DNA from: Pontibacter ummariensis
GTDB taxonomy: Bacteria > Bacteroidota > Bacteroidia > Cytophagales > Hymenobacteraceae
Assembly: GCF_900188175.1 (NCBI RefSeq)
Contig: NZ_FZOQ01000002.1
Span: 124,001 to 188,000, forward strand
Length of the DNA stretch: 64,000 nt
Direction of reading: 5' to 3'
The notes below the pieces were generated by a model. The model did no database searches and was not told the origin of the DNA. It worked only from the letters and a program-made list of their open reading frames with translations. Both the position numbers and the translations under genes were made by a program. This document shows, in pieces, positions 1-64,000 of the stretch. Within the stretch, counting starts at the first letter, position 1. Each line of letters starts with the position of its first letter.

Positions 1-466
1 CGTACAGCACGGCAGTTGTATCAGTTGGGCTTACTTTGTGCGCCAGCTCATACTTCTCGATCGCATTGTCCCAGTCCTGCTGGTTGTGGAACTCTACTGC
101 CTGGTTCAGTACCTGGCCATAAAGCATTTGCTTACGCTCTGGCACCTGCTTGCCAAACTCTCCGTCTTTGCCGTCCAGTTCGACAGCTTTGTCAAAAGAC
201 TCCAGCACAACAAGTGGCGTCTGATCATTTGTCAGCTTACCATAGATCGGGTTGCCGATCATATCCTGGTAAATAACGCCGCGGTAAAACCACGTCTTTG
301 CTTTTTCTTTTGTCTTTTTATGTTCGATCGCCTGATCGATATCAGCCTGTGCTTTGTCCAGTGTTCCATTCTTGTGGTTCAGGATGGCACTGTTCACGGC
401 TGAGTTCTGTGCACTCGCAACCGTGATACTGGCGGCTGCCAAAGCTGTCAAAAGTACTTTCTTCAT
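1..466 (-). CDS. TPR-repeat secreted protein (3' part cut off by window edge)
   Basis: A reading frame opens at the ATG at 464-466 and runs off the left edge without a stop, giving about 155 residues. It begins with a clear signal peptide (MKKVLLTALAAAS, cleaved near ASAQ). A helical TPR-like pattern follows: W-Y-R-G near residue 58, and paired motifs around the phrases QDWDNAIEKYELAHKVSP and ESFDKAVELD. TPR proteins are scaffolds, so no specific function can be given. It lies 72 nt downstream of gyrA on the same strand and could be co-transcribed with it. The identification as a TPR protein is fairly secure; its partners and full length are unknown. Confidence 0.75.
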   Translation of the reverse strand, partial: MKKVLLTALAAASITVASAQNSAVNSAILNHKNGTLDKAQADIDQAIEHKKTKEKAKTWFYRGVIYQDMIGNPIYGKLTNDQTPLVVLESFDKAVELDGKDGEFGKQVPERKQMLYGQVLNQAVEFHNQQDWDNAIEKYELAHKVSPTDTTAVLY

Positions 467-538
467 ATTGATAATGAATGGTTTGTGATTGTTTGCTTAA
501 CGTTTATACTGTGATAATAAGTTCGATGCCTTTGATTT

Positions 539-3088
539 TTAAACTTCTTCCTCTTTCTCAGGGTCCACCATCACGTCTGGTTGAAGGGTGTCTTCCGGCC
601 TTGGCTCAGACTGCTCCAGCACGGCCTCTACCACTTCATCCTCGTTTTCCATTTCCACTTTCGCAACAGAGGAGATCTGATCGCCCTCATTCAGTTTGAT
701 CAAACGCACCCCTTGTGTGGCTCGTCCGATTACCCGCAGGTCATTTACCCGCAGCCTGATGGTGATGCCCGAGCGGTTGATAATCATCAGATCGTCGGTG
801 TCGATCACGCCTTTTATTGCGATCAGCTTACCGGTTTTATCTGTTATGTTCATGGCTTTCACACCTTTACCACCACGGTTCGTGATGCGGTACTCCTCTA
901 AAAGGGAGCGTTTCCCGAAGCCATTTTCAGATACCACCAAAAGGTCCGTGCTATCATCTTCAACACAAACCATACCAATCACCTTGTCTTCCGGTCCGGC
1001 TAAGGTTACGGCACGCACACCGGCTGCGTTACGTCCCATCGAGCGTACTTGCTCTTCGTTGAAACGAATGGCTCTGCCAGACTCCAGGGCAATAACAATC
1101 TCACTGCTACCATTGGTTAACTGCACATCCAGCAAGCGGTCGCCATCATTAATGGAGATCGCATTGATACCATTTGTTCTCGGACGGGAGTAAGCCTCCA
1201 GCACCGTCTTCTTGATGGTACCCTGCTCTGTGATAAACACCAGGTTGTGGTTCAGTACGTAATCCTGGTTCTTTAGGTCATGCACGTTCAACACGGCTCG
1301 CACCTTGTCTTCCTTCTCAATCTGGATCAGGTTCTGAATGGCGCGTCCTTTGGCGGTCTTCCCTCCTTCCGGCAACTCATACACCTTCAGCCAAAACACA
1401 CGACCAAACTCTGTGAAGAACAGCATGTGGTGGTGCGTGTTGGCAATGAACAGGTGCTCCGTAAAGTCATTTTCCTTTGAAGCAGCTACCCCACGGGAAC
1501 CAACCCCACCACGGCTCTGGCTACGGTACTCGGTAAGCGGTGTACGTTTGATATAGCCTTCGTGCGAGATGGTAATCACCATGTTCTCTTCCGGGATCAT
1601 GTCTTCGTAAGAGATGTCGCCGCTGCTGGCCTCTATGCTCGTACGGCGTACATCGCCGTAACGGTCTTTGATTTCGGTCAGCTCATCTTTAATAATCTGC
1701 ATGCGCAGCCCCTCGTCGTTCAGGATAGAAGTCAGATGATCGATCAGCTGCATGATCTCCTGGTACTCCTGCTGGATTTTATCACGCTCCAGGCCGGTAA
1801 GGCGCTGCAGACGCATGTCCAGAATGGCGCGGGCCTGAATTTCTGACAAACCAAAGCGCTCCATTAAGCCATTGCGGGCAATTTCCGGGTCGCGGGATGA
1901 ACGGATCAGGTTGATTACCTCGTCCAGGTTATCCAGCGCGATCAGCAAGCCTTCCAGGATATGCGCGCGTTTCTTCGCCTCATCCAGTTCGTACTGCGTT
2001 CTGCGCACGACCACTTCGTGGCGATGCTCCACAAAGTACTGGATCAGCTCCTTCAGGTTCAGCGTCATCGGGCGTCCCTTCACCAGGGCCACGTTGTTCA
2101 CACCAAACGAAGACTGCAGCTGCGTGTACTTGTAGAGGTTGTTCAGCACCACGTTCGGGATGGCGTCACGCTTCAGGTCATACACAATGCGCAGGCCATC
2201 ACGGTCCGACTCGTCGCGCAGGTCAGCGATACCTTCGATTTTCTTCTCGTTTATCAGGGCAGCCGTTTTCTCGATCAGGGAGGCCTTGTTCACCATGTAA
2301 GGGATCTCCGTCACGATGATCTGCTCTTTGCCGGTTGGGCTAGTCTCGAAATCAGCGCGGGCACGCATCAGCACGCGACCACGACCTGTCTCGAAAGCCG
2401 AGCGCACGCCATCGTACCCGTGAATGATACCGCCTGTCGGAAAGTCCGGAGCTGTAATGTGCTCCATCAGTTCCGCAATGGTGATGTCCCTGTTGTCGAT
2501 ATAAGCGACAATGCCATTCACCACTTCCGTCAGGTTATGCGGTGCCATATTGGTAGCCATACCTACCGCAATGCCGGAAGTACCGTTTACCAGCAGGTTA
2601 GGCAGCTTGGCGGGCATTACGCTTGGCTCCTTCAACGAGTCGTCGAAGTTGGGCACAAAGTCCACCGTGTTCTTGTCCAGGTCTGCCAGCAGTTCGTCGG
2701 CAATACGCTTCAGGCGCGCCTCGGTATAACGCATGGCCGCCGGCGAGTCGCCGTCGATGGAGCCGTAATTTCCTTGTCCGTCTACCAAAGGGTAACGTAA
2801 AGACCACTCCTGGGCCATACGCACCATGGTTTCGTATACAGAAGAGTCACCGTGCGGGTGATACTTACCCAGCACCTCTCCTACAATTCTAGCCGATTTT
2901 TTATAGGCTTTGTTATAAGATACCCCCAGTTCGGACATACCGTACAGTACACGGCGGTGTACTGGCTTCAGGCCGTCTCGCACATCGGGTAAGGCTCTTG
3001 AAATGATAACAGACATTGAGTAGTCGATATACGCACCGCGCATCTCGTCTTCAATGTTGATCGGTATTATTCGTTCGCCTTCTATCAT
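539..3088 (-). CDS. gyrA: DNA gyrase subunit A
   Basis: This is the 849-residue breakage-reunion subunit of DNA gyrase, which introduces negative supercoils together with GyrB in the cytoplasm. The catalytic tyrosine is Tyr121 in [10 protein letters not shown]. The quinolone-resistance-determining segment [15 protein letters not shown] is at 78-92. It has Ser82 at the E. coli Ser83 position and Glu86 at the Asp87 position; both are seen in susceptible species of other phyla, so no resistance call is made. The C-terminal beta-pinwheel carries a QSRGGVG box near residue 525 and a later NRGGKG motif. The acidic tail ([18 protein letters not shown]) is common in this subunit. The length is normal and the start [16 protein letters not shown] matches the family. 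Its gyrB partner is not in the window. Confidence 0.97.
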
Positions 3089-3152
3089 GATTAAGGTCTA
3101 AATAAAATAAAAAAGGGTCTTTATGTAATTAAAAGGCAAGTTACTCAAAATT

Positions 3153-3170
3153 GCCTTAAGGCTATATAGC
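3153..3170. promoter_or_regulatory. Two overlapping 10-bp palindromes upstream of gyrA
   Basis: GCCTTAAGGC (3153-3162) and GCTATATAGC (3161-3170) are each perfect palindromes and share the GC at 3161-3162. They sit directly after the stop of the small lipoprotein gene and 65-82 bp upstream of the gyrA start, so they are placed where a regulator of gyrA could bind. There is no loop or T-run, so a terminator is unlikely. A protein-binding role is an inference from position only. Confidence 0.3.
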
Positions 3171-3416
3171 TTAATTCTTATTTTTACTCTTATCGTTGGT
3201 CTTCGGAGAGGTCTCTTTCGACACCTTCGGAAGCTTCTCTCCCATCTTCGGGTTTTGCTTCTTCCAGAACGGTTGTCCCCGGAACTCCTGCCCACCGCCG
3301 TGCGGATGCACCATGCGCACCTGGCAGGAAGCAATCGGGCAAGCGGGTTTACAGGAAATAATGGAAACAGAAAGAAGTGCGAAAACGAGTAAAAAAAGCA
3401 GTCGGTTTGTAGCCAT
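3171..3416 (-). CDS. Small lipoprotein of unknown function
   Basis: This is an 81-residue protein starting at the ATG at 3414-3416; a TTG two codons upstream is less likely. Residues 1-21 form a lipoprotein signal ending in the lipobox SIISC, with Cys22 as the lipidated residue. The mature part has three more cysteines (KPACPIASCQV), then a histidine/glycine stretch (MVHPHGGGQEFRGQPFW) and a lysine-rich tail (KSKNKN). The cysteine and histidine pattern could bind metal, but no family was recognised. It precedes gyrA in the same direction with an 82-nt gap. The coding call rests on the well-formed lipobox and the absence of any competing frame. Confidence 0.75.
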   Translation of the reverse strand: MATNRLLFLLVFALLSVSIISCKPACPIASCQVRMVHPHGGGQEFRGQPFWKKQNPKMGEKLPKVSKETSPKTNDKSKNKN

Positions 3417-3548
3417 GTTCAAAGGTTTAAGAAAGCGCGATTTTGTTCTCGGCTCTCAAATCCATATCATACAAAAGTAAGCATTTTTTGCAAAAAAAAC
3501 CAGTATTCCCCCCTGTTCTTACTAATCAATTTAGTTCAGAAAAGCAAA

Positions 3549-4319
3549 TTAAAGGGGATGAAAACCATTGATGGTAAAACCACCGTCCACGGCCAGGGTT
3601 TGCCCGGTAACATACGCGGCGGCGGGCATGCACAAAAAGGCTACTGCGCCTGCCACGTCCTCCGGCTTTCCTACCTGCCGCATGGGGGTTCTGCTAACCA
3701 CATTGTCATAAAACTCCTGACTCTGCAGGACTGTCTGAGCCAGCGGGGTGCTGATGTACCAGGGAGCTACTGCGTTTACCCGAATCCCGTCCTGCGCCCA
3801 CTCTGCGGCCAGGTTGCGGGTAAGCTGCGTTAGGGCAGCCTTGGTCATGCCGTAGATACTACCGGTACGCACATGCGTCAGGCCGGCCACCGAGGTCACG
3901 TGCACCACGTTTCCTTGCGCTGACTGCTGCAGCAGGGGGTAAAGGGCCTTGTTTAAGTCGAAAGCGGAGCGAAGGTTAGTGCTCATGATAAAGTCGTACT
4001 CCTCGTCGCTGTACTGAGCCGTAGGCTTGCGTATGTTGGTACCCGCGTTATTCACCAAGATATCCAGCGCTCCCCAGGTATCGCTTACCCTGGCTGCGAT
4101 GGCCTCCCTCCCGGCAACCGTGCTCACATCTGCTGACAGGGTGTGCAAGCCGTCCGGATACTGCTCTGCCAGGCGCTGCAAATCTTCCTCTTTCCGTGCC
4201 ACTGCCAGCACCTCGGCCCCCAGCCCGATAAATTCTTGTACAATAGCTTCTCCTATTCCTTTGGACCCTCCTGTCACCACGGCTTTTTTACCCGCCAGCG
4301 ACCATCTTTTTTGTGACAT
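3549..4319 (-). CDS. SDR-family oxidoreductase, tropinone-reductase-like
   Basis: This is a 256-residue classical short-chain dehydrogenase/reductase, a cytoplasmic NAD(P)(H)-dependent enzyme with a Rossmann fold. The cofactor motif TGGSKGIG is at 16-23, the structural NAG at 91-93, and the catalytic Ser143, Tyr156 and Lys160 lie in TSV and YGMTK. The C-terminal [11 protein letters not shown] motif is typical of the family. An arginine or lysine after the glycine motif would favour NADPH, but that cannot be decided by eye. The sequence style recalls plant tropinone reductases, a name often transferred to bacterial homologues of unknown substrate. It is divergent from the secreted protein gene at 4500, and no pathway partner is adjacent. 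Confidence 0.88.
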
Positions 4320-4499
4320 ATAGCTCTATGTTTATGTTTGGCACATGAAGAAAAACAAAAACAACCAATAATCCTGCCCCAGTAGCCTGCTATTAGAAAT
4401 TTGCTTCTTTACCTGTGGATTTATAGCTGATATTTTTAAATTGCACTAAGAGGGCTTTCTGGACAAGCTCTTTCATTTCCTTTTAAACCCTCACTAGCC

Positions 4500-5231
4500 A
4501 TGAAAAAGCTGTTGCTGCTATTCCCCCTTGCTTTAACCACCCAAATCATCCTGGCCCAAAGTGTGCCGATTCCGACCGGTGCAGACGCTGAACAAAACCT
4601 GCGTGACCTGGGTAGCGGCAACAAGGCCTCTCCGGTGCGCGTGTTCGACACCAGGTATGCCGGCGTAAAGGGTAGCCCCTACTTTAAGAAAGAATGGGGT
4701 AAAGCGTCCGTCACCATGAATAACATGGTATACAAAGACGTGGAGGTGAAGTACAATGTCTATGACAACATGGTGCTCTACAAGAACCAGAAGGGAGAGC
4801 CTTACGAACTCAGTGCGGCGCTGATCGAGCGCCTGGAGTTACAAGACAGCCTGACGCACCAGAACTACCTTTTTAAGCGCTACCACGCCCTGGGCACCGA
4901 GGACAGGAACCTGGGCCTGAAGCTGGTGCTGGCCCTTTACGATGGACCCAAAGTGCAGTTGGTGAAGGTGCCGGAAAAGAGGTTTGTGAAGGCCGACTTT
5001 AAAGGAGGCTATTCCTCTAACCGCCGGTTCGACGAGTTCCAGGACAGGGAGGAGATTTACCTTTTAGGGCCGGGGACTGGTATCGAAAAAGTACGGCTAA
5101 ATAAAAAGAACCTGCTAAAAGCACTGCCGGATAAGAAAAAGCAATTGGAAGCCTTTATGGATAGCGAAAACATAGATGCTGGCACGGCAGAAGGGTGGGC
5201 AAAGGTGCTGGCCTATTACGAAAGCTTATAA
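4500..5231 (+). CDS. Secreted protein of unknown function
   Basis: This 243-residue protein has an N-terminal signal peptide (MKKLLLLFPLALTTQIILA, cleaved near LAQ). No domain was recognised. The mature part is rich in charged residues and tyrosines, alternates short beta-like segments (VTMNNMVYKDVEVKYNVY), and ends in a helical lysine-rich region (KKNLLKALPDKKKQLEAF). It has no lipobox, no TM segment after the signal and no catalytic motif. A strong intrinsic terminator at 5245-5269 follows at once, so it is probably a single-gene transcript. It is likely periplasmic or an outer-membrane-associated factor, but that is only inferred from the signal peptide. Confidence 0.8.
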   Translation: MKKLLLLFPLALTTQIILAQSVPIPTGADAEQNLRDLGSGNKASPVRVFDTRYAGVKGSPYFKKEWGKASVTMNNMVYKDVEVKYNVYDNMVLYKNQKGEPYELSAALIERLELQDSLTHQNYLFKRYHALGTEDRNLGLKLVLALYDGPKVQLVKVPEKRFVKADFKGGYSSNRRFDEFQDREEIYLLGPGTGIEKVRLNKKNLLKALPDKKKQLEAFMDSENIDAGTAEGWAKVLAYYESL

Positions 5232-5244
5232 GCCCCCAAACTGT

Positions 5245-5269
5245 AAAGGCGCCGTCTGGCGCCTTTTTT
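5245..5269 (+). terminator. Intrinsic terminator after the secreted protein gene
   Basis: A 9-bp perfect stem (AAAGGCGCC / GGCGCCTTT) closes a GTCT tetraloop and runs into a T-tract on the plus strand. It ends the 4500-5231 gene and overlaps the stop codon of the convergent DUF457 gene. Confidence 0.9.
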
Positions 5270-6287
5270 ACTTTAGGCCTCTTATTCGGTCCCAATAATC
5301 CAGCAGGTAAGCCTGGTCTACCTTAGGCCGGTTATTTATTTCTTCTACCTCCAACTCTCCCTGCTCGTTCTGCCACACGTGGTACACAAATACGTACTGC
5401 CCCCCCTCCTCGCGCCACCCATCGTACATGCCAAAGCGCAGGTCGTTGACCAGCACGCCTCCTTCCGCTGCCTCACGCACCGCATAGTACCCCTTGCTGA
5501 TCTCCAGCAGGCGCTCCAGCTTTTCACTGCCCCGGTACGGGGCTAACAAGTACGCCTGCTGTGGCTCAAAGGTATAGCTTATCTGCTCGTCAGCGTCCAG
5601 CAAAGAATAAAAGCCATGGTAAAAGCCTTCTTCGCTTTTCACGGTAATCGCCCAGAAAAGGGTGTTAAGCGGCGTAGGCTTGCTGATATAGGAGCTGTAG
5701 CTAATGTCCTGTTCCTGTAGTGCTTTCTCAAAGACCTCATTAGCGGAAGCCTTCGCAATAAAAGAGAAAAGCAGGTAAGCAGAGCTGATGCCCAGGCCCG
5801 CATAGTTCAGGTACCGCCGGATGGGCTTGTGCCGTGGGTAAAAAGCGGCGGCTGTCACGAAAACCAGGAAAGGGACCGTGTACAGTGGGTCTACTACAAA
5901 AATATTGTAGAAAGCAATGCCGTAATCGGTGAAGGGCCAGAGCAACTGTGTTCCCCAGGTTGTGCAGCTATCGAGGAGGGCATGCGTAGTAAAGCCCAGG
6001 AAAAAGAGCAAGGTCCAGTCCCGGAAAGTAGCTTGTTCTCTTTTGTAAAAGCGACGCAGCAGCCAGGCCAGTAAGGGAGACACTAGCAGGGCAAACAAAA
6101 ACGAGTGGGTAACAGACCGATGAAAGGAAAGCTCCTGCACCGTGTCCAGCCAGGGACTCAGCAGCACATCCAGGTCCGGAACAGTACCCGCGATGGCTCC
6201 CCATAGCAAAGCTTTATTTCCTAATTTCTTTCCTGCAACAGCCTCCCCAACAGAGGCGCCCAGCACTATTTGAGTCAACGAATCCAT
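5268..6287 (-). CDS. YdjM/DUF457-family metal-dependent hydrolase-like membrane protein
   Basis: This is a 339-residue multi-pass membrane protein of the LexA-regulated YdjM (DUF457, PF04307) family, often annotated as membrane-bound metal-dependent hydrolase. The family hallmark start MDSLTQIVLGASVGEA selects the ATG at 6285-6287. Polar motifs between TM helices are conserved and could bind metal: the PDLD at about 38-41, HRSVTHS near 57-63, and FTTHALLDSCTTWGTQ. About five TM helices occupy residues 1-200, followed by a soluble C-terminal domain of about 140 residues. The physiological substrate is not known for the family. A near-perfect promoter sits 6 nt upstream of the start, which suggests a leaderless mRNA. 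Confidence 0.85.
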   Translation of the reverse strand: MDSLTQIVLGASVGEAVAGKKLGNKALLWGAIAGTVPDLDVLLSPWLDTVQELSFHRSVTHSFLFALLVSPLLAWLLRRFYKREQATFRDWTLLFFLGFTTHALLDSCTTWGTQLLWPFTDYGIAFYNIFVVDPLYTVPFLVFVTAAAFYPRHKPIRRYLNYAGLGISSAYLLFSFIAKASANEVFEKALQEQDISYSSYISKPTPLNTLFWAITVKSEEGFYHGFYSLLDADEQISYTFEPQQAYLLAPYRGSEKLERLLEISKGYYAVREAAEGGVLVNDLRFGMYDGWREEGGQYVFVYHVWQNEQGELEVEEINNRPKVDQAYLLDYWDRIRGLK

Positions 6288-6292
6288 GTAAG

Positions 6293-6320
6293 CAAATGTA
6301 AACCTGCTATAGGCCGGCAA
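6293..6320 (-). promoter_or_regulatory. Bacteroidota-type promoter for the DUF457 gene
   Basis: On the minus strand, TTG (6320-6318) is followed by a 17-nt spacer and TACATTTG (6300-6293). This fits the Bacteroidota sigma-A consensus of TTG or TTTG, a spacer of about 17-23 nt, then TAnnTTTG. Transcription would start at or next to the ATG ending at 6287, giving a leaderless or nearly leaderless message. Confidence 0.55.
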
Positions 6321-6389
6321 CCCCTAGCAGAAAGCATAAGTATAAAATTACAGCGTTCAAATCCAGCCTAATAAAGCACCCAATCATAA

Positions 6390-7442
6390 ATGGATGAGTT
6401 ATTATACCTGATTGGAGGAATCCTGCTAGTGCTTGTTTCCTCCTTTGATCTTATTTACACCACTTTTGCCCCCCGTGGCGCTGGTCCAATAAGCGGCACT
6501 GTAACTGCAACGGTGTGGAATATCCTGTTTAGCATCTGCAAGCTCGTAAACAACCGGAGAGTATTAGGCGCTTCGGGTATCCTGATTGTTTTAAGCATCC
6601 TGGTCACCTGGGTAATGTTACTATGGGCCGGGAACACCCTTATTTTTTTATCGGATAAAGAGGCCGTGGTAAGTTCAGAAACAGGTTTACCGGCCAATGT
6701 GTATGAACGCATTTACTTTGCCGGTTATAACCTCTCTACCATGGGTAACGGGGACTTTAAAGCGGGCACTAATGCCTTTTTAATTTATACCGCTTTTATT
6801 TCCTTCTCCGGCCTGATCGCCATTACCATAGCTATCTCGTACATGGTACCGGTTCTTTCGGCTGTAACACAGCGCAGAGCCCTTAGCATACGTATTGCCT
6901 CTATTGGCCACAGCCCGCAGGCCATGCTGCTGAATAACTGGAACGGCGAGGACTTTAAAATGCTGGAGACACAGTTCAGTAATCTGGCAGAAACAATTGC
7001 CCTGCAGGGGCAAATGCATTACGCTTACCCGGTGCTGCACTACTTTCACAACAACGACAAGGAAACGGCCTTACTCCCCAACCTGGCCATACTGGACGAG
7101 GCAGTCAGCCTCCTGCTATTGTACATCCCCGAGGAACAAAGACCGGGGGCACAGTATCTGTTTCCACTGCGCATGGCGCTAACCTCTTTCCTGAGCTCCC
7201 TTACGTCTACGTTTATCGATCCGGATGACATAGACTCAGTACCACCTATGAAGGTGGACGAACTGCAGGAAAAGCAAGGCCTCTATTTGCTCGACCCGGA
7301 CATGAACCAGATAAAGCAGCTCAATTACCGGCGGAAGACCCTAAAGGCCATGATTGAAAACAACGGGTGGTATTGGGATGAAATATCGGCTCCTGTTCTG
7401 GAAAAGAACTTTTACCTTCCGAATGCCTTTGCTAACGAATGA
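6390..7442 (+). CDS. Two-TM potassium-channel-like protein with atypical selectivity filter
   Basis: This 350-residue protein resembles the Ion_trans_2 (PF07885) class. TM segments lie at about 4-22 and 62-84, a pore helix at about 104-114, and a last TM at about 130-155. The filter position reads STMGNGD (116-122), where K+ channels normally have T-V/I-G-Y/F-G-D. The tyrosine or phenylalanine is therefore replaced by Asn120. A cytosolic C-terminal domain of about 190 residues follows, with no RCK/TrkA nucleotide motif that I can see. It starts at ATG, MDELLYLIGG. Its 3' end overlaps the convergent GNAT-like gene by 11 nt. Ion selectivity cannot be read from the sequence; a K+ or unselective cation channel are both possible. 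Confidence 0.75.
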   Translation: MDELLYLIGGILLVLVSSFDLIYTTFAPRGAGPISGTVTATVWNILFSICKLVNNRRVLGASGILIVLSILVTWVMLLWAGNTLIFLSDKEAVVSSETGLPANVYERIYFAGYNLSTMGNGDFKAGTNAFLIYTAFISFSGLIAITIAISYMVPVLSAVTQRRALSIRIASIGHSPQAMLLNNWNGEDFKMLETQFSNLAETIALQGQMHYAYPVLHYFHNNDKETALLPNLAILDEAVSLLLLYIPEEQRPGAQYLFPLRMALTSFLSSLTSTFIDPDDIDSVPPMKVDELQEKQGLYLLDPDMNQIKQLNYRRKTLKAMIENNGWYWDEISAPVLEKNFYLPNAFANE

Positions 7443-8598
7443 TCGGCATGCGCTTAAACTCCTTGGTCCTGTCGAACAGGTAACGGTAAGTGGCATGCGT
7501 CTTATAAATGCGGGAGCCGATCTGCTCTGCCACCTTCATCATCTTTGGGTTAAAGTCCCCGATCCAGTTCATCTGTATGTCATAGTAAGGGATTTTCGGG
7601 TTTCCGATGATAAAATCCCCTGCTGCTGAGATCATGGCGGCCTCTACTCCTTTGGCCTGATGTTCTGGCGTGATGCCAAACACGATCCCGTACATAGAAG
7701 AGCCCGCACCGCGCCAGCGATGGTACACAAACTTCAGCTTGCCCCACACGTCCATCTTTCCGTTCACATACTTGAAGAGTTTATTTAGCTCCGGAATGGC
7801 AATGAAAAAGCCTACAGGTTCCTCCTCAAAATACGCGAACCACATGATGCGCTCGTCCAGTATCGGTTTCAGGGTTTTCATGATGCCGGCAGCCTGTGCC
7901 TCGCTCATTTCCTTTACCCCTTCATGCTTCGCCCATCCTTTGTTGTACACCTGCCGGAAGTCTTCGGTATACTTGCCCAGGTTGCTTTTATCCAGGTGCC
8001 TGAAACTGTAGCGGGGGTCACCCAGCACGCGTTGTGCCTTTTCCTGTATCGAAGGAGGCAGCGAATCGTGTACAGTACGGTAATAGGTATACTGATAAAA
8101 GTAAACCTGAAAGCCGTAGTTCTCCAGAAGTTCGCTGTAATAAGGGTAATTATAGTTCATGCAGTAGGTGGGTTGGTGAAACCCGTCCACTAACAGCCCC
8201 CACCACCGGTCCCGCTCTCCCAGGTTAACCGGGCCGTCCATGGCCTCCATGCCCCGCTCCTTCAACCAGTCGCGGCAGGCATCTAACAGCAGGTTCGCCG
8301 CCTGCTGATCGTTGACACAGTCAAAAAAGCCCATGCCGCCGGTAGGCTGCTCGTAAGTGTTCGCTGTCTTTTTATTGATAAAGGCCGCCACACGTCCGAT
8401 CAGATTACCCTTGTCATCTTTTACAATCCAGCGGATCGCCTCGCCATTGCGCAGCAGCTTGTTCTTCTTCGGGTCAAATACATTATCGATGTCTTTGTCT
8501 AAAGGGCGGATATAATTCGGGTCTTTTTTATACAGCCTGACTTGCACCATTAAAAAGTCCTGGGCCAGTTCGGGTGTGTTTACCTCTATCAGTTGCAT
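7432..8598 (-). CDS. GNAT-like N-acetyltransferase superfamily protein, function unknown
   Basis: This 388-residue cytoplasmic protein looks like a double GNAT-fold family that is widespread in Bacteroidota. An N-terminal GNAT-like half runs to about residue 150 (IGRVAAFINKK, GFFDCVND). The second half contains the beta-strand FAYFEEEPVGFFIAIP and GIVFGITPEHQAKGVEAAM, the latter resembling the acetyl-CoA-binding loop Q/R-x-x-G-x-G/A. No substrate is known to me. The start MQLIEVNTPELAQDF follows the pattern of the family. It converges on the channel gene with an 11-nt overlap of the 3' ends, so no terminator separates the two. The GNAT assignment is moderately sure, the activity unsure. Confidence 0.75.
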   Translation of the reverse strand: MQLIEVNTPELAQDFLMVQVRLYKKDPNYIRPLDKDIDNVFDPKKNKLLRNGEAIRWIVKDDKGNLIGRVAAFINKKTANTYEQPTGGMGFFDCVNDQQAANLLLDACRDWLKERGMEAMDGPVNLGERDRWWGLLVDGFHQPTYCMNYNYPYYSELLENYGFQVYFYQYTYYRTVHDSLPPSIQEKAQRVLGDPRYSFRHLDKSNLGKYTEDFRQVYNKGWAKHEGVKEMSEAQAAGIMKTLKPILDERIMWFAYFEEEPVGFFIAIPELNKLFKYVNGKMDVWGKLKFVYHRWRGAGSSMYGIVFGITPEHQAKGVEAAMISAAGDFIIGNPKIPYYDIQMNWIGDFNPKMMKVAEQIGSRIYKTHATYRYLFDRTKEFKRMPIIR

Positions 8599-8783
8599 AG
8601 TTGTGGGTTAGCTAATCGTGCCGCAATTACGCGATTATCTTAAAAATATGGAAAAATAACACGGCTCTTGCTTATCTGCACTGTCTTTCTAAAGCCATTT
8701 AAGACCAAAAGCATATATGGTGTATAGGAGATCGCTTCTGCCTGTTAAGCTAAGCGGAGCCTTGTTGTAAAGGATCTAAAAGC

Positions 8784-8822
8784 AAAAAACCACTTACGCC
8801 TTTTATCGGTGTAAGTGGTTTT
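8784..8822 (-). terminator. Intrinsic terminator downstream of the tRNA-Thr pair
   Basis: The arms at 8786-8800 and 8808-8822 form a 15-bp stem with one G-T pair and a 7-nt loop. On the minus strand the stem ends in a six-T run (complement of 8784-8789). It lies 8 nt beyond the 3' end of the second tRNA and ends the tRNA transcript. Confidence 0.88.
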
Positions 8823-8830
8823 CCAGGAAG

Positions 8831-8903
<73 letters not shown>

Positions 8904-8921
8904 TTGTACTTTATGTTTAAG

Positions 8922-8956
8922 AAAGAAGCAGTTGAAGTACAAACAGCTGCTTCTTT
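8922..8956. other. Long hairpin between the two tRNA-Thr genes
   Basis: A 13-bp stem (8922-8934 with 8944-8956, one G-T pair) closes a 9-nt loop, exactly between the two identical tRNAs. On the minus strand the tail is TCTTAAAC, a poor T-run, so it may be an RNase processing signal or a leaky terminator that separates the two tRNA precursors. On the plus strand it is followed by four T residues. Confidence 0.6.
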
Positions 8957-8963
8957 TGTGTTG

Positions 8964-9036
<73 letters not shown>

Positions 9037-9169
9037 TTAACCTTTCTTTTTGTGCTGCTTTATTGTTCTAAAGCGTTGCAAAAGTAGGCCCAAGAACTCT
9101 TCCATGCAAATGCTGCCAAAACTTTTTTCTGCACTTTTTGATAAGCATTTGACGATCAGCGGGAAAAAT

Positions 9170-11293
9170 TTACGCTCTGAATGCTTGGAGTTGGTGGTTT
9201 AGCTGGTCGATACGCTTTTGTGCCTCTGCAATGCGTCCCTCGTACTCCTCGCGCAGCTTGTCTGCGTTCTTGGATCGGCCAAAAAACTCGATGTTTGTGC
9301 GCAGGGTCTGAATGTCGTTCTGCAACTGGGCAATTTCACGGCGGATGCCCTGCTCGCGCTGGTGCAACTTGTGTCCGGCATCAGGGCTGTGCTTGATACG
9401 GTCTACCTGCAGTTTCACAAGCATTTCGCTGCGTTCCTCAGGACCTAGCTCCGGTATGCGTTCCAGGTACCGCTCCATCAGGGCAATGAACTTGTCTTCT
9501 GCTTTAGGGCTGGTACGTTTCCCTTTGTCCGTGGCTCCCCACTGGGTGACAAACGTATGGTATTCATCCACTGTGGTAAGTGCCTTTGGGTCCGAGAGCT
9601 TATCTGCTATCTTATCGCACAAAGCCAGTTTCTCTGCCGAAAGCCTTTCGAGCTCTGCGCTGCGGTTCTGCTCATTTTCCTGTTTACGGTCAAAGAAAGC
9701 ATTACAGGCTGCCCGGAAGCGCTGCCAGATCTTGTCGGAATGCTTGTCGGGCACGCGGCCAATGGTCTTCCACTTTTTCTGGAGCTGTATCAGCTTCTCC
9801 TTCGTTGCGTTCCAGTCGGTGCTGTCTTTCAGGCTTTCGGCTTCTTCACACAACTCCGTCTTCAGGCGCAGGTTCTGCATTTTCTGCTCGTCCAGTGCTT
9901 TAAAGAACTGGTTTTTATGCTGGAAAAAGGCCTTGTAGTTGCTCCAGAAGGTCTTGTTCACTTCTTCAGCAAACTCCTTCGGCACTAAGCCGGCAGCATC
10001 CCACTCTTCCTTCAGTTTCTGGATCTCGTCGGTCTTGTCGCGCCACTCGTTAATCCGGTCGGTATTAAAAGTGGCATAGGGCTGTAGTTGTTCCAGCAAA
10101 GCCCGCTTTTTAGTCAGGTTCTCTGTTTCACGGGTATTGCGCTCCTGGTGGTACGCACGGCGGCGCTCATGCACTTTCTCGGAGGCCTGGATAAACCGCT
10201 CCCAAATCGGGTCGCGCTGCTCGTTGGGTACCGGGCCAATGTTCTTCCACTCTTCGTGAAGGTGGCGCAGCTCCTGCAATGCCTTGTTAATGCTTTCTTC
10301 CTGCTGCAGGGCCTCCGCACGGTCTATCAGTTGCAACTTGGCATCCAGGTTCCGCTTGCGGTCTAGTTCCTTCATTTCGAAGAACATGCTGCGGTTGTTG
10401 TAGAAGATGTCCAGCAGGGCATGGTAAGAGTCCCACAGTTCCTGCGCTTCTCCTGCCGGCACCGGCCCAATGGCCTTCCACTCTGCCTGCAGTTTCTTCA
10501 CTTCATCGCCACTGTTTTTTGTTTCGGCAGACTCTACCAGTTGGCGCAGCTGGTCCAGCAACTGTTGCTTGCGCTCCAGGTTGCGCTGGCGCTGCTCCTC
10601 TACGTTCTGGCGCTGTTGGTGGCGTGCATCGCGGTAGGCAGTCAGTAACTTCTCCAGGTCCTGGTGCTCCTGACTGGTATGGTAGTCGAAGTCTTCCTCC
10701 GTGCCTCCCTCCTGCTTAAACCTGTCTAAGGCCTCTGAGCGCTCCGCCTGGAACTTGACATCATACTGGCGGTACAGTTCGTTGATGGTGCGGTGCTTCT
10801 TAATAGCATCAGCCCCTTTCAGCGTGCTGCTCAGGTGCTGACGCAGTTCTGCCATCGACAACTGGCTGTAATCAGTGGTGTCCTCGTCCTCTTCTTCGTC
10901 CTCATGCTCCTGGCTAGCTGTGGGGCTTCCAGCGCTTTGCGTGGCTGGGGGCACAGGAGTATCCTGTCTCTGGTCAGAAGGGGCAGCTGTCTCTAGTCCT
11001 TCCCCCGGATCTGTTACATTCGTATTTGCTTCTACAAAAGCCTCTGTGATGCCCTCTGTCCTGGCACTCTCTTCCTCTGTGGTCAGATTCGGCTGTACTT
11101 CTGGTTGTTCTTCTTTGGGAACCCCTGCCTGTTCTTCTTCAGGTGTACGTGTTCCTGTTTCAGCCGCATTGGGTTCATTCATACTCTGCGGCGCGGCTGC
11201 CTGCTCCTTTTCCTGATCAGCAGCCTTGTTCTCTGGTTTGTTAGCCTCAGCTCCGGTAGTGTCCATACGTTCGTTGTCGTTTGTTATATCCAC
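9170..11293 (-). CDS. DUF349 repeat protein with acidic disordered N-terminus
   Basis: This 707-residue protein has a Glu/Asp/Ala/Pro-rich low-complexity region over residues 1-140 that is likely disordered. It is followed by helical coiled-coil-like repeats. Four DUF349 units are marked by the motifs EWKAIGPVP near 274, EWKNIGPVP near 351, EWDAAGLVP near 433 and KWKTIGRVP near 509, each followed by a W/F-rich helix. DUF349 proteins are abundant in Bacteroidota. Their role is not established; an RNA- or ribosome-associated role has been suggested for related proteins. A final coiled coil (residues about 630-707) ends the protein. There is no signal peptide, so it is cytoplasmic. It lies 27 nt downstream of yqgE and is probably in one operon with it. 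Confidence 0.85.
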   Translation of the reverse strand: MDITNDNERMDTTGAEANKPENKAADQEKEQAAAPQSMNEPNAAETGTRTPEEEQAGVPKEEQPEVQPNLTTEEESARTEGITEAFVEANTNVTDPGEGLETAAPSDQRQDTPVPPATQSAGSPTASQEHEDEEEDEDTTDYSQLSMAELRQHLSSTLKGADAIKKHRTINELYRQYDVKFQAERSEALDRFKQEGGTEEDFDYHTSQEHQDLEKLLTAYRDARHQQRQNVEEQRQRNLERKQQLLDQLRQLVESAETKNSGDEVKKLQAEWKAIGPVPAGEAQELWDSYHALLDIFYNNRSMFFEMKELDRKRNLDAKLQLIDRAEALQQEESINKALQELRHLHEEWKNIGPVPNEQRDPIWERFIQASEKVHERRRAYHQERNTRETENLTKKRALLEQLQPYATFNTDRINEWRDKTDEIQKLKEEWDAAGLVPKEFAEEVNKTFWSNYKAFFQHKNQFFKALDEQKMQNLRLKTELCEEAESLKDSTDWNATKEKLIQLQKKWKTIGRVPDKHSDKIWQRFRAACNAFFDRKQENEQNRSAELERLSAEKLALCDKIADKLSDPKALTTVDEYHTFVTQWGATDKGKRTSPKAEDKFIALMERYLERIPELGPEERSEMLVKLQVDRIKHSPDAGHKLHQREQGIRREIAQLQNDIQTLRTNIEFFGRSKNADKLREEYEGRIAEAQKRIDQLNHQLQAFRA

Positions 11294-11320
11294 GATTTAT
11301 TGCTTCGCGTGTTCTTTACG

Positions 11321-11890
11321 CTAGTTCAGGCGCGGATCTACGGGGTAGTTCGATAGCACCTTGAACTTTCCACCCATTTCGCGCAAAACGCTGCGCCAGA
11401 GGGTATCTGCGTCTAAATTAAATAATTTATTTGCAGCTTCATTATTAACTATCCAAACATTTTTATCAATTTCCTCCTGTAGCTGGCCGGCAGTCCAACC
11501 AGAGTAGCCCAGGAAGAACTTAATGTCCCCTGCTTCCACCAGCCCTGCCCCTATCATGGTGCGGAGTAACTCAAAGTCGCCGCCCCAGTAAAGCCCTTCT
11601 CCCAACTGCACCGCCTCTGGCAAATCCGCCAGGCGGTGTACATAATGCAGGGTATTATACTGCACAGGGCCTCCTACCCCCAACTCCACGTCAAAAGACT
11701 CGTTGTACACGTCTACCACGTCGGAGAGCTTTAAGTTAGAGGGCTTATTCAGTACCAGCCCAAAGGAACCCTCCTCCTCATTATGACTGCAAAGCAGCAC
11801 GACGCTGCGTTCAAAGTTTGCATCTCCCATAAACGGCTCGGATATCAGCAGGCTTCCGTTCTGCGGTTTAATCACCTTGTTTTCTTCCAT
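11321..11890 (-). CDS. yqgE: YqgE/AlgH family protein
   Basis: This 189-residue protein is close to the 187 residues of E. coli YqgE. The start is the ATG at 11888-11890, preceded by an AAGGAAG ribosome-binding site. Upstream in-frame codons lack a family match. The family pattern is plain: [32 protein letters not shown] at the N-terminus, then [14 protein letters not shown] and [14 protein letters not shown]. YqgE/AlgH is a conserved cytoplasmic protein of unsettled function (AlgH was first linked to alginate regulation in Pseudomonas). It heads the yqgE-DUF349 pair and is divergent from pdxH. Confidence 0.93.
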   Translation of the reverse strand: [189 protein letters not shown]

Positions 11891-12120
11891 CAATCTTCCT
11901 TCACTTAAAATGTAAGGCAAACAGCTTGTGGACGCAATTACCCCTGTTTCCCTTAATTTAATTGTTTTATACTTCTTACGCAAAGCAAAGCCACTTGTAG
12001 CACAGAGTGGCTCTTCTAAATCTATAGAGGCTATCGCTTCAGGTTGTTTTGCCCTCTGTCTACTGTGTTCGTCCAAAGAGGTTGGGTCGTAAATAAATTT
12101 ATCTGCAGCTGATAATTTTA

Positions 12121-12128
12121 TAATTTTG
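12121..12128 (+). promoter_or_regulatory. Candidate -7 box (TAATTTTG) for pdxH
   Basis: A perfect TAnnTTTG lies 16 nt upstream of the pdxH start codon. No perfect TTG lies at the usual distance; TTT at 12098-12100 is the nearest. The message would have a leader of about 10 nt. Confidence 0.4.
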
Positions 12129-12144
12129 ACCAAACCCTCAGAAT

Positions 12145-12795
12145 ATGGCGCTGACACATAATATTGCGGATATACGCAAATCGTACTCAAAACAAGAGCT
12201 AACAGAAGACTCTGTGGCCAATGCACCTGTGGAGCAGTTTAAAGTGTGGCTACAGGAAGCCATTACAGCAGAAGTAGAGGAACCCACTGCCTTGGTGCTA
12301 TCTACTGTTAACGCGGCAGGGAGGCCTTCGGCCCGCGTGGTGCTACTAAAAGACGTGTCCAAGGACGGCTTTACCTTTTTTACGAACTACCAAAGCCGTA
12401 AAGGCCGGGAGCTTTCTCAAAACCCTTTCGCCTCGATCACGTTTTTTTGGCCAGCCCTGGAGCGGCAGGTGCGGATAGAGGGAACAGTGGTGAAAGTAGC
12501 CCCGGAAGTATCGGACAGCTACTTCCACAGCCGGCCTAAAGGCAACCAGATCGGGGCCTGGGCTTCCCCTCAAAGCCAGGTGATCCCTGGCCGACAGGTG
12601 CTGGAAGAGGCAGACAGGGCCTTCACTCAGAAGTTTGCCGAAATGCCCGAAGTGCCGCGCCCGGACCACTGGGGAGGTTTCCAGCTACAGCCTGAACGGG
12701 TGGAGTTCTGGCAGGGCCGCCCTAACCGGCTGCACGACCGGATTGTCTATGAGTTGGAAGGCAGCAACTGGGAAATCAAGCGGCTGGCACCCTAA
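12145..12795 (+). CDS. pdxH: Pyridoxamine 5'-phosphate oxidase
   Basis: This 216-residue FMN-dependent enzyme oxidises pyridoxamine/pyridoxine 5'-phosphate to pyridoxal 5'-phosphate, the last step of PLP synthesis and salvage. Family motifs are intact: PSARVVLLKDVSKDGFTFFTNY (FMN and substrate contacts), SRKGRELSQNPFASITFFW, GNQIGAWASPQSQVI and the C-terminal EFWQGRPNRLHDRI. The length matches E. coli PdxH (218). It is first of a run with the DUF1015 gene (51-nt gap) and maf, and is divergent from yqgE. Confidence 0.97.
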   Translation: MALTHNIADIRKSYSKQELTEDSVANAPVEQFKVWLQEAITAEVEEPTALVLSTVNAAGRPSARVVLLKDVSKDGFTFFTNYQSRKGRELSQNPFASITFFWPALERQVRIEGTVVKVAPEVSDSYFHSRPKGNQIGAWASPQSQVIPGRQVLEEADRAFTQKFAEMPEVPRPDHWGGFQLQPERVEFWQGRPNRLHDRIVYELEGSNWEIKRLAP

Positions 12796-12846
12796 GTACA
12801 GCAAAAAGGCGAGCAACGGAACCACGTTCTATACAAACACACACGA

Positions 12847-14145
12847 ATGGCAGAGATACTACCCTTACGGGCCTGGCGTTACAACCACACCCTCGACCAG
12901 AACATCGAAAACCTTACGAGTCCCCTTTTTGATGTGGTCACCACCAAACAGCGGGAAGCTTTATACCGCAACCCGGTAAACAGCATTCACCTCTCCGTGC
13001 CCCTGGGGGAATATCCGGCAGAGACGGCGGCCCGCTTGCTGGAGACCTGGAAAGAGGAAGGAGTTATTGCGCAGGACCCGTTGCCTGGTATCTATGTTTA
13101 TTATCAGTACTTCCGCCTTTCCGGCAGCGATAAGGAGTATTGCCGGAAAGGGTTTATCTGCAATATCAAGGCCTACGACTGGAAGGAAGGAGTGCTGTTG
13201 CGCCACGAGAACACCATCCCCAGTGCCGTGAATGATCGCATTGAGTTGTTGGAGCAGACCCAACTAAACGCCAGTCCGACACACGGCCTGTATACCGATA
13301 CCGCCTTTCGGCTGGAGCCCTACATGGATGAGAGCATCAAAACGCCTATCTACGAGACGGAGGACTACCAGGGCGTGCGCGATGTGCTGGCCGTGATACA
13401 CGACCACGAGGTGATCAAACTCTTCCTGGACACCCTGCAGGATAAGCAGGTACTGCTGGCTGACGGTCACCACCGCTACGAGGGCTCCCTGGCTTACCGA
13501 AAAAAAATGAGGGCCCGGAACCCGGAGCACACCGGTTACGAGCCCTACAATTACCACCTCATGTACCTCACCAACACCGAGCACGACGACCTGCGCATTC
13601 TGCCGACGCACCGCCTCCTGGCTGACATCCCGATGACGGATGAGGAGTTTCTGGACAGGCTGCGGGAGTATTTTGTGGTAACGCCAAAGGAAGACCCATA
13701 CGAGCTGAATGAGGTGATTGTCGGGAAACAGTGGGCCTTTGGCCTCTACCTGGACGGAAACGCCTACAAACTGCGGTTAAAGCCTGAGGTGCACCAGCAG
13801 ATCGACTGGAACTTCCCGAAGGAGGTAAAAGAGCTCGACCTGACGGTGATGCACTATTTTATCTTTGAGAAGATACTCGGTATTTACCGGCAGGCACAGC
13901 GCTCTCACCCGGGCCTGACGTATGAAAGGAATTTCACGGCCTGCATCAGTAAAGTAGACGCCGGCAAAGCACGGCTGGCGCTCATTACGAATGATGTATC
14001 GATGGAACAGGTGAAGAAAGTATGTTACAGTGGAGCCATTATGCCTCAGAAGTCAACTTTCTTTTACCCGAAAGTAATTTGTGGTTTTCTATTTAGCTCT
14101 ATTAAAGAAGATGAATTTATCACGGCCGCTGCTGCTTGCCTCTAA
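12847..14145 (+). CDS. DUF1015 family protein
   Basis: This 432-residue protein is of the DUF1015 family (PF06245), a cytoplasmic family seen across bacteria, usually described as hypothetical or HTH-domain containing. The typical opening AEILPLRAWRYN is followed by LTSPLFDVVTTKQREALYRNPVNSIHL. A central ADGHHRYEGSLAYR motif (near residue 210) and a C-terminal AGAIMPQKSTFFYPK-like stretch (here YSGAIMPQKSTFFYP) are both characteristic. The conserved D-G-H-H-R looks like an active-site or ligand-binding segment, but no reaction is known. In serine-metabolism neighbourhoods some members sit near serA/serC; here it lies between pdxH and maf. Its end overlaps the start of maf by 35 nt, so the two are probably translationally coupled. 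Confidence 0.92.
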   Translation: MAEILPLRAWRYNHTLDQNIENLTSPLFDVVTTKQREALYRNPVNSIHLSVPLGEYPAETAARLLETWKEEGVIAQDPLPGIYVYYQYFRLSGSDKEYCRKGFICNIKAYDWKEGVLLRHENTIPSAVNDRIELLEQTQLNASPTHGLYTDTAFRLEPYMDESIKTPIYETEDYQGVRDVLAVIHDHEVIKLFLDTLQDKQVLLADGHHRYEGSLAYRKKMRARNPEHTGYEPYNYHLMYLTNTEHDDLRILPTHRLLADIPMTDEEFLDRLREYFVVTPKEDPYELNEVIVGKQWAFGLYLDGNAYKLRLKPEVHQQIDWNFPKEVKELDLTVMHYFIFEKILGIYRQAQRSHPGLTYERNFTACISKVDAGKARLALITNDVSMEQVKKVCYSGAIMPQKSTFFYPKVICGFLFSSIKEDEFITAAAACL

Positions 14146-14692
14146 CTCCCCGCGCCGCAAAGAACTGCTGGCCGGACTCGGGCTCTCCTTCGACATAAAA
14201 GTGAAAGAGGTGCACGAGGAGTTTCCGCCGCACCTGCGAAAAGCCGAAGTGGCGGAATTCTTGGCGTCCCATAAAGCAGACGCTTACCAAGAGGACCTGC
14301 AGGAAGAAGCGCTGATAACTGCCGACACAATTGTGTGCCTGGATGACTTTGTGCTCAACAAGCCGGCCGATTACACGGAAGCTAGCCACATGCTGCAGTC
14401 TCTCTCTGGCAGGGCGCATGAAGTCATTACCGGGGTCTGCGTGCTAACGAAAGAGCAAAAAACTGTTTTTCACGATGTCACTAAAGTCTATTTCAGGAAG
14501 CTGGCTCCCGCCGAAACAGACTACTACATCACCCACTACCAACCTTTCGATAAAGCCGGGGCCTATGGGATACAGGAGTGGATCGGCATGGTGGGGATCG
14601 AGCGCATAGAGGGCTCCTACTTTAACGTTGTGGGGCTGCCGGTACAAAAGCTTTATGCTAAATTGGTGGACTTAGGCATCGTACAGGTATAA
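14111..14692 (+). CDS. maf: Maf-family nucleotide pyrophosphatase
   Basis: This 193-residue protein of the Maf/HAM1-like family hydrolyses non-canonical or UTP/dTTP-type nucleoside triphosphates to the monophosphate. The defining opening LLLASNSPRRKELLAGLG (residues 6-23) and the later TADTIVCLDD, SGRAHEVITGV and DKAGAYGIQEW motifs are all intact. The ATG at 14111 gives the conserved N-terminus. Ten more upstream codons are open but unlike the family. It overlaps the 3' end of the DUF1015 gene by 35 nt in another frame. The subfamily (YhdE-like dTTP/UTP or YceF-like m7GTP) is not certain, but the pattern favours YhdE. Confidence 0.95.
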   Translation: MNLSRPLLLASNSPRRKELLAGLGLSFDIKVKEVHEEFPPHLRKAEVAEFLASHKADAYQEDLQEEALITADTIVCLDDFVLNKPADYTEASHMLQSLSGRAHEVITGVCVLTKEQKTVFHDVTKVYFRKLAPAETDYYITHYQPFDKAGAYGIQEWIGMVGIERIEGSYFNVVGLPVQKLYAKLVDLGIVQV

Positions 14693-14742
14693 AGCCGCGC
14701 TGTTAAAAGTTTTCCCTGTGTTCCTATACGCTCCTAAATACG

Positions 14743-14750
14743 TACCTTTG
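14743..14750 (+). promoter_or_regulatory. Candidate -7 box (TACCTTTG) for rlmI
   Basis: A perfect TAnnTTTG lies 59 nt upstream of the rlmI start; the -33 element is weak. A leader hairpin with the arms CTTGTTTG / CAAACAAG (about 14766-14791) would lie in the transcript just before the start codon. Confidence 0.35.
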
Positions 14751-14809
14751 TTGTTGCACAGGGTCTTGTTTGACTCTGACAACAAACAAGCGAACATCTA
14801 GTAACAGCA

Positions 14810-15994
14810 ATGTCTTACATCAAATTATACTTAGCCCCTGGCAAAGAGCACTCTCTACAACGCCAGCACCCTTGGGTTTTCTCTGGTGCAATCCGTAAAG
14901 CAGACGGAGAGCCGGAAGAGGGAGAGATCGTAGAAGTGTATTCGAGCAAGCGCGAGTTTCTGGGCATGGGGCATTTCGCACCCGGCTCTATCGCGGTTCG
15001 TATTTTCTCGTTCGAGCAGGTGGAGCCGGATTACGCTTTCTGGAAAAGCAAAGTGGAAAAAGCTTACGCTTACCGTCAGCGCCTGGGCTTGATTGAGAAC
15101 CCGCATACGGATGTCTACCGCCTGGTTTATGCGGAAGGTGATGGTGTGCCGGGCCTCATAGTGGATGTATACAAAGACACTGCTGTTGTACAAACACACT
15201 CCGTCGGCATGTATCTCATTCGGGAGCACATCGCCCGCGCCCTGCAAGAAATATACGGCAAAAGGCTGAAGGCTGTCTACGACAAGAGCGCAGAGTCGCT
15301 CCCGCTCAAGCGCCCTATCGAGGTGGAGAATGGCTATCTCTACGGCGCTTCGTCTGGGGGTGTGGTGGTGACTGAAAATGAGAACCAGTTCTTTGTGGAC
15401 TGGGAGAGCGGCCAGAAAACGGGCTTCTTCATCGATCAGCGCGAAAACCGGGAACTCCTGGCTCGCTACGTAAAAGGCAAATCTGTTCTGAATACCTTCT
15501 GTTATACAGGGGGCTTCTCCGTGTATGCCCTAAATGCAGGGGCAAAAGAAGTGCACTCTGTGGATGTGTCGAAAAAGGCAATCGAGCTAACCGTCAAGAA
15601 CGGGGAACTGAGCCAGGCGCCGGAGCGGCATGAAGCTTTTGCCGTGGATACCTTTGATTTCCTGAAAGGCAAAGAGGATATCTATGACGTGATTATCCTG
15701 GACCCTCCTGCTTTTGCGAAGAGCCAGAAGGTGCGCCATAACGCGTTGATGGGCTACAAGCGCCTGAATGCAGAGGCCATGAAAAAGATCAAGCCCGGAG
15801 GCATCCTGTTTACCTTCTCCTGCTCGCAGGTAGTGGACCGTTACCTGTTCAACAGCACTGTGATGGCCGCAGCCATAGATGCGGGTCGTAACATCAAGAT
15901 CATGCATCAACTCTCCCAACCGGCCGATCACCCCGTCTCTATCTTCCATCCGGAAGGAGAGTACTTAAAAGGGCTGGTACTGTTCGTAGAGTAG
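14810..15994 (+). CDS. rlmI: 23S rRNA m5C methyltransferase, RlmI-like
   Basis: This 394-residue SAM-dependent class I methyltransferase corresponds to the enzyme that methylates C1962 of 23S rRNA in E. coli. A PUA domain covers about 1-75 (HPWVFSGAIRK). The central EEHL-like domain has RLVYAEGDGVPGLIVD. The Rossmann domain has GFFIDQRENR, VLNTFCYTGGFSVYALNAGA (motif I, near 228) and DVIILDPPAF (motif IV, near 296). FTFSCSQVV (near 340) supplies the catalytic cysteine region. The length matches the E. coli protein (396). It is a single gene with its own promoter and a strong terminator after it. Confidence 0.93.
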   Translation: MSYIKLYLAPGKEHSLQRQHPWVFSGAIRKADGEPEEGEIVEVYSSKREFLGMGHFAPGSIAVRIFSFEQVEPDYAFWKSKVEKAYAYRQRLGLIENPHTDVYRLVYAEGDGVPGLIVDVYKDTAVVQTHSVGMYLIREHIARALQEIYGKRLKAVYDKSAESLPLKRPIEVENGYLYGASSGGVVVTENENQFFVDWESGQKTGFFIDQRENRELLARYVKGKSVLNTFCYTGGFSVYALNAGAKEVHSVDVSKKAIELTVKNGELSQAPERHEAFAVDTFDFLKGKEDIYDVIILDPPAFAKSQKVRHNALMGYKRLNAEAMKKIKPGGILFTFSCSQVVDRYLFNSTVMAAAIDAGRNIKIMHQLSQPADHPVSIFHPEGEYLKGLVLFVE

Positions 15995-16019
15995 TCGCCC
16001 GGGCGATAAGCAATAGAAA

Positions 16020-16066
16020 AAGGTCAGGGCCGATGCTGTTTTTATCACTGCATTGGTCCTGACCTT
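16020..16066. terminator. Bidirectional terminator between rlmI and the RsmF-like gene
   Basis: A long stem of about 17 bp (16020-16036 with 16050-16066, two G-T pairs) with a 13-nt loop separates two convergent genes. T-rich flanks exist on both sides, stronger on the minus strand (four T). Confidence 0.85.
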
Positions 16067-16093
16067 CTTATTTGCTCTTTCATACGGCGAACG

Positions 16094-17485
16094 CTACAAA
16101 AGTAGCGGCTCAGGTAAGTCCTGCGGAAGTTCCATCCGGATACGCCACTCTTTCGGGTAATAGTTATTCAGGCGGTTGCCGACTTGCTTGGCCCAGCCAA
16201 GCGCTAAGTCCTGGTAAGTTAGCAACAGCCAGTTACTGCCCTGCCCCCCTACGCTGATGTCCTCCTTCCGGAGGTAACGCAAGGCCTGCTCCAAAGACAG
16301 CTCTTCTTTCGCAAAGGCCTCCCGATGGAGGTGCTGCGATAAAGCCAGTCCTTGCAAAGGCTTGAGCTTTTTCCCCTTTACTTCGGCTACTTCTATACCG
16401 GCATATACCACGTACAGCTGTTGGTAAACTTCGTCGGCCGCTTCGAAAAGATGAGCGGGTAAAGCGGAGATCACGTCCCCATGCTGCACCCATTCGAACC
16501 GGTCCGGTTCCAACAGCCAGTCCTGGACCAGCGCCTGCTCCTTTTTCCCTGCTCTGTTCAGTTTGTATTTCTTTTTTCTGGACTTTCCTGTGAGGGTATC
16601 CCCTGACGCACCTGCCTTTCGCACAACTGCCATAAAGAAACCTTCGCCCTGTACCCGATGCGGGTAAAAGCGGTAGCCTTCTACCCCGTTCAACTCCGTT
16701 GGCACAGCTCCCCACGCAGGTTCCAGGTTCAGCCGGATGCTTTCTGCCTGTTCCTGATCCGCCAACCAGGCGATGTTCTGCTCGTTCTCCTGCTCGTTCC
16801 AGGTACAGGTGCTGTACACCAGCACGCCGCCCGGCTTCAGGGCCTCCCACACGTCCATCAGGATACGCTGCTGGCGCTGGGCACACAGGTTCACGTTTTC
16901 GTCTGACCACTCGCTTATCGCCTGAACGTCTTTCCGGAACATCCCCTCGCCACTACAGGGCGCATCCACCACCATCACGTCAAAGAAGTTGGGAAGCTTT
17001 CCGAAATCCCGCGGATCGTTGCTGGTCACCAGCACATTCCCTGCCCCCCACTTCATGATGTTCTCAGCCAGGATGCTAGCACGGCTACGGATCACCTCAT
17101 TCGAGACCAGGAGGGATTCTTTAGAAATAAGGCTGGCAATATGCGTGGACTTCCCTCCAGGGGCGCCGCACAGATCGAGTACCTGTAAAGGCTGCCCGAG
17201 GTCTACCGCCTGCCGCAGGGCTTGTTCCAGAAACATAGAGCTGGCCTCCTGCACGTAATAGGCACCGGCGTGTAAAAGGGGATCCAGGGTAAAAGAAGGG
17301 CGCTCGGGCAGGTAATAGCCATGGCTAGCCCAGGGAACTCGAACAAGGGCAGGCTGCCCCGCGAACTTTGCCTTGTTTAGGCGAATACTCACCGGTGAGG
17401 GCTGCTGCAGGGCCGCCAGAAAGTCCTTGTATTCGGGGCCCAGCAACCGCTGCATGCGGTCTGTAAAGGAGATAGGAAGTTCCAT
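16094..17485 (-). CDS. RsmF-like rRNA cytosine-C5 methyltransferase (NOL1/NOP2/sun)
   Basis: This 463-residue enzyme starts at the ATG at 17483-17485; the longer frame would need a TTG. It has motif I VLDLCGAPGGKSTH, DAPCSGEGMFRK (first conserved Cys) and LVYSTCTWNEQENE with the catalytic TCT cysteine, as in all RCMT m5C methyltransferases. The C-terminal RsmF-type methyltransferase-associated and PUA-like domains (about 290-463, including FMAVVRK and GWAKQVGNRLNNYYPKEWRIRM) place it with RsmF/YebU rather than RsmB. The probable substrate is 16S rRNA, with the exact position unknown. It lies 57 nt downstream of the mutT-like gene on the same strand. Confidence 0.92.
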   Translation of the reverse strand: MELPISFTDRMQRLLGPEYKDFLAALQQPSPVSIRLNKAKFAGQPALVRVPWASHGYYLPERPSFTLDPLLHAGAYYVQEASSMFLEQALRQAVDLGQPLQVLDLCGAPGGKSTHIASLISKESLLVSNEVIRSRASILAENIMKWGAGNVLVTSNDPRDFGKLPNFFDVMVVDAPCSGEGMFRKDVQAISEWSDENVNLCAQRQQRILMDVWEALKPGGVLVYSTCTWNEQENEQNIAWLADQEQAESIRLNLEPAWGAVPTELNGVEGYRFYPHRVQGEGFFMAVVRKAGASGDTLTGKSRKKKYKLNRAGKKEQALVQDWLLEPDRFEWVQHGDVISALPAHLFEAADEVYQQLYVVYAGIEVAEVKGKKLKPLQGLALSQHLHREAFAKEELSLEQALRYLRKEDISVGGQGSNWLLLTYQDLALGWAKQVGNRLNNYYPKEWRIRMELPQDLPEPLLL

Positions 17486-17542
17486 ACCTGGCAAAGGTAC
17501 GGCAAATTAAGAAGAGGTAAAAGGATCAACCAGGCGCTGGCC

Positions 17543-17935
17543 TTACTCCAACTGCTTTAAGTTCAGGTACTCTTCCACAATGGGGACATCCGGGGCACAC
17601 CAATCGTAGCCACGCAACTCCCGAAGCTCTGCCCACTGATAGGCCCGATGCTCTGTAAGTGCCACAATTCCGCCTTCGTACTTGCAAATAAAAGGGATTA
17701 GCTCAATCGACTGATGCGAAGCGTGGTGCACGACAGGGGTCAGACGCGTGACCGGCAGTATCTTCAGCCCCAGCTCTTCTTCGACTTCCCGTTGGAGGCA
17801 CTCCTGCTCACTTTCGCCGGGTTCTAGCTTACCACCAGGAAACTCCCAGAGCAGGGGTTCCCGCATGGCCTCACTCCGCTGTGTAATGAGCACCCGGCCA
17901 TGTTGCTCTAAAATAGCACATGTTACTCTGATCAT
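17543..17935 (-). CDS. MutT-type NUDIX hydrolase
   Basis: This is a 130-residue (deoxy)nucleoside triphosphate pyrophosphohydrolase. The start is the ATG at 17933-17935; a TTG four codons upstream is less likely. The NUDIX box GGKLEPGESEQECLQREVEEELGL is complete, spanning about 33-56. IRVTCAILEQHGRVLITQR at the N-terminus and LWEFPGGK fit the MutT/CTP pyrophosphohydrolase group that sanitises the nucleotide pool (8-oxo-dGTP or 5-methyl-dCTP). The exact substrate cannot be told by eye. It may be co-transcribed with the RsmF-like gene that follows. Confidence 0.92.
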   Translation of the reverse strand: MIRVTCAILEQHGRVLITQRSEAMREPLLWEFPGGKLEPGESEQECLQREVEEELGLKILPVTRLTPVVHHASHQSIELIPFICKYEGGIVALTEHRAYQWAELRELRGYDWCAPDVPIVEEYLNLKQLE

Positions 17936-18161
17936 GGATGATAGCAAGTGGTTTGGGGGATGATTTTTTACAGCCGTTAGATGGCTGCATGCTTGTGTGA
18001 ATTTATATTTTTTTTCGGTTCTTCAAAAAGAAAAGCTGTCAGAGTTGAACAGCGGAACGCGCCTCACTTCTGTTTTAGTCTTAAAAACAGGCAGCCTCTT
18101 AGCAGGCACTCGGCAAGGCATTGTACTGCTTTAATGCGCTTTGGCACTAAGAAGACATAAC

Positions 18162-18737
18162 ATGACTGAGTCGGTAACCCTGCGCCCTCTAACGGGAGTA
18201 CATGTACATAGTGACACTACAAAGATTCTCATGCCTGTTAGCCTTAACTATAAGTTTCTGATGAGCATTGGTGCTGCCCTGGCCTTAGTTACAGGAGTAC
18301 TGGGCGCCTCGTTGGTCTCGCTGTTGTGGGGTGAGGCAGAGCTTGTTCCGCTGTGGGGGCAGCAAAGCATTGCCTCACACCTGGTCTCTTTTAGTGTAAT
18401 TGTGGGTTTTGTGTTGGGATGGATCGCAACCAAAGCAACACGCAAAGCGCTCCTTTCCAAAAAGGTATTACCGCTGCACTGGCACCTTAAAAGCCAGACA
18501 GTCATCGACCAACTTCCCGCCCGCACCTGGCACCGCTCCCTGATGTTAGGTTTATCAGGTGCCCTACTGGCAAGCCTAACCCTGATCCTGTTTGAGGCAA
18601 AGCGCCTGAGCCACTTGCCCTACGATAAATTTGTCCTTCTTTTTTCGGTTTATGCCGTTACCCTGTCTGTCGCCATCACCGTAATGGCCGTTTACCGAGC
18701 CATGGGAGATAAAACAGTACAACAGGTAAAGCCCTAA
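18162..18737 (+). CDS. Four-TM membrane protein of unknown function
   Basis: This 191-residue protein uses the ATG at 18162; an in-frame TTG 21 nt upstream is possible. TM segments lie at about 33-58, 77-95, 134-152 and 161-184. The loop between TM2 and TM3 is basic (ATKATRKALLSKK), so both termini are predicted to be cytoplasmic. No conserved motif was recognised. Its stop codon lies inside the arm of a 20-bp terminator hairpin. It faces gpsA tail to tail and is divergent from the mutT-like gene. Confidence 0.7.
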   Translation: MTESVTLRPLTGVHVHSDTTKILMPVSLNYKFLMSIGAALALVTGVLGASLVSLLWGEAELVPLWGQQSIASHLVSFSVIVGFVLGWIATKATRKALLSKKVLPLHWHLKSQTVIDQLPARTWHRSLMLGLSGALLASLTLILFEAKRLSHLPYDKFVLLFSVYAVTLSVAITVMAVYRAMGDKTVQQVKP

Positions 18738-18778
18738 AAGCAAAGAGCACCTCTTGTCGGTGCTCTTTGCTTTTAGGG
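18732..18778. terminator. Bidirectional terminator overlapping a stop codon
   Basis: A perfect 20-bp stem (18732-18751 with 18759-18778) closes a 7-nt loop. The TAA at 18735-18737 of the upstream gene is part of the left arm. It serves both that gene and the convergent gpsA operon. Confidence 0.9.
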
Positions 18779-18786
18779 GGCAAGTG

Positions 18787-19776
18787 TTATATAAACTTTT
18801 CCTGCAATATAGAGAACTCTACCGCTGGCGAAATGCGCTCATACAGGATCATGTAAACCGCCTGGGTGATCGGCATGTCTACTTTTAGTTCTTTGTTCAG
18901 CTCATAAATGCTTTGCACGGCGTAGTAGCCCTCTGCCACCATGTTCATCTCTACCTGCGCCGACTTTACCGTATAGCCCCGACCAATCATGTTGCCAAAG
19001 GTGCGATTGCGGCTAAACTGCGAGTAAGCGGTAACCAGCAAGTCGCCCAGGTAGGCCGAGCCGCTCAGGTCGCGGTGTATCGGCATAATGGCATCCAGGA
19101 ACCGTTCTATCTCGAACATGGCATTCGAGACGAGCACAGCCTGAAAGTTATCTCCGTAGTTCAGGCCCCGGGCAATACCGCATGCCAGGGCGATCACGTT
19201 CTTCATCACGGCACAGTACTCGATTCCGTCCAGGTCATCCAGCGGGTTGGCTTTCACATAGCGGTTCCGTAGCAGGGCACAAAAGACCTCGGCCGTCTGC
19301 ATGTTATGCGAACCAATGGTCAGGTACGACTGCTTCTCCAAAGCCACCTCCTCTGCATGGCAGGGACCTGCCACCACCAGTTGGTGGGAGGCCGGCACAT
19401 GATAATGCCGCTCCATGTAATCCGTGATCAGGATGTTTTCCTTCGGGATCATGCCTTTGATGGCAGATACCATTACCTTGCCTTTAAAAGCATCTGGGGG
19501 TAAATCAGCAAGTGCCAGCTGCACGAATGCGGCTGGCACTACCAGGATTACCCAATCAGAAGCAGCAACTACGGCCTTGATGTCCGTAGAAGGCTTCACG
19601 TATTCTAAATCAAAGGAAACCTGGCTAAGGTAGCGCGGGTTATGCCTGTATTCGATCAGGTGCTGCACATCACTTTGGTTGCGCATCCACCAATGTACTT
19701 CCGACTTATTCTCTGAGAGAATCTTGACAAGGGCTGTGGCCCAGCTGCCTCCTCCCAGTACAGCTACTTTTTCCAA
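18787..19776 (-). CDS. gpsA: NAD(P)H-dependent glycerol-3-phosphate dehydrogenase
   Basis: This 329-residue cytoplasmic enzyme reduces dihydroxyacetone phosphate to sn-glycerol 3-phosphate for phospholipid synthesis. The N-terminal Rossmann motif VAVLGGGSWATALV (4-17) is followed by the catalytic-lysine region SAIKGMIP (near 105), GPCHAEEVALE and CAVMKNVIALACGIARGLNYGDN (near 190-212), all typical of GpsA. The length is normal. It lies 14 nt downstream of the hlyD-like gene and ends the sdaAB-tolC-hlyD-gpsA run. The strong terminator at 18732-18778 ends the transcript. Confidence 0.95.
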   Translation of the reverse strand: MEKVAVLGGGSWATALVKILSENKSEVHWWMRNQSDVQHLIEYRHNPRYLSQVSFDLEYVKPSTDIKAVVAASDWVILVVPAAFVQLALADLPPDAFKGKVMVSAIKGMIPKENILITDYMERHYHVPASHQLVVAGPCHAEEVALEKQSYLTIGSHNMQTAEVFCALLRNRYVKANPLDDLDGIEYCAVMKNVIALACGIARGLNYGDNFQAVLVSNAMFEIERFLDAIMPIHRDLSGSAYLGDLLVTAYSQFSRNRTFGNMIGRGYTVKSAQVEMNMVAEGYYAVQSIYELNKELKVDMPITQAVYMILYERISPAVEFSILQEKFI

Positions 19777-19790
19777 AAGGGCTTGCTTCG

Positions 19791-21173
19791 TTAATCTTCA
19801 CTTGTTTCTGCGGCAATGGCCTGCTTGTTCAGCGACGCTTCGTCCTTCACGGCTACTTTCGCGCCGCTTTTCAGCGTCTTAGAAACAGCACTGAAAGGCC
19901 CTGCCACCACTTTCTGTCCGGGCTCTAACCCGCTGATGATTTCGATATGCTCAAAATCGCTGATGCCTGTTTTCACCTTTACCGACTCCACCGTGTTTGT
20001 CGTGTTGTTGTACAGGAAAACCACCTCTTCTACCTGATCCGGAAGCACTACAGCAGCTTCAGCCTGAGGTGCCTCTTCCTCTTCTTCCTCCTCCTCATTC
20101 GGATCGGGTATTACGGTAGAGCGGGTGGTAACGGCAGACAAAGGTACAGATAAAACATCAGACTTCCTGTCTGTAATAATGTCGACAGAGGCTGTCATGC
20201 CTGGGCGAAAAGGGCGCGCGTTCTCTGCCGCCAGGTGCTTGTAGGAATCGTTCAGCAAGCGGATACGCACCTCAAACTCTGTCACGGCCTCCAGGGTAGC
20301 CGCGTCTTTGGCCGTGTTGGCGATCGCCGTTACCACACCCATGAACTTCTCATCGCGGCTGGCATAAGAATCCACCTCCACGATCACAGAGTCACCAAGG
20401 GCCACCCGGATGATATCGTTCTCGTTCACGTTTACCCGCACTTCCATGTTGTTCAGGTTGGCAATGCGCATGATCTCAGTACCGGCCATCTGTGAGGTAC
20501 CCACCACGCGCTCTCCGCGCTCCACGTTCAGCTTGGAAACCGTACCGCTCACAGGGGCATAAATGGTCGTTTTGTTCAGGTTCTCGCGGGCGTCTTTCAA
20601 AGAGGCAAGTGCATTCTGCACATTAAACTGAGCTGCTCTCACACTCTGCCGGAGCGATTCCACCTCCTGTGCGCTAGACTCGTAATTGGCTTTGATCTGC
20701 TGCCACTCCGACTCCGAGATCACTTTCTGCTCGTACAGCGGCTTGTTGCGCTCATAGTTCTGTTTTACCTGTGTAAAGTTAGCCTCGGCCTGTGCCAGTC
20801 TTGCCCGGGACTGGGCCAGGTTGGCCCGCTGCGTGTTCACAGCGGCCTGCTGCGCGTCTACCATCGACTGATAGTTATCGGGGCGGATGCGAAGCAGCAA
20901 CTGTCCTTTCACCACTGAGTCGCCTTCTTCCACATGCAGCTCGATTATCTCACCGGATACGTCCGGGCTTATCTTCACCTCTGTTTCGGGCTGTACTTTG
21001 CCGGAGGCACTCACCTTTTCGACAATCTCAGTTCTGTCTACTGTCGCCAATATCACCTCCGTCCCTTCTTCCTTACCGATCCAACCCGCTTTTTTGGCTA
21101 CCACAATACCGACCACCACGAACAGGAGCCCAGCGATGATTAAAGGGATAAGCTTTGATTTTCTCTTAGCCAT
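19791..21173 (-). CDS. HlyD/MacA-type periplasmic efflux adaptor
   Basis: This 460-residue membrane fusion protein has one N-terminal TM helix (LIPLIIAGLLFVVVGIVVA, residues 8-26). A biotinyl-lipoyl-like domain comes next (SPDVSGEIIELHVEEGDSVVKGQLLLRI, about 67-95). A long alpha-helical hairpin (about 105-205) is followed by the second lipoyl half (IYAPVSGTVSKLNVERGERV) and beta-barrel domains. An acidic insert DPNEEEEEEEEAPQ lies near residue 355. Such adaptors bridge an inner-membrane ABC or RND pump to a TolC channel. The tolC gene precedes it by 5 nt, but no pump gene is present; gpsA follows at 14 nt. The partner is probably an ABC (MacB-like) permease encoded elsewhere. Confidence 0.9.
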   Translation of the reverse strand: MAKRKSKLIPLIIAGLLFVVVGIVVAKKAGWIGKEEGTEVILATVDRTEIVEKVSASGKVQPETEVKISPDVSGEIIELHVEEGDSVVKGQLLLRIRPDNYQSMVDAQQAAVNTQRANLAQSRARLAQAEANFTQVKQNYERNKPLYEQKVISESEWQQIKANYESSAQEVESLRQSVRAAQFNVQNALASLKDARENLNKTTIYAPVSGTVSKLNVERGERVVGTSQMAGTEIMRIANLNNMEVRVNVNENDIIRVALGDSVIVEVDSYASRDEKFMGVVTAIANTAKDAATLEAVTEFEVRIRLLNDSYKHLAAENARPFRPGMTASVDIITDRKSDVLSVPLSAVTTRSTVIPDPNEEEEEEEEAPQAEAAVVLPDQVEEVVFLYNNTTNTVESVKVKTGISDFEHIEIISGLEPGQKVVAGPFSAVSKTLKSGAKVAVKDEASLNKQAIAAETSED

Positions 21174-21178
21174 GTTGT

Positions 21179-22636
21179 CTAGAATGTAATTTTATTGCCC
21201 TGGTAATAGTCCAGAACCTTTAGTTTGAAGAAATAATCGTACTTTGCCTGGATCAGATCCGTTTGCGCGCGGCGATAATCGTTCGCGATTACATTAAAGT
21301 CTGTAGAATTAATGACCCCGGCATTTAACCGTAGCTCTGCATTCCGGAAGCTGCGCTCCAGGGCCTCTACCTGTCTTTTAGAGGCCACATAAGCACGCAG
21401 TGCCGCACGGGCATCTGCCGCGGCCTGCTCTATGTTTTGCCGGAGCTGGTTACGCTCGAAATCCGCGTTAAGCTGGGCTGCCTGCTGGTTTAGCTTGGCG
21501 CGTGCTACCGCACTTCTGGCCTGCAGGCCGTTGAAGATGGGCACTGTGAGCGAAAACTGGATCTGCTTACCCAGGTTATCCTCTATCTGGTCAGAAAACA
21601 GGTACTCTTCTCTTACACTGGCGGGTGTGTACAGGTAAAAGGGCTGGGTGCCATCCGCATCCTGAAAGCCAACCAACTGCCTGTTAAAAACCCCTTCTAT
21701 CGTCTCCGGAAAAGGGAACACACGCCCGCTGGAGTAGCCTGTAAAAATGGCCGCACTAAAGCTCAGGCGGGGATAATAAGCAGCCCGGGCAATTCCCACG
21801 CCTACCTCAGCGCTTTGCACCCGCAGGTCGGCCGCCTCGATTTCAGGCAGAACCTGTACGGCAACATCATATACCTGATCGGGCGCCACTATGGTCGCAT
21901 CAAGGGCCGGCTCAGGGATCTCGGGTATCACTACGTCAAAATCTTCCGGGTTACCCAGGTTCAATAACTGTACCAGTGTCAGGCGCGCCACGTCGATCTG
22001 GTTCTGGGCGTTGATCAGGTTCAGCTCGTCGGAGGCTAACTGCGATTCCAGTTCCAGCACGTTGGTTTCCGCCACGCTGCCCGCTTTAAAAAGGATGCGG
22101 GTACGTTCCAGTTGCTGTTGGGTAGTGGCCTGCTGCAGTTCTGCTGCTTTGGCGACCTCATCTGCAAAAAGAATGTTCAGGTAAGCCGTCACAATCTGCA
22201 GCATGATGTCATTCTGGGTTGCCGCTACATCTTTGGTATTGGCCGCCAGGTCTAAGCGGTTTTGCTGTATCTGCTTCCGCAGCTGAAAACCCTGAAAAAG
22301 CGGTACTACCGACGAGGCTGAGATGTTGTTGGAGCGGATCTGCTCTGTCCGGAATTCACTGGTGAGGGGGTCTACAGAGGATCCATAATTGTAAGTATGT
22401 GAAGCGTTGGCAACGGCAGTAGGCAACAAGGCGTATTTAGACTGCCTCAGGTCTACCTCTGCCACTTCCTTCTGTACGAGCGACTGCCTTACCTGCAGGT
22501 TGTGCAAACGGGCATACTCCAGCGCCTCCTCCAGCGTCCAGGCCTCGTTTGCCGGCCTTTCCTGGGCATAGCCTCCCACTGTGCCTGCAACCGAAAGACC
22601 TAAGGCCAGCAACAAGCATTTAGGTAAATTTTTCAT
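21179..22636 (-). CDS. TolC-family outer membrane efflux protein
   Basis: This 485-residue outer-membrane channel protein has a signal peptide (MKNLPKCLLLALGLSVAGTVGGYAQ). A helical N-terminal OEP repeat (WTLEEALEYARLHNLQVRQS) leads into long coiled helices (about 140-215 and 390-450) that form the periplasmic tunnel. Loops of the beta-barrel lie between (RLSFSAAIFTGYSSGRVFPFP). The PF02321 pattern DVAVQVLPEIEAADLRVQSAEVGVGIARAAYYPRLS is clear. It lies 12 nt after sdaAB and 5 nt before the adaptor gene, so the three are one transcription unit. The exported substrate is unknown. Confidence 0.92.
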   Translation of the reverse strand: MKNLPKCLLLALGLSVAGTVGGYAQERPANEAWTLEEALEYARLHNLQVRQSLVQKEVAEVDLRQSKYALLPTAVANASHTYNYGSSVDPLTSEFRTEQIRSNNISASSVVPLFQGFQLRKQIQQNRLDLAANTKDVAATQNDIMLQIVTAYLNILFADEVAKAAELQQATTQQQLERTRILFKAGSVAETNVLELESQLASDELNLINAQNQIDVARLTLVQLLNLGNPEDFDVVIPEIPEPALDATIVAPDQVYDVAVQVLPEIEAADLRVQSAEVGVGIARAAYYPRLSFSAAIFTGYSSGRVFPFPETIEGVFNRQLVGFQDADGTQPFYLYTPASVREEYLFSDQIEDNLGKQIQFSLTVPIFNGLQARSAVARAKLNQQAAQLNADFERNQLRQNIEQAAADARAALRAYVASKRQVEALERSFRNAELRLNAGVINSTDFNVIANDYRRAQTDLIQAKYDYFFKLKVLDYYQGNKITF

Positions 22637-22648
22637 AGTTTCCTTTTT

Positions 22649-23326
22649 TTACAGATCGATGTTCGGTATGTAAATCACATTTTTCACCCAGCTTAACTGC
22701 TTCAGGTACTCCAGGGTAATGGGCTTAATGCCAGAATCCATCTCAATGAACTGGCGCGCCCGCTCGTTTCGTCCTTTCCTCGACACGCTCATGGTGGCAA
22801 TGTTACACTCGTCATGCGCCAGCACAGAAGCGATAAAGGCAATACTTCCCTTCTGGTCGGCTGCATCAATGATCAGAGTGTGTTGGGTGGCAGAAAAGTT
22901 GGCAGAGAAACCGTCTACCTCTGAGATATTGATAACGCCCCCCCCACGGCTCTGCCCCACTACCTCCACTTCCCGGTCGCCCGCTTTCAAGTTTAGCTTG
23001 ATGGTGTTGGGGTGCATGGTAGAAGCGTTGCCCACTGACTTAAAGGTATACTTCAGCCCATGCTCCTTGGCGTGCGCAAAAGCCTCCTTTATCCGCCGGT
23101 CGTCGGTTTTGAAGTCTAGCAAACCAGCTACAATAGCCCGGTCGCTGCCGTGCCCCTCATAAGTGCGGGCAAAAGAATTATAAAAAGTAACCACTGCCTC
23201 CTCGGGGGCAGCACCAAGCACGCGGATGGCGGCACGGGCGATACGCACCACACCTGCCGTATGGGAACTGGAAGGTCCAATCATCACAGGCCCTATCATG
23301 TCAAAAACACTGCTCTTCTCAGCCAT
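22649..23326 (-). CDS. sdaAB: L-serine ammonia-lyase, iron-sulfur-dependent, beta subunit
   Basis: This 225-residue protein is the beta half of the split, [4Fe-4S]-dependent L-serine dehydratase that converts serine to pyruvate and ammonia. The family opening VFDMIGPVMIGPSSSHTAG is intact and carries the SSSHT substrate motif. The C-terminal third (about 145-225, HTLIIDAADQKGSIAFIASVLAHDECNIATMSVSRKG) is an ACT domain, which in related enzymes binds serine. The alpha subunit (sdaAA), which holds the cluster cysteines, is not in this window. It is the first gene of the leftward run to gpsA. Confidence 0.93.
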   Translation of the reverse strand: MAEKSSVFDMIGPVMIGPSSSHTAGVVRIARAAIRVLGAAPEEAVVTFYNSFARTYEGHGSDRAIVAGLLDFKTDDRRIKEAFAHAKEHGLKYTFKSVGNASTMHPNTIKLNLKAGDREVEVVGQSRGGGVINISEVDGFSANFSATQHTLIIDAADQKGSIAFIASVLAHDECNIATMSVSRKGRNERARQFIEMDSGIKPITLEYLKQLSWVKNVIYIPNIDL

Positions 23327-23637
23327 ATATAGTAAATAAGGCGCTTTAATATCGTAAAAACCAAATTTAGCAAAATGAGGGCAGTTTTTCTTTTCTTTAC
23401 TGTTTATTTGGGCTTATTTCTACCAAAGCCGGCTTTCCCTCTACTAACCCAAAGGCCGCATCCACAAAGTAAAATCCTCTGTCCCATGCTTTTTCCCAAA
23501 ACGCACCGAAACGATGCTGCTTTTACCCGGAGATTACCCTGTCACGGGTAAAAGCACAGCAACAGGCATTTTATTTGCCCTAACATGCCTCGGCAAGGAC
23601 AGATTTAGTTATTTTGCAAACACACCACACCATAAGA
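23327..23637. other. Divergent intergenic region between sdaAB and tryptophan dioxygenase
   Basis: This 311-bp stretch holds no gene. It must contain the promoters of both divergent genes. The one clear structure is a perfect 12-bp inverted repeat at 23518-23556, listed separately. No TTG-N17-TAnnTTTG match was found on either strand by eye. Confidence 0.7.
23518..23556. promoter_or_regulatory. 12-bp perfect inverted repeat upstream of tryptophan dioxygenase
   Basis: The arms TGCTTTTACCCG (23518-23529) and CGGGTAAAAGCA (23545-23556) are separated by 15 nt. It lies 82-120 bp upstream of the dioxygenase ATG, in the divergent region, so it is not needed as a terminator and has no T-run. It may be an operator for a regulator of tryptophan catabolism or a leader hairpin. 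Confidence 0.45.
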
Positions 23638-24612
23638 ATGGCTGCTATGGAGCATCACTTTAAACCTGAAGTACTGGAGCAACTGAAACGGCTGGAGGAA
23701 AAGTATGTGCCCCTGGGGCAGGATTTGGCTGCGTACCTGGAGGGCTTGTACCACACGGATTTCCTTAACTACTGGGATTATATCCACCTCGACACCTTGC
23801 TGAGCCTGCAAAACCCACGCACCAACATTCCGGATGAGAAGATCTTTATCATGTACCACCAGATCACAGAGCTTTACTTTAAGCTTTGCCTGGAGGAGTA
23901 CAGGCAAATTGGTGAAGAAAAGGATATTAAACTTGATCAGCTCCTGTTAAGATTGAAGCGCATAAACCGCTATTTCGATAATCTGATCAACTCCTTCGAT
24001 GTGATGGTGGAAGGCATGGACCCGCAGCAGTTCCTGCACTTCCGAATGGCCCTGATGCCCGCCAGTGGCTTTCAGTCGGTACAGTACCGGATGATAGAAA
24101 TTGCCTCAACGGACCTCCGCAACCTAGTAGACAAAGCCAAGCGGGCAGCCCTGGGGCTACAGAGTACGCAGGAGGAAATGATCGGCTGCATCTATTGGAA
24201 AGAAGGTGCCAAGGAAGTTGCCTCTGGGGCTAAGACCCTTACCCTGCTGCGCTTCGAGGAAAAGTACACGGCGCAACTGATACAGTTTGCCAAAGCGTAC
24301 GCACACAAGAACCTGTGGGCTGTTTACAAAAGTTTACCCGAAGAGGAGCAGCAAAACCCGAAGCTGCTAAAGGCCATGCGTGCGCTGGACAGCAACGTGA
24401 ACGTAAACTGGCCCCTGATGCACTACAAATCGGCCGTGCGGTACCTGCAGCGGGACCCGGAGGTAATCAAAGCCACGGGTGGCACCAACTGGCAGAAGTA
24501 CCTGCCCCCGCGCTTTCAGAAGCGTGTTTTTTATCCCGAGCTATGGACCGAGCAGGAGCTTAATGAATGGGGCAAAGGCTGGGTGGATAAAGTACTGAAG
24601 GATGAGCTTTAA
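23638..24612 (+). CDS. Tryptophan 2,3-dioxygenase family protein
   Basis: This 324-residue protein starts at the ATG at 23638 (a second ATG lies three codons later). It matches the heme-dependent tryptophan 2,3-dioxygenase family (PF03301), which opens the indole ring to N-formylkynurenine in the kynurenine pathway. The distal-pocket segment DEKIFIMYHQITELYFKL (about 69-86) contains the conserved His. The stretch QQFLHFRMALMPASGFQSVQYRMIE is characteristic of the family. MHYKSAVRYL near residue 265 is the likely heme-ligand His region, followed by GGTNWQKYLPPRFQKRVFYPELW. No kynurenine-pathway genes are next to it. A flavoprotein gene follows after 122 nt. Confidence 0.88.
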   Translation: MAAMEHHFKPEVLEQLKRLEEKYVPLGQDLAAYLEGLYHTDFLNYWDYIHLDTLLSLQNPRTNIPDEKIFIMYHQITELYFKLCLEEYRQIGEEKDIKLDQLLLRLKRINRYFDNLINSFDVMVEGMDPQQFLHFRMALMPASGFQSVQYRMIEIASTDLRNLVDKAKRAALGLQSTQEEMIGCIYWKEGAKEVASGAKTLTLLRFEEKYTAQLIQFAKAYAHKNLWAVYKSLPEEEQQNPKLLKAMRALDSNVNVNWPLMHYKSAVRYLQRDPEVIKATGGTNWQKYLPPRFQKRVFYPELWTEQELNEWGKGWVDKVLKDEL

Positions 24613-24734
24613 CGAGAAATGAAGCTCCTGTGACACCCGAACTTACGGCCACTACATCGTGTTCTATCCCTAACAGAAGAAATTTGTATTCCCATACCTT
24701 AAAGGTTTAAGGCTAACTCCCTTACCCAACACAC

Positions 24735-26318
24735 ATGAAGAAGAAAGAACTGGAGCTTTTGCTCCCACCCGAAGTTGCCTTCGATGGAGAGCAACTGGAA
24801 AGAGAAATCCTGAAAAGCGCTAAGGTAAAGCCAGAGGACGTAAAACACGTGCACCGGGTAAAGCGCTCGATCGATGCCCGTGGTCGCCAGGTACAGGTAC
24901 GCGTGCGGGCCGATGTTTACCTGGAAAACCCTCCTGAGGACATCATTTCACCTACCTACACTTACCCGGATGTAACACAGGCAAAGCAGGTGGTGATTGT
25001 GGGGGCCGGACCTGCCGGGCTGTTTGCCGCTTTGCGTTGTATCGAGTTGGGCCTGAAGCCCCTTGTATTAGAGCGAGGCAAAGATGTGCGCAGCCGCAGG
25101 CGCGACCTGGCAGCCATCAATAAGGATCATACCGTAAATCCCGACTCGAATTACTGTTTCGGCGAAGGAGGTGCGGGCACTTACTCCGATGGCAAGCTGT
25201 ATACCCGCTCCAAGAAAAGAGGGGATCTGCAGCGCATCCTTCAGATACTGGTACAGCATGGCGCTACCCAGGACATCCTGTTTGATGCCCACCCGCATAT
25301 TGGCACGAATAAACTGCCCAAAATAATTGAGGCTATCCGGGAGACCATCCGGGAGGCCGGCGGTGAAGTGCTCTTCGAGCAGCGGGTCACGGACTTTCTC
25401 GTGGAGCAGGGTGAGATGCATGGTGTGGTAACGGCAGACGGACAGAAACGCCTTGGAGAAGCAGTGATACTAGCCACCGGTCACAGTGCCCGTGATATTT
25501 TTGAGCTGCTCCATGCAAAGGGCATCACCATTGAGGCAAAGCCTTTTGCCATGGGGGTGCGCGTAGAGCACCAGCAAAGCCTGATCGACCGCATACAGTA
25601 TAAGTGTGAATCCAGGGGCGCCTGGCTACCTGCTTCCTCCTACTCTCTGGTGCACCAGACTTACTATAACAACAAACAGCGCGGTATCTTTTCGTTCTGT
25701 ATGTGCCCGGGGGGCTTTATCGTGCCTTCAGCCACAGCCCCAGGTGAGGTGGTCGTGAATGGCATGTCGCCAAGCCGACGCGACTCTCGCTTCTCCAACT
25801 CGGGCATCGTGGTCGCCATTGAGCTGGAAGACATGGATCTGGATACGTACGGCCCGCTGGCGGGCCTGCGCATGCAACAGGCGCTGGAGCAAAAAGCCTG
25901 CGCCATGGCAGGAGGCACCCAGGCGGCGCCGGCCCAGCTGTTACAGGATTTTATCCAGCGCAAGAAAAGCAAGCAGCTCCTGGATACTTCATACCAGCCC
26001 GGCTTGGTATCTGTTGACATGAACGAACTGTTTTCGGAGGAAATGGCTTACCGCCTGCGCGAAGGCTTTCAAGCCTTTGGCCAAAAAATGCGCGGTTACC
26101 TGACCAACGACGCGCAGATCGTCGGCGTGGAGAGCCGCACGTCCTCCCCTGTTCGTGTTCCCCGCGACCGGGAAAGCCTGGAGCACGTGCAGGTGAAGCG
26201 CCTGTTCCCCTGTGGCGAAGGAGCCGGCTATGCGGGAGGCATTGTATCGGCAGCCATGGATGGTGAGCGCTGCGCCGAAATGGCAGCATTGAAAGCGGGC
26301 GTAGCGGTAAACAGGTAA
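24735..26318 (+). CDS. FAD-dependent dehydrogenase, COG2509-like
   Basis: This 527-residue protein is of the uncharacterised NAD(P)/FAD-dependent oxidoreductase group related to COG2509. A roughly 80-residue N-terminal domain (LPPEVAFDGEQLEREILKSAKVKPEDV, a ferredoxin-like fold) precedes the Rossmann motif VVIVGAGPAGLFAALRC (about 85-101). The motif CFGEGGAGTYSDGKLYTR and later ATGHSARDIF, FCMCPGGFIVP and FPCGEGAGYAGGIVSAAMDG (C-terminal FAD contacts) are intact. It is a cytoplasmic oxidoreductase with unknown substrate. The stop codon lies inside a short tandem repeat of GGTAAACA. Confidence 0.88.
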   Translation: MKKKELELLLPPEVAFDGEQLEREILKSAKVKPEDVKHVHRVKRSIDARGRQVQVRVRADVYLENPPEDIISPTYTYPDVTQAKQVVIVGAGPAGLFAALRCIELGLKPLVLERGKDVRSRRRDLAAINKDHTVNPDSNYCFGEGGAGTYSDGKLYTRSKKRGDLQRILQILVQHGATQDILFDAHPHIGTNKLPKIIEAIRETIREAGGEVLFEQRVTDFLVEQGEMHGVVTADGQKRLGEAVILATGHSARDIFELLHAKGITIEAKPFAMGVRVEHQQSLIDRIQYKCESRGAWLPASSYSLVHQTYYNNKQRGIFSFCMCPGGFIVPSATAPGEVVVNGMSPSRRDSRFSNSGIVVAIELEDMDLDTYGPLAGLRMQQALEQKACAMAGGTQAAPAQLLQDFIQRKKSKQLLDTSYQPGLVSVDMNELFSEEMAYRLREGFQAFGQKMRGYLTNDAQIVGVESRTSSPVRVPRDRESLEHVQVKRLFPCGEGAGYAGGIVSAAMDGERCAEMAALKAGVAVNR

Positions 26319-26329
26319 ACAGGTAAACC
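26306..26329. repeat. Three tandem 8-bp repeats (GGTAAACA) across a stop codon
   Basis: GGTAAACA occurs at 26306-26313 and 26314-26321, with GGTAAACC at 26322-26329. The second copy holds the TAA stop of the flavoprotein gene (codons AAC AGG TAA). It is probably slippage, with no evident function. Confidence 0.7.
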
Positions 26330-26442
26330 CCTGTACGCTTCTTTTTTACCCTTTGTTTCCAGGCATAGGGAATCCAACTTTTTAAGCAGGGATAGGGTAA
26401 AAATAAGTATATTGTTTGTTGAACTCGTAAGCATAAAGATAG

Positions 26443-26805
26443 ATGAAAAAGACAGTTGTATTGGGTGCCACTGATAACCCGACCCGCTACGCCTACAAGG
26501 CGGTGCATCGCTTACAGCAACACGGACATGAGGTGGTACCTGTTGGGATAAAAAAGGGAGAAGTAGGTGGCAAGCCGATCATCTATGATAAGACAGAGCC
26601 GGTAGAAGACGTGGATACCGTGACGCTTTACGTGGGGCCGCAGAACCAGCCCTCCTGGTATGACTATATTTTAAACCTAAAGCCGAAGCGCATCATTTTT
26701 AACCCGGGAACCGAGAACCGCGAACTAGAGCAGTTAGCAGAAAACGCGAACATCGAAACGCTGCACCACTGCACGCTGGTCATGCTGGCGACAGACAGTT
26801 ATTAA
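26443..26805 (+). CDS. CoA-binding domain protein
   Basis: This 120-residue single-domain protein is of the CoA_binding_2 family (PF13380), a Rossmann-like fold related to the N-terminus of acyl-CoA synthetases. The nucleotide-binding start KKTVVLGATDNPTRYAYKAVHRL (2-24), VVPVGIKKGEVGGKPI and the ending IIFNPGTENRELEQLAENANIETLHHCTLVML are characteristic; the conserved Cys lies in HHCTL. The family is thought to bind CoA, but no enzymatic role is established. It stands alone with an intrinsic terminator about 100 nt downstream. Confidence 0.9.
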   Translation: MKKTVVLGATDNPTRYAYKAVHRLQQHGHEVVPVGIKKGEVGGKPIIYDKTEPVEDVDTVTLYVGPQNQPSWYDYILNLKPKRIIFNPGTENRELEQLAENANIETLHHCTLVMLATDSY

Positions 26806-26906
26806 GGGAAAAAGACTAAAAATATTTTATGGTGAGAGGCTAACTTCCGAAAAAGCCAACCGTATATAAAACCAAGAAGCAGATGGCATTTGTTGTCTAT
26901 GCGAAT

Positions 26907-26946
26907 AAGAGGAGATCTTACGGATAGAGGTCTCCTCTTTGTTTTT
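26907..26946 (+). terminator. Intrinsic terminator downstream of the CoA-binding gene
   Basis: The arms AAGAGGAGA (26907-26915) and TCTCCTCTT (26931-26939) are followed by TGTTTTT. The terminator sits about 100 nt after the stop codon. Confidence 0.8.
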
Positions 26947-26988
26947 AATAGTCTAATACCGAAACCTCGGAATAGAATTTAAATAAGT

Positions 26989-27034
26989 TATAACAGAAAG
27001 CCCGTGATCGGAACATCACGGGCTTTCTGTTATA
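26989..27034. terminator. Second, bidirectional terminator before the ABC permease gene
   Basis: A perfect 20-bp stem (26989-27008 with 27015-27034) closes the 6-nt loop CGGAAC. It lies 40 nt beyond the 3' end of the convergent ABC permease gene and serves mainly that gene on the minus strand. Confidence 0.85.
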
Positions 27035-27074
27035 CAAGCGGCAAGTTCATGATCCCAAGCAAGCGAGCCCTTCC

Positions 27075-29645
27075 TCAGGCTGCTTCCCTGCGTAGCACTT
27101 CCAACGGCGGTCTGCTCAACACTCCTCTGCTGTTCAGCATGCCGATCAGCACCGTTAGGGCGGTGATTCCCAGGAAAACGGGTAACAAGGGGGCTAAGTC
27201 CGGCACAAACTCTACTTCAAAGCTATAAACAGCCAGGGCCCAGCTAGCGCCTATTGAAATAAGCACACCCGTGCCGGCGGCTAGCATACCCAGCAAAAGG
27301 TATTCAAAGGCATTGATCGACAGGATCTGCTTTTTATTCGCCCCAAGCGTCCGCAGCAGTACGCTTTCCTGTACCCGCTGAAACTTGCTGATGTTAATAG
27401 AACCAATCAGTACGAGTAAGCCGGTTGTGATACTGAAAAGAGCCATAAAGCGGATCACAAAGGAGATTTTACCCAGGATGTCGTCCAGGGTCTGCAGGAT
27501 CAGGCCAAGGTCGATGGCCGAGACGTTGGGAAACAACTGCACCAACTCCCGCTGAAACTGAGCCGACTGTGCATCCGTCTGGGTGCGTGTCATGAGCACA
27601 TGAAACTGCGGTGCTTCCTCCAGCACGCCTTTAGGGAACAGAACCCGGAAATTGCTCTGTACCCTGTTCCACTCTACTTCCCGAAGGTGGGCTACCACTG
27701 TTGGCACCAAGGCGCCCTGCACGTTAAAGATCAAGGTGTCTCCTAGCTCCGCCTTTAGTCGTTCGGCATAGCGGTCTTCCACCGAAATCGGAATAGGGCT
27801 ATCCGCCGGACCAGCCATACCTCCCCAGGTACCACCGACGCCCGTTTCAGAGGCTATCAAGGTATCCCGGTAGGTCACGCGGTATTCCCGGGTAAAAGCC
27901 CAATCCGGTATGCCAAGGGTGGTATCGCTGCGCACATCGGCTGCGGTTAGCCCATTAATTTCCTCCAGGCGCATTGTCACGACAGGCACGTATTGTAATA
28001 CAGGCAAGCCCTGTGCCTCTGCGAAGGCCGCCACTTCTTCTTTCTGCGCGTTCTGGATGTCGAACAGCACCAGGTTCGGCTGGTTCTCGCTTCCGGCAAA
28101 AGCGACCTCGCTCAGGAGAAGGCGCTGCATCAGGAACAACGTCGCGATCAGAGCGGTCCCAAGCCCTATCGACACGGTCAGCAGCAGGGTCTGGTTATTG
28201 GGGCGGTACAGGTTTGCCAGGCTTTGGCGCCACACATAGCCCCAATTAACCGGGAAGAAGCGCTTTACCAGCCACATCATCAGGCGGGCCAGCAGGGCCA
28301 GCACCAGGAAGGAGGCTAGCACACCGCCCGTAAAGGAAAGCGCCCGCAGCCAGGTGCCCAGCTGCAGGTAAGCAAACAGAAAGATAAAGCCAAGGATCAG
28401 CGCATATACCCCCCAACGAAGTGTATCCCGCTGTGAAGTCAGGTGCTCGATGCCCGCCCGTAAGGTGATTAGCGGCGACACGTTGCGGATAGTGAGCAAA
28501 GGCAGCAGGGCGAAGAGCACCGCAACAACAACCCCAATGCCAATGCCTACTGCGATAGCAGACCAGGACACAGAGAGCGTTACCTCTACAGGTAAGAACG
28601 CCTGGAAGAGCTGCGGCAGGTACAACTGAATAAGGCTCCCCAAAACAGCGCCAACAACAGAGCCGATAAAGCCCATGGCCATGATCTGGAAAAGGTAGAT
28701 CAGGAAAGCCTGCTTCCCACTAACACCCAGGCAGCGCAGCACACCTATGGTGGCCAGTTTTTCCCGGATGTATACGTGCACCGCACTGGCAACCCCCACA
28801 CAACCGAGCAACAGGGCCACAAAGCCGACTAAGGCCAGGAAGCGCGCCAGGTTATCATAGGCTTCCCCCGTGCTTTCCTTACGGCTCTTCACGGTATCGT
28901 AGCCGAAGCCTGCTTCCTCCAACCGCGGCTCCAGTTTCTTGACTAAGGCATCCGCATCGGTAGTGACAGGCAAGTTGTAATAGAAATAATAACTAATGCG
29001 GCTCCCCTTCTGCAGCAAGCCTGTTTCCTCGGCGTAGCGCTTCGGGATGTAGACAGCTGGCGCAATGGTCGCTGTTACAGCCGTCTGTCCAGGTATTTTC
29101 TTCAGGGCCCCGGCAATCTCAAAGGTCAGGTTGCCGACCTTGATAGAATCTCCTGGTTTGGTATTGAATTGCAGGAGGAGCGTTTCGTCAACCAGCGCTT
29201 TGCGCCCCCCGTGGCGGAAAGCGCGGCTGGCCTCCACGGGTTCGGTTTCAATAGTCCCGTAGTAGGGAAACCCGGCGTCCTCCAAAGCACGCACCTGTAC
29301 GAGCCTGGTACCCTGCGAGGCCTGGAAAAAAACCATCGAGACAAAGCGTATCTCATCGGAGCGCTCCCCTCCTATGGCAATGGAATCCACCAGGTGTTGC
29401 ATGTCCGGCTCGAGTACCCGGTTGCTGGCAATGACCAGGTCGGCCCCGATCAGGGACTTCGCCTGCCGGTCTATGTCGGTCCTCAGGTTATCTGCAAATG
29501 AGTTGATGGCCACCAGGGCTGCGATGCCCAGCACAATGGAAGAGATGAACAGCGCCAGACGGCCCCTGTTTCTCCGGCTATCGCGCCAGGCCATTTTTAG
29601 CAGCCAGGGTAAGTTCAGGCTGTTTTTAGAATTCGTATCAGGCAC
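27075..29645 (-). CDS. ABC transporter permease, FtsX/YbbP-like
   Basis: This 856-residue inner-membrane permease has two FtsX-type halves. TM1 (LALFISSIVLGIAALVAINSF, about 30-50) leads into a large periplasmic domain (about 55-260). A cluster of TM helices follows (LARFLALVGFVALLLGCVGVASAVHVY and the next three), then a second periplasmic domain and the last TM bundle ending near residue 850. The YbbP-type order of about ten TM helices is distinctive. In E. coli the YbbA-YbbP pair is an uncharacterised exporter divergent from tesA, and the same arrangement is seen here. The ATPase gene lies 76 nt upstream on the same strand. Confidence 0.9.
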   Translation of the reverse strand: MPDTNSKNSLNLPWLLKMAWRDSRRNRGRLALFISSIVLGIAALVAINSFADNLRTDIDRQAKSLIGADLVIASNRVLEPDMQHLVDSIAIGGERSDEIRFVSMVFFQASQGTRLVQVRALEDAGFPYYGTIETEPVEASRAFRHGGRKALVDETLLLQFNTKPGDSIKVGNLTFEIAGALKKIPGQTAVTATIAPAVYIPKRYAEETGLLQKGSRISYYFYYNLPVTTDADALVKKLEPRLEEAGFGYDTVKSRKESTGEAYDNLARFLALVGFVALLLGCVGVASAVHVYIREKLATIGVLRCLGVSGKQAFLIYLFQIMAMGFIGSVVGAVLGSLIQLYLPQLFQAFLPVEVTLSVSWSAIAVGIGIGVVVAVLFALLPLLTIRNVSPLITLRAGIEHLTSQRDTLRWGVYALILGFIFLFAYLQLGTWLRALSFTGGVLASFLVLALLARLMMWLVKRFFPVNWGYVWRQSLANLYRPNNQTLLLTVSIGLGTALIATLFLMQRLLLSEVAFAGSENQPNLVLFDIQNAQKEEVAAFAEAQGLPVLQYVPVVTMRLEEINGLTAADVRSDTTLGIPDWAFTREYRVTYRDTLIASETGVGGTWGGMAGPADSPIPISVEDRYAERLKAELGDTLIFNVQGALVPTVVAHLREVEWNRVQSNFRVLFPKGVLEEAPQFHVLMTRTQTDAQSAQFQRELVQLFPNVSAIDLGLILQTLDDILGKISFVIRFMALFSITTGLLVLIGSINISKFQRVQESVLLRTLGANKKQILSINAFEYLLLGMLAAGTGVLISIGASWALAVYSFEVEFVPDLAPLLPVFLGITALTVLIGMLNSRGVLSRPPLEVLRREAA

Positions 29646-29721
29646 AGGTAGTAGGGTTCAAAATGGTTGTTGATAAGAAGTAACAGGTACTCCTTTAATT
29701 CCAGCAAGGGGGCAGTAACTT

Positions 29722-30411
29722 TTACAAATTGGCAGTCACTTCATCCGAAACAACAGTTCCGCCCTTGATCCGGATGATGCGGTCTGTTTTCTCTGCCAGC
29801 TCCAGGTCATGCGTTACCAGCACAAGGGTAGTGCCGGCCTCCTGGTTCAGGTCAAACAAAAGCTTCTCTACGCGCGCGCCCGTTTCCTCGTCCAGGTTTC
29901 CGGTAGGTTCATCGGCAAACAGGATGGTGGGCCTGTTCGAAAAAGCCCTGGCCAGGGACACCCGCTGCTGCTCTCCCCCGGAAAGCTGCGTGGGGTAATG
30001 GTCGTGGCGTTCGGCCAGGCCCACGCGGCCCAGCAGTTCCATGGCCTGTTTCTGCACATTGCGTTCTCCCCTTAACTCGAGGGGTACCATCACGTTCTCC
30101 AGCGCTGTAAGGGTTGGTATCAGCTGAAAGTTCTGGAAGATGAAACCCACGTACTGGTTACGGACCTGCGCCCGCTCATCCTCCGACAGGTTGTCCAGCT
30201 TAATGCCATTTAAAATAACGGAACCGGAGCTGGCACGGTCGAGGCCGGCGCAAAGGCCCAGCAGGGTGGTCTTGCCGCTACCGGAGGGGCCCACGATGGA
30301 GCAGGTGTCGCCTGCCTGAATCGAAAAATTTATACCTTGCAGCACCGTTAGGTGCCGATCACCGCTGTCGTAGGTTTTCTTGAGATCTTGTATGTCGAGT
30401 ATCGTTGACAC
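29722..30411 (-). CDS. ABC transporter ATP-binding protein, YbbA/LolD-like
   Basis: This 229-residue ATPase starts at GTG (30409-30411). The upstream open frame has no ATG before the natural N-terminus STILDIQDLKKTYD, and an AAAGAAAAA stretch lies just before the GTG. Walker A is GPSGSGKTT (41-49), the Q-loop lies in GFIFQNFQLIPTLTALENV, the signature is LSGGEQQR (near 145), Walker B is ILFADEPTGNLDE and the H-loop is VTHD. This is the MacB/LolD/YbbA type that works with FtsX-like permeases; the YbbP-like permease follows 76 nt downstream. It is divergent from the tesA-like gene. The substrate may be a lipid or lipoprotein but is not established. Confidence 0.93.
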   Translation of the reverse strand: MSTILDIQDLKKTYDSGDRHLTVLQGINFSIQAGDTCSIVGPSGSGKTTLLGLCAGLDRASSGSVILNGIKLDNLSEDERAQVRNQYVGFIFQNFQLIPTLTALENVMVPLELRGERNVQKQAMELLGRVGLAERHDHYPTQLSGGEQQRVSLARAFSNRPTILFADEPTGNLDEETGARVEKLLFDLNQEAGTTLVLVTHDLELAEKTDRIIRIKGGTVVSDEVTANL

Positions 30412-30571
30412 GCTTATTTTTCTTTTTTTGATGAATGCTTCAGAACATAGTATAACTGTATGGCAGCAGATTTGCTGTTTACAGTGGAGTCCTAAAACAA
30501 AATAACTGCTGCAGCACGTTATATGTTTTACGCAGGACAAGTATAAATTTAGGAAACAAAGTCCATTTACC

Positions 30572-31285
30572 GTGATAAAGAGAAAACTTTTGCCCCTGGG
30601 CTTCGCTGCCCTGACAGCCCTGTACAGTTGCAACGAGGTAGAGCAGGCCGAACAGGCAGAAGCCGCGCAAGAGGTCCGTACCGAAGCCTCGGCTGAAAAG
30701 GCAAGGGCCCAGAAGGAAGAAACAAAAACCATACTGTTTTTCGGAAACAGCCTGACTGCCGGGTATGGCCTGGAGCCGGATCAGGCTTTTCCGGCCCTGA
30801 TACAGGAGCGTGTTGATTCGCTCGGCCTGCCCTACAAGGTGATTAACGCCGGGGTAAGCGGCGAAACGACAGCAGGCGGCAAAAGCCGGATCGACTGGCT
30901 TTTAAAGCAACCAATCGATGTTTTTGTGCTGGAACTGGGAGCAAACGATGGCTTAAGAGGGATAAACCTGGAGGAGAGCTACAGCAACCTGCAGACCATC
31001 ATAGAAAAGGTCAGGTCGAAGTACCCGGATGTAGAGATTGTGCTGGCAGGTATGCAGATACCGCCTAACATGGGCCAGGACTACGCCAACGAATTCCGGG
31101 AGATGTATACCCGGCTGGCAGAAGAAGAAAACGTAGCCCTGATTCCCTTCCTGCTAGAGGATGTGGCTGGTATCCCCAAGTTGAATCAGGACGACGGGAT
31201 ACACCCGACAGAGGAAGGACAAAAAATAGTGGCCGAAAATGTGTGGGAAGTACTGGGCCCTCTACTGACAGAACAGCAGGTCTAA
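30572..31285 (+). CDS. TesA-like SGNH/GDSL lipoprotein esterase
   Basis: This 237-residue protein opens with a lipoprotein signal (MIKRKLLPLGFAALTALYSC, Cys20) and an acidic Glu/Ala linker (about 21-50). The SGNH hydrolase domain has block I FFGNSLTAGYG with nucleophile Ser60, block II INAGVSGETTAGG, block III GANDGLRG (near 128) and block V DGIHPTEEG with the Asp-x-x-His pair. E. coli TesA, the nearest named member, is a periplasmic thioesterase/lysophospholipase and arylesterase. Here the enzyme would be anchored to a membrane. The start codon is GTG at 30572. It is divergent from the ybbA-ybbP-like transporter, as in Enterobacteria. Confidence 0.92.
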   Translation: MIKRKLLPLGFAALTALYSCNEVEQAEQAEAAQEVRTEASAEKARAQKEETKTILFFGNSLTAGYGLEPDQAFPALIQERVDSLGLPYKVINAGVSGETTAGGKSRIDWLLKQPIDVFVLELGANDGLRGINLEESYSNLQTIIEKVRSKYPDVEIVLAGMQIPPNMGQDYANEFREMYTRLAEEENVALIPFLLEDVAGIPKLNQDDGIHPTEEGQKIVAENVWEVLGPLLTEQQV

Positions 31286-31384
31286 AAAAAATTTGTATAA
31301 ATTTTCATAAAACAATAACATCTTCTTTAGCTTCTTCGTATAATAGAACGGCTAAAAGTTGAAAACTAGGTTTTCAGAATAATT

Positions 31385-31423
31385 GCGGAGGCTCCTCATT
31401 TAGCAGGGGTCTCCGCTTTTTTT
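31385..31423 (+). terminator. Intrinsic terminator downstream of the tesA-like gene
   Basis: A 12-bp stem (31385-31396 with 31405-31416, two G-T pairs) with an 8-nt loop is followed by seven T. It lies 100 nt after the stop codon. Confidence 0.88.
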
Positions 31424-31479
31424 GTGCTTGCCTCGCCCTCCTGTCCCAAATTTCAGTACAATTTATCCTCCCATAGGAA

Positions 31480-31507
31480 TTGTACTGTTGTACACGCCTT
31501 ACATTTG
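31480..31507 (+). promoter_or_regulatory. Bacteroidota-type promoter for the sigma factor operon
   Basis: TTG (31480-31482), a 17-nt spacer and TACATTTG (31500-31507) form the same layout and -7 box as the promoter at 6293-6320. The start of transcription would be near 31514, about 300 nt before the GTG start of the sigma gene. Confidence 0.5.
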
Positions 31508-31814
31508 TTGCTCCCTGTAACTGAACAGAGGATACCCACCATTAAGCCAAGTTATTTCAGCGTTTTACATACTCCCCTTCTATCATTACAGTCTTTTCCC
31601 TTAGTTATTTCCGACATAACTAGGCTTGTTGCTCGTGTAATTTTATAGTTGATAGCCAAATATTTATAGTAACAGAGTAGGTGCTTACGAAAATATATAA
31701 GATTTTTATACATCCTCAGGCAACCTCCTTATGCAGCCTTGCATCTAAGGGGTAAAGAGCAACAAGCAGCTCCTGAAAAGCCTAAACAGATAATTTGATA
31801 AACCTTTACGCAGC

Positions 31815-32348
31815 GTGACAGAAGCGGAACTGATAGCAGGATGCCAAAAGGCAGATAGTAAGGCGCAGAAGCACCTGTACGAGCGTTTCGCCTCGCAGAT
31901 GTACGGCGTGTGCCTCCGCTATCTTAAAAACGAGATGGACGCGGAAGAAGCGCTGTTGAATGGGTTTATGAAGATCTACCAGTATATTGACCGGTTTGAG
32001 GCAAAGGGCAGTTTCGAAGGTTGGGTCCGTCGCATTATGGTGAACGAGGCCCTGGCCTTCCTGCGAAAGAAAGAACCTTTGCACCTGGCCATCGAAGACA
32101 GCAGCGTACAAATAGCTGGCTTAGGCGGTGCAGACCAGGACCTGGCTGAAGAAGAATTGCTGGAGCTGCTCAGAACTTTACCCGCCGGATACAGGGCGGT
32201 TTTTAACCTGTATGCCATAGAAGGATATTCACATAAGGAGATAGCCGACATGCTCGGAATTACCGAAGGAACCTCTAAATCGCAGTTGAGCAAGGCCCGC
32301 GCCATGCTGCAACGCCGATTAACGGGCCTGGAGGCTATCGCCAGCTAA
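31815..32348 (+). CDS. ECF-type RNA polymerase sigma factor
   Basis: This 177-residue sigma-70 family protein of the extracytoplasmic-function type starts at GTG (31815). Region 2 covers about 20-85 (LYERFASQMYGVCLRYL, then EEALLNGFMKIYQYIDRF and GWVRRIMVNEALAFLRK). Region 4 covers about 115-170 (LPAGYRAVFNLYAIEGYSHKEIADMLGITEGTSKSQLSKARAML) with its helix-turn-helix. It directs RNA polymerase to a specific regulon, which is unknown here. Thirteen nt downstream lies a single-TM protein that is the likely anti-sigma factor, followed by an outer-membrane protein gene. All three probably form one autoregulated operon. Confidence 0.93.
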   Translation: MTEAELIAGCQKADSKAQKHLYERFASQMYGVCLRYLKNEMDAEEALLNGFMKIYQYIDRFEAKGSFEGWVRRIMVNEALAFLRKKEPLHLAIEDSSVQIAGLGGADQDLAEEELLELLRTLPAGYRAVFNLYAIEGYSHKEIADMLGITEGTSKSQLSKARAMLQRRLTGLEAIAS

Positions 32349-32361
32349 CAAGGAGGACACG

Positions 32362-33270
32362 ATGAGACCAGAAGACATAGACAAACTGTTTAAGGAGCGC
32401 CTGGGTAACTCCACGCCCCCCCCTCCCGGGGACCTTTGGAACCGCCTGCAGCAACGCATGGAGGAAGAAAAGGAAGCTAAACCGCTCCTGCTCTTCCCGA
32501 CCCAGGAGCAAGAGAAGAAAAGGAGCTTTATGTGGGTTTACTCCTCTGTGGCGGCGACGCTCTCCCTGCTGCTGACTGTTGGCGTTGTGTTTTATAACGT
32601 TAAAACAGGCACCCCGGAGATAAGCGAGACCCTCACAAAAGAAGAGCGTCTCCAGCTACAGGAAGCACCGGCTTTTAAAATTCCTGTGCCAGAAGAAACT
32701 GTGGCAGGTATTGAGGAGGCCAAAGAAAGCGCCCCGCCTGAAAAAAACTTTAACACCGAGGCAACCGCGGCAAAGTCTGTTGCATCTAAACAGGTAGCAG
32801 CGCTTGATAAGCCAAAAGCCGAAGCAGAGACTGGCACAAAAGTCTTACAAAATTCCAGACCAACAAAACAGGTTAAGCACTCTAGGACTAAGGCAATAAC
32901 GCAGCCTGCCCTGGCGGTGAACAAACCTGAAGTGGCAAACAAAGCCACGGAGGCAGTACAGGAACCTGCTGCACAGCCAACTGCGACTGTCAGCCTTGCG
33001 GAAGCCAAAACAGCTAACGCCGACCTGAATGCCGCGCCGGTGGAGATCACCATCAAGCGCTCCGTTGCCTCTCCGGCCAGCGTGGCAGAAGCAGAGCAGC
33101 CATCCGGAATTGACAAGAAGGCGAAGCTGGCCAAGAATATCTTTAAACAGGTTCGCAACCTGGCAAACGGCGAAGGAGTGGAACTGTCAGAACTGGGCAT
33201 CCGTGCCGACCGGATAGCCCTTGAAACACAGATCGGAAAGCAAAAGATCTCAAAAGTAATACAACTCTAA
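32362..33270 (+). CDS. Single-TM protein, putative anti-sigma factor
   Basis: This 302-residue protein has an N-terminal cytoplasmic segment (1-55) with PPPGDLWNRLQQRMEEE, which looks like the short helical sigma-binding tails of Bacteroidota anti-sigma factors. A single TM helix is at 57-79. The periplasmic part is low-complexity and rich in Ala, Lys, Glu and Thr (about 85-240), ending in a folded segment (about 255-302, LAKNIFKQVRNLANGEGVELSELGI). No zinc-binding H-x3-C-x2-C motif is present, so it is not a ZAS-type anti-sigma factor. The role is inferred from its place between the sigma factor and the outer-membrane protein gene. Confidence 0.6.
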   Translation: MRPEDIDKLFKERLGNSTPPPPGDLWNRLQQRMEEEKEAKPLLLFPTQEQEKKRSFMWVYSSVAATLSLLLTVGVVFYNVKTGTPEISETLTKEERLQLQEAPAFKIPVPEETVAGIEEAKESAPPEKNFNTEATAAKSVASKQVAALDKPKAEAETGTKVLQNSRPTKQVKHSRTKAITQPALAVNKPEVANKATEAVQEPAAQPTATVSLAEAKTANADLNAAPVEITIKRSVASPASVAEAEQPSGIDKKAKLAKNIFKQVRNLANGEGVELSELGIRADRIALETQIGKQKISKVIQL

Positions 33271-33282
33271 TCCCTTAAAACC

Positions 33283-34395
33283 ATGAAACGATTACTACTT
33301 TTAATGGCCATTTTCATGGCCACAGTGACCGGTGTGTCTGCCAAAGGCGGTCTTACCGTAGGGCATCCCCACGAAGGTGAGCAGGACACGATCATCGTAA
33401 AGATGGCCAACGGAGCCAAAATGATCCTTCACCTGGAAAACATACAGCAACTACAGGCTTTCGAGCACTACAGCCTCGACTCGCTCATGCGGGAGCTAAA
33501 CAAGTACGTGGACCGTGTGAATGAAATGGAAAATACAACTGCGGGTTCAAAGGACATGACGGTGACGTTTAACACGGCTAAATCGCCAGACGGCAAATCC
33601 GACCAGGTAACCGTTACCGTGCAGGAGCAGGACGAACAGACAGGCGAAGTAAAGACCGAGCACCATGAGATCCGCATCAACAAGACCTTTAAGATAGACG
33701 TGGAGGTAGAAGAGGATGGCGATAACACCAAAGTAAATGTGAACGTGCCGACAAAGGCAGAGCGCGACAGCATCCGGATAGCAAAAGAAGAGGAGAACTA
33801 TAAGCCCGTAAACTTCGGCTTTGACATGGACCTGGGCTTTAACGCCTTCGTGGACGGGGAGAACCTGCCGGACCTGAAGCCCTGGGGATCCCGTTACGTA
33901 AGCTTAAACTGGCGGTTCGATGCGCAGGTAGGTGGCAGAAGAAGCCCTTTCCACATACTGTCTGGCCTCCAGTTCGCCTTTAACAACTACATGTTTGAAG
34001 ACGACATCATCGTGGAGGAAGTTGACGGCATCACGCACTTCGTGGAGCTGGAGGAAGTTGACTTTGAGAAGACCAAGCTAACCCACTCCTCTATTAATGT
34101 TCCCCTGTTGGCTTTGCTGGAGTTCGAGCGCAAAAACGGGAAGGATGGCTTTACCATTGGTGCCGGACCGTTTGTAGGCTACCGCCTGGGAAGCCACGCC
34201 AAGTACAAGTTCAACGACGACAAGGAAAAAGACCGGGACAACTTTAACCTATCGGACTTTCATTATGGTGTGGAGGGAGTGATAGGGTACGGATGCCTGA
34301 ACCTCTTTGCGAAGTATAACATGAACGAACTGTTCGAAGAAGGCAAAGGCCCGCAAACAAACGTTGTTAGCTTTGGCTTCCGTCTGTTTCTTTAA
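33283..34395 (+). CDS. Predicted outer-membrane beta-barrel protein
   Basis: This 370-residue protein has a signal peptide (MKRLLLLMAIFMATVTGVSAK). A first section (about 25-185) of alternating charged beta-strands and acid-rich linkers (VEVEEDGDNTKVNVNV) is followed by a C-terminal barrel-like region of about 180 residues. Aromatic strand patterns there include GFDMDLGFNAF, YVSLNWRFDAQVG, GFTIGAGPFVGYRLG and the final VVSFGFRLFL, ending in Phe-x-Leu-Phe-Leu. It resembles the small outer-membrane barrel families (OMP_b-brl) frequent in this phylum. It is third in the sigma/anti-sigma operon (12-nt gap), so it may be the sensed or controlled envelope component. Confidence 0.75.
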   Translation: MKRLLLLMAIFMATVTGVSAKGGLTVGHPHEGEQDTIIVKMANGAKMILHLENIQQLQAFEHYSLDSLMRELNKYVDRVNEMENTTAGSKDMTVTFNTAKSPDGKSDQVTVTVQEQDEQTGEVKTEHHEIRINKTFKIDVEVEEDGDNTKVNVNVPTKAERDSIRIAKEEENYKPVNFGFDMDLGFNAFVDGENLPDLKPWGSRYVSLNWRFDAQVGGRRSPFHILSGLQFAFNNYMFEDDIIVEEVDGITHFVELEEVDFEKTKLTHSSINVPLLALLEFERKNGKDGFTIGAGPFVGYRLGSHAKYKFNDDKEKDRDNFNLSDFHYGVEGVIGYGCLNLFAKYNMNELFEEGKGPQTNVVSFGFRLFL

Positions 34396-34413
34396 GAATA
34401 AAGTATCGGTGAG

Positions 34414-34441
34414 AAAAAAGGAGCTTCAGGGCTCCTTTTTT
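34414..34441. terminator. Bidirectional terminator between the sigma operon and the SpoU gene
   Basis: The 11-bp stem AAAAAAGGAGC / GCTCCTTTTTT with a 6-nt loop supplies a T-run in both directions between two convergent genes. Confidence 0.9.
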
Positions 34442-34444
34442 GTT

Positions 34445-35191
34445 TTAACTGTTACGTCTGAAATTATCCATGATGATGGCGGTGGCTGTCGCCACGTTTA
34501 AAGACTCTGCCTGGCCAAAAGCAGGAATCTTGATCAGCTGATTTACCTGCGCCGCTACCTCCGGTCGGATACCGTTTGCCTCATTGCCTAACACCACAAT
34601 GCCCTCCGGCTTCAGTTGCATTTGGTGCAGGTTCTCGCCTGCCAGAGAGGCCCCATAGATCTTGGTGTCCTTTGTATGCTGCTGCAACCAGGCAGACAGG
34701 TCGAGGTAATGTACCTGCACCCGGGTAAAGGAGCCCATGGTAGCGGAAATCACTTTGGCGTTATAGAAGTCGGCACACGTTTCTGAGCAAACAACCGTTT
34801 GTATGCCATACCAGTCTGCAATGCGGATAATGGTGCCCAGGTTGCCGGGGTCACGCACATCGTCGAGGGCAATGACCAGATCCGAAGGTTTTACTTCTAA
34901 GGTCGGTAATTGCCGCATTTTGGCCACGGCCAGTGCTGCGTTGTTACTGGAGAAAGTGCCGGCTTTCACCAGTTCCTCTTCCGTCACCACGTCAAAAGCT
35001 AACCCTTTGGGGAAAGAACTGGTATGCTCGCGGTAAAAGGGCTCCGTTATAAAAAGGTGCTCCAACCCAAAATCAGAGCGAAGCAGCTCCAGCACGCTCT
35101 TGCCTCCTTCCACCACAAAGGCCTGGTGTTGGTAACGGTATTTTTTTATTTGGAGCGATTTGATATACTTTACGACAGCTTTCGACAACAT
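34445..35191 (-). CDS. SpoU/TrmH-family RNA 2'-O-methyltransferase
   Basis: This 248-residue SPOUT enzyme transfers methyl from SAM to a ribose 2'-OH of rRNA or tRNA. An N-terminal substrate-binding domain covers about 1-85 (YIKSLQIKKYRYQHQAFVVEGGKSV). Three family motifs follow: LDDVRDPGNLGTIIRIADW, VVLGNEANGIR and IPAFGQAESLNVATATAI, which form the trefoil-knot SAM site. The TrmH/RlmB subgroup and the target nucleotide are not resolved. It is divergent from tamL, and the two start codons are only 9 nt apart. Confidence 0.92.
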   Translation of the reverse strand: MLSKAVVKYIKSLQIKKYRYQHQAFVVEGGKSVLELLRSDFGLEHLFITEPFYREHTSSFPKGLAFDVVTEEELVKAGTFSSNNAALAVAKMRQLPTLEVKPSDLVIALDDVRDPGNLGTIIRIADWYGIQTVVCSETCADFYNAKVISATMGSFTRVQVHYLDLSAWLQQHTKDTKIYGASLAGENLHQMQLKPEGIVVLGNEANGIRPEVAAQVNQLIKIPAFGQAESLNVATATAIIMDNFRRNS

Positions 35192-35200
35192 AAGTTAAGA

Positions 35201-37630
35201 TTGAGATTACGATTATACATAACTGCCCTCGCTTTTACAATGCTGTGCCTGCAGGCCTGCGTACCCACCCGAAACCTGGGGGAGGACGAAAGGCTGTTGG
35301 TAAGCATAGCCCCTACTGGCCTTGAAACAGTAGACCCCACTGCCATTCAGGCACTTTACCAGCAAAAGCCAAACCGCATGGTGCTGGGCTCTACCCCTTA
35401 CCTGTCCCTTTACAACTTCGGTAAAAAGTTTTACGACCCAGAGAAAATACAGGCCCGCATCGAGAAGCAGCAGGCCCGGTTGCGGCGCCGGATCGAGGAA
35501 GCGGGAACGGACTCCGCCAAAGTGCAGAAGGTCCGCGCCCGGATCGGGAACCGCATCGACAGACTGAAGGAAAAGAAGAAAGAGGGAAACTTTGTGATGC
35601 AGTTGGGGGAACCACCTGCCATTTACGACTCCACCCTGATGGAGGAAACGCTGGAACAGATTCAGATATACCTCAACTCTAGGGGTTACTTTAACAACGA
35701 AGTCAGCTACACGGTAGACGATAAGGACGACAAGCTCGTGCATGTGACGCTCAACATCGATGAAAACATTCCCTATCGCTATACCGAGTTTACCTACGGC
35801 ATACAGGATTCTGCTGTCCGCCACCTGGTGCAGTCTACTGCTAGCCAGTCTTTACTGCAATTAGGGGAGAAGTACAATGAAGAGGAGCTCACCAAGGAGC
35901 GTGACCGCCTGTACAACCTGCTGCGCAATAGCGGGTACTACGACTTCGCCCGGGCTTACATTGAATTTGAGGTAGACACAAGCTTTGCTGACAGAGCGGC
36001 TCAGATCAAAACCATTATCCAGAACCCGGAACAGGGAAACGGCCACAGGGCCTATCGCCTGAATAACGTTTACTTTAAAACTGACCAGGACAGATTCGGC
36101 ATCCCCAGGGACACCATTAGGTTCAACGGCATTAATTACCTGGCCTATGACCACAAAATAACGCCCCTGATCCTGGACCAGAAGGTGGACCTTTATCCCG
36201 GGCAGCCCTACAGCCAACTGCGTACGGCTACCACACAGCGCAAACTCGCTGACCTGGACGTGTTCCAGTTTAACAACGTGGTGTACTCCCGGGTAGACGG
36301 CAATGATTCGACCTACTTGCTTAATGCCTACATCAATGCCGTGCCGGCAAAGAAGTTCCAGGAAACGGCAGAGGTGGGTCTGAACTTTACGGAGCGTACC
36401 CCTGGCCCCTTCTCCAGTGTCCGGTTGCGGATTCGCAACGTATTTGGAGGAGCCGAAAACCTGGATATTGGCCTTAGAGGCGGTATAGAGGGGCAGGTAA
36501 GCATCGCCGACCCGGATGAAACGGTTATTATTAGGGAGTATGGTGGCGAGGTGGCCTTATCCTTCCCGGTGATTCTGCTACCTTTCACCGAGAAAAGGCT
36601 CTTATCGGATTTTGGACCCCGTACCCGTATCTTTACCGGCTACCTGAACACTGACCGGCAGGAATATACCCGCGAGACCTACGAACTGGGCCTGGAGTAT
36701 ATCTGGCAGCGCTACAGGGCTCCCCTGCAGCCCCCTATCATGCAGTTCATCCTGTCGCCCATCAATTTTAACGTAGTGCAGGGCGAGATAAAGGACCCTG
36801 TGTTTGAGGAAAGCCTGCAGAACACCATAGGAGGCCGGTCTTTGCTGGAAAGCTTCCGGGATGGTATCATCTCTTTTGTCGGCTTCAACTTTATTTACAA
36901 CACCAACGACTTCACGCAGACCAAAGACGCAACCTTTTTCCGTACCCTGGCCGAAGTGGGTGGGCTTACAAAAGAACTCGGACTGGACCTGAACATAGGA
37001 AACCTGACCACCTTCCAATATGCCCGGCTTAACCCGGACTACAGAAGGTATATTCCGCTAGGGGGACGACGTTACTTTGCCTATCGTTTTAATGCTGGCG
37101 TCGCTTCTTCTTTGTTTAATTCTGGTATTATCCCGTACGACAAACACTTTTTTGCCGGAGGCGCCTCCAGTGTGCGGGCGTGGCAGTACCGGCGTCTGGG
37201 CCTTGGCTCCTATACACCTACTGTCATGCTGGAGAATGGAGAGGTGATCGCGGATACTGTTTCTTATGTAGAGCAGCCCGGGAACGTACTCTTTGAAACA
37301 AGCGCCGAGTACCGCTTTAACATGTTCAGCTTTATCAACGGAGCCGTATTTGTTGATGCCGGCAACGTATGGCTGCTAGAGGAGGATCCTGCACGCCCAG
37401 GAGCTGAGTTCGATATAAGCAGGTTCTACAAAGAATTGGCCGTCGGCACCGGCTTCGGTATCCGCTTCGACCTATCAGTGCTCATCCTTCGCTTTGACTT
37501 TGCCACTAAGGTGTACGACCCTACGGCGCTGGAAGGAGAGAAATTCAGGCTGGGACAGTTTAAGTTTTCTGACTTCTTTACCCGCAACAATCAAAGCACC
37601 TTACAGATCGGCATCGGCTATCCCTTCTAA
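35201..37630 (+). CDS. tamL: TamL-type outer membrane lipoprotein (BamA/TamA family)
   Basis: This 809-residue protein starts at TTG 35201, because this gives a lipoprotein signal (RLYITALAFTMLCLQAC, Cys20); an ATG at 35240 would leave the signal too short. A run of POTRA-like beta-alpha repeats (about 40-430, LVHVTLNIDENIPYRYTEF and repeated turns) precedes a C-terminal surface-antigen barrel (about 440-809) that ends with LQIGIGYPF. The late motif HFFAGGASSVRAWQYRRLG is the VRGF-like lid of the Omp85 family. In Bacteroidota the TamA partner of TamB is a lipoprotein called TamL, which this matches. It acts in assembling outer-membrane proteins. TamB is not in the window. The gene faces the SpoU gene head to head. 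Confidence 0.88.
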   Translation: MRLRLYITALAFTMLCLQACVPTRNLGEDERLLVSIAPTGLETVDPTAIQALYQQKPNRMVLGSTPYLSLYNFGKKFYDPEKIQARIEKQQARLRRRIEEAGTDSAKVQKVRARIGNRIDRLKEKKKEGNFVMQLGEPPAIYDSTLMEETLEQIQIYLNSRGYFNNEVSYTVDDKDDKLVHVTLNIDENIPYRYTEFTYGIQDSAVRHLVQSTASQSLLQLGEKYNEEELTKERDRLYNLLRNSGYYDFARAYIEFEVDTSFADRAAQIKTIIQNPEQGNGHRAYRLNNVYFKTDQDRFGIPRDTIRFNGINYLAYDHKITPLILDQKVDLYPGQPYSQLRTATTQRKLADLDVFQFNNVVYSRVDGNDSTYLLNAYINAVPAKKFQETAEVGLNFTERTPGPFSSVRLRIRNVFGGAENLDIGLRGGIEGQVSIADPDETVIIREYGGEVALSFPVILLPFTEKRLLSDFGPRTRIFTGYLNTDRQEYTRETYELGLEYIWQRYRAPLQPPIMQFILSPINFNVVQGEIKDPVFEESLQNTIGGRSLLESFRDGIISFVGFNFIYNTNDFTQTKDATFFRTLAEVGGLTKELGLDLNIGNLTTFQYARLNPDYRRYIPLGGRRYFAYRFNAGVASSLFNSGIIPYDKHFFAGGASSVRAWQYRRLGLGSYTPTVMLENGEVIADTVSYVEQPGNVLFETSAEYRFNMFSFINGAVFVDAGNVWLLEEDPARPGAEFDISRFYKELAVGTGFGIRFDLSVLILRFDFATKVYDPTALEGEKFRLGQFKFSDFFTRNNQSTLQIGIGYPF

Positions 37631-37716
37631 GTAGCACCAGCGGAACACCACGTTATCTTATTTCACATGTCGCTCCGCTGATGCTTTAAATCTATAAGCA
37701 GGTTGCCTTTGGGACC

Positions 37717-37744
37717 TGAGGTGCCTTTTAATTGCGGCGCCTCA
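37717..37744. terminator. Hairpin between tamL and the E1 dehydrogenase gene
   Basis: The arms TGAGGTGCC (37717-37725) and GGCGCCTCA (37736-37744) form a 9-bp stem with one G-T pair, between two convergent genes. No T-run follows on either strand, so it is only a weak terminator candidate. Confidence 0.35.
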
Positions 37745-37767
37745 AGCCGTACGTAAAAGAGCAGCGA

Positions 37768-39846
37768 CTAGTAGTTTAACAGCTCCTCTATTTGTGCGGC
37801 TACTTTTTCGGGGTTCGGCAACATCATTTTCTCCAGTTCCACATTTAGCGGAATGGCTGGCAAATTGGCAGCGCCTAAGGTAAAGACAGGGGCATCCAAC
37901 TTTTGAAAGCAGTCTTTGGATATGCGGCCAGCCAGCGACTCGGCAAAGGAATTCAGCAAAGGCTCTTCCGTCAGTACCAAAGCTTTGCCATGACGTTCTA
38001 CAGAGGCTTTTACCGTCTCATAGTCCAGCGGGTTTAAGGTGCGGAGGTCGACAACTTCAACGCTTCCCGGAAATTGTTTCGAAGCGGTTTTAGCCCAATG
38101 TACACCCATTCCATAGGTAATCACCGTCATGCTGTTCCCCCTCTGCAACTCCTTCTCGTCGGCCTGCTGCACGATGTTCGCTTTTCCCAATGGCAGGACA
38201 TAGTGCTCATCGGGCTCTACCATTTTGGCATCCTCGGTACCCGGCACCTTGGACCAGTAAATTCCTTTGTGTTCGAGCATCACGACGGGATTCGGGTCCA
38301 GGAAAGCCGCTTTCATCAAGCCTTTCATGTCTGCGGCATTGCTGGGGAACACCACTTTAATCCCTCGGATGTTAAGCAAGGTCGACTCAATGCTACCGGA
38401 ATGGTAAGGGCCACCGCCACCGTAAGCACCAATCGGCACACGAATTACTGACTGCACGGGAAACTTGCCCATAGACAGATAACAGCTCTTCGAGAGTTCT
38501 TCTACCAGTTGGTTAATGCCCGGCCAGATATAATCGGCAAACTGTATCTCGACGATAGCCTTGGCGCCCACCGCCGACATACCGGCCGTAGAACCAATGA
38601 TATACGCCTCCTGGATGGGGGTATTGAATACCCGGGCATCTCCGTACTTCTTGGCAAGCAGGGCCGCCTCGCGGAAAACGCCCCCCAACTCGCCTCCTAC
38701 ATCCTGCCCATAAAACAAAGCTTCGGGAGTGGTCTTTAAAATATCGTCCACAGCATGCAGCGCGGCATCCACCATGGTCACCTTTTCGGCTCCGGCCGGG
38801 TGGCGGTCGCCTTTTTCCTCGGTAACAGGGGTAGGCGCAAATTCATGGGTGTTAAAGGTCTTAGGGTCGGGATAAGGAGCGTCCAGTGCCCGCTGGTAAT
38901 CCTGCGCCACCGTGTTCATGGCTTCCTGCTCCAGCAACTTTACTTCGTCCACCCCTAGTCCGGCATCCAGCAGTACCTCGCGCAGCTTCGGTATTGGATC
39001 GTCCAGACTGTGCTTTTGCAGGTTGTCCCCACGGTACCATTCGCGGCGAACGCCAGAGGTGTGGTGGCCCAAGAGCGGTACTTTTGCGTGCACCAGAATA
39101 GGCCGACGCACCTTGCGGGCATATTCAACGGCAACCCGCATGCCTTCATACGACTCCTCAAAATCAGATCCATTCACCCGCAGGCGCTCCATGCCCTTGA
39201 AGCCGGCGGCAAACTCAAAGGCATCCATGGCACGCATCTCTCTCCCGGTGGCAGAAATGCCCCAGTCATTGTCCTGCACCAGGTACACGATGGGCAAGCC
39301 TTTCAACACGGCCATCTGAAAAGCCTCGGAAACCTCTCCTTCCGTCACAGAGCCATCTCCCAGGGAACACAGCACGACAGGTTTCTCCTCGCCTTGCAAC
39401 AAACCCTGCCCTTCCAGGTAAGCCAGTCCGTGTGCCATGCCTGTGGCCGGAATGGCCTGCATACCCGTGGCAGAGCTTTGGTGTGGTATGGTCGGAAAGC
39501 CCTCGCGCTTAAGAGAAGGGTGACTGTAATAAGTACGGCCACCACTGAAAGGGTCATCTGCCTTTGCCATGAGCTGCAGCATGAGCTCGTATGGCTCCAG
39601 ACCTAAACCCAGCAGGATAGAGTCGTCGCGGTAGTAAAGTGAGGCATAGTCATAAGGCTGTAGCTGCAGGGCGGCTGCCAGCTGAATGGCTTCGTGCCCA
39701 CGCGAAGTACTGTGCACATATTTGCTGCAAACAGCTTTGTTTTCTTCGTAGGTGTCTGCCATGGTTTTGGCAGTGAGCATCAGGCGGTAAGCCTTCTTCA
39801 GCAGGTCCAGATCCAGCTTTACGGCTTCCAGAGAGTCTTTCGGCAT
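37768..39846 (-). CDS. Fused E1 alpha-beta subunit of a 2-oxoacid dehydrogenase complex
   Basis: This 692-residue protein joins the E1 alpha and beta subunits of a thiamine-diphosphate-dependent 2-oxoacid dehydrogenase (branched-chain type, as in BCKDH, or acetoin/pyruvate type). The alpha half (about 1-340) carries the ThDP motif GDGSVTEGEVSEA...VQDNDWGIS. The beta half (about 360-692) has VFNTPIQEAYIIGSTAGMSAVGAKAIVEIQFADYIWPGINQL. The fused layout is usual in Bacteroidota. The complex feeds acyl-CoA, NADH and CO2 production in the cytoplasm together with E2 and E3, which are not here. The substrate, 2-oxoisovalerate or pyruvate, is not certain. It lies tail to tail with tamL and is divergent from hemF. 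Confidence 0.9.
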   Translation of the reverse strand: MPKDSLEAVKLDLDLLKKAYRLMLTAKTMADTYEENKAVCSKYVHSTSRGHEAIQLAAALQLQPYDYASLYYRDDSILLGLGLEPYELMLQLMAKADDPFSGGRTYYSHPSLKREGFPTIPHQSSATGMQAIPATGMAHGLAYLEGQGLLQGEEKPVVLCSLGDGSVTEGEVSEAFQMAVLKGLPIVYLVQDNDWGISATGREMRAMDAFEFAAGFKGMERLRVNGSDFEESYEGMRVAVEYARKVRRPILVHAKVPLLGHHTSGVRREWYRGDNLQKHSLDDPIPKLREVLLDAGLGVDEVKLLEQEAMNTVAQDYQRALDAPYPDPKTFNTHEFAPTPVTEEKGDRHPAGAEKVTMVDAALHAVDDILKTTPEALFYGQDVGGELGGVFREAALLAKKYGDARVFNTPIQEAYIIGSTAGMSAVGAKAIVEIQFADYIWPGINQLVEELSKSCYLSMGKFPVQSVIRVPIGAYGGGGPYHSGSIESTLLNIRGIKVVFPSNAADMKGLMKAAFLDPNPVVMLEHKGIYWSKVPGTEDAKMVEPDEHYVLPLGKANIVQQADEKELQRGNSMTVITYGMGVHWAKTASKQFPGSVEVVDLRTLNPLDYETVKASVERHGKALVLTEEPLLNSFAESLAGRISKDCFQKLDAPVFTLGAANLPAIPLNVELEKMMLPNPEKVAAQIEELLNY

Positions 39847-39930
39847 AGTTTTTTTGTTTGCCCGAATTTACGAATTTCGGCTTGCTAAGTAAAATACATG
39901 TCGTGGCAAGGTTCTCCGCCCATTATTCGG

Positions 39931-39938
39931 TAATTTTG
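39931..39938 (+). promoter_or_regulatory. Candidate -7 box (TAATTTTG) for hemF
   Basis: A perfect TAnnTTTG lies 124 nt upstream of the hemF ATG. The -33 side is weak. The transcript would carry a leader of about 118 nt with at least one stable hairpin (TCTCCT/AGGGGA, about 39995-40011). Confidence 0.4.
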
Positions 39939-40062
39939 CGCCATGTCAGGTTTATGTTACACCCGGATATAGGCATGGCAGCGGATTTTCTACGTCTCCT
40001 AATTCAGGGGAGTCGAAACAACAGAGAACCTTGGTGAATGTCCAATCCCATACGTGAATAAA

Positions 40063-40962
40063 ATGTTCAGAGATAAAGTTGAGGCGTTTATGCGCCAGTT
40101 CCAGTCCGATCTTTGCCATGCCCTGGAAACCTGCGACGGTGGTGCCACCTTTAGCACCGACACCTGGCAGCATGAAGGAGGCGGTGGCGGCATTTCCCGG
40201 GTAATTGAAGGAGGAGACGTTCTGGAGAAAGGCGGAGTAAACTTCTCTGCGGTGCAGGGTGAGTTGTCGCCCCAGTTTCTGAAGATGCTACAAATGCCTG
40301 ACCCGAATTATTTTGCCACAGGCGTTTCGGTGGTGTTGCACCCACACAGCCCTATGGTGCCCATCACCCACATGAACGTGCGCTACTTTGAGGCGGGCAA
40401 TGGGCAGGCTTGGTTTGGCGGAGGGATTGACCTTACACCCATTTACGTAGACCTGAAGCAGGCCCGTGAATTTCATGCGCAAATGAAGGCTGTATGTGAC
40501 AAGCACCATCCAAGCTACTACCCTGAATTCAAGAAGTGGGCCGACGATTACTTTTACAACGAGCACCGGGAGGAAACACGCGGCGTGGGCGGGATTTTCT
40601 TCGACAGGCTGATGGCGACAGCGGAGATAAGCCTGGAGGAGCGTTTTGCTTTTGTGCGCGATGTGGCTTATGCCTTTGCTCCTTTTTACACGGCCATCAT
40701 GAACCAGAACCGCAACTTACCTTACGGAGAACAGGAGAAGCAGTGGCAGCTTATGCGCCGCGGCCGTTACGTGGAATTTAACCTGGTATATGACCGGGGC
40801 ACTAAATTCGGTTTGCTCACCAAGGGCCGTATCGAGTCCATCCTGATGAGTTTGCCTACCCACGCCTCCTGGATCTATAACTTTACACCGGAGCCGGGCA
40901 GTGCTGAAGCAATGACGCAAGATTACCTCAAAAAAGACGTCGACTGGCTAAACGTGCAGTAG
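40063..40962 (+). CDS. hemF: Oxygen-dependent coproporphyrinogen III oxidase
   Basis: This 299-residue enzyme, the same length as E. coli HemF, oxidatively decarboxylates coproporphyrinogen III to protoporphyrinogen IX in heme synthesis. The start is the ATG at 40063; a GTG three codons upstream is possible. Conserved blocks are present: HEGGGGGISRVIEGGDVLEKGGVNFS, NVRYFEAGNGQAWFGGGIDLTP, YFYNEHREETRGVGGIFFD and the C-terminal GRYVEFNLVYDRGTKFGL. Only oxygen is needed as acceptor, so the host lives with oxygen at least part of the time. The PAP2 phosphatase gene follows after 7 nt. Confidence 0.96.
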   Translation: MFRDKVEAFMRQFQSDLCHALETCDGGATFSTDTWQHEGGGGGISRVIEGGDVLEKGGVNFSAVQGELSPQFLKMLQMPDPNYFATGVSVVLHPHSPMVPITHMNVRYFEAGNGQAWFGGGIDLTPIYVDLKQAREFHAQMKAVCDKHHPSYYPEFKKWADDYFYNEHREETRGVGGIFFDRLMATAEISLEERFAFVRDVAYAFAPFYTAIMNQNRNLPYGEQEKQWQLMRRGRYVEFNLVYDRGTKFGLLTKGRIESILMSLPTHASWIYNFTPEPGSAEAMTQDYLKKDVDWLNVQ

Positions 40963-40969
40963 AGAGGAA

Positions 40970-41542
40970 ATGGAGACGCTGGAACAACTGGACAAAGAGG
41001 TCTTCCTGTACCTGAACGATTTGCAGAGCCCTTTTTGGGATGCTGTGATGATCTTTCTTTCGGAGAAGTTGGTCTGGATCCCTTTTTACCTGGCCCTGAT
41101 CGGCTACCTGGTATACCGCTACCGCAAACAAAGCATACTGATGATCCTGATGGTTGTGGTGGCCATAGGGCTCTCTGATTTTGTTGCCTCCGGCCTTTTT
41201 AAACCCTACTTTGCCCGCCTTCGCCCTTGCCACGACCCGACGTTGGCGGAGGCGATCAACATTGTGCAGGGCTGCGGGGGGAGGTTTGGCTTTATGTCCT
41301 CGCATGCAGCCAATACCTTTGCCCTGGCCGTCTTCTTTAACCTGGTCTTGTCTGACCGTTATCTTATCTTTAAGATTGTACTGGTAACCTGGGCCGTGCT
41401 TGTCACTTATAGCCGGGTGTACCTGGGTGTTCATTTCCCGGGAGATGTTATCGCAGGCGCCCTGTTAGGCTCCTTCTGGGCTTATGTCTGTTCCCTGGGT
41501 TACACCATCTTATTGAACAAATATCCCTCCTTTCAACGTTAA
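40970..41542 (+). CDS. PAP2-family membrane phosphatase
   Basis: This 190-residue multi-pass protein of the type 2 phosphatidic acid phosphatase family has about five TM helices. The three catalytic blocks are present: KPYFARLRPC (C1, K-x6-RP), SSHAAN (C2, here with Ala in place of the usual Gly after His) and SRVYLGVHFPGDVIAG (C3, SR-x5-H-x3-D). It acts on lipid phosphates or pyrophosphates (PA, PGP or undecaprenyl-PP) at the periplasmic face of the inner membrane. The substrate is not resolved. It follows hemF by 7 nt and precedes the TonB receptor by 50 nt. Confidence 0.9.
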   Translation: METLEQLDKEVFLYLNDLQSPFWDAVMIFLSEKLVWIPFYLALIGYLVYRYRKQSILMILMVVVAIGLSDFVASGLFKPYFARLRPCHDPTLAEAINIVQGCGGRFGFMSSHAANTFALAVFFNLVLSDRYLIFKIVLVTWAVLVTYSRVYLGVHFPGDVIAGALLGSFWAYVCSLGYTILLNKYPSFQR

Positions 41543-41592
41543 ACCTTTGCCATAAACGGCTGTTCTTACACAGACCCTAAACAGCAAGAGGT

Positions 41593-43968
41593 TTGCGATA
41601 CTTTCTTTTTATTTTCCTGCTCCTTCAGGTGCTGGCCCTGGTTTGCCCGTCTGTCTACGCACAATCCCTTTATACTTTAAGCGGCCAGGTCCGGGATGCC
41701 TTGACGGGGGATGCCCTGGTAGGGGCATCGCTCTATTTGAAAGAGAAGCCAGGCATTGGGGCCATAACAGGGCCCCAGGGAGCATTCAACTTATCCGCCC
41801 CGGCCGGGTCCTACACTTTGGTTAGCCAGTACATCGGCTATGATGCCCTGGAGCAGCCCTTGGAACTCAGCAGCAACAAAACGCTTACCATACAGTTAAG
41901 TCCAACGGCCTATGGCGTGCAGGAAGTGGAAGTGACTGCCAAGCGAACGCCCCTCCTTACAGAAACAGCCGCCCTGGGGCAACTGGAACTTCCCCTGGAA
42001 ACGATCAAGTCACTTCCTGTCCTTTTTGGCGAGGTAGATATCTTAAAAACAGTACAGCTTCTGCCTGGGGTACAGTCTGGCGGAGAGGGTAACACCGGTT
42101 TCTATGTTCGGGGAGGTGGTGCAGACCAAAACCTGGTGTTGCTGGACCGCGCAACCATTTATAACCCCGGCCACTTGTTCAACTTTTTCTCGGTGTTTAA
42201 CAGCGATGCCCTTGAGCATACCACGCTTTTAAAAGGGAGTGTACCTGCCCGTTATGGGGGCCGCCTGTCCTCTGTGCTTGATATAGGCATGAAAGAAGGA
42301 AGTCTGGAAGATTTTCGTGCAGAAGGAGGCATAGGCTTAATCTCTTCCAGGCTAACCGTACAGGGGCCCATAGTGCCTGAAAAAGCTTCTTTTCTTCTCT
42401 CCGGGCGTAGGACGTACATCGATGTGCTCGCCAATCCCTTTCTAAAGAATACAGAACAGGGAGGGGTTCCCTACCACTTCTATGACCTGAATGGTAAAGT
42501 AGCCTACACCCTGTCTGGCAACGACCGCTTGTATCTCAGCGGTTATTATGGGAAGGATGTGGGTAACTTAAAACTATCGGATGGCCGTTTTTCATCAGAT
42601 TTCTTCTGGGGAAATGCCAGTGCCACAGCCCGCTGGAACCATCGCTTTACCGACAAGCTGTTTATGGATGTGTCAGGTATACTCAGCCAATATAATTTCC
42701 AGTTTTCGTGGGATTACGGGGGGTACGAGGCCATTTTGCAAACAGGCATCCGTGACTATAGCCTGTATGCCGACTTTGATTATACTCCCAATGTTCGGCA
42801 CCACCTGCAGTACGGCGTGCAGCACACCTACCACATCCTTCGCCCCAGAACAGGAGAGGCCGAAGGCCAGGAGGGAGAAAGCTTTGCCACCGACAGGGTA
42901 CGCACAAAGTATGCCCATGAAACAGCCCTCTACCTCTCCGATGACTGGCATGTGACGGATAAATTATTGGTGAATGTGGGTTTGCGAAGCAGTCATTTCC
43001 GGCAAGTAGGACCCTTCAGCCTTTACCGCTTTAACGAGAGCCAAACAGTGGTTGATTCTACCCTTTACAGCAGTGGCGAGAACGTTAAGTCTTACCATGT
43101 ACTGGAGCCCAGGGCCTCGCTGCGGTATGAGCTTAGCAAGCAGGCCTCGATAAAAGCCGGCTTTACCAGGTCTGCCCAATACCTGCATCTGGTATCAAAT
43201 GCCTATACCACGCTGCCGCTCGACGTGTGGGTGCCGAGCTCTGCCCTGGTAGAGCCACAGAAAGCCACACAGTTCGCACTGGGCTACTTTAAAAGCATTA
43301 AGAAGAACCAGTACGAGGGCTCAATGGAAATTTATTATAAGGACCTGGAAAATCAACTGGAGTACCGGGAGGGTTTTGCTCCAGGCCCTTCGAACCGGGA
43401 CCTGGAGTACGAGTTTGTGAAAGGGCATGGCGAGTCGTACGGGGCAGAGCTGTTCCTGCGCAAAAACTACGGTGCCCTGCAGGGTTGGATCGGCTACACC
43501 CTCTCTTACACTACCCGGCAGTTCCCTGATCTGAACCAGGGAAGGGTATTCCCGGCGCGCTTCGACCGACGTCACGACCTCTCCTTGGTAGCTAGTTATA
43601 AATGGAATGACCGCTGGACCTTTGGCGGCACCTTTGTCTACGGCACCGGACAGGCCACGACCATGCCCGAAAGGCGCTATTACATAGAGGGAACAGTAAA
43701 CTACCAGTACGGGGACCGCAATAGTTTTCGGATGGAGCCGACACACCGCCTGGACCTTTCTGCCACCCTGAAGGGGAAGGCCTGGAAAGACGTTACCTCG
43801 AGTTGGACCTTCTCGGTGTACAACGTGTACGGCCGCAGCAACCCCCTGCTGTACTACATCGACAATGAGGGGGATGCTTTCAGCAGGGGGATAAGTTTAC
43901 AGGCTAAAAAGGTCTCCCTTATCCCCTTCCCTTTACCCTCCGTTACCTGGAACTTTACTTGGAAATAG
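41593..43968 (+). CDS. TonB-dependent receptor with carboxypeptidase-like N-domain
   Basis: This 791-residue outer-membrane receptor starts at TTG (41593), because a stop lies five codons upstream and there is no ATG before the signal peptide (RYFLFIFLLLQVLALVCPSVYAQ). A carboxypeptidase regulatory-like beta-sandwich (about 25-110, SGQVRDALTGDALVGASLYL, typical of Bacteroidota receptors) is followed by a plug (about 115-225, GGVQSGGEGNTGFYVRGGGADQNLVLLD). A 22-strand-type barrel runs to a C-terminal aromatic residue (TWNFTWK). No RagA/SusC signature is evident, so it belongs to the DUF4249-paired group. The lipoprotein gene 1 nt downstream is its expected partner. The transported substrate is unknown, and iron or heme is a guess from hemF upstream. 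Confidence 0.9.
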   Translation: MRYFLFIFLLLQVLALVCPSVYAQSLYTLSGQVRDALTGDALVGASLYLKEKPGIGAITGPQGAFNLSAPAGSYTLVSQYIGYDALEQPLELSSNKTLTIQLSPTAYGVQEVEVTAKRTPLLTETAALGQLELPLETIKSLPVLFGEVDILKTVQLLPGVQSGGEGNTGFYVRGGGADQNLVLLDRATIYNPGHLFNFFSVFNSDALEHTTLLKGSVPARYGGRLSSVLDIGMKEGSLEDFRAEGGIGLISSRLTVQGPIVPEKASFLLSGRRTYIDVLANPFLKNTEQGGVPYHFYDLNGKVAYTLSGNDRLYLSGYYGKDVGNLKLSDGRFSSDFFWGNASATARWNHRFTDKLFMDVSGILSQYNFQFSWDYGGYEAILQTGIRDYSLYADFDYTPNVRHHLQYGVQHTYHILRPRTGEAEGQEGESFATDRVRTKYAHETALYLSDDWHVTDKLLVNVGLRSSHFRQVGPFSLYRFNESQTVVDSTLYSSGENVKSYHVLEPRASLRYELSKQASIKAGFTRSAQYLHLVSNAYTTLPLDVWVPSSALVEPQKATQFALGYFKSIKKNQYEGSMEIYYKDLENQLEYREGFAPGPSNRDLEYEFVKGHGESYGAELFLRKNYGALQGWIGYTLSYTTRQFPDLNQGRVFPARFDRRHDLSLVASYKWNDRWTFGGTFVYGTGQATTMPERRYYIEGTVNYQYGDRNSFRMEPTHRLDLSATLKGKAWKDVTSSWTFSVYNVYGRSNPLLYYIDNEGDAFSRGISLQAKKVSLIPFPLPSVTWNFTWK

Positions 43969-43969
43969 C

Positions 43970-44905
43970 ATGAAGCTTAACTATATAATTCCTCTTTTCC
44001 TGTTGCTACTCTTTCTTGCTGCCTGTGAAAAGGACCTCTCCATAGACCTGCCGACAGGGAAAGAACAGTTGGTGGTGGAGGGGCATATTGAACAAGGGGC
44101 TCCGCCCATTGTCGTACTGACACGCTCAGTACCTGTTTTCTCAGAGATCTCACAGGAAGCCTTGCAGGAGGCTTTTGTACATGGGGCACAGGTAAGGGTT
44201 TCTATCGCAGGGGAAAGCTACACCTTAGAAGAAAGACCTGTTAGCTCGTTGCCAGCCGAACAAAGACAGTTGGCAGCGCTGCAGTTTGGTATACCCTTGG
44301 AAATATTGAACGGCTGTTGTGGCTTTACTTTCTATGTATACACCACGGATAAACTCCTGGGAGAAACGGGTGGCAGCTACCAACTCTATATCAATCACGA
44401 AGAGCACCAGTTGAGCGCCACTACCACTATTCCGCAACTCAATCCCATTGATTCGCTCTGGACTATGCCGCACCCTGATCCTGCGCAAGATAGCCTTGTA
44501 TCGCTTTGGTATCGCTATACTGACCCGGACACCCTGGGCAACAGCATCCGTTACTTTACAAAACGAAACAGTGAGCCCTTTTACCCAGGTCTCTTTTCCT
44601 CTGTTTTTAATGATGAGCTGGTCAACGGAGGGACAGTCCGGTTTCCCTTAGACAGAGGGGAACCGAAAGGCCAGGAGGAAATAGACGAGGAGCTGTACAG
44701 TTATTTTGGCAAAAGCGACACCGTAACCGTACGCTGGGCTGCCATCGACCTTCCCCACTTCCGCTTCTGGAGTAGCATTGAGAATGAGCAGAACAGCAAT
44801 GGCAGCCCTATCAGCTCCCCCAATATCACACAGTCCAATATCAAGGGGGGCTTAGGCATCTGGGGGGGCTATGGTGTGACGTACCACCAAATTGTCATTG
44901 AATGA
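43970..44905 (+). CDS. DUF4249 lipoprotein, partner of the TonB receptor
   Basis: This 311-residue lipoprotein has the signal LNYIIPLFLLLLFLAAC (Cys19) followed by EKDLSIDLP. The DUF4249 pattern includes QLVVEGHIEQGAPPIVVLTRSVPVFS near the start and, later, GEPKGQEEIDEELYSYF. Such proteins are encoded directly after TonB-dependent receptors in Bacteroidota and are thought to be surface- or periplasm-exposed partners. The gap to the receptor is 1 nt, so the pair is translationally coupled. Two adjacent cysteines (GCCGF, near residue 116) are notable. No enzyme motif was seen. Confidence 0.87.
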   Translation: MKLNYIIPLFLLLLFLAACEKDLSIDLPTGKEQLVVEGHIEQGAPPIVVLTRSVPVFSEISQEALQEAFVHGAQVRVSIAGESYTLEERPVSSLPAEQRQLAALQFGIPLEILNGCCGFTFYVYTTDKLLGETGGSYQLYINHEEHQLSATTTIPQLNPIDSLWTMPHPDPAQDSLVSLWYRYTDPDTLGNSIRYFTKRNSEPFYPGLFSSVFNDELVNGGTVRFPLDRGEPKGQEEIDEELYSYFGKSDTVTVRWAAIDLPHFRFWSSIENEQNSNGSPISSPNITQSNIKGGLGIWGGYGVTYHQIVIE

Positions 44906-44975
44906 CCGATTGGATGAACCCATAGCCCCTTATCCATTGCGTAGGTTGTACCCGACTCTCTTATGCAACCGGATG

Positions 44976-45560
44976 CTACTTCCCCAGTAGCCGGGCTACA
45001 TACTTCCCGATGATATCGAACTCCAGGTTTACGGAATCACCAGGCTTCACCTGCTGCAGGTTTGTGTGCTCGTAGGTGTAAGGGATAATGGCCACAGAGA
45101 AACTGTCTTCTTTGGAGTTAAAAACGGTTAAGCTGATGCCGTTGACACAAATAGACCCTTTCTCTACCGTTACGTTGCCCTTGCTGGCATCGTAGCGGAA
45201 AGAGAAAACCCAACTTCCGTGTTCGTCCACGACGGACGTACATACGGCTGTCTGATCTACGTGCCCCTGCACGACGTGCCCATCAAACCGGCCGTTGGCC
45301 AGCATGCAACGCTCCAGGTTCACCAGGTCCCCTTCCTTCAGCTCATTCAGGTTCGTTTTCTTTAAGGTTTCATCAATGGCTGTTACCGTGTACTCGGCCC
45401 CTTTAGTCCCCACGACCGTCAGGCACACGCCATTATGCGCCACGCTCTGGTCTATCTTGAGTTCATTTGTAAAGGGCGAGGTAAGGGTAAAATGCTTGTT
45501 GGTGTTCTCCTCATGTATGGCTGTTACCCGGCCAAGGCCCTCTATAATTCCTGTAAACAT
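44976..45560 (-). CDS. ribE: Riboflavin synthase subunit alpha
   Basis: This 194-residue cytoplasmic enzyme dismutates two 6,7-dimethyl-8-ribityllumazines to riboflavin. The two lumazine-binding repeats are clear. Repeat 1 opens MFTGIIEGLGRV and contains SVAHNGVCLTVV with the active-site Cys. Repeat 2 has the GHVVQGHVD start and the SICVNGISLTVF match. The length is about normal, slightly below the 213 of E. coli RibC. The start ATG at 45558-45560 gives the family's N-terminus. No FMN riboswitch was recognised upstream. A palindrome and a promoter box lie there instead. It is divergent from pcm. Confidence 0.95.
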   Translation of the reverse strand: MFTGIIEGLGRVTAIHEENTNKHFTLTSPFTNELKIDQSVAHNGVCLTVVGTKGAEYTVTAIDETLKKTNLNELKEGDLVNLERCMLANGRFDGHVVQGHVDQTAVCTSVVDEHGSWVFSFRYDASKGNVTVEKGSICVNGISLTVFNSKEDSFSVAIIPYTYEHTNLQQVKPGDSVNLEFDIIGKYVARLLGK

Positions 45561-45603
45561 CTGTCTTTAGCTTTGTTTAGGCGATCTTATTAACCCTATT
45601 AAC

Positions 45604-45640
45604 CTTTCTTTGTTCAAAGAAAGTCTCTAAACCAAAGGTA
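45604..45640 (-). promoter_or_regulatory. Promoter box and 20-bp palindromic site upstream of ribE
   Basis: On the minus strand TACCTTTG (45640-45633), a perfect TAnnTTTG box, is followed by CTTTCTTTG-TT-CAAAGAAAG (45604-45623), two perfect 9-bp arms with a 2-nt centre. This site would lie at the very 5' end of the ribE message. A protein operator or a stable 5' hairpin are both possible. Confidence 0.4.
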
Positions 45641-45789
45641 ACAGGATTAGCTGGTTAAAGCGCCGTAACTAAAATTCAGGATTTAAAATAAATAGAAGCA
45701 GGGTATTTATAAGTTGGGTTGCTTATTTTCGCAAACAAGCGAAACGCCGTATAGATAAGGAAAGAAGTAAAACCTTTATAGAAGCATAA

Positions 45790-46449
45790 ATGCAGACAGA
45801 CTCGTACAGACACAAAGGCATGCGCCGGGCTTTAGTAAACACTCTCCGTGAAAAGGGTATTCGGGATGAACGGGTACTTGCTGCCATAGAAACTGTACCA
45901 CGCCATTATTTCTTTGAGAAGGCTTTTCTAGAGCAGGCCTACCAGGACAAAGCTTTCCCCATCGGTGAAGGGCAGACCATCTCGCAGCCCTATACAGTAG
46001 CTTACCAAACGGAACTACTTCGTTTAAAACCAACGGATAAAGTACTGGAGATAGGAACCGGATCGGGTTACCAGTGTACCGTACTGCTACAGATCACCCC
46101 GCACGTGTATACCATCGAGTATAACCGAGCTCTCTACGAGAAGGCTCTCTTGTTCTTCCATAAGTATGGCTTAAAGCCCCATACTTTCCATGGAGACGGC
46201 TCAGAAGGACTGCCTGCCTACGCGCCCTACGATAAAATTATTGTGACCGCTGGTGCTCCGGGCGTTCCCAAAAGCTTGGTGCGGCAGTTAAGCATTGGTG
46301 GTTGCCTGGTAATTCCGGTTGGTAACGAGAAGAGCCAGAAGATGATGCGCATTACCCGCGTGGAGGAAAACGAATTTACGAAAGAGGAGTTTTCTAATTT
46401 CAAGTTCGTGCCCCTGTTGGGGAAATCGGGCTGGGACGCGGAAATGTAG
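45790..46449 (+). CDS. pcm: Protein-L-isoaspartate O-methyltransferase
   Basis: This 219-residue SAM-dependent repair enzyme methylates isoaspartyl residues of aged proteins. Family landmarks are present: RRALVNTLREKGIRDERVLAAIETVPRHYF at the N-terminus, GQTISQPYTVAYQTELL, motif I VLEIGTGSGYQ (near 85), DKIIVTAGAPGVPKSLVRQL and GGCLVIPVG. The length is near the 208 of E. coli Pcm. The ATG at 45790 has no rival. It is divergent from ribE, and the thioesterase gene follows after 61 nt with its own promoter box. Confidence 0.95.
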   Translation: MQTDSYRHKGMRRALVNTLREKGIRDERVLAAIETVPRHYFFEKAFLEQAYQDKAFPIGEGQTISQPYTVAYQTELLRLKPTDKVLEIGTGSGYQCTVLLQITPHVYTIEYNRALYEKALLFFHKYGLKPHTFHGDGSEGLPAYAPYDKIIVTAGAPGVPKSLVRQLSIGGCLVIPVGNEKSQKMMRITRVEENEFTKEEFSNFKFVPLLGKSGWDAEM

Positions 46450-46480
46450 GCCGCCGGCTGCTTTTCTTGTGCTTTAAGCG

Positions 46481-46488
46481 TATCTTTG
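46481..46488 (+). promoter_or_regulatory. Candidate -7 box (TATCTTTG) for the thioesterase gene
   Basis: A perfect TAnnTTTG lies 22 nt upstream of the ATG at 46511; the -33 side is weak. The leader would be about 15 nt. Confidence 0.35.
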
Positions 46489-46510
46489 CGCCATCATCAT
46501 TGCTAACACA

Positions 46511-47050
46511 ATGCGTAAACAAAAAAAGGTACAAGACTCTTACGTCATCATGACGGAACTGGTGTTACCAAACGACACCAACACCCTGCACAATTTAATG
46601 GGCGGCCGCATGATGCACTGGATGGATATTGTCTCTGCCATCGCGGCGCAAAAGCACTCGAACCGGATCGTGGTAACGGCTTCTGTTGATAATGTCTCCT
46701 TCTCTGAAAGTATAAAACTTGGGAACGTGGTAACCCTGGAAGCAAAGGTTACCCGTGCGTTCAACTCCTCCATGGAGGTCCATATCGTGGTATACTCCGA
46801 GGACATCCCAAGCGGCAAGAAAGTAAAATCAAACCAGGCCTTCTTCACTTTTGTGGCGGTAGACCAACTGGGTAACCCCATCGACGTACCGGAAGCGGTA
46901 CCGGAAACAGAGGAAGAAATAAAGCTTTACGAGGGAGCATTGCGCCGTCGGCAACTACGCCTGGTATTAGCGGGCCGCATGAAGCCAAGCGAGGCGAACG
47001 AGTTACGATCTATTTTTGACATAAAGGAAGGCGCTCAGGGAGCAGAGTAA
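46511..47050 (+). CDS. Acyl-CoA thioesterase (hotdog fold)
   Basis: This 179-residue protein matches the YciA/BFIT-like acyl-CoA hydrolase family. The hotdog core is marked by NTLHNLMGGRMMHWMDIVSAIAAQKHS, where the Asp and the surrounding helix form the catalytic region. VTASVDNVSFSESIKLGNVVTLEAKV and the long tail (EIKLYEGALRRRQLRL) follow. It hydrolyses medium to long acyl-CoA to the free acid in the cytoplasm. The substrate range is not readable by eye. It is followed 7 nt later by an unknown protein gene, probably in one transcript. Confidence 0.9.
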   Translation: MRKQKKVQDSYVIMTELVLPNDTNTLHNLMGGRMMHWMDIVSAIAAQKHSNRIVVTASVDNVSFSESIKLGNVVTLEAKVTRAFNSSMEVHIVVYSEDIPSGKKVKSNQAFFTFVAVDQLGNPIDVPEAVPETEEEIKLYEGALRRRQLRLVLAGRMKPSEANELRSIFDIKEGAQGAE

Positions 47051-47057
47051 GCACATC

Positions 47058-47717
47058 ATGGCAGGACTACAGGCAGAGGAAATGAACAACGAGTTCCTGA
47101 AGAACTTTATGCCGGAAACACTTTATTGGGTGGATGGCGACCTGCCTGTGCCGCAACAAGAACCTGCGCCCGCTCCTCTATTAAAGTCGGAAGCGGAGCC
47201 AGCTGCCGCTCTCCTCCCACCTGCAACGGTTACACCGGCTGAAAGGCAGCAAACAGAGCCGGAAGCAAAGAAAGCAACGCCGGCGATACCGAAGGTTCCT
47301 AAAGCGCCTGTTCCGGTCGCTTCCCCTGCCAAGTACAAGGTGCAAGGCGAAAACGGGAAAGGCGTAATTGTACTCGTTACTGTTTCAGAAGAAGAGTTCC
47401 TGAAGTTGCCGCAGCTGGGCTTCCTGCAGAAGATTCTTTTTGCTATCGGACTTCAGACGACAGATGTCGCTTACGTGAACAACATATCCGGAGCAATAGC
47501 CCAATTCGAAGAGTTACAACAGGTGGCCACTACAAATTACATTATCAGTTTTGCCAGCCGCCTGCACACCGACTTACCGCATGAGAAATTCACGCTCTAT
47601 CAACCTGTAGAGGTGGGCAACGTTCCGGTAGTGTTTTCACAGGCTTTGTCTATGTTAGAGCATGACGTGGAGCATAAAAAAATGCTGTGGGGCGCTTTGC
47701 AAAAAGTGTTTCTATAG
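47058..47717 (+). CDS. Uncharacterised protein with HolD (psi)-like C-terminal pattern
   Basis: This 219-residue cytoplasmic protein has a short N-terminal segment (NNEFLKNFMPETLYWVDGD), a Pro/Ala/Lys-rich linker (about 35-95) and a compact C-terminal domain (about 95-219). The C-terminal domain runs in the order strand VIVLVTVSEEEF, helix LGFLQKILFAIGL, strand DVAYVNN, strand IISFA, then VPVVFSQALSML followed by DVEHKKMLWGALQKVF. The same order, with a basic-residue-then-LWQ-type helix at the end, is how I recall DNA polymerase III psi (HolD). No named family was recognised with certainty. It is likely co-transcribed with the thioesterase gene and ends at a bidirectional terminator. Confidence 0.6.
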   Translation: MAGLQAEEMNNEFLKNFMPETLYWVDGDLPVPQQEPAPAPLLKSEAEPAAALLPPATVTPAERQQTEPEAKKATPAIPKVPKAPVPVASPAKYKVQGENGKGVIVLVTVSEEEFLKLPQLGFLQKILFAIGLQTTDVAYVNNISGAIAQFEELQQVATTNYIISFASRLHTDLPHEKFTLYQPVEVGNVPVVFSQALSMLEHDVEHKKMLWGALQKVFL

Positions 47718-47742
47718 GTAACAGAAAAAAATAGCATCTTAA

Positions 47743-47779
47743 AAAAAAGGTAGAAGCGTTTTCCTCTTCTACCTTTTTT
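47743..47779. terminator. Bidirectional terminator after the HolD-like gene
   Basis: The arms at 47743-47756 and 47766-47779 form a 14-bp perfect stem with a 9-nt loop and A/T-rich ends that act in both directions. It separates this gene from the convergent tlpA-like gene. Confidence 0.9.
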
Positions 47780-47823
47780 GCTTTATAGACAACCTGTTGT
47801 CTCTCTTCTGTGCTTTGGCTTAT

Positions 47824-48936
47824 TTATTTCAGTAGCGTTGCCAGCTTTTCTTCCAAATCATCTCCCCGCAGTCCCTTCGCAATTATCTTACCTTCCGGAT
47901 CGATCAATACTGTTTGAGGGATTGCTGTCACATTATACAGTTGCGCAGCACTGCTCTCCCAACCTTTCAGGTCAGACACATGTGGCCAGGATAACTGGTC
48001 TTTCTCAATAGCAGCCAGCCATTTGTCTTTCGACTGGTCCAGCGACACACCGAAGATCTCGAAGCCTTTGTCTTTGTATTGGTTGTACATGGCTACCACG
48101 TTCGGGTTCTCCTTACGGCATGGCCCGCACCAGCTGGCCCAAAAGTCAACCAACACGTACTTCCCGCGCAAAGATGACAGTGACTTGGAGCCCCCATCCG
48201 GGGTAGGCAGGGTGATATCCGGCGCTACCTGCCCGACAGCTGTGCTGCGGTAAGGCTTTAGCCGCTCCACCAACATCGCCGTGTACTTCGAGTTTGGGAT
48301 GTTCTTGCTGAAAAGCGTGGCCATGCTGTCTGCAAAGGCAAAGTCATTCAGCGGGTCTATCAAGGTGGCCGTACCAAAGGCCGATACTACAGAACTAGGG
48401 TGCTTCGCCAGCAAATCCCTCACCCCTCTCTGCAACACCAGGTACTCCTGCCGTATAGCCTCCGCCTCCTCTGTGTTACCCTTGGATACAGCTTCCTGAA
48501 AGCGCTGTTCCAACGCCATCTGCTTCTGGCGCGACTCATTCACGAGTTTGTTCAGGTCCAGGAACAACTGTGTCTCCGCAGAGCCCTCTACTTTGGCCGT
48601 TCCGTTGATGTCACTGGCATCAGCTTCCACCATGATTTTTCCGGTGTCCAGTACGAGCATCAGCCCGTTCTGCTGGTCCATGGTAAGCCGGTACAGCGAA
48701 GGCTCTTCCACGACTCCCTCAAATCTAAAGGTGCCGTCCTTGCCAATTTCTGCCGTATCGCGCGGAACAAACTGCTGCTCTCCTAACTCGTACAGATAGA
48801 CCTGCCCGGTCGTGGCGTTGTTTAGCTTACCCTGTACCACATACTGATCGTCCTCATTGGAGGCTGTTTGGTTTCCCTGGCAGCTACTAAAAGCAATACC
48901 AGCAGAGGCTATAATAAAGAAGTTCCTTAGTTTCAT
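47824..48936 (-). CDS. TlpA-like thioredoxin-fold lipoprotein with DUF4369 domain
   Basis: This 370-residue lipoprotein (signal MKLRNFFIIASAGIAFSSC, Cys19) has an N-terminal DUF4369-type domain (about 30-130, YVVQGKLNNATTGQVYLYELG and FRFEGVVEEPSLYRL). A helical linker (about 135-210) leads to a C-terminal AhpC/TSA-TlpA thioredoxin domain (about 235-370) with active site FWASWCGPCRKENP and the cis-Pro region TAIPQTVL. It is a periplasm-facing thiol-disulfide oxidoreductase; such proteins are numerous in Bacteroidota. The redox partner is unknown. It is the last gene of the alaS-gatB-tlpA run, 12 nt after gatB. Confidence 0.92.
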   Translation of the reverse strand: MKLRNFFIIASAGIAFSSCQGNQTASNEDDQYVVQGKLNNATTGQVYLYELGEQQFVPRDTAEIGKDGTFRFEGVVEEPSLYRLTMDQQNGLMLVLDTGKIMVEADASDINGTAKVEGSAETQLFLDLNKLVNESRQKQMALEQRFQEAVSKGNTEEAEAIRQEYLVLQRGVRDLLAKHPSSVVSAFGTATLIDPLNDFAFADSMATLFSKNIPNSKYTAMLVERLKPYRSTAVGQVAPDITLPTPDGGSKSLSSLRGKYVLVDFWASWCGPCRKENPNVVAMYNQYKDKGFEIFGVSLDQSKDKWLAAIEKDQLSWPHVSDLKGWESSAAQLYNVTAIPQTVLIDPEGKIIAKGLRGDDLEEKLATLLK

Positions 48937-48948
48937 ATTGATCCTTGA

Positions 48949-50406
48949 TTAAGCATTCAAACTTTCGCGGAGCAGCTTATTGGCTACTTTCGGGTCTGCC
49001 TTGCCTTTGGTCTTTTTCATGATCTCTCCCATAAACATGCCAATCAGCGCCTGCTTGCCTGCTTTATACTCCGCCACCTTCGCAGGGTTATCGGAAAGCA
49101 CACCCTGAATGATGTCGGTTAACTCATCGGCATTCGATTCCTGCAACAGATTTTGCTCCTCAGCTACCTGTTGTGCCGTTGTCTTCGGGTGCTCCAGCAT
49201 GTACGGGAAAATTTTCTTGGATGCGACCGAGTGGCTCACCTTGTTCTCGTCTACCAACGCAATGATCTGTGCAATTTGCACTGGTGCCAACGGGAAATCG
49301 TGCATGTGCAATTGCAGTTCATTCAAGTACGACTTCACAGCGCCCATCATCCAGTTAGATGCAGCCTTGTAGTTGGTCGTGTGCTTACAGAGCTCCTCAA
49401 AGTAAAGGGCAATCTCTTTTGCATCGGTCAATACGGCTGCATCATACTCTGGCAGGCCATACTCTTCTACAAAGCGCTTGTACAGTTCCTGTGGCAGGCT
49501 TGGCATATTCGCTTTAATTCCTTCCAGCCACTCGTGCTCGATGATCAATGGTGGCAGGTCCGGCTCCGGGAAGTAGCGGTAATCGTTCAACGTCTCTTTC
49601 GAGCGCTGTGAGGTTGTAGTACCGGTGTTGGCATCAAAGCCCCGTGTTTCGCCCTCTACTTTTCCGCCATTCTCCAGTACCATGATCTGACGCTCGATCT
49701 CGTGCTCAATGGCCCGCTGCACGTTACGGAAGGAGTTCATGTTCTTCACCTCTACTTTGGTTCCGTAGAGGGGAGCGCCTTTCAACATCACCGACACGTT
49801 GGCATCGCAACGCAGGGAGCCTTCCTCCATGTTGCCGTCACAGATCTCCAGGTAACGCACCAAGCGGCGAATTTCCGTCAGGTAATTATAAGCCTCTACC
49901 GAGTCTCGAATGTCGGGCTCCGACACGATCTCGATCAAAGGCACCCCTGCCCGGTTCAGGTCCACCAAGGTCTCTACCTCACCGGGTAAGTGCATGGACT
50001 TACCGGCGTCTTCCTCCATGTGAATACGGGTTATGCCAATACGCTTGTCATTCCCCTCCGTATCCTTTACCATCAAGTGGCCATTGGTGCACACAGGGGT
50101 TTTATCCTGTGTGATCTGGTAGCCCTTCGGAAGGTCGGGGTAAAAGTAATTCTTACGGGCATACACGTTATAGCGTGTGATATCGGAATGCGTCGCAATG
50201 CCCATCTTAACAGCCATTTCTACCACTTTCTTGTTGACGCGTGGTAGTGTGCCGGGGTGCGCCAGGGTAATGACGCTCAGGTTTGTGTTTGGCAGCATGC
50301 CATATTCTGTTGAGTCCGAAGAATAGGCCTTGCTTTCTGTCAGAAGCTGCGCATGAACTTCTAAGCCAATGACAGCTTGATATTTATCTCTAATCGCTTT
50401 GTCCAT
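48949..50406 (-). CDS. gatB: Aspartyl/glutamyl-tRNA amidotransferase subunit B
   Basis: This 485-residue GatB is the kinase-like subunit of GatCAB, which converts Glu-tRNA(Gln) and Asp-tRNA(Asn) to the amidated forms. The cradle domain (about 8-300) has VIGLEVHAQLLTESKAYSS and RIGITRIHMEEDAGKSMH, followed by DLNRAGVPLIEIVSEPD and LRCDANVSV. The C-terminal helical and YqeY-like tail domains (about 305-485) end with FMGEIMKKTKGKADPKVANKLL. The length is normal. It lies between alaS (15 nt upstream) and the tlpA-like gene (12 nt downstream). The gatA and gatC genes are not in the window. Its presence implies indirect aminoacylation for Gln or Asn. Confidence 0.97.
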   Translation of the reverse strand: MDKAIRDKYQAVIGLEVHAQLLTESKAYSSDSTEYGMLPNTNLSVITLAHPGTLPRVNKKVVEMAVKMGIATHSDITRYNVYARKNYFYPDLPKGYQITQDKTPVCTNGHLMVKDTEGNDKRIGITRIHMEEDAGKSMHLPGEVETLVDLNRAGVPLIEIVSEPDIRDSVEAYNYLTEIRRLVRYLEICDGNMEEGSLRCDANVSVMLKGAPLYGTKVEVKNMNSFRNVQRAIEHEIERQIMVLENGGKVEGETRGFDANTGTTTSQRSKETLNDYRYFPEPDLPPLIIEHEWLEGIKANMPSLPQELYKRFVEEYGLPEYDAAVLTDAKEIALYFEELCKHTTNYKAASNWMMGAVKSYLNELQLHMHDFPLAPVQIAQIIALVDENKVSHSVASKKIFPYMLEHPKTTAQQVAEEQNLLQESNADELTDIIQGVLSDNPAKVAEYKAGKQALIGMFMGEIMKKTKGKADPKVANKLLRESLNA

Positions 50407-50421
50407 CTGTTTAACTACAGA

Positions 50422-53058
50422 TTATCGGTTTAATGAGTTCTTTACTAATTCAATTGCTTTACCAGGTACTGCATGCAAGCCGGCAGCATCTTTACCACCC
50501 GCCGTAGCATAGAACGGCTGGCCACCGCCACCTCCTTTGATCTCCTTGGCAAGCTCACGCACCATCTGGCTGGCGTTCAGGTTCTTCTCAGCCACGAGGT
50601 TGTCCGACAGCATGACCGCAATTTGTGGCTTCCCGTCAATTTCAGCGGCTAGGACCAGCACCAGGTTGTCTACTACCTGCCGCATATCAAATGCCAACTT
50701 TTTGAGGTGATCAGCATTGCTCACTTCCACTTGCTCGGCAACCAGGTTAAGGCCATCCACTGCCTGTGCTTTTTGCGCCAGGCTTTCTTTCAGGCTACCC
50801 AGTTGCTTTAATTCATGCTGCTCCAGTTGCTTCTGCAAGGCTCTGTACTCCTCCTGTAGCTTCTGCACAGCTCCGGACAGGTTGCTTTGCGTACCCACTA
50901 CCTCACGCACAGCGTTCAGCTCGTTTAGTTGTTGCTGCACATAGTCTTCGGCCACCTCAGCCGTCACAGCCTCTATTCTTCTAACACCTGCCGCTACAGA
51001 GCTTTCGGACACAATCTTGAAATAGCCTATGTTACCGGTGTTCCAGACGTGCGTTCCCCCGCATAATTCCACAGAGTGCTGCCGGTCAAAGGCGATGACA
51101 CGAACAAACTCGCCATACTTCTCACCAAAAAGGGCCATGGCCCCCATGTTTCTTGCTTCATCGATTGGTACGTTACGCTGCTCTTCCAGCGGAATTGCTT
51201 CACGGATCCGCGCATTTACAATATGCTCTACCTCGCGCAACTGGGCATCTTCTACTTTGGCGAAGTGGGAGAAGTCAAAGCGCAACAACTTCTCGCTTAC
51301 CAGGGATCCGCGTTGCTGTACGTGTTCGCCTAAAACTTTGCGTAGTGCAGCATGCAGCAAGTGGGTCGCAGAGTGGTTCTTTCGAATGAAGTTGCGGCGC
51401 TCCGCGTTTATCTCTGCTTTAAAGCCAGCCGCTGCATTTTGTGGCAGCTTGGATGTGATGTGCAGGATCAGGTCATTCTCCTTTTTGGTGTCCAGCACCT
51501 CTACCTGTTCGGTATCCGATATCAAGTACCCCGTGTCTCCAACCTGTCCGCCACTCTCGGCATAAAAAGGTGTTTTGTCCAGCACAATATGGTACTCGTT
51601 CTTATTCTTGGCTTTCACCTGCCGGTAACGCACAATATGCGCATCTGTTATATCGCAGTCGTAGCCAATAAACTCTGTCGTTACATCCGGTTGCAATACC
51701 ACCCAGTCGCTTTGTTCTGTAGCGGAAGCATTACGGGAACGGCTCTTCTGCTGCTCCATTTCCACGCCAAAGCCTGCCTCGTCCACTTTTAGTCCCTTCT
51801 CACGGGCAATCAACGCCGTCAGGTCCAGTGGGAAGCCAAAGGTGTCATACAGTTCGAAGGCTGTCTTGCCATCGATGGTATTGTTGTTTTCCTTAAACTT
51901 ATCCTCCAGAGCATCCAGACGCTTCAGTCCGTTCTCCAGCGTACGAAGGAAAGCATGCTCCTCTTCCTCAATTACCCGCTGTACAAAGCTCAGTTGTTGC
52001 TTTAACTCCGGGAACACATGGGCCAACTGGTCTGCCAGCACAGCAGCCAATTTATACAGGAAAGGCTTCTTGAAGTCGAGGAAAGTAAAGCCGTAGCGCA
52101 CGGCCCGGCGCAGGATACGACGGATCACATAGCCTGCCTTGTTGTTAGAGGGTAGTTGTCCGTCGGCAATAGTAAAGGCAATAGCGCGGATATGGTCTGC
52201 CATTACGCGTATGGCCACATCTGTTTTCTCATCAGCGCCGTAAGTTACTCCCGCCTCATTCGCGATGAACTGAATCAGGGGTTGGAACACATCTGTGTCG
52301 TAGTTAGAGCGCTTGCCTTGTATGGCCATACACAAACGCTCAAAGCCCATGCCTGTATCTACGTGCTGGGCAGGAAGTTTTACCAGCGAGCCGTCAGCCA
52401 AACGGTTAAACTCCATGAACACGTTGTTCCAGATCTCCACTACCTGCGGGTGGTCGTTATTCACTAAGTCCTTTCCTGGCACCTGGGCAATTTCCTCCGC
52501 TGTGCGCAGGTCAATATGAATTTCTGAGCAGGGTCCACATGGGCCGGTGTCCCCCATCTCCCAGAAGTTATCCTTTTTGGAACCGAACAGAATGCGATCT
52601 TCTGAGATCATGGTTTTCCAGAGATCAAAAGCTTCCTGGTCCATTGGCAGGTTCTCTGAATCGTCGCCCTGGAAAACGGAAACATACAGTCTGTCTTTCG
52701 GCAATTTGTATACTTCTGTCAGCAACTCCCATGACCAAGCTAAGGCCTCTTTCTTGAAATAATCACCAAAAGACCAGTTGCCCAGCATTTCGAACATGGT
52801 GTGGTGGTAGGTATCATACCCCACTTCCTCCAGGTCGTTATGCTTGCCGCTCACACGAAGACACTTTTGTGTGTCGGCTATACGCTTGGAGGGCGCCGGT
52901 TTATTGCCCAAAAAGTAGTCTTTGAATGGAGCCATGCCCGAGTTGATAAACATCAACGTTGGGTCGTCTTTCACCACAATAGGCGCAGAGGGTACCACCT
53001 GGTGCTGTTTGGAAGCAAAGAAGTCCAGAAACTTTTGTCTAATCTCAGCTGAGTTCAT
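50422..53058 (-). CDS. alaS: Alanyl-tRNA synthetase
   Basis: This 878-residue AlaRS charges tRNA-Ala. The class II catalytic domain (about 1-390) has SAEIRQKFLDFFASKQHQVVPSAPIV and NSGMAPFKDYFLG near the start and GMGFERLCMAIQG later. The editing domain has both zinc-site motifs, HSATHLLH (H-x3-H) and ELCGGTHVW (C-x3-H). The C-terminal coiled-coil oligomerisation part (about 710-800) and a GGGGQPFYATAGGKD motif near the end complete the usual layout. It is the first gene of alaS-gatB-tlpA and is divergent from the merR-like gene. Confidence 0.98.
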   Translation of the reverse strand: MNSAEIRQKFLDFFASKQHQVVPSAPIVVKDDPTLMFINSGMAPFKDYFLGNKPAPSKRIADTQKCLRVSGKHNDLEEVGYDTYHHTMFEMLGNWSFGDYFKKEALAWSWELLTEVYKLPKDRLYVSVFQGDDSENLPMDQEAFDLWKTMISEDRILFGSKKDNFWEMGDTGPCGPCSEIHIDLRTAEEIAQVPGKDLVNNDHPQVVEIWNNVFMEFNRLADGSLVKLPAQHVDTGMGFERLCMAIQGKRSNYDTDVFQPLIQFIANEAGVTYGADEKTDVAIRVMADHIRAIAFTIADGQLPSNNKAGYVIRRILRRAVRYGFTFLDFKKPFLYKLAAVLADQLAHVFPELKQQLSFVQRVIEEEEHAFLRTLENGLKRLDALEDKFKENNNTIDGKTAFELYDTFGFPLDLTALIAREKGLKVDEAGFGVEMEQQKSRSRNASATEQSDWVVLQPDVTTEFIGYDCDITDAHIVRYRQVKAKNKNEYHIVLDKTPFYAESGGQVGDTGYLISDTEQVEVLDTKKENDLILHITSKLPQNAAAGFKAEINAERRNFIRKNHSATHLLHAALRKVLGEHVQQRGSLVSEKLLRFDFSHFAKVEDAQLREVEHIVNARIREAIPLEEQRNVPIDEARNMGAMALFGEKYGEFVRVIAFDRQHSVELCGGTHVWNTGNIGYFKIVSESSVAAGVRRIEAVTAEVAEDYVQQQLNELNAVREVVGTQSNLSGAVQKLQEEYRALQKQLEQHELKQLGSLKESLAQKAQAVDGLNLVAEQVEVSNADHLKKLAFDMRQVVDNLVLVLAAEIDGKPQIAVMLSDNLVAEKNLNASQMVRELAKEIKGGGGGQPFYATAGGKDAAGLHAVPGKAIELVKNSLNR

Positions 53059-53259
53059 GTATGAGTATTAAGCCATTAGATACTAAATGCTATACTTGTT
53101 GTTTAAGAACAAAAAATATAGAATTTTTGCCTTACAGAGACACGGATTATCGCGCAACCTGGTAAGTTCATTAAAGACAAAAGTAGCATATTTTAGCTGC
53201 AAACAGTAGCATCTGCGCGATTTTTAGTCCTGACAGCCATATTATATAGAATAATAACT

Positions 53260-53607
53260 ATGCCTTATAAAGAAAAAGAAATCGAGAAGCAGTACTATAC
53301 CATTGGCGAAGTAGCCGCTATGTTTGAAGTGGCCCCTTCCCTGATCCGTTTCTGGGAAACAGAATTTGACCAGCTAAAGCCCCGGAAAAATAAAAAAGGC
53401 AACCGGCAGTACACCCCGAAAGACATAGAATCGCTGCGCACGGTTTATCATTTGGTAAAGGAGCGAGGCTACACCATACAGGGTGCCAAAGAGGTACTGA
53501 AGAACAAACCGGTACAGACAAAAGACAAAATCGAGATCATCGAGTCACTGGAAAAAGTAAAGGCCTTTTTACTCGGCATAAAAGAGCAACTGAACACTAA
53601 GGTATAG
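53260..53607 (+). CDS. MerR-family transcriptional regulator
   Basis: This 115-residue DNA-binding protein has the MerR winged helix (about 10-80): YYTIGEVAAMFEVAPSLIRFWETEF, then QYTPKDIESLRTVYHLVKERGYTIQGAKEVLK, and a short C-terminal dimerisation helix. It lacks a ligand-binding domain and metal cysteines. Such minimal MerR proteins near dprA are common in this phylum and have no known effector. It is divergent from alaS and 19 nt upstream of dprA, so it could regulate both. Confidence 0.92.
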   Translation: MPYKEKEIEKQYYTIGEVAAMFEVAPSLIRFWETEFDQLKPRKNKKGNRQYTPKDIESLRTVYHLVKERGYTIQGAKEVLKNKPVQTKDKIEIIESLEKVKAFLLGIKEQLNTKV

Positions 53608-53626
53608 TGTTTCCGTATCTGAGGTA

Positions 53627-54748
53627 ATGGTAGAAGAGCAGAACCTTTACGAAGTAGCCCTCACCAAATTACCGGGCGTGGGCCCACAGCTCACGCGCCT
53701 GCTCGTTAGCTACTGCGGCGCTCCCAAGGCTGTTTTTGACGCTCCCCCTGGAAAGCTGTTAAAGATACCCGGGGTCGGAAACGGGCTTGTCCGTAACATC
53801 CGGGATGGCGCCAGAGGGGCTCTGCTACAGGCAGAGGAAATCCTGAAACAGGCGGCAGCGCAGGAAGTCCAGATCCTCTTCTATACCTCGCCCAAGTATC
53901 CGGATCGACTAAAGCAACAAGTAGATGCGCCTACCCTGCTGTACTTCAGGGGCAACGGCAACCTGAACCAAAAGCGGATCATCAGTATTGTGGGGACCCG
54001 CCAGGTAACAAACTACGGCCAAACGGTTACCGAACGGATAGTAGAGGACCTGAAACCCTATCATGTAGTGGTAGTTAGTGGACTGGCTTATGGCGTGGAC
54101 ATTGTTGCGCACCGCGCCGCCTTGCAAGCGGGCCTGCCTACGATTGGCGTGATGGCCAGCGGCCCCGAAACGATTTACCCTGCCGTGCACCGCAAGTACG
54201 CGGAACGCATGCTGACACAAGGAGGGCTTCTGACAGAGAACTCCTTCGGCACCAAGCCCGATGCTCCCCGTTTCCCGGCGCGAAACCGTATTATTGCCGG
54301 CATGTCTGATTGCACCATCGTGGTAGAAGCAGCACTGAAGAGTGGAACTTTGATTACGGCTGACATAGCCCATAGCTATGATAAGGAGGTAATGGCCGTT
54401 CCGGGTAACATTACGTCCCCTGTGTCGGAAGGCACCAACTACCTGATCAGGTCGTTAAAAGCGGCAGCCTATACCTCGGGTAAGGACCTGGTCGAACTCT
54501 TGAACTGGGACCTGGAGGACGAGGCGGCAGCCAAAGCCAAGGCAAAGACCTCCGCTTATGATCCGGCAAACTTTGACCCGGACGAGCAGAAGGTCATGCA
54601 GGTATTACTCAAGTCGCGGGAGGAGCACATGGACAACCTCAGCTGGAAAGCCCAGGTTCCGGTAAGCCTCTTAGCCTCCGTGCTTTTAGGCCTGGAGTTT
54701 AAAGGGGTAGTCAAAGCCCTGCCCGGCAAACGCTTCGTATTAGTTTAG
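53627..54748 (+). CDS. dprA: DNA-processing protein DprA
   Basis: This 373-residue protein loads RecA on incoming single-stranded DNA during natural transformation. An N-terminal helix-hairpin-helix pair (KLPGVGPQLTRLL and KIPGVGNGLVRN, about 12-60) precedes the Rossmann-like domain (about 95-300). The DNA-binding motifs include SIVGTRQVTNYGQ, VVSGLAYGVDIVAHRAAL, TENSFGTKPDAPRFPARNRIIAGMSDCTIVVEA and GTLITADIAHSYDKEVMAVPG. A winged-helix C-terminal domain (about 315-373) ends the protein. The start ATG 53627 follows a GAGG site at good distance. The presence of dprA alone does not prove competence. Confidence 0.96.
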   Translation: MVEEQNLYEVALTKLPGVGPQLTRLLVSYCGAPKAVFDAPPGKLLKIPGVGNGLVRNIRDGARGALLQAEEILKQAAAQEVQILFYTSPKYPDRLKQQVDAPTLLYFRGNGNLNQKRIISIVGTRQVTNYGQTVTERIVEDLKPYHVVVVSGLAYGVDIVAHRAALQAGLPTIGVMASGPETIYPAVHRKYAERMLTQGGLLTENSFGTKPDAPRFPARNRIIAGMSDCTIVVEAALKSGTLITADIAHSYDKEVMAVPGNITSPVSEGTNYLIRSLKAAAYTSGKDLVELLNWDLEDEAAAKAKAKTSAYDPANFDPDEQKVMQVLLKSREEHMDNLSWKAQVPVSLLASVLLGLEFKGVVKALPGKRFVLV

Positions 54749-54795
54749 GATAGTCTTATACCTGACTTTCTCCTTAGTAACAGCACCAGCAGCGG

Positions 54796-55800
54796 CTATT
54801 CGTCCAGCCTATGCTTGCGGTCGGCAATCACTTTCTCAAACTCCCACTCCACGCGCGCCTTGTAAGGGTGCTGCCTGTGATTGCAATTCTCCTTGGTACA
54901 AATCGCACAGGAAGGTTCGATGCAGGGGTCGGTGTGAATGAAAAGCTCAATGCTGGGGTCAATCTTCTCCCGTACCACCTTACCAACCGCCTCTACCTCG
55001 TCGTGTGCCTCCAGCACGTTCAGATACCAGGGCACCGTTAGATGGCAGTCGATGTGCAAGGTAGAGCCGTACTTGATCACCCGCAGATTATGAATGTCGA
55101 TCCAGTTAGGGCGGCGGTTCTCGTTGAGCACTTTCACGATGTCCTTCAACAGCTCATAGTCTGCCTCATCCATGATACCCGCCACTGAGCCCCGAAGAAT
55201 ACGAAATCCTGTAAAGCAAATAATGAGACCGAAGAGTATGGCAACAGCGCTATCCAGCCACACCTGCCCTGTCAAATAAATCAACAAGAGACCAACCAGA
55301 ATACCAGCCGTTGAATAGGCATCCGACATAAGGTGCCTTCCGCCTGCTGTCAGGACCATGGACTTAGACTGCTTCCCCCTGACTACAGTCAGATAGCCTA
55401 CGCCATAGTTAACAGCACCTGACACAGCAATCAGGATAATACCAAAATCGAGTTGGTTCAGTTCAACCGGCTCAATCAGGTTGTAGACAGACTTAAAGAT
55501 GATGATGCCGCCGGCTATCAAGATAAGAGAACCTTCTAAGGTAGCCGCAATAAACTCTATTTTGCCATGCCCATAGGGATGGTTCTCGTCACGGGGCCGG
55601 GCAGAAAGAATCAGGCTGTACAAAGAAAAGGCACCAGCGACCACGTTAATGATCGACTCCAGGGCATCAGTGAGGATGGCGTTAGAGTTAGTGAGGAAAA
55701 AGGCCACAAACTTGCTCAGCAGCAGCAGTACCCCTACCGCTACCACCATAATCTGCAGCCTTACGTTTTCGTTTTGTCTTTTTATAAATCCAAACAGCAT
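54796..55800 (-). CDS. Cation diffusion facilitator family transporter
   Basis: This 334-residue inner-membrane cation/H+ antiporter exports divalent metals such as Zn, Co, Fe or Mn. The start is the ATG at 55798-55800 (MLFGFIKRQNENV). The longer upstream frame is not protein-like, and the family starts here. Six TM helices cover about 15-225, with metal-site residues in LTDALESIINV (TM2) and HLMSDAYSTAGILVG (TM5). The loop after TM2 has DENHPYGHGKIEFIAA. The C-terminal cytoplasmic domain (about 235-334) has CIEPSCAICTKENCNHR, a cysteine-rich end often seen in Bacteroidota members. It faces dprA tail to tail. Confidence 0.93.
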   Translation of the reverse strand: MLFGFIKRQNENVRLQIMVVAVGVLLLLSKFVAFFLTNSNAILTDALESIINVVAGAFSLYSLILSARPRDENHPYGHGKIEFIAATLEGSLILIAGGIIIFKSVYNLIEPVELNQLDFGIILIAVSGAVNYGVGYLTVVRGKQSKSMVLTAGGRHLMSDAYSTAGILVGLLLIYLTGQVWLDSAVAILFGLIICFTGFRILRGSVAGIMDEADYELLKDIVKVLNENRRPNWIDIHNLRVIKYGSTLHIDCHLTVPWYLNVLEAHDEVEAVGKVVREKIDPSIELFIHTDPCIEPSCAICTKENCNHRQHPYKARVEWEFEKVIADRKHRLDE

Positions 55801-56100
55801 GCGATACCAATCAGAAAGAGAAGCCAGCACAAGCAGGTGCTCAGCTAAAATAAATGAGGGCTGCAAAGTTAACAGAACAGAAAGAGAATGCCTAAGCTCC
55901 ACTTGGAACAAAGGCCGCTCGTGCCTCTGTTCTACGCTGTATGGGAGTTAAGGTGTTCAAAACCAACAGGACAAGCAGCAGGCATGGTTTTGAAAGAAAA
56001 CAGGTCAGGAAACCCAAAAGGATAAACAGGAGTAGCATAAGCAGAAAACCTCAACACTCCTACAAGAAAAGCTATCCAGCAAGAGACCGGTAGATGTTGG
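55801..56100. other. Gene-free stretch upstream of the CDF transporter
   Basis: This 300-bp stretch has no supported gene; the frames running through it are short and not protein-like. It should hold the promoter of the CDF gene (minus strand) and the end of the GIY-YIG gene, also on the minus strand. No terminator with a T-run and no consensus promoter was seen. Confidence 0.6.
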
Positions 56101-56412
56101 CTATAAAGTATCGCTTAGGTCTAGCCAGTTCGGGTTCATGGAATCTATTAAGCGGTAAGCGGAGTCCTGCCCCCCCTCCTTTATCTGCCGTTCACGGTTG
56201 CGGGCTACTTCCTCCCTGTCATAATGCTCGTAGTAGACCAGCTTCTGATCCCGAGGGCCTACACCTGCATGAACAGCCCCGCTGCCGTCCACCAGAGCAG
56301 CGTGTTTTTCTTGTGTTAACTGCACCAGGTTTCCGGCCACTCCAACCTGAACGTCCCCGCTAGGCTTGTTTCCATAAATATATACGAAGTAATGGGCTTT
56401 GTTTCGTTCCAT
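56101..56412 (-). CDS. Degenerate GIY-YIG-like protein
   Basis: This 103-residue protein is built like the small GIY-YIG nuclease (UvrC N-terminal, PF01541) proteins of Bacteroidota, which usually read YVYILTN ... TGVTNDLxRRxxEH ... LVYYE ... REKQLKGW ... NPxWxDL. Here the framework stays (YFVYIYGNKPSGD, LVYYEHYDREEVARNRERQIKEGG, SMNPNWLDL). However, the second motif reads QVGVAGNLVQLTQEK, so the YIG tyrosine and the catalytic arginine position are changed. It is likely inactive as a nuclease or a diverged binding protein. It is on the minus strand upstream of the CDF gene, with no functional link evident. Confidence 0.75.
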   Translation of the reverse strand: MERNKAHYFVYIYGNKPSGDVQVGVAGNLVQLTQEKHAALVDGSGAVHAGVGPRDQKLVYYEHYDREEVARNRERQIKEGGQDSAYRLIDSMNPNWLDLSDTL

Positions 56413-56768
56413 AACGCAGCGTTCTTTCGGGCTTATATACGTGTACCTGCTGACTCTGTTGGGTCATACAGCTGTAACTGTTTTGATATAAACGAGGGGT
56501 AAGCACCCTTATTGTCAGCCAGTACAGGCAGCCTTCAAGAGGCACGCCAGGGGAAACAGGGAGGGATTATGGGCAAAGGGGCTTGATGAACTGGCCTTTT
56601 CTAGTCGGTTTCACCAAGCACCATTTCGCTCTGTGCCTTTAGCCTCCGCCAGCGTTGTTCCGTAAACCCGGGTAAAGGGTCAGCGCTGTGGTAGCCCAGA
56701 CAAGGTGTTTCGCAATTCTTGCGTACATGAGCCACAGCAGCGATGTAGCAAAAGAAACCACGAGCATT
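56413..56768. other. Gene-poor divergent stretch
   Basis: This 356-bp stretch lies between the GIY-YIG-like gene (minus) and a small protein gene (plus). It has no supported coding region except a possible N-terminal extension of the latter from the ATG at 56727. No strong hairpin with T-run and no consensus promoter was recognised. Confidence 0.6.
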
Positions 56769-57029
56769 ATGCCACTAAACGAAAAAATAGAGAAAGTTCT
56801 GAATAAAGTATACCAGCCGAAGGAGCGTTATGACACAACCCTTCTAAAAAAGGATGTCACCTATATTACAAACGAACTGGGCGAGCCAGTCACCCTCTTT
56901 ATAGGAAAAAGAAACGAGGATGGCAGCATTGCGGGCGAGCGTTATGTGCGCACCATCGTGCGGGAGCCAAACAGCAACGTGATCAGGAAAAGTCACTGGG
57001 ATTTGAAAGGAAAGGTTAGCCGGGGCTAA
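56769..57029 (+). CDS. Small conserved-looking protein of unknown function
   Basis: This is an 86-residue protein if the ATG at 56769 (MPLNEKIEKVLNKVYQPK) is used; an in-frame ATG at 56727 would add 14 residues. The sequence is rich in Lys, Glu and Arg, with a helix (NEKIEKVLNKVY) followed by strand-like segments (YITNELGEPVTLFIGKR and RYVRTIVRE). The tail is basic (KSHWDLKGKVSRG). No signal peptide, TM segment or named family was recognised. It lies tail to tail with the 66-residue gene, with a 5-nt gap between stops. Confidence 0.6.
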   Translation: MPLNEKIEKVLNKVYQPKERYDTTLLKKDVTYITNELGEPVTLFIGKRNEDGSIAGERYVRTIVREPNSNVIRKSHWDLKGKVSRG

Positions 57030-57034
57030 AGCGC

Positions 57035-57235
57035 TTATAGCTCCTCGAGGTCAAAGTCTTTCCCTTTGCCGTACCGAATGAGGTCGTGCAGGTGATAGAC
57101 CTCCAGCGTGTTCAGGTCTTTTACCCTGTAAACGCCCTCCTCCGGCATTTCCATCACCTGAAACTCAAACTCTTCCCCGTAATTCTGTAAGCGGTACTTT
57201 TTGCCTTTTCGGAGGTTATCCATTGAAATTGCCAT
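57035..57235 (-). CDS. Small beta-rich protein of unknown function
   Basis: This 66-residue protein starts at ATG 57235, preceded by GAAGGCAGCG. It alternates hydrophobic and charged residues as in a small beta-barrel (KKYRLQNYGEEFEFQVMEMPEEGVYRVKDLNTLEVYHL) with an acidic tail (DFDLEEL). The pattern is compatible with an SH3- or Tudor-like fold, but no family can be named. It converges on the 86-residue gene, with 5 nt between the stops. Confidence 0.65.
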   Translation of the reverse strand: MAISMDNLRKGKKYRLQNYGEEFEFQVMEMPEEGVYRVKDLNTLEVYHLHDLIRYGKGKDFDLEEL

Positions 57236-57352
57236 CGCTGCCTTCGTTCTAACGCCTGATCATGATTCTACTCCTGCAAATATACGAGAAGCTGTGGGTT
57301 TGTTGCCTTGCGGCGGATATACAGAAGCGGTAGGCGTTTAGGGATGAAGCTG

Positions 57353-57360
57353 TATCTTTG
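57353..57360 (+). promoter_or_regulatory. Candidate -7 box (TATCTTTG) for the pseudouridine synthase
   Basis: A perfect TAnnTTTG lies 17 nt upstream of the GTG start at 57378; the -33 side is weak. It supports the GTG as start, since a leader of about 10 nt would result. Confidence 0.4.
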
Positions 57361-57377
57361 CAAAAAAGAATATAGCA

Positions 57378-58187
57378 GTGCTGGAGATAATTTACGAAGA
57401 TGCGCATTACGTGGCCATTAATAAGCCGAACGGGTTGCTGGTGCACCGGACCCGGATAGCAGAAGAGAAAAAGGAATTTGCCCTGCAAATGCTGCGCGAT
57501 CAACTGGGCTACCACTTGTTTACCGTACACCGCCTGGACCGGGGTACCTCCGGCGTGCTGCTCTTTGCCAAGTCGCCGGAAGCTGCCTCTCCTATTGTGA
57601 AAGCCTTTGAAGAACGGCAGCCTGATAAAACGTACGTTGCCATCGTGCGGGGGTATACGCCAGAGGCCGAAACAATAGATAACCCCATCCGGCCAGACAA
57701 GGATCACCAGCACAAAGCCGCGCAGGAAGCGGTAACGCACTATTGCCGCTTAGGGACAGTAGAACTGCCAATACCGGTAGGCCGTTATACTACCGCTCGC
57801 TATAGCCTGGTAAAGGTAGAGCCCGAAACAGGGCGCATGCACCAGATCCGGAAACACTTTGCCCATATCCGCCATTACATAGTGGGAGATAAACGGCACG
57901 GGGACTGGCGCCATAACAAGATGTTTCTAGAGGAGCTGCATAGCCCTTATCTCTTGCTGCACGCTGCGGAACTCGCGTTTGCGCATCCGTTTACAGGGAA
58001 AACGGTACGCATCAAAGCACAGCTACCAGACAACATGCGGCGCCTTTGCTGGCAGTTTGGATGGGAAGACGTGCTGGCGCAACAGGAAAGCCTGCCGCAG
58101 CCGGTACCCGCCCCTACTGCTGAAGTACCCGCTTCACCATCTCGACCTGCATGCGAGCCACCACGTCATTCTGAGAGTCGGAGTTAA
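57378..58187 (+). CDS. RluA/TruC-family pseudouridine synthase
   Basis: This 269-residue enzyme starts at GTG (57378). The catalytic-Asp motif of the RluA family is HRLDRGTSGVLLFAK (near 51-65). An opening YEDAHYVAINKPNGLLVHR (about 6-24) and RMHQIRKHFAHIRHYIVGDKRHG (about 154-176) confirm it. Without an N-terminal S4 domain it is closest to TruC, which isomerises U65 of tRNA in E. coli. The last 35 or so residues (PQPVPAPTAEVPASPSRPACEPPRHSESRS) are low-complexity and overlap the convergent gene by 74 nt, so they may be a recent extension. The target RNA is not proven. Confidence 0.92.
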   Translation: MLEIIYEDAHYVAINKPNGLLVHRTRIAEEKKEFALQMLRDQLGYHLFTVHRLDRGTSGVLLFAKSPEAASPIVKAFEERQPDKTYVAIVRGYTPEAETIDNPIRPDKDHQHKAAQEAVTHYCRLGTVELPIPVGRYTTARYSLVKVEPETGRMHQIRKHFAHIRHYIVGDKRHGDWRHNKMFLEELHSPYLLLHAAELAFAHPFTGKTVRIKAQLPDNMRRLCWQFGWEDVLAQQESLPQPVPAPTAEVPASPSRPACEPPRHSESRS

Positions 58188-58467
58188 GCACCATCAGCAG
58201 GTAAGCCATAGGTGATAAACGCCAGTCCTGCACTACTTCTCCGTTCTGAGAGCGGTACACCACTTTAAAGTTCTCCCGTAGCGGCAGGTGCATGCTATTA
58301 CAGACTTCTGTGGCCCGCTTCACGGCTCTTCCCAGGTCCTCGATGCTGGCACAGCCCCGCTGCTGTAATAAATCTGTAGCATAGCAGGTTAAGTTCCGGT
58401 CAGCAAGGCTATCCAGGAAATCCTCTAAGGAGGTGTATGTTCTGGTCTCTTCTATAGTCATCAACAT
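58114..58467 (-). CDS. Uncharacterised small cytoplasmic protein
   Basis: This 117-residue protein is of unknown function. It is helix-rich: YTSLEDFLDSLADRNLTCYATDLLQQRGCASIEDLGRAVKRATEVCNSM, then a central segment FKVVYRSQNGEVVQDWRLSPMAYLLMVLN and a last helix VARMQVEMVKRVLQQ. There is no TM segment or signal peptide. The order helix/strand/W-R-L-S faintly recalls antirepressor- or DinD-type proteins, but I would not name a family. It overlaps the 3' end of the convergent pseudouridine synthase gene by 74 nt and lies 37 nt after the dnaJ-like gene on the same strand. Confidence 0.6.
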   Translation of the reverse strand: MLMTIEETRTYTSLEDFLDSLADRNLTCYATDLLQQRGCASIEDLGRAVKRATEVCNSMHLPLRENFKVVYRSQNGEVVQDWRLSPMAYLLMVLNSDSQNDVVARMQVEMVKRVLQQ

Positions 58468-58504
58468 AGTTGGCTACAAGGGCTATGGGTTGAAGTATCG
58501 TTTC

Positions 58505-59446
58505 TCATACTGCCTTTGCCTGGTGCAAGGAACGGAGCTTTTCCAAGAGTTCCCGTTCCTCGTGACTTAGATGCGTAGGCAAGCTTACCTCTATTTTTAC
58601 GTAAAGATCGCCGTGCTGATCACCCTTCCCGTAAACGGGCATGCCTTTTCCTTTCAGCCGGAGCGTTTTGCCGTTCTGCGTGCCTTCCGGAATCTTTAGC
58701 TTTAAAGCGCCGCTCATGGTGCTCACCTGGCTGCTTCCTCCTAAAATAGCGGTAAACATATCCAAGGGCAGGGTGGTATACAAATCATCGCCACGGCGTT
58801 CAAACTGCGGCTCGGGCTTCACCAGCACTTTGATGTATAGGTCTCCAGGTGTTCCTCCTCCCATGGCCGGAGCTCCTTTGCCTTTTATGCGCAGCACCTG
58901 CCCATCGGCCACGCCTGGCTTCGTGCTGATGCGTAACTGTTGGTTGTTAACGTTGAGCAAGCGGCTGGTGCCCTGGTAGGCTTCCTGCAAGGTGATTTCC
59001 ATCTCCGCCTCGTAGTCCTGCCCTTTGACTGCCCGGCTACGACCGCCTGCTCTTTGGCCACCAAAACCTCCGCCTCCTCCGAAAAACTGCTGAAAGAAGT
59101 CCGAAAAGCCGGCGCCCCCCCCACCGAACATGTCGTTCAGGTCTCCCTCATAAAACCCGCCCTGGAAACCACCTCCCGGTTGTCCATAATACTGGCCTCC
59201 ACCGGCTCCTGCGTTTTGAAACTGGCGCCAGTTAGCCCCTAGCTGGTCATACTGCTTGCGTTTTTCCTTGTCGCCCAGCACCTCGTAGGCTTCGCTGATG
59301 TCCTTAAACTTGTCTTCTGCGGCGGTGTCGCCTTTGTTTTTGTCAGGGTGATGTTTCTTGGCCAGTGCTCGGTAGGCCTTTTTTATGTCCGCCTGCGAGG
59401 CAGACTTTTCTACCCCCAGGATCTTGTAGTAGTCCTTGTAGTCCAT
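58505..59446 (-). CDS. DnaJ/CbpA-like J-domain co-chaperone without zinc finger
   Basis: This 313-residue protein stimulates DnaK. The J domain (1-70) has the HPD motif in [12 protein letters not shown] long Gly/Phe-rich segment (about 75-140) contains several GGGGF runs, and two C-terminal substrate-binding domains (about 145-300) follow. The Cys-rich C-x2-C-x-G-x-G repeats of full DnaJ are absent, so it corresponds to the class B / CbpA type. It starts [17 protein letters not shown], as the family does. The uncharacterised 117-residue gene lies 37 nt downstream. Confidence 0.94.
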
Positions 59447-59758
59447 TTTGATTTACCTTCGTGTTATCTAAACAAAGTAAAACAACGAAATTAGCCTGCA
59501 TAGGTACAGGCTGGTTACACGCACATGAGCAACCTGGTAAATGTGTACGCTTTACGCTGCGTATTAAGTTGTCCTTGGCAAAAGCCCGTGAAAGGAAAAC
59601 GAGCAAAGGGGCTATCCCTCGCTACCCGTTTTTTTAACCCGATTGCTACGTTTTCTGCTGGTTTTTATATCTTCATGCAGCAAGGCACAATCTTTGAGCA
59701 GCCTTGCCTGCATCACAAGTTAAAATATTTAATTTTTAGCATATACACTAACAGAATC
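59447..59758. other. Divergent intergenic region between dnaJ-like gene and glutamine cyclotransferase
   Basis: This 312-bp stretch has no supported gene. It includes the promoters of both divergent genes. TAATTTTT at 59730-59737 is one base away from a TAnnTTTG box and lies 21 nt before the GTG start of the right-hand gene. An upstream open frame in the same phase has no lipoprotein character and is not used. Confidence 0.55.
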
Positions 59759-60583
59759 GTGAACAAAAATAAGCTTATTGCAGCCCTACTGGCCTTTGGC
59801 CTGCTGACGGCCTGCAGTAACGAAAAACAGAATGAGGTTGCGGTGGCGCATGCTACAGAAAGTGCTCCTGCCACCATCAACTACGGTGTGGTGAACACCT
59901 ACCCGCATGATATCACTGCTTTTACAGAAGGCTTTCTGTTTCGCAACGGGCAGCTTTATGAAAGTACCGGCTCTCCTTCTGATCTCCCCCAAACGAGATC
60001 TTTGGTGGGCGTGGTGGACCTGAGCACCGGTGAGCTGGAGGAGAAAGTAGAACTGGACCGTAACAAGTACTTCGGCGAGGGAATCGTTTTCCTGAACGAT
60101 AAGCTGTATCAGCTCACGTACGTGAGCAAAAAAGGCTTTGTGTACGATGCGAATACGTTTGAAAAACTGGAGGAGTTCACCTTCCCTAGCAAAGAGGGCT
60201 GGGGCATGACAACAGACAGCACCTACCTGATCATGAGCGATGGGACCAACCAACTCACCTACCTCGACCCGAGTACTTTTGAAGCAGTAAGAACGGTGAG
60301 CGTAAAGGATCACAAAGGCGCTGTCAGAAACCTGAACGAGCTGGAGTACATTAACGGCTACATCTACGCTAACATATACACGACAAGCGATATCGTGAAG
60401 ATAGACCCCGAGACCGGCAAGGTAGTAGGCCGTTTGGATCTTTCCTCCCTGGAGCATGATGCCCTTAGCAAGAACCCGAATGCCTTAGAGCTGAACGGAA
60501 TCGCTTACAATCCGGAAAACAAGAATGTGTATGTAACCGGCAAGCTGTGGCCGAACATTTACGAGATAAAGTTCAATTATTGA
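59759..60583 (+). CDS. Glutaminyl-peptide cyclotransferase lipoprotein
   Basis: This 274-residue protein starts at GTG 59759, since this gives a lipoprotein signal (MNKNKLIAALLAFGLLTAC, Cys19). It belongs to the plant/bacterial-type glutamine cyclotransferase family (PF05096), a five-bladed beta-propeller that cyclises N-terminal glutamine to pyroglutamate on peptides. Typical stretches are YPHDITAFTEGFLFRNGQLYESTG, GEGIVFLNDKLYQLTY, KEGWGMTTDSTYLIMSDGT, LNELEYINGYIYANIY and ALELNGIAYNPENKNVYVTGKLWPNIYEI. It sits in the periplasm or at the membrane, anchored by lipid. A strong terminator follows. Confidence 0.93.
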   Translation: MNKNKLIAALLAFGLLTACSNEKQNEVAVAHATESAPATINYGVVNTYPHDITAFTEGFLFRNGQLYESTGSPSDLPQTRSLVGVVDLSTGELEEKVELDRNKYFGEGIVFLNDKLYQLTYVSKKGFVYDANTFEKLEEFTFPSKEGWGMTTDSTYLIMSDGTNQLTYLDPSTFEAVRTVSVKDHKGAVRNLNELEYINGYIYANIYTTSDIVKIDPETGKVVGRLDLSSLEHDALSKNPNALELNGIAYNPENKNVYVTGKLWPNIYEIKFNY

Positions 60584-60598
60584 TTTCCTGTACACAGT

Positions 60599-60642
60599 AA
60601 AAACAAAAGCAGCACTGGCTTCCCGGTGCTGCTTTTGTTTTT
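60599..60642. terminator. Bidirectional terminator between the cyclotransferase and YqaE-lipoprotein genes
   Basis: The 17-bp arms AAAAACAAAAGCAGCAC / GTGCTGCTTTTGTTTTT, with a 10-nt loop, form a perfect stem with A/T-rich ends that can stop transcripts from both sides. Confidence 0.92.
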
Positions 60643-60656
60643 ATTAACGGGTTTCT

Positions 60657-61274
60657 TTAAATGGTGTCTGTTACAACAAGCAGGGCATAAATAATACCTG
60701 GTATGTAGAACAGCAGGGTCAGGATCACGCTGATCCAGAAAGAACTGCCGATACCCTCATGCAAGAAAACAGCGAGCGGCGGTAACAGGACCGCTAAAAT
60801 GATCTCAACAATGGAAGTTCTGGAACCGCCCTGCCGCATGACTTCTTTCAGATCGCGCTTCAGCTCCTTTTTCTCGGCTTTTGTCATGTTTTTCAGCCTT
60901 TCCTTGGCCATGGCTAAGGCCTCTGCCTCCGCTACAGACATTTCTCTTTTCTCTACAGAAAGGTTTTCTTCCAGCACCGGCTCCTTTACAATCGCTGTCG
61001 TTTTGCGGGGTACTAGCGCCGGGGCAGCGCTTGCTTCCATAACTGGTTCAGCATGCTGCGTAGTGGCTTTGTTTTCTTCCGCTTCTACTATCGCCTTTGC
61101 CACCATGGGGGCAGGTTTTATTTCCGCTGTGGCAGGGGCAGCCTTCTTCTTGACTGTGTTATAGGCTTCCGGTTTATTAGGGGCAAACTCATAGTATTTA
61201 GCTGAGCTACAGGCAAACATCATCTGTCCCAACACCAGCACGGCAACTAAATGAAGTAAATTTTTAAGTTTCAT
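60657..61274 (-). CDS. Lipoprotein with C-terminal Pmp3/YqaE membrane domain
   Basis: This 205-residue protein begins with a lipoprotein signal (LLHLVAVLVLGQMMFAC, Cys22). A middle Ala/Lys/Glu-rich stretch (about 40-150) follows, with a helical segment MAKERLKNMTKAEKKELKRDLKEVMRQ. It ends in two TM helices (about 154-205) that match the Pmp3/YqaE family (UPF0057): IVEIILAVLLPPLAVFLHEGIGSSFW, then LTLLFYIPGIIYALLVV. YqaE proteins are normally only about 50 residues and are linked to salt stress and membrane potential. Here one is joined to an envelope lipoprotein of unknown role. The reading is clear; the function is an inference. Confidence 0.88.
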   Translation of the reverse strand: MKLKNLLHLVAVLVLGQMMFACSSAKYYEFAPNKPEAYNTVKKKAAPATAEIKPAPMVAKAIVEAEENKATTQHAEPVMEASAAPALVPRKTTAIVKEPVLEENLSVEKREMSVAEAEALAMAKERLKNMTKAEKKELKRDLKEVMRQGGSRTSIVEIILAVLLPPLAVFLHEGIGSSFWISVILTLLFYIPGIIYALLVVTDTI

Positions 61275-61446
61275 AGTTTATAAGGTTAATTGATAGGAAA
61301 AACATCGTCGCTCTACCAAAGGCCTTTCCTTCCCACTTCACTCTGTCCTGCCTGAAGGTCTTTCGTAAACTTTTGTAAGAATACTTTATATGTTAGGTTT
61401 TTGTTATTTAAAGAGCATCCTTTTCGAGGTTAAAGGTATTAATTTT

Positions 61447-62160
61447 CTACTGTTCCCCGCTTTTAAAAGAAGCAAGGGTTTTGCTTAAGCTTTCTCTGAT
61501 CGCCCCTCGCACCCTTGCCCATGCGCCCCTATCCCCTAAGGGGTACTTTTGGTTTACCTCCAACTCCACGCCCGCATACTGCCCTTCCGTAAACTTACGG
61601 CGCAGATAAGTCGGAAAACCATCGGCAATGCCTAAGTAAGGGTAGTTAAACCGTACCTGCAGGCTTGCCTCTTCTTGCTGTAGCTGTTTTTTCCATGCGC
61701 GGCAAAAAGACTGTTCGAGCGTTCGTTTAGGATCATACAACAAACCTATGTCGGTCTGCCGCTCCGCTCCCTCCAGCACCGGCGTGAAAGTATGAACCGA
61801 AAGATGCAGTACCTGCCTACCAGCCATCACAAAGTCATGGATCAGATGCTCAACCTGGTCCCGGTACGGAAAATAATAGGTCTGTACTATATGCTTTTGC
61901 TCGTTCTGAGGGAGCTCCCTGGTAACTGCAGAAAAAAGGTGCCTGTGGTGCGGCGAACGGTTTAATTCTACCAGCAGGCGGGTCGTCTCCGCGTAAAAGC
62001 TTTTGTTGCCCAAGGTTTTGAGGTCCTGAAAGAGCTCCAGTGCACCGATGTCATAGCCTCTATGCGAGCCAAGAAGGTCCTGACGGTCCTGGAACAAGCC
62101 GGCATAGGCGTCCGGCACCTGGTTCCCACCATGCTCGCACGTAATAATGACTCTCAGCAT
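61447..62160 (-). CDS. N-formylglutamate amidohydrolase-like hydrolase
   Basis: This 237-residue protein starts at ATG 62160, 4 nt after the stop of the upstream GCS2 gene. The FGase (PF05013) pattern is clear: VIITCEHGGNQVPDAYAG (about 4-21), SHRGYDIGALELFQDL, TRLLVELNRSPHHRHLFS, VLHLSVHTFTPVLEG and RQTDIGLLYDPKR. The His/Glu/Asp residues are the likely Zn ligands. Classical FGases (HutG) cleave N-formylglutamate in histidine degradation. No hut gene is near, and the context with two amide ligases suggests that the substrate is a different glutamate conjugate. Confidence 0.9.
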   Translation of the reverse strand: MLRVIITCEHGGNQVPDAYAGLFQDRQDLLGSHRGYDIGALELFQDLKTLGNKSFYAETTRLLVELNRSPHHRHLFSAVTRELPQNEQKHIVQTYYFPYRDQVEHLIHDFVMAGRQVLHLSVHTFTPVLEGAERQTDIGLLYDPKRTLEQSFCRAWKKQLQQEEASLQVRFNYPYLGIADGFPTYLRRKFTEGQYAGVELEVNQKYPLGDRGAWARVRGAIRESLSKTLASFKSGEQ

Positions 62161-62164
62161 GGTC

Positions 62165-63418
62165 TCAATGAGATTTATTGGGGAGGAAAACATCACCGTT
62201 TTGCAGGCAAGTGGCCAGTTGCTGGTATACCTGCCTTATTTGCTCTGCAGAAGGTTGATCGCCCGTGGCCTGCCGTATGCGCCGTGATAAGTTGCCCCGG
62301 GAAAGGATGACGTTCAAGGCATAGGACACCTCATCCTCGTCCACTACTACTACCTCCTGCGTTAAGTGCTTCCATAGTTCCCCCACGGTGCAGCTCCCGG
62401 AAATATGGTAGCCAAAACATTGCAGATATTCCTTGTCTCTTATCATAGCCTCTTCCCCATTTCGTATCACCTCCAGTAACATATCAGCCAGCCGGTTTTC
62501 GTCCCATGCTTTGAGCTTGTCTAAGTTTACCCACCGCTCCCCTACCAGCGCCTCTATAGCCCCTAGCACGGCCTGCAATACAGCTATGTCTGCCACCGGG
62601 CTTTCCTGAATATCGATGAGCCGAATTTCTATGGTGTGGCGGCTAAAGCGCGCGATGGCCCCACGGGAATTTACAAACTCTTCCTGCAGCTCACCTTCCT
62701 TATCGTAGGGTGCCAGATCCGCGTATATTTTCTGCAGAATCATTTGTTCATAGTCCTGCTGCGTGAATACTGCCTCCGGAATTACCTTACCTGCTATAGA
62801 GGGTATTTTGTCTTGATTATGGCGGTATACCTCCAGCCGGGTATCATTCAGGCCGCTGACTTTCCCATCCAAAATAGGCGACGAGGCACTGAGTGCGGGG
62901 ATAATCGGCAAGACCATGCGCACTGCGGCATGCAGCTTTCCAAACTCCTCGTCGTTTGCGAAAGGCAGGTTCAGGTGGTTGCTCTGCAGGTTCGCCCAGC
63001 CATGGCCACGGCAATCGAAAATACGGTTATAGGCTTCGTAAACGGTGTTGTACTCGTGCGGCCAAAGCCTGGTGTCGGTATAGGGGTTCATGAGCGGGTG
63101 CGCCCCGGAGGGCAGTAGCATGGCGTCATACTTCTTCAGCATCGCGTTTATCTTTTGCACGTGCTGCTGAAACTTCTGATGCAGCCCATCCAGGCGCTTT
63201 GCGGGTCCTTGTGTTTTCAGTTCGACCACATGCAGTACCAGTTCGTTGCTCCACGCGATGTCCCCGAATTCCACGTCCGATATGTACTTGCCTACCGCAT
63301 CATAAATCAGCTTGTCGGTAATCGGCATCACCTGCAGGGTATCCCGCTGCACAATCATATACTCCAGCTCCACACCGAAGCCCTCAAAGAGATGCAGCAC
63401 TTGTTTTTCGCTACTCAT
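62165..63418 (-). CDS. GCS2-family carboxylate-amine ligase
   Basis: This 417-residue protein is of the glutamate-cysteine ligase family 2 (PF04107, YbdK-like). The opening FGVELEYMIVQRDTLQVMPI with E-L-E-Y is the metal/ATP-binding glutamate motif. LQSNHLNLPFANDEEFGKLHAAVRMVLPIIPALSASSPILDGKVSGLNDTRLEVYR and SRHTIEIRLIDIQESPVADIAVLQAVLGAIEAL are characteristic. Such enzymes join a carboxylate to an amine using ATP. E. coli YbdK has only weak gamma-glutamylcysteine synthesis. The start overlaps the end of the RimK-like gene by 8 nt, and the hydrolase gene follows 4 nt later. Confidence 0.92.
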   Translation of the reverse strand: MSSEKQVLHLFEGFGVELEYMIVQRDTLQVMPITDKLIYDAVGKYISDVEFGDIAWSNELVLHVVELKTQGPAKRLDGLHQKFQQHVQKINAMLKKYDAMLLPSGAHPLMNPYTDTRLWPHEYNTVYEAYNRIFDCRGHGWANLQSNHLNLPFANDEEFGKLHAAVRMVLPIIPALSASSPILDGKVSGLNDTRLEVYRHNQDKIPSIAGKVIPEAVFTQQDYEQMILQKIYADLAPYDKEGELQEEFVNSRGAIARFSRHTIEIRLIDIQESPVADIAVLQAVLGAIEALVGERWVNLDKLKAWDENRLADMLLEVIRNGEEAMIRDKEYLQCFGYHISGSCTVGELWKHLTQEVVVVDEDEVSYALNVILSRGNLSRRIRQATGDQPSAEQIRQVYQQLATCLQNGDVFLPNKSH

Positions 63419-64000
63419 TTACTCTACCGTTCTTATGATTGTCTATACGCTGTTTGATTGATTTTATCACGGTGGCGTACAACTCCCTCTTGAGCACTTT
63501 GTCCTCACAGCCCGCCTCTATGCTGGGGTTGTCGTTTACCTCAATCACGTAGGCCTTCCCGTCTATCTCTTTCAGGTCCACTCCATACAGGCCATTCCCG
63601 ATTAAGTTAGCTGCTTTCAGGGCGGTATGCAATACCGTAAACGGGACTTGCTCAAAAGGCACTGTTTCCACGTCCCCGGCCGTGTCCTGTTTCTTGCCCT
63701 CCCAGTTGTAGATCTGCCAGTGCCCCTTGGCCATGTAATATTTACAGGCATAGAGCGGCTGCTTGTCGAGCACCCCGATGCGCCAGTCAAAGTCTGTCGG
63801 GGAGAACTCCTGCCCAATGATAAGCTCTGAGTCCGCCAGCATCTTATCCAGTTCCTCTTTCAGGCTCTCGCGGCACTTCGCCTTCACCACCCCCTGCGAG
63901 AAAGAGCTATCTGGCTTCTTCAGCACGCATGGGAGCCCCAGCACTTCCTCCACTTCCTTCCGGTTGTCTTTATGGATGATCATCGTTTTCGGAATGGGTA
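63411..64000 (-). CDS. RimK-type ATP-grasp ligase (5' part cut off by window edge)
   Basis: The frame is open through the right edge (IPKTMIIHKDN continues upstream of the ATG at 63983), so the start lies outside; about 195 residues are visible. The ATP-grasp fold is plain: PCVLKKPDSSFSQGVVKAK (Lys contacts to ATP), ELIIGQEFSPTDFDWRIGVLD (the E-x-F hinge) and GVDLKEIDGKAYVIEVNDNPSIEAG (Mg-binding Glu and Asn). It is the RimK type, which ligates amino acids, often glutamate, to a carboxyl group. The 3' end overlaps the GCS2 gene by 8 nt, so the genes are translationally coupled. The acceptor is unknown. Confidence 0.9.
   Translation of the reverse strand, partial: PIPKTMIIHKDNRKEVEEVLGLPCVLKKPDSSFSQGVVKAKCRESLKEELDKMLADSELIIGQEFSPTDFDWRIGVLDKQPLYACKYYMAKGHWQIYNWEGKKQDTAGDVETVPFEQVPFTVLHTALKAANLIGNGLYGVDLKEIDGKAYVIEVNDNPSIEAGCEDKVLKRELYATVIKSIKQRIDNHKNGRVNE

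Follow-up and report, generated by a model that had tools for sequence, protein, structure and literature searches.

A conserved RLAN-ligase and GCS2 gene core within a four-gene operon of Pontibacter ummariensis, and its possible role in building a peptide-like metabolite

We found that two adjacent genes for ATP-dependent amide-bond makers, an RLAN-ligase and a GCS2 (glutamate-cysteine ligase family 2) enzyme, form the core of a conserved operon at the right edge of a 64,000-nt stretch of the Pontibacter ummariensis genome (contig NZ_FZOQ01000002.1, positions 124,001 to 188,000; hereafter the window). Once the sequence was extended past that edge, the operon was seen to comprise four genes, in the order C39-like cysteine peptidase, RLAN-ligase, GCS2 and FGase-fold hydrolase. 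Our preferred reading, to which we assign a probability of roughly 40%, is that these enzymes build a small peptide-like metabolite. GCS2 would convert a carboxylate, probably that at the gamma position of glutamate, into an acyl phosphate and join it to an amine as a cap or extension; the ATP-grasp enzyme would then attach an amino acid through a further amide bond; and the C39-like enzyme and the zinc amidohydrolase would remove or transfer the cap, or recycle the product. What was observed comprises the order and close packing of the genes, their conservation in several lineages, the folds, conserved residues of active-site type and, at other RLAN loci, an exchange of GCS2 for a GNAT acetyltransferase, an acyl-capping domain; which substrates are used, in which direction each step runs and that a small molecule and not a tagged protein results are inferred.

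The operon and its enzymes

Three genes read leftward were seen at the right edge of the window, namely a RimK-like ligase, truncated by the edge, then GCS2 and an FGase-fold hydrolase. The first-pass annotation had described them as coupled through an 8-nt overlap and a 4-nt gap, which the open reading frames and the Pfam matches within the window bear out (FGase 87.9 bits against a cut-off of 28.9, GCS2 103 against 21 and RimK 36.9 against 21). It had also suggested that further members might lie beyond the edge, and reading past position 64000 both completed the ligase, at 489 aa with an N-terminal RLAN domain, and revealed the C39-like peptidase upstream of it. The layout, in window coordinates continued past the edge, is as follows.

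61447..62160, minus strand: FGase-fold zinc amidohydrolase (PF05013), 237 aa from the ATG at 62160; the longest ORF starts from a GTG at 62196
62161..62164, minus strand: gap of 4 nt separating the stop of GCS2 from the ATG of FGase
62165..63418, minus strand: GCS2 carboxylate-amine ligase (PF04107), 417 aa
63411..63418, minus strand: overlap of 8 nt between the ligase end and the GCS2 start
63411..64000, minus strand: C-terminal portion of the ligase that fuses RLAN to a RimK-like ATP-grasp; the complete gene extends to 64880 and encodes 489 aa
64883-65605, minus strand: C39-like cysteine peptidase, 240 aa, located past the edge of the window and ending 2 nt before the RLAN-ligase

The overlap between the ligase and GCS2 suggests, from the sequence, that the two may be translationally coupled. 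A scan for promoters and terminators gave no excess above shuffles. The host genome amounts to 5.97 Mb in 80 contigs.

The complete ligase joins in one protein an RLAN domain (PF14401, 166.3 bits against a cut-off of 25) and a RimK domain (PF08443, 45.3 against 21), and this combination, with RLAN above its Pfam cut-off, places it in the RLAN family. Both domains were matched in 32 of 32 aligned relatives (Pfam, E up to 0.001), among which K321, R367, D435, E447 and N449 are invariant. The closest relative among the named loci fetched is that of Rufibacter roseus (Hymenobacteraceae), with 77% identity in the ligase. A search of plasmids for RLAN returned 45 records, 11 of which cover at least 80% of the query, those listed below 80% being partial, RimK-like matches.

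GCS2 shares its fold and the conserved GxExE motif (G15, E17 and E19, invariant in 32 aligned sequences) with YbdK and the GCS2 family, the known members of which use amino acids as substrates. Its predicted structure (pLDDT 93.5) aligns with YbdK (1tt4/1r8g) at Z 36.6/36.5 over 345 residues and 2.8 A, and with plant glutamate-cysteine ligase (GCL; 2gwc) at Z 34.0; Z is far lower for the Pup ligase and depupylase (about 19) and for glutamine synthetase (about 14). Despite the common fold, identity in these structural matches is 15-16%, and the protein stays under the cut-off of all seven NCBIfam models that it matched, including the gshA-type TIGR02048 (30 vs. 249.05 bits) and TIGR02050 (51 vs. 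176.4 bits). A 32-row GCS2 profile found nothing in a PDB sequence search at E up to 0.01, and a 14-row profile found YbdK at E 0.0079. Since the subfamily scores so far under the NCBIfam cut-offs for YbdK and gshA, the gamma-glutamyl step of our proposal is an assumption.

The FGase belongs, by its PF05013 match and its conserved residues, to the family of the N-formylglutamate deformylase HutG, and its profile matches the solved structure 2odf (E 2e-32). E21, H22, H45, D49, R73, N79, R80, H135 and E213 (numbered from the GTG start) are invariant in 23 aligned sequences, and some of these presumably bind zinc. The C39-like protein carries a Pfam Peptidase_C39_2 match of 30.7 bits and, in 27 aligned sequences, the invariant residues Q9, C15, H174 and D192. 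Its predicted structure (pLDDT 90.5) ranks leader-peptide peptidases first (Z 15.5, tied with others), followed by the acyl-enzyme of phytochelatin synthase, 2bu3 (Z 14.9, 156 residues), and the isopeptidase PeiR (Z 14.4). The fold thus resembles both peptidases of bacteriocin leaders and a phytochelatin synthase that transfers gamma-glutamylcysteine, and with matches so nearly tied, peptidase and transpeptidase are indistinguishable by fold alone. DUF3335 had no match in the window protein at E up to 0.001, was weak in three of 27 relatives (best 2.2e-4) and was strong in GNAT-C39 fusions. From knowledge of the families, we take the invariant residues of all four enzymes to be the catalytic ones. 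Similarity of fold does not in itself demonstrate function.

Conservation of the core and exchange of GCS2 for GNAT

A scan of genome contigs gave at least 551 confirmed GCS2 relatives, the best 80 of which, together with one Legionella record, make up a set of 81 loci drawn through GCS2. An RLAN-ligase lies directly upstream of GCS2 on the same strand in every one of these 81 loci, which rules out chance neighbours and agrees with the first-pass view that the genes act as one unit. With start codons assigned by script, the gap between the two genes is at most 30 nt in 78 of 81 loci and is an overlap in 46; the gap from GCS2 to FGase, by the same assignment, is at most 30 nt in 64 of the 67 FGase-bearing loci, the remaining three measuring 95, 738 and 1878 nt. 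The surroundings of the cassette otherwise vary, among other loci in those with gene maps (L111-L177). Within the genus, GCS2 was found in 34 of 36 other genomes searched, and the 29 loci returned, together with our own, all hold RLAN-ligase, GCS2, FGase and a PMP3-domain gene in identical order. An apparent arginine operon just upstream (L002:6603-15277) was considered as a functional link; it is probably incidental, because argH/argE occur only in loci of the genus (L002, L095-L097, L102, L106) and not in the 81 named loci.

Most of the 81 loci belong to Bacteroidota. Other labels, each borne by one or a few loci, are Acidobacteriota, Desulfobulbaceae, Desulfobacteraceae, Planctomycetota, Gammaproteobacteria, Oligoflexus, Spirochaetes and Ignavibacteriales; these loci all come from metagenome bins, whose labels may be wrong. 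One locus labelled Rickettsiales (L146) is probably mislabelled, its neighbours matching those of Marinoscillum (L144). The Legionella record, from a named strain, is the firmest case outside Bacteroidota. Distances between partner proteins are correlated (r 0.65 to 0.80, 0 of 500 permutations), which is weak evidence because vertical descent alone would yield such a correlation.

The two outer genes are less constant. FGase is present in 67 of 81 loci; of the 14 that show none, two (L160, L188) end too close to GCS2 to be judged and two (L150, L189) hold only 600-700 nt beyond it. C39 was seen in 49 of 81, with the record ending too close upstream for a call at L107, L116, L158 and L167; at L107, reading across the circular start places dapF directly before the ligase, with no C39 there. 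Whole-genome searches with profiles of the cassette subfamilies found no FGase relative elsewhere in any of nine genomes with an FGase-less GCS2 locus, and no C39 relative in any of four genomes with a C39-less one. Neither enzyme is therefore obligate everywhere, unless another replaces it. The host genome has a second, distant FGase (L192) that the subfamily profile did not list, so these profiles see the cassette subfamilies only and an unrelated substitute enzyme is possible. The unit proposed in the first-pass annotation, a trio of RLAN-ligase, GCS2 and FGase, thus holds for its first two genes, which are inseparable, and fails for FGase as an obligate member.

When loci were drawn through RLAN instead, a second pattern emerged. 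RLAN occurred in 44 of 395 genomes of a phylum sample, 43 of them over the cut-off and our own genome included; 37 of the 43 loci were examined (all except G231, G258, G354, G355, G429 and G527), 30 having been returned by the search (26 with GCS2, four with GNAT) and seven fetched by place (three with GCS2, four with GNAT). Among these 37, 29 have GCS2 without GNAT and eight have GNAT without GCS2, none having both and none neither. An observation that the three families rarely occur together elsewhere had been named as grounds for abandoning the idea of a system; the core pair occurs together in all 81 GCS2-drawn loci and in 29 of 37 RLAN-drawn ones. Pfam confirms all eight GNAT domains, seven as GNAT-RLAN fusions and one as the GNAT-C39 fusion of L099; at GCS2 loci it finds no fused GNAT among 32 RLAN-ligases and 27 C39 proteins. 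Pooling gives 122 RLAN loci, 114 with GCS2 and eight with GNAT, in a set that is enriched in GCS2 by design and counts some genomes twice (e.g., L089 and L122). Separate neighboring GNAT genes were sought with a seven-seed model, which would miss distant ones; no RLAN-type GNAT was found within 2.6 kb at the window locus. A GNAT-nitrilase fusion gene, forming one cluster with one Pfam-checked member, lies near the cassette in four GCS2 loci (L141, L151, L166, L173), and since the GNAT model did not detect it, the mutual exclusion is valid for RLAN-type GNAT only.

The replacement of GCS2 by GNAT at other RLAN loci suggests that both supply a cap to an amine and are interchangeable in that role, as both attach a group to an amine. 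The exchange thus gives the role of the first step a concrete form that can be put to the test. By extension, RLAN ligases might act on capped amines in a widespread, previously undescribed pathway for amide metabolites, with a gamma-glutamyl cap from GCS2 in one branch and an acetyl cap from GNAT in another, and with FGase and C39 removing or transferring the cap; in this general form we consider the idea doubtful. If true, metabolism would here employ protecting-group logic in a novel way, common to bacteria of several phyla.

What the operon may make

Two adjacent ATP-dependent amide-bond makers in 81 of 81 loci from many lineages point to a product required by many bacteria; the core that would make it is only two genes. 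The small pathway proposed in the first-pass annotation is partly supported: the genes form a unit, it has extra members and glutathione is a poor explanation, but the trio is not wholly undescribed and FGase is not a member throughout.

It is conceivable, if unlikely, that the cassette modifies a protein, the RLAN-ligase adding amino acids in the manner of RimK on ribosomal protein S6 and C39 and FGase taking them off. The ATP-grasp half resembles RimK (45.3 bits), and the solved structures closest to it in sequence are glutamate ligases, among them 7qyr, 3vpd and 4iwx; the host genome also holds a parallel operon of a protease, a true RimK and an AstE/AspA deacylase. However, the RLAN-ligase scores far under the equivalog cut-off of the S6-ligase model PRK10446 (36.8 vs. 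331 bits), which a separate host gene passes at 393 bits. Because this true RimK sits in an operon of its own, with the RimB-like protease and the AstE/AspA deacylase, S6 modification is a poor explanation of the cassette. Furthermore, no gene for a target protein generally accompanies it in the gene maps of L111-L177.

A product of another kind, a different thiol or a metal-binding peptide resembling phytochelatin, with C39 as transpeptidase, seems to us quite improbable. C39 aligns with phytochelatin synthase over 156-160 residues, against about 136 for the leader peptidases at similar Z, and like the phytochelatin synthase Alr0975 (Z 14.9) it presumably has a Cys-His-Asp triad. Yet no phytochelatin synthase family appears among the Pfam matches of the window protein or of 27 relatives (E up to 0.001), and C39 is dispensable in several lineages.

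Ordinary glutathione synthesis, in which GCS2 would make gamma-glutamylcysteine and the ATP-grasp enzyme would be glutathione synthetase, is very improbable in our view, even though the two folds and the order of chemistry are alike and the GCS2 model resembles plant GCL so closely. The host genome encodes BshC (423 bits), so its predicted thiol is bacillithiol. The sole GshB-type (PF02955) match in the genome belongs to a different gene, that of the S6 ligase RimK, and a search of this type found no glutathione synthetase gene there. GCS2 fails the gshA-type cut-off along with the others, and a glutathione synthetase model with a cut-off of 408 bits gives the RLAN-ligase a score of 27.9. BshC and the identity of the PF02955 match thereby justify the doubt about glutathione raised at first reading. 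Least probable of all is a graspetide-like RiPP, in which a ribosomally made precursor would be crosslinked by the ATP-grasp enzyme and have its leader cut by C39: leader peptidases do head its structural matches, but 844 same-strand small ORFs around the 81 loci gave no cross-lineage cluster (a survey of linked ORFs, from which fast-evolving precursors could escape), the largest cluster spans 12 loci labelled Cyclobacteriaceae, Flammeovirgaceae, Cytophagales or plain Bacteroidetes/Chryseolinea, and no C39 was found in four whole genomes that retain the ligases.

Relation to known systems

Searches of the open-licence PMC literature listed no experimental work on such a cassette and no product for it, in line with the first-pass statement that no characterized product is known for the trio; no mention of PF14401 or "RLAN domain" was found there either. 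The first-pass suggestion that the trio is an undescribed system does not hold as worded. RLAN is a named Pfam family, the entry for which reportedly lists GCS2, GNAT-papain fusions and M20 peptidases as neighbors; Iyer and colleagues reportedly predicted the link between RLAN and GCS2 in 2009, with the same neighbors. A cassette of this kind was reportedly predicted before and left uncharacterized, and what is new here is that its core of RLAN-ligase and GCS2 is constant, that FGase is a partner and that GNAT takes the place of GCS2 at other RLAN loci.

Compared with the RLAN-type ATP-grasp systems as reportedly described, the window locus has the same fusion of RLAN with a RimK-like half, a papain/C39-like peptidase upstream and an adjacent GCS2. 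It differs in that its C39 lacks the GNAT fused to the peptidase there, and in its FGase, a frequent partner of the present cassette that is not known to be among the listed ones. Loci with GNAT-RLAN fusions or GNAT-C39 and RLAN pairs (L081, L099, L109) have a homologous RLAN-ligase, and at L109 and L099 a GNAT-C39 fusion lies beside it; these three carry a GNAT domain without GCS2 or FGase nearby, whereas the window cassette has both. The N-acetylglutaminylglutamine synthetase system (TIGR03103) also joins GNAT with an ATP-grasp ligase, resembling the GNAT-type RLAN system, but its model is not listed for the window ligase and is weak on the GNAT-C39 and ATP-grasp proteins of L099 (38.1 and 19.7 vs. 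569 bits). RimK, the ribosomal S6 glutamate ligase, has the ATP-grasp half in common with the window ligase and differs from it at the N-terminus, where RimK has a domain of its own and the window ligase has RLAN.

Genes flanking the cassette

Within the window, the genes near the cassette on its 3′ side include:
60657-61274, downstream of the FGase gene: PMP3-domain gene
59525-60583, strand opposite to the cassette: glutamine cyclotransferase-type protein (PF05096, 285.6 bits)

The PMP3-domain gene was found after the FGase gene in all 30 loci examined from the genus, including the window's own, and had no match in the 81 named loci (the best 80 of at least 551 GCS2 relatives on genome contigs, plus one Legionella record). 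Judged by eye, the N-terminal start of its product looks lipoprotein-like.

On the other side, past the window edge, the extended locus L002 carries:
L002:6603-15277 (window 66603-75277), same direction as the cassette: apparent arginine operon

A proC-like gene sits within this apparent operon, which is separated from the cassette by a divergent gene for a four-helix-bundle sensor (4HB_MCP). Pfam was applied here to the argH-like, argE-like and sensor genes only, and the remaining names were assigned by eye.

Variant, possibly decayed and probably mislabelled loci

One FGase gene, from an Ignavibacteriales bin, is longer:
L164:7218-8480: FGase with an additional C-terminal part of ~190 aa, which by eye resembles an HD phosphohydrolase

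In one genome of the genus (G033), all that was found of RLAN is a short piece containing six stops, near a contig end (C22:304-480, locus L100), and GCS2 was not found in that genome; the remnant could reflect either decay or an assembly break. At L146, whose contig is labelled Rickettsiales, the cassette and its neighbors match those of Marinoscillum (L144), and the bin label is probably wrong.

GNAT-nitrilase fusion and a separate RimK operon

A further gene recurs near the cassette:
L166:2918-4444, with cluster mates at L141, L151 and L173: GNAT-nitrilase fusion gene

It adjoins the cassette or is one gene away at these four loci, whose hosts are Olleya, a Bacteroidia bin, a Flavobacteriaceae strain and Ulvibacter. 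C39 is missing from all four, where the fusion may be a replacement.

The window's own genome also contains a second operon, with a logic parallel to that of the cassette:
contig C59 near 201 kb (L193:667-3007): RimB-like Zn_protease, true RimK (S6 ligase) and AstE/AspA deacylase
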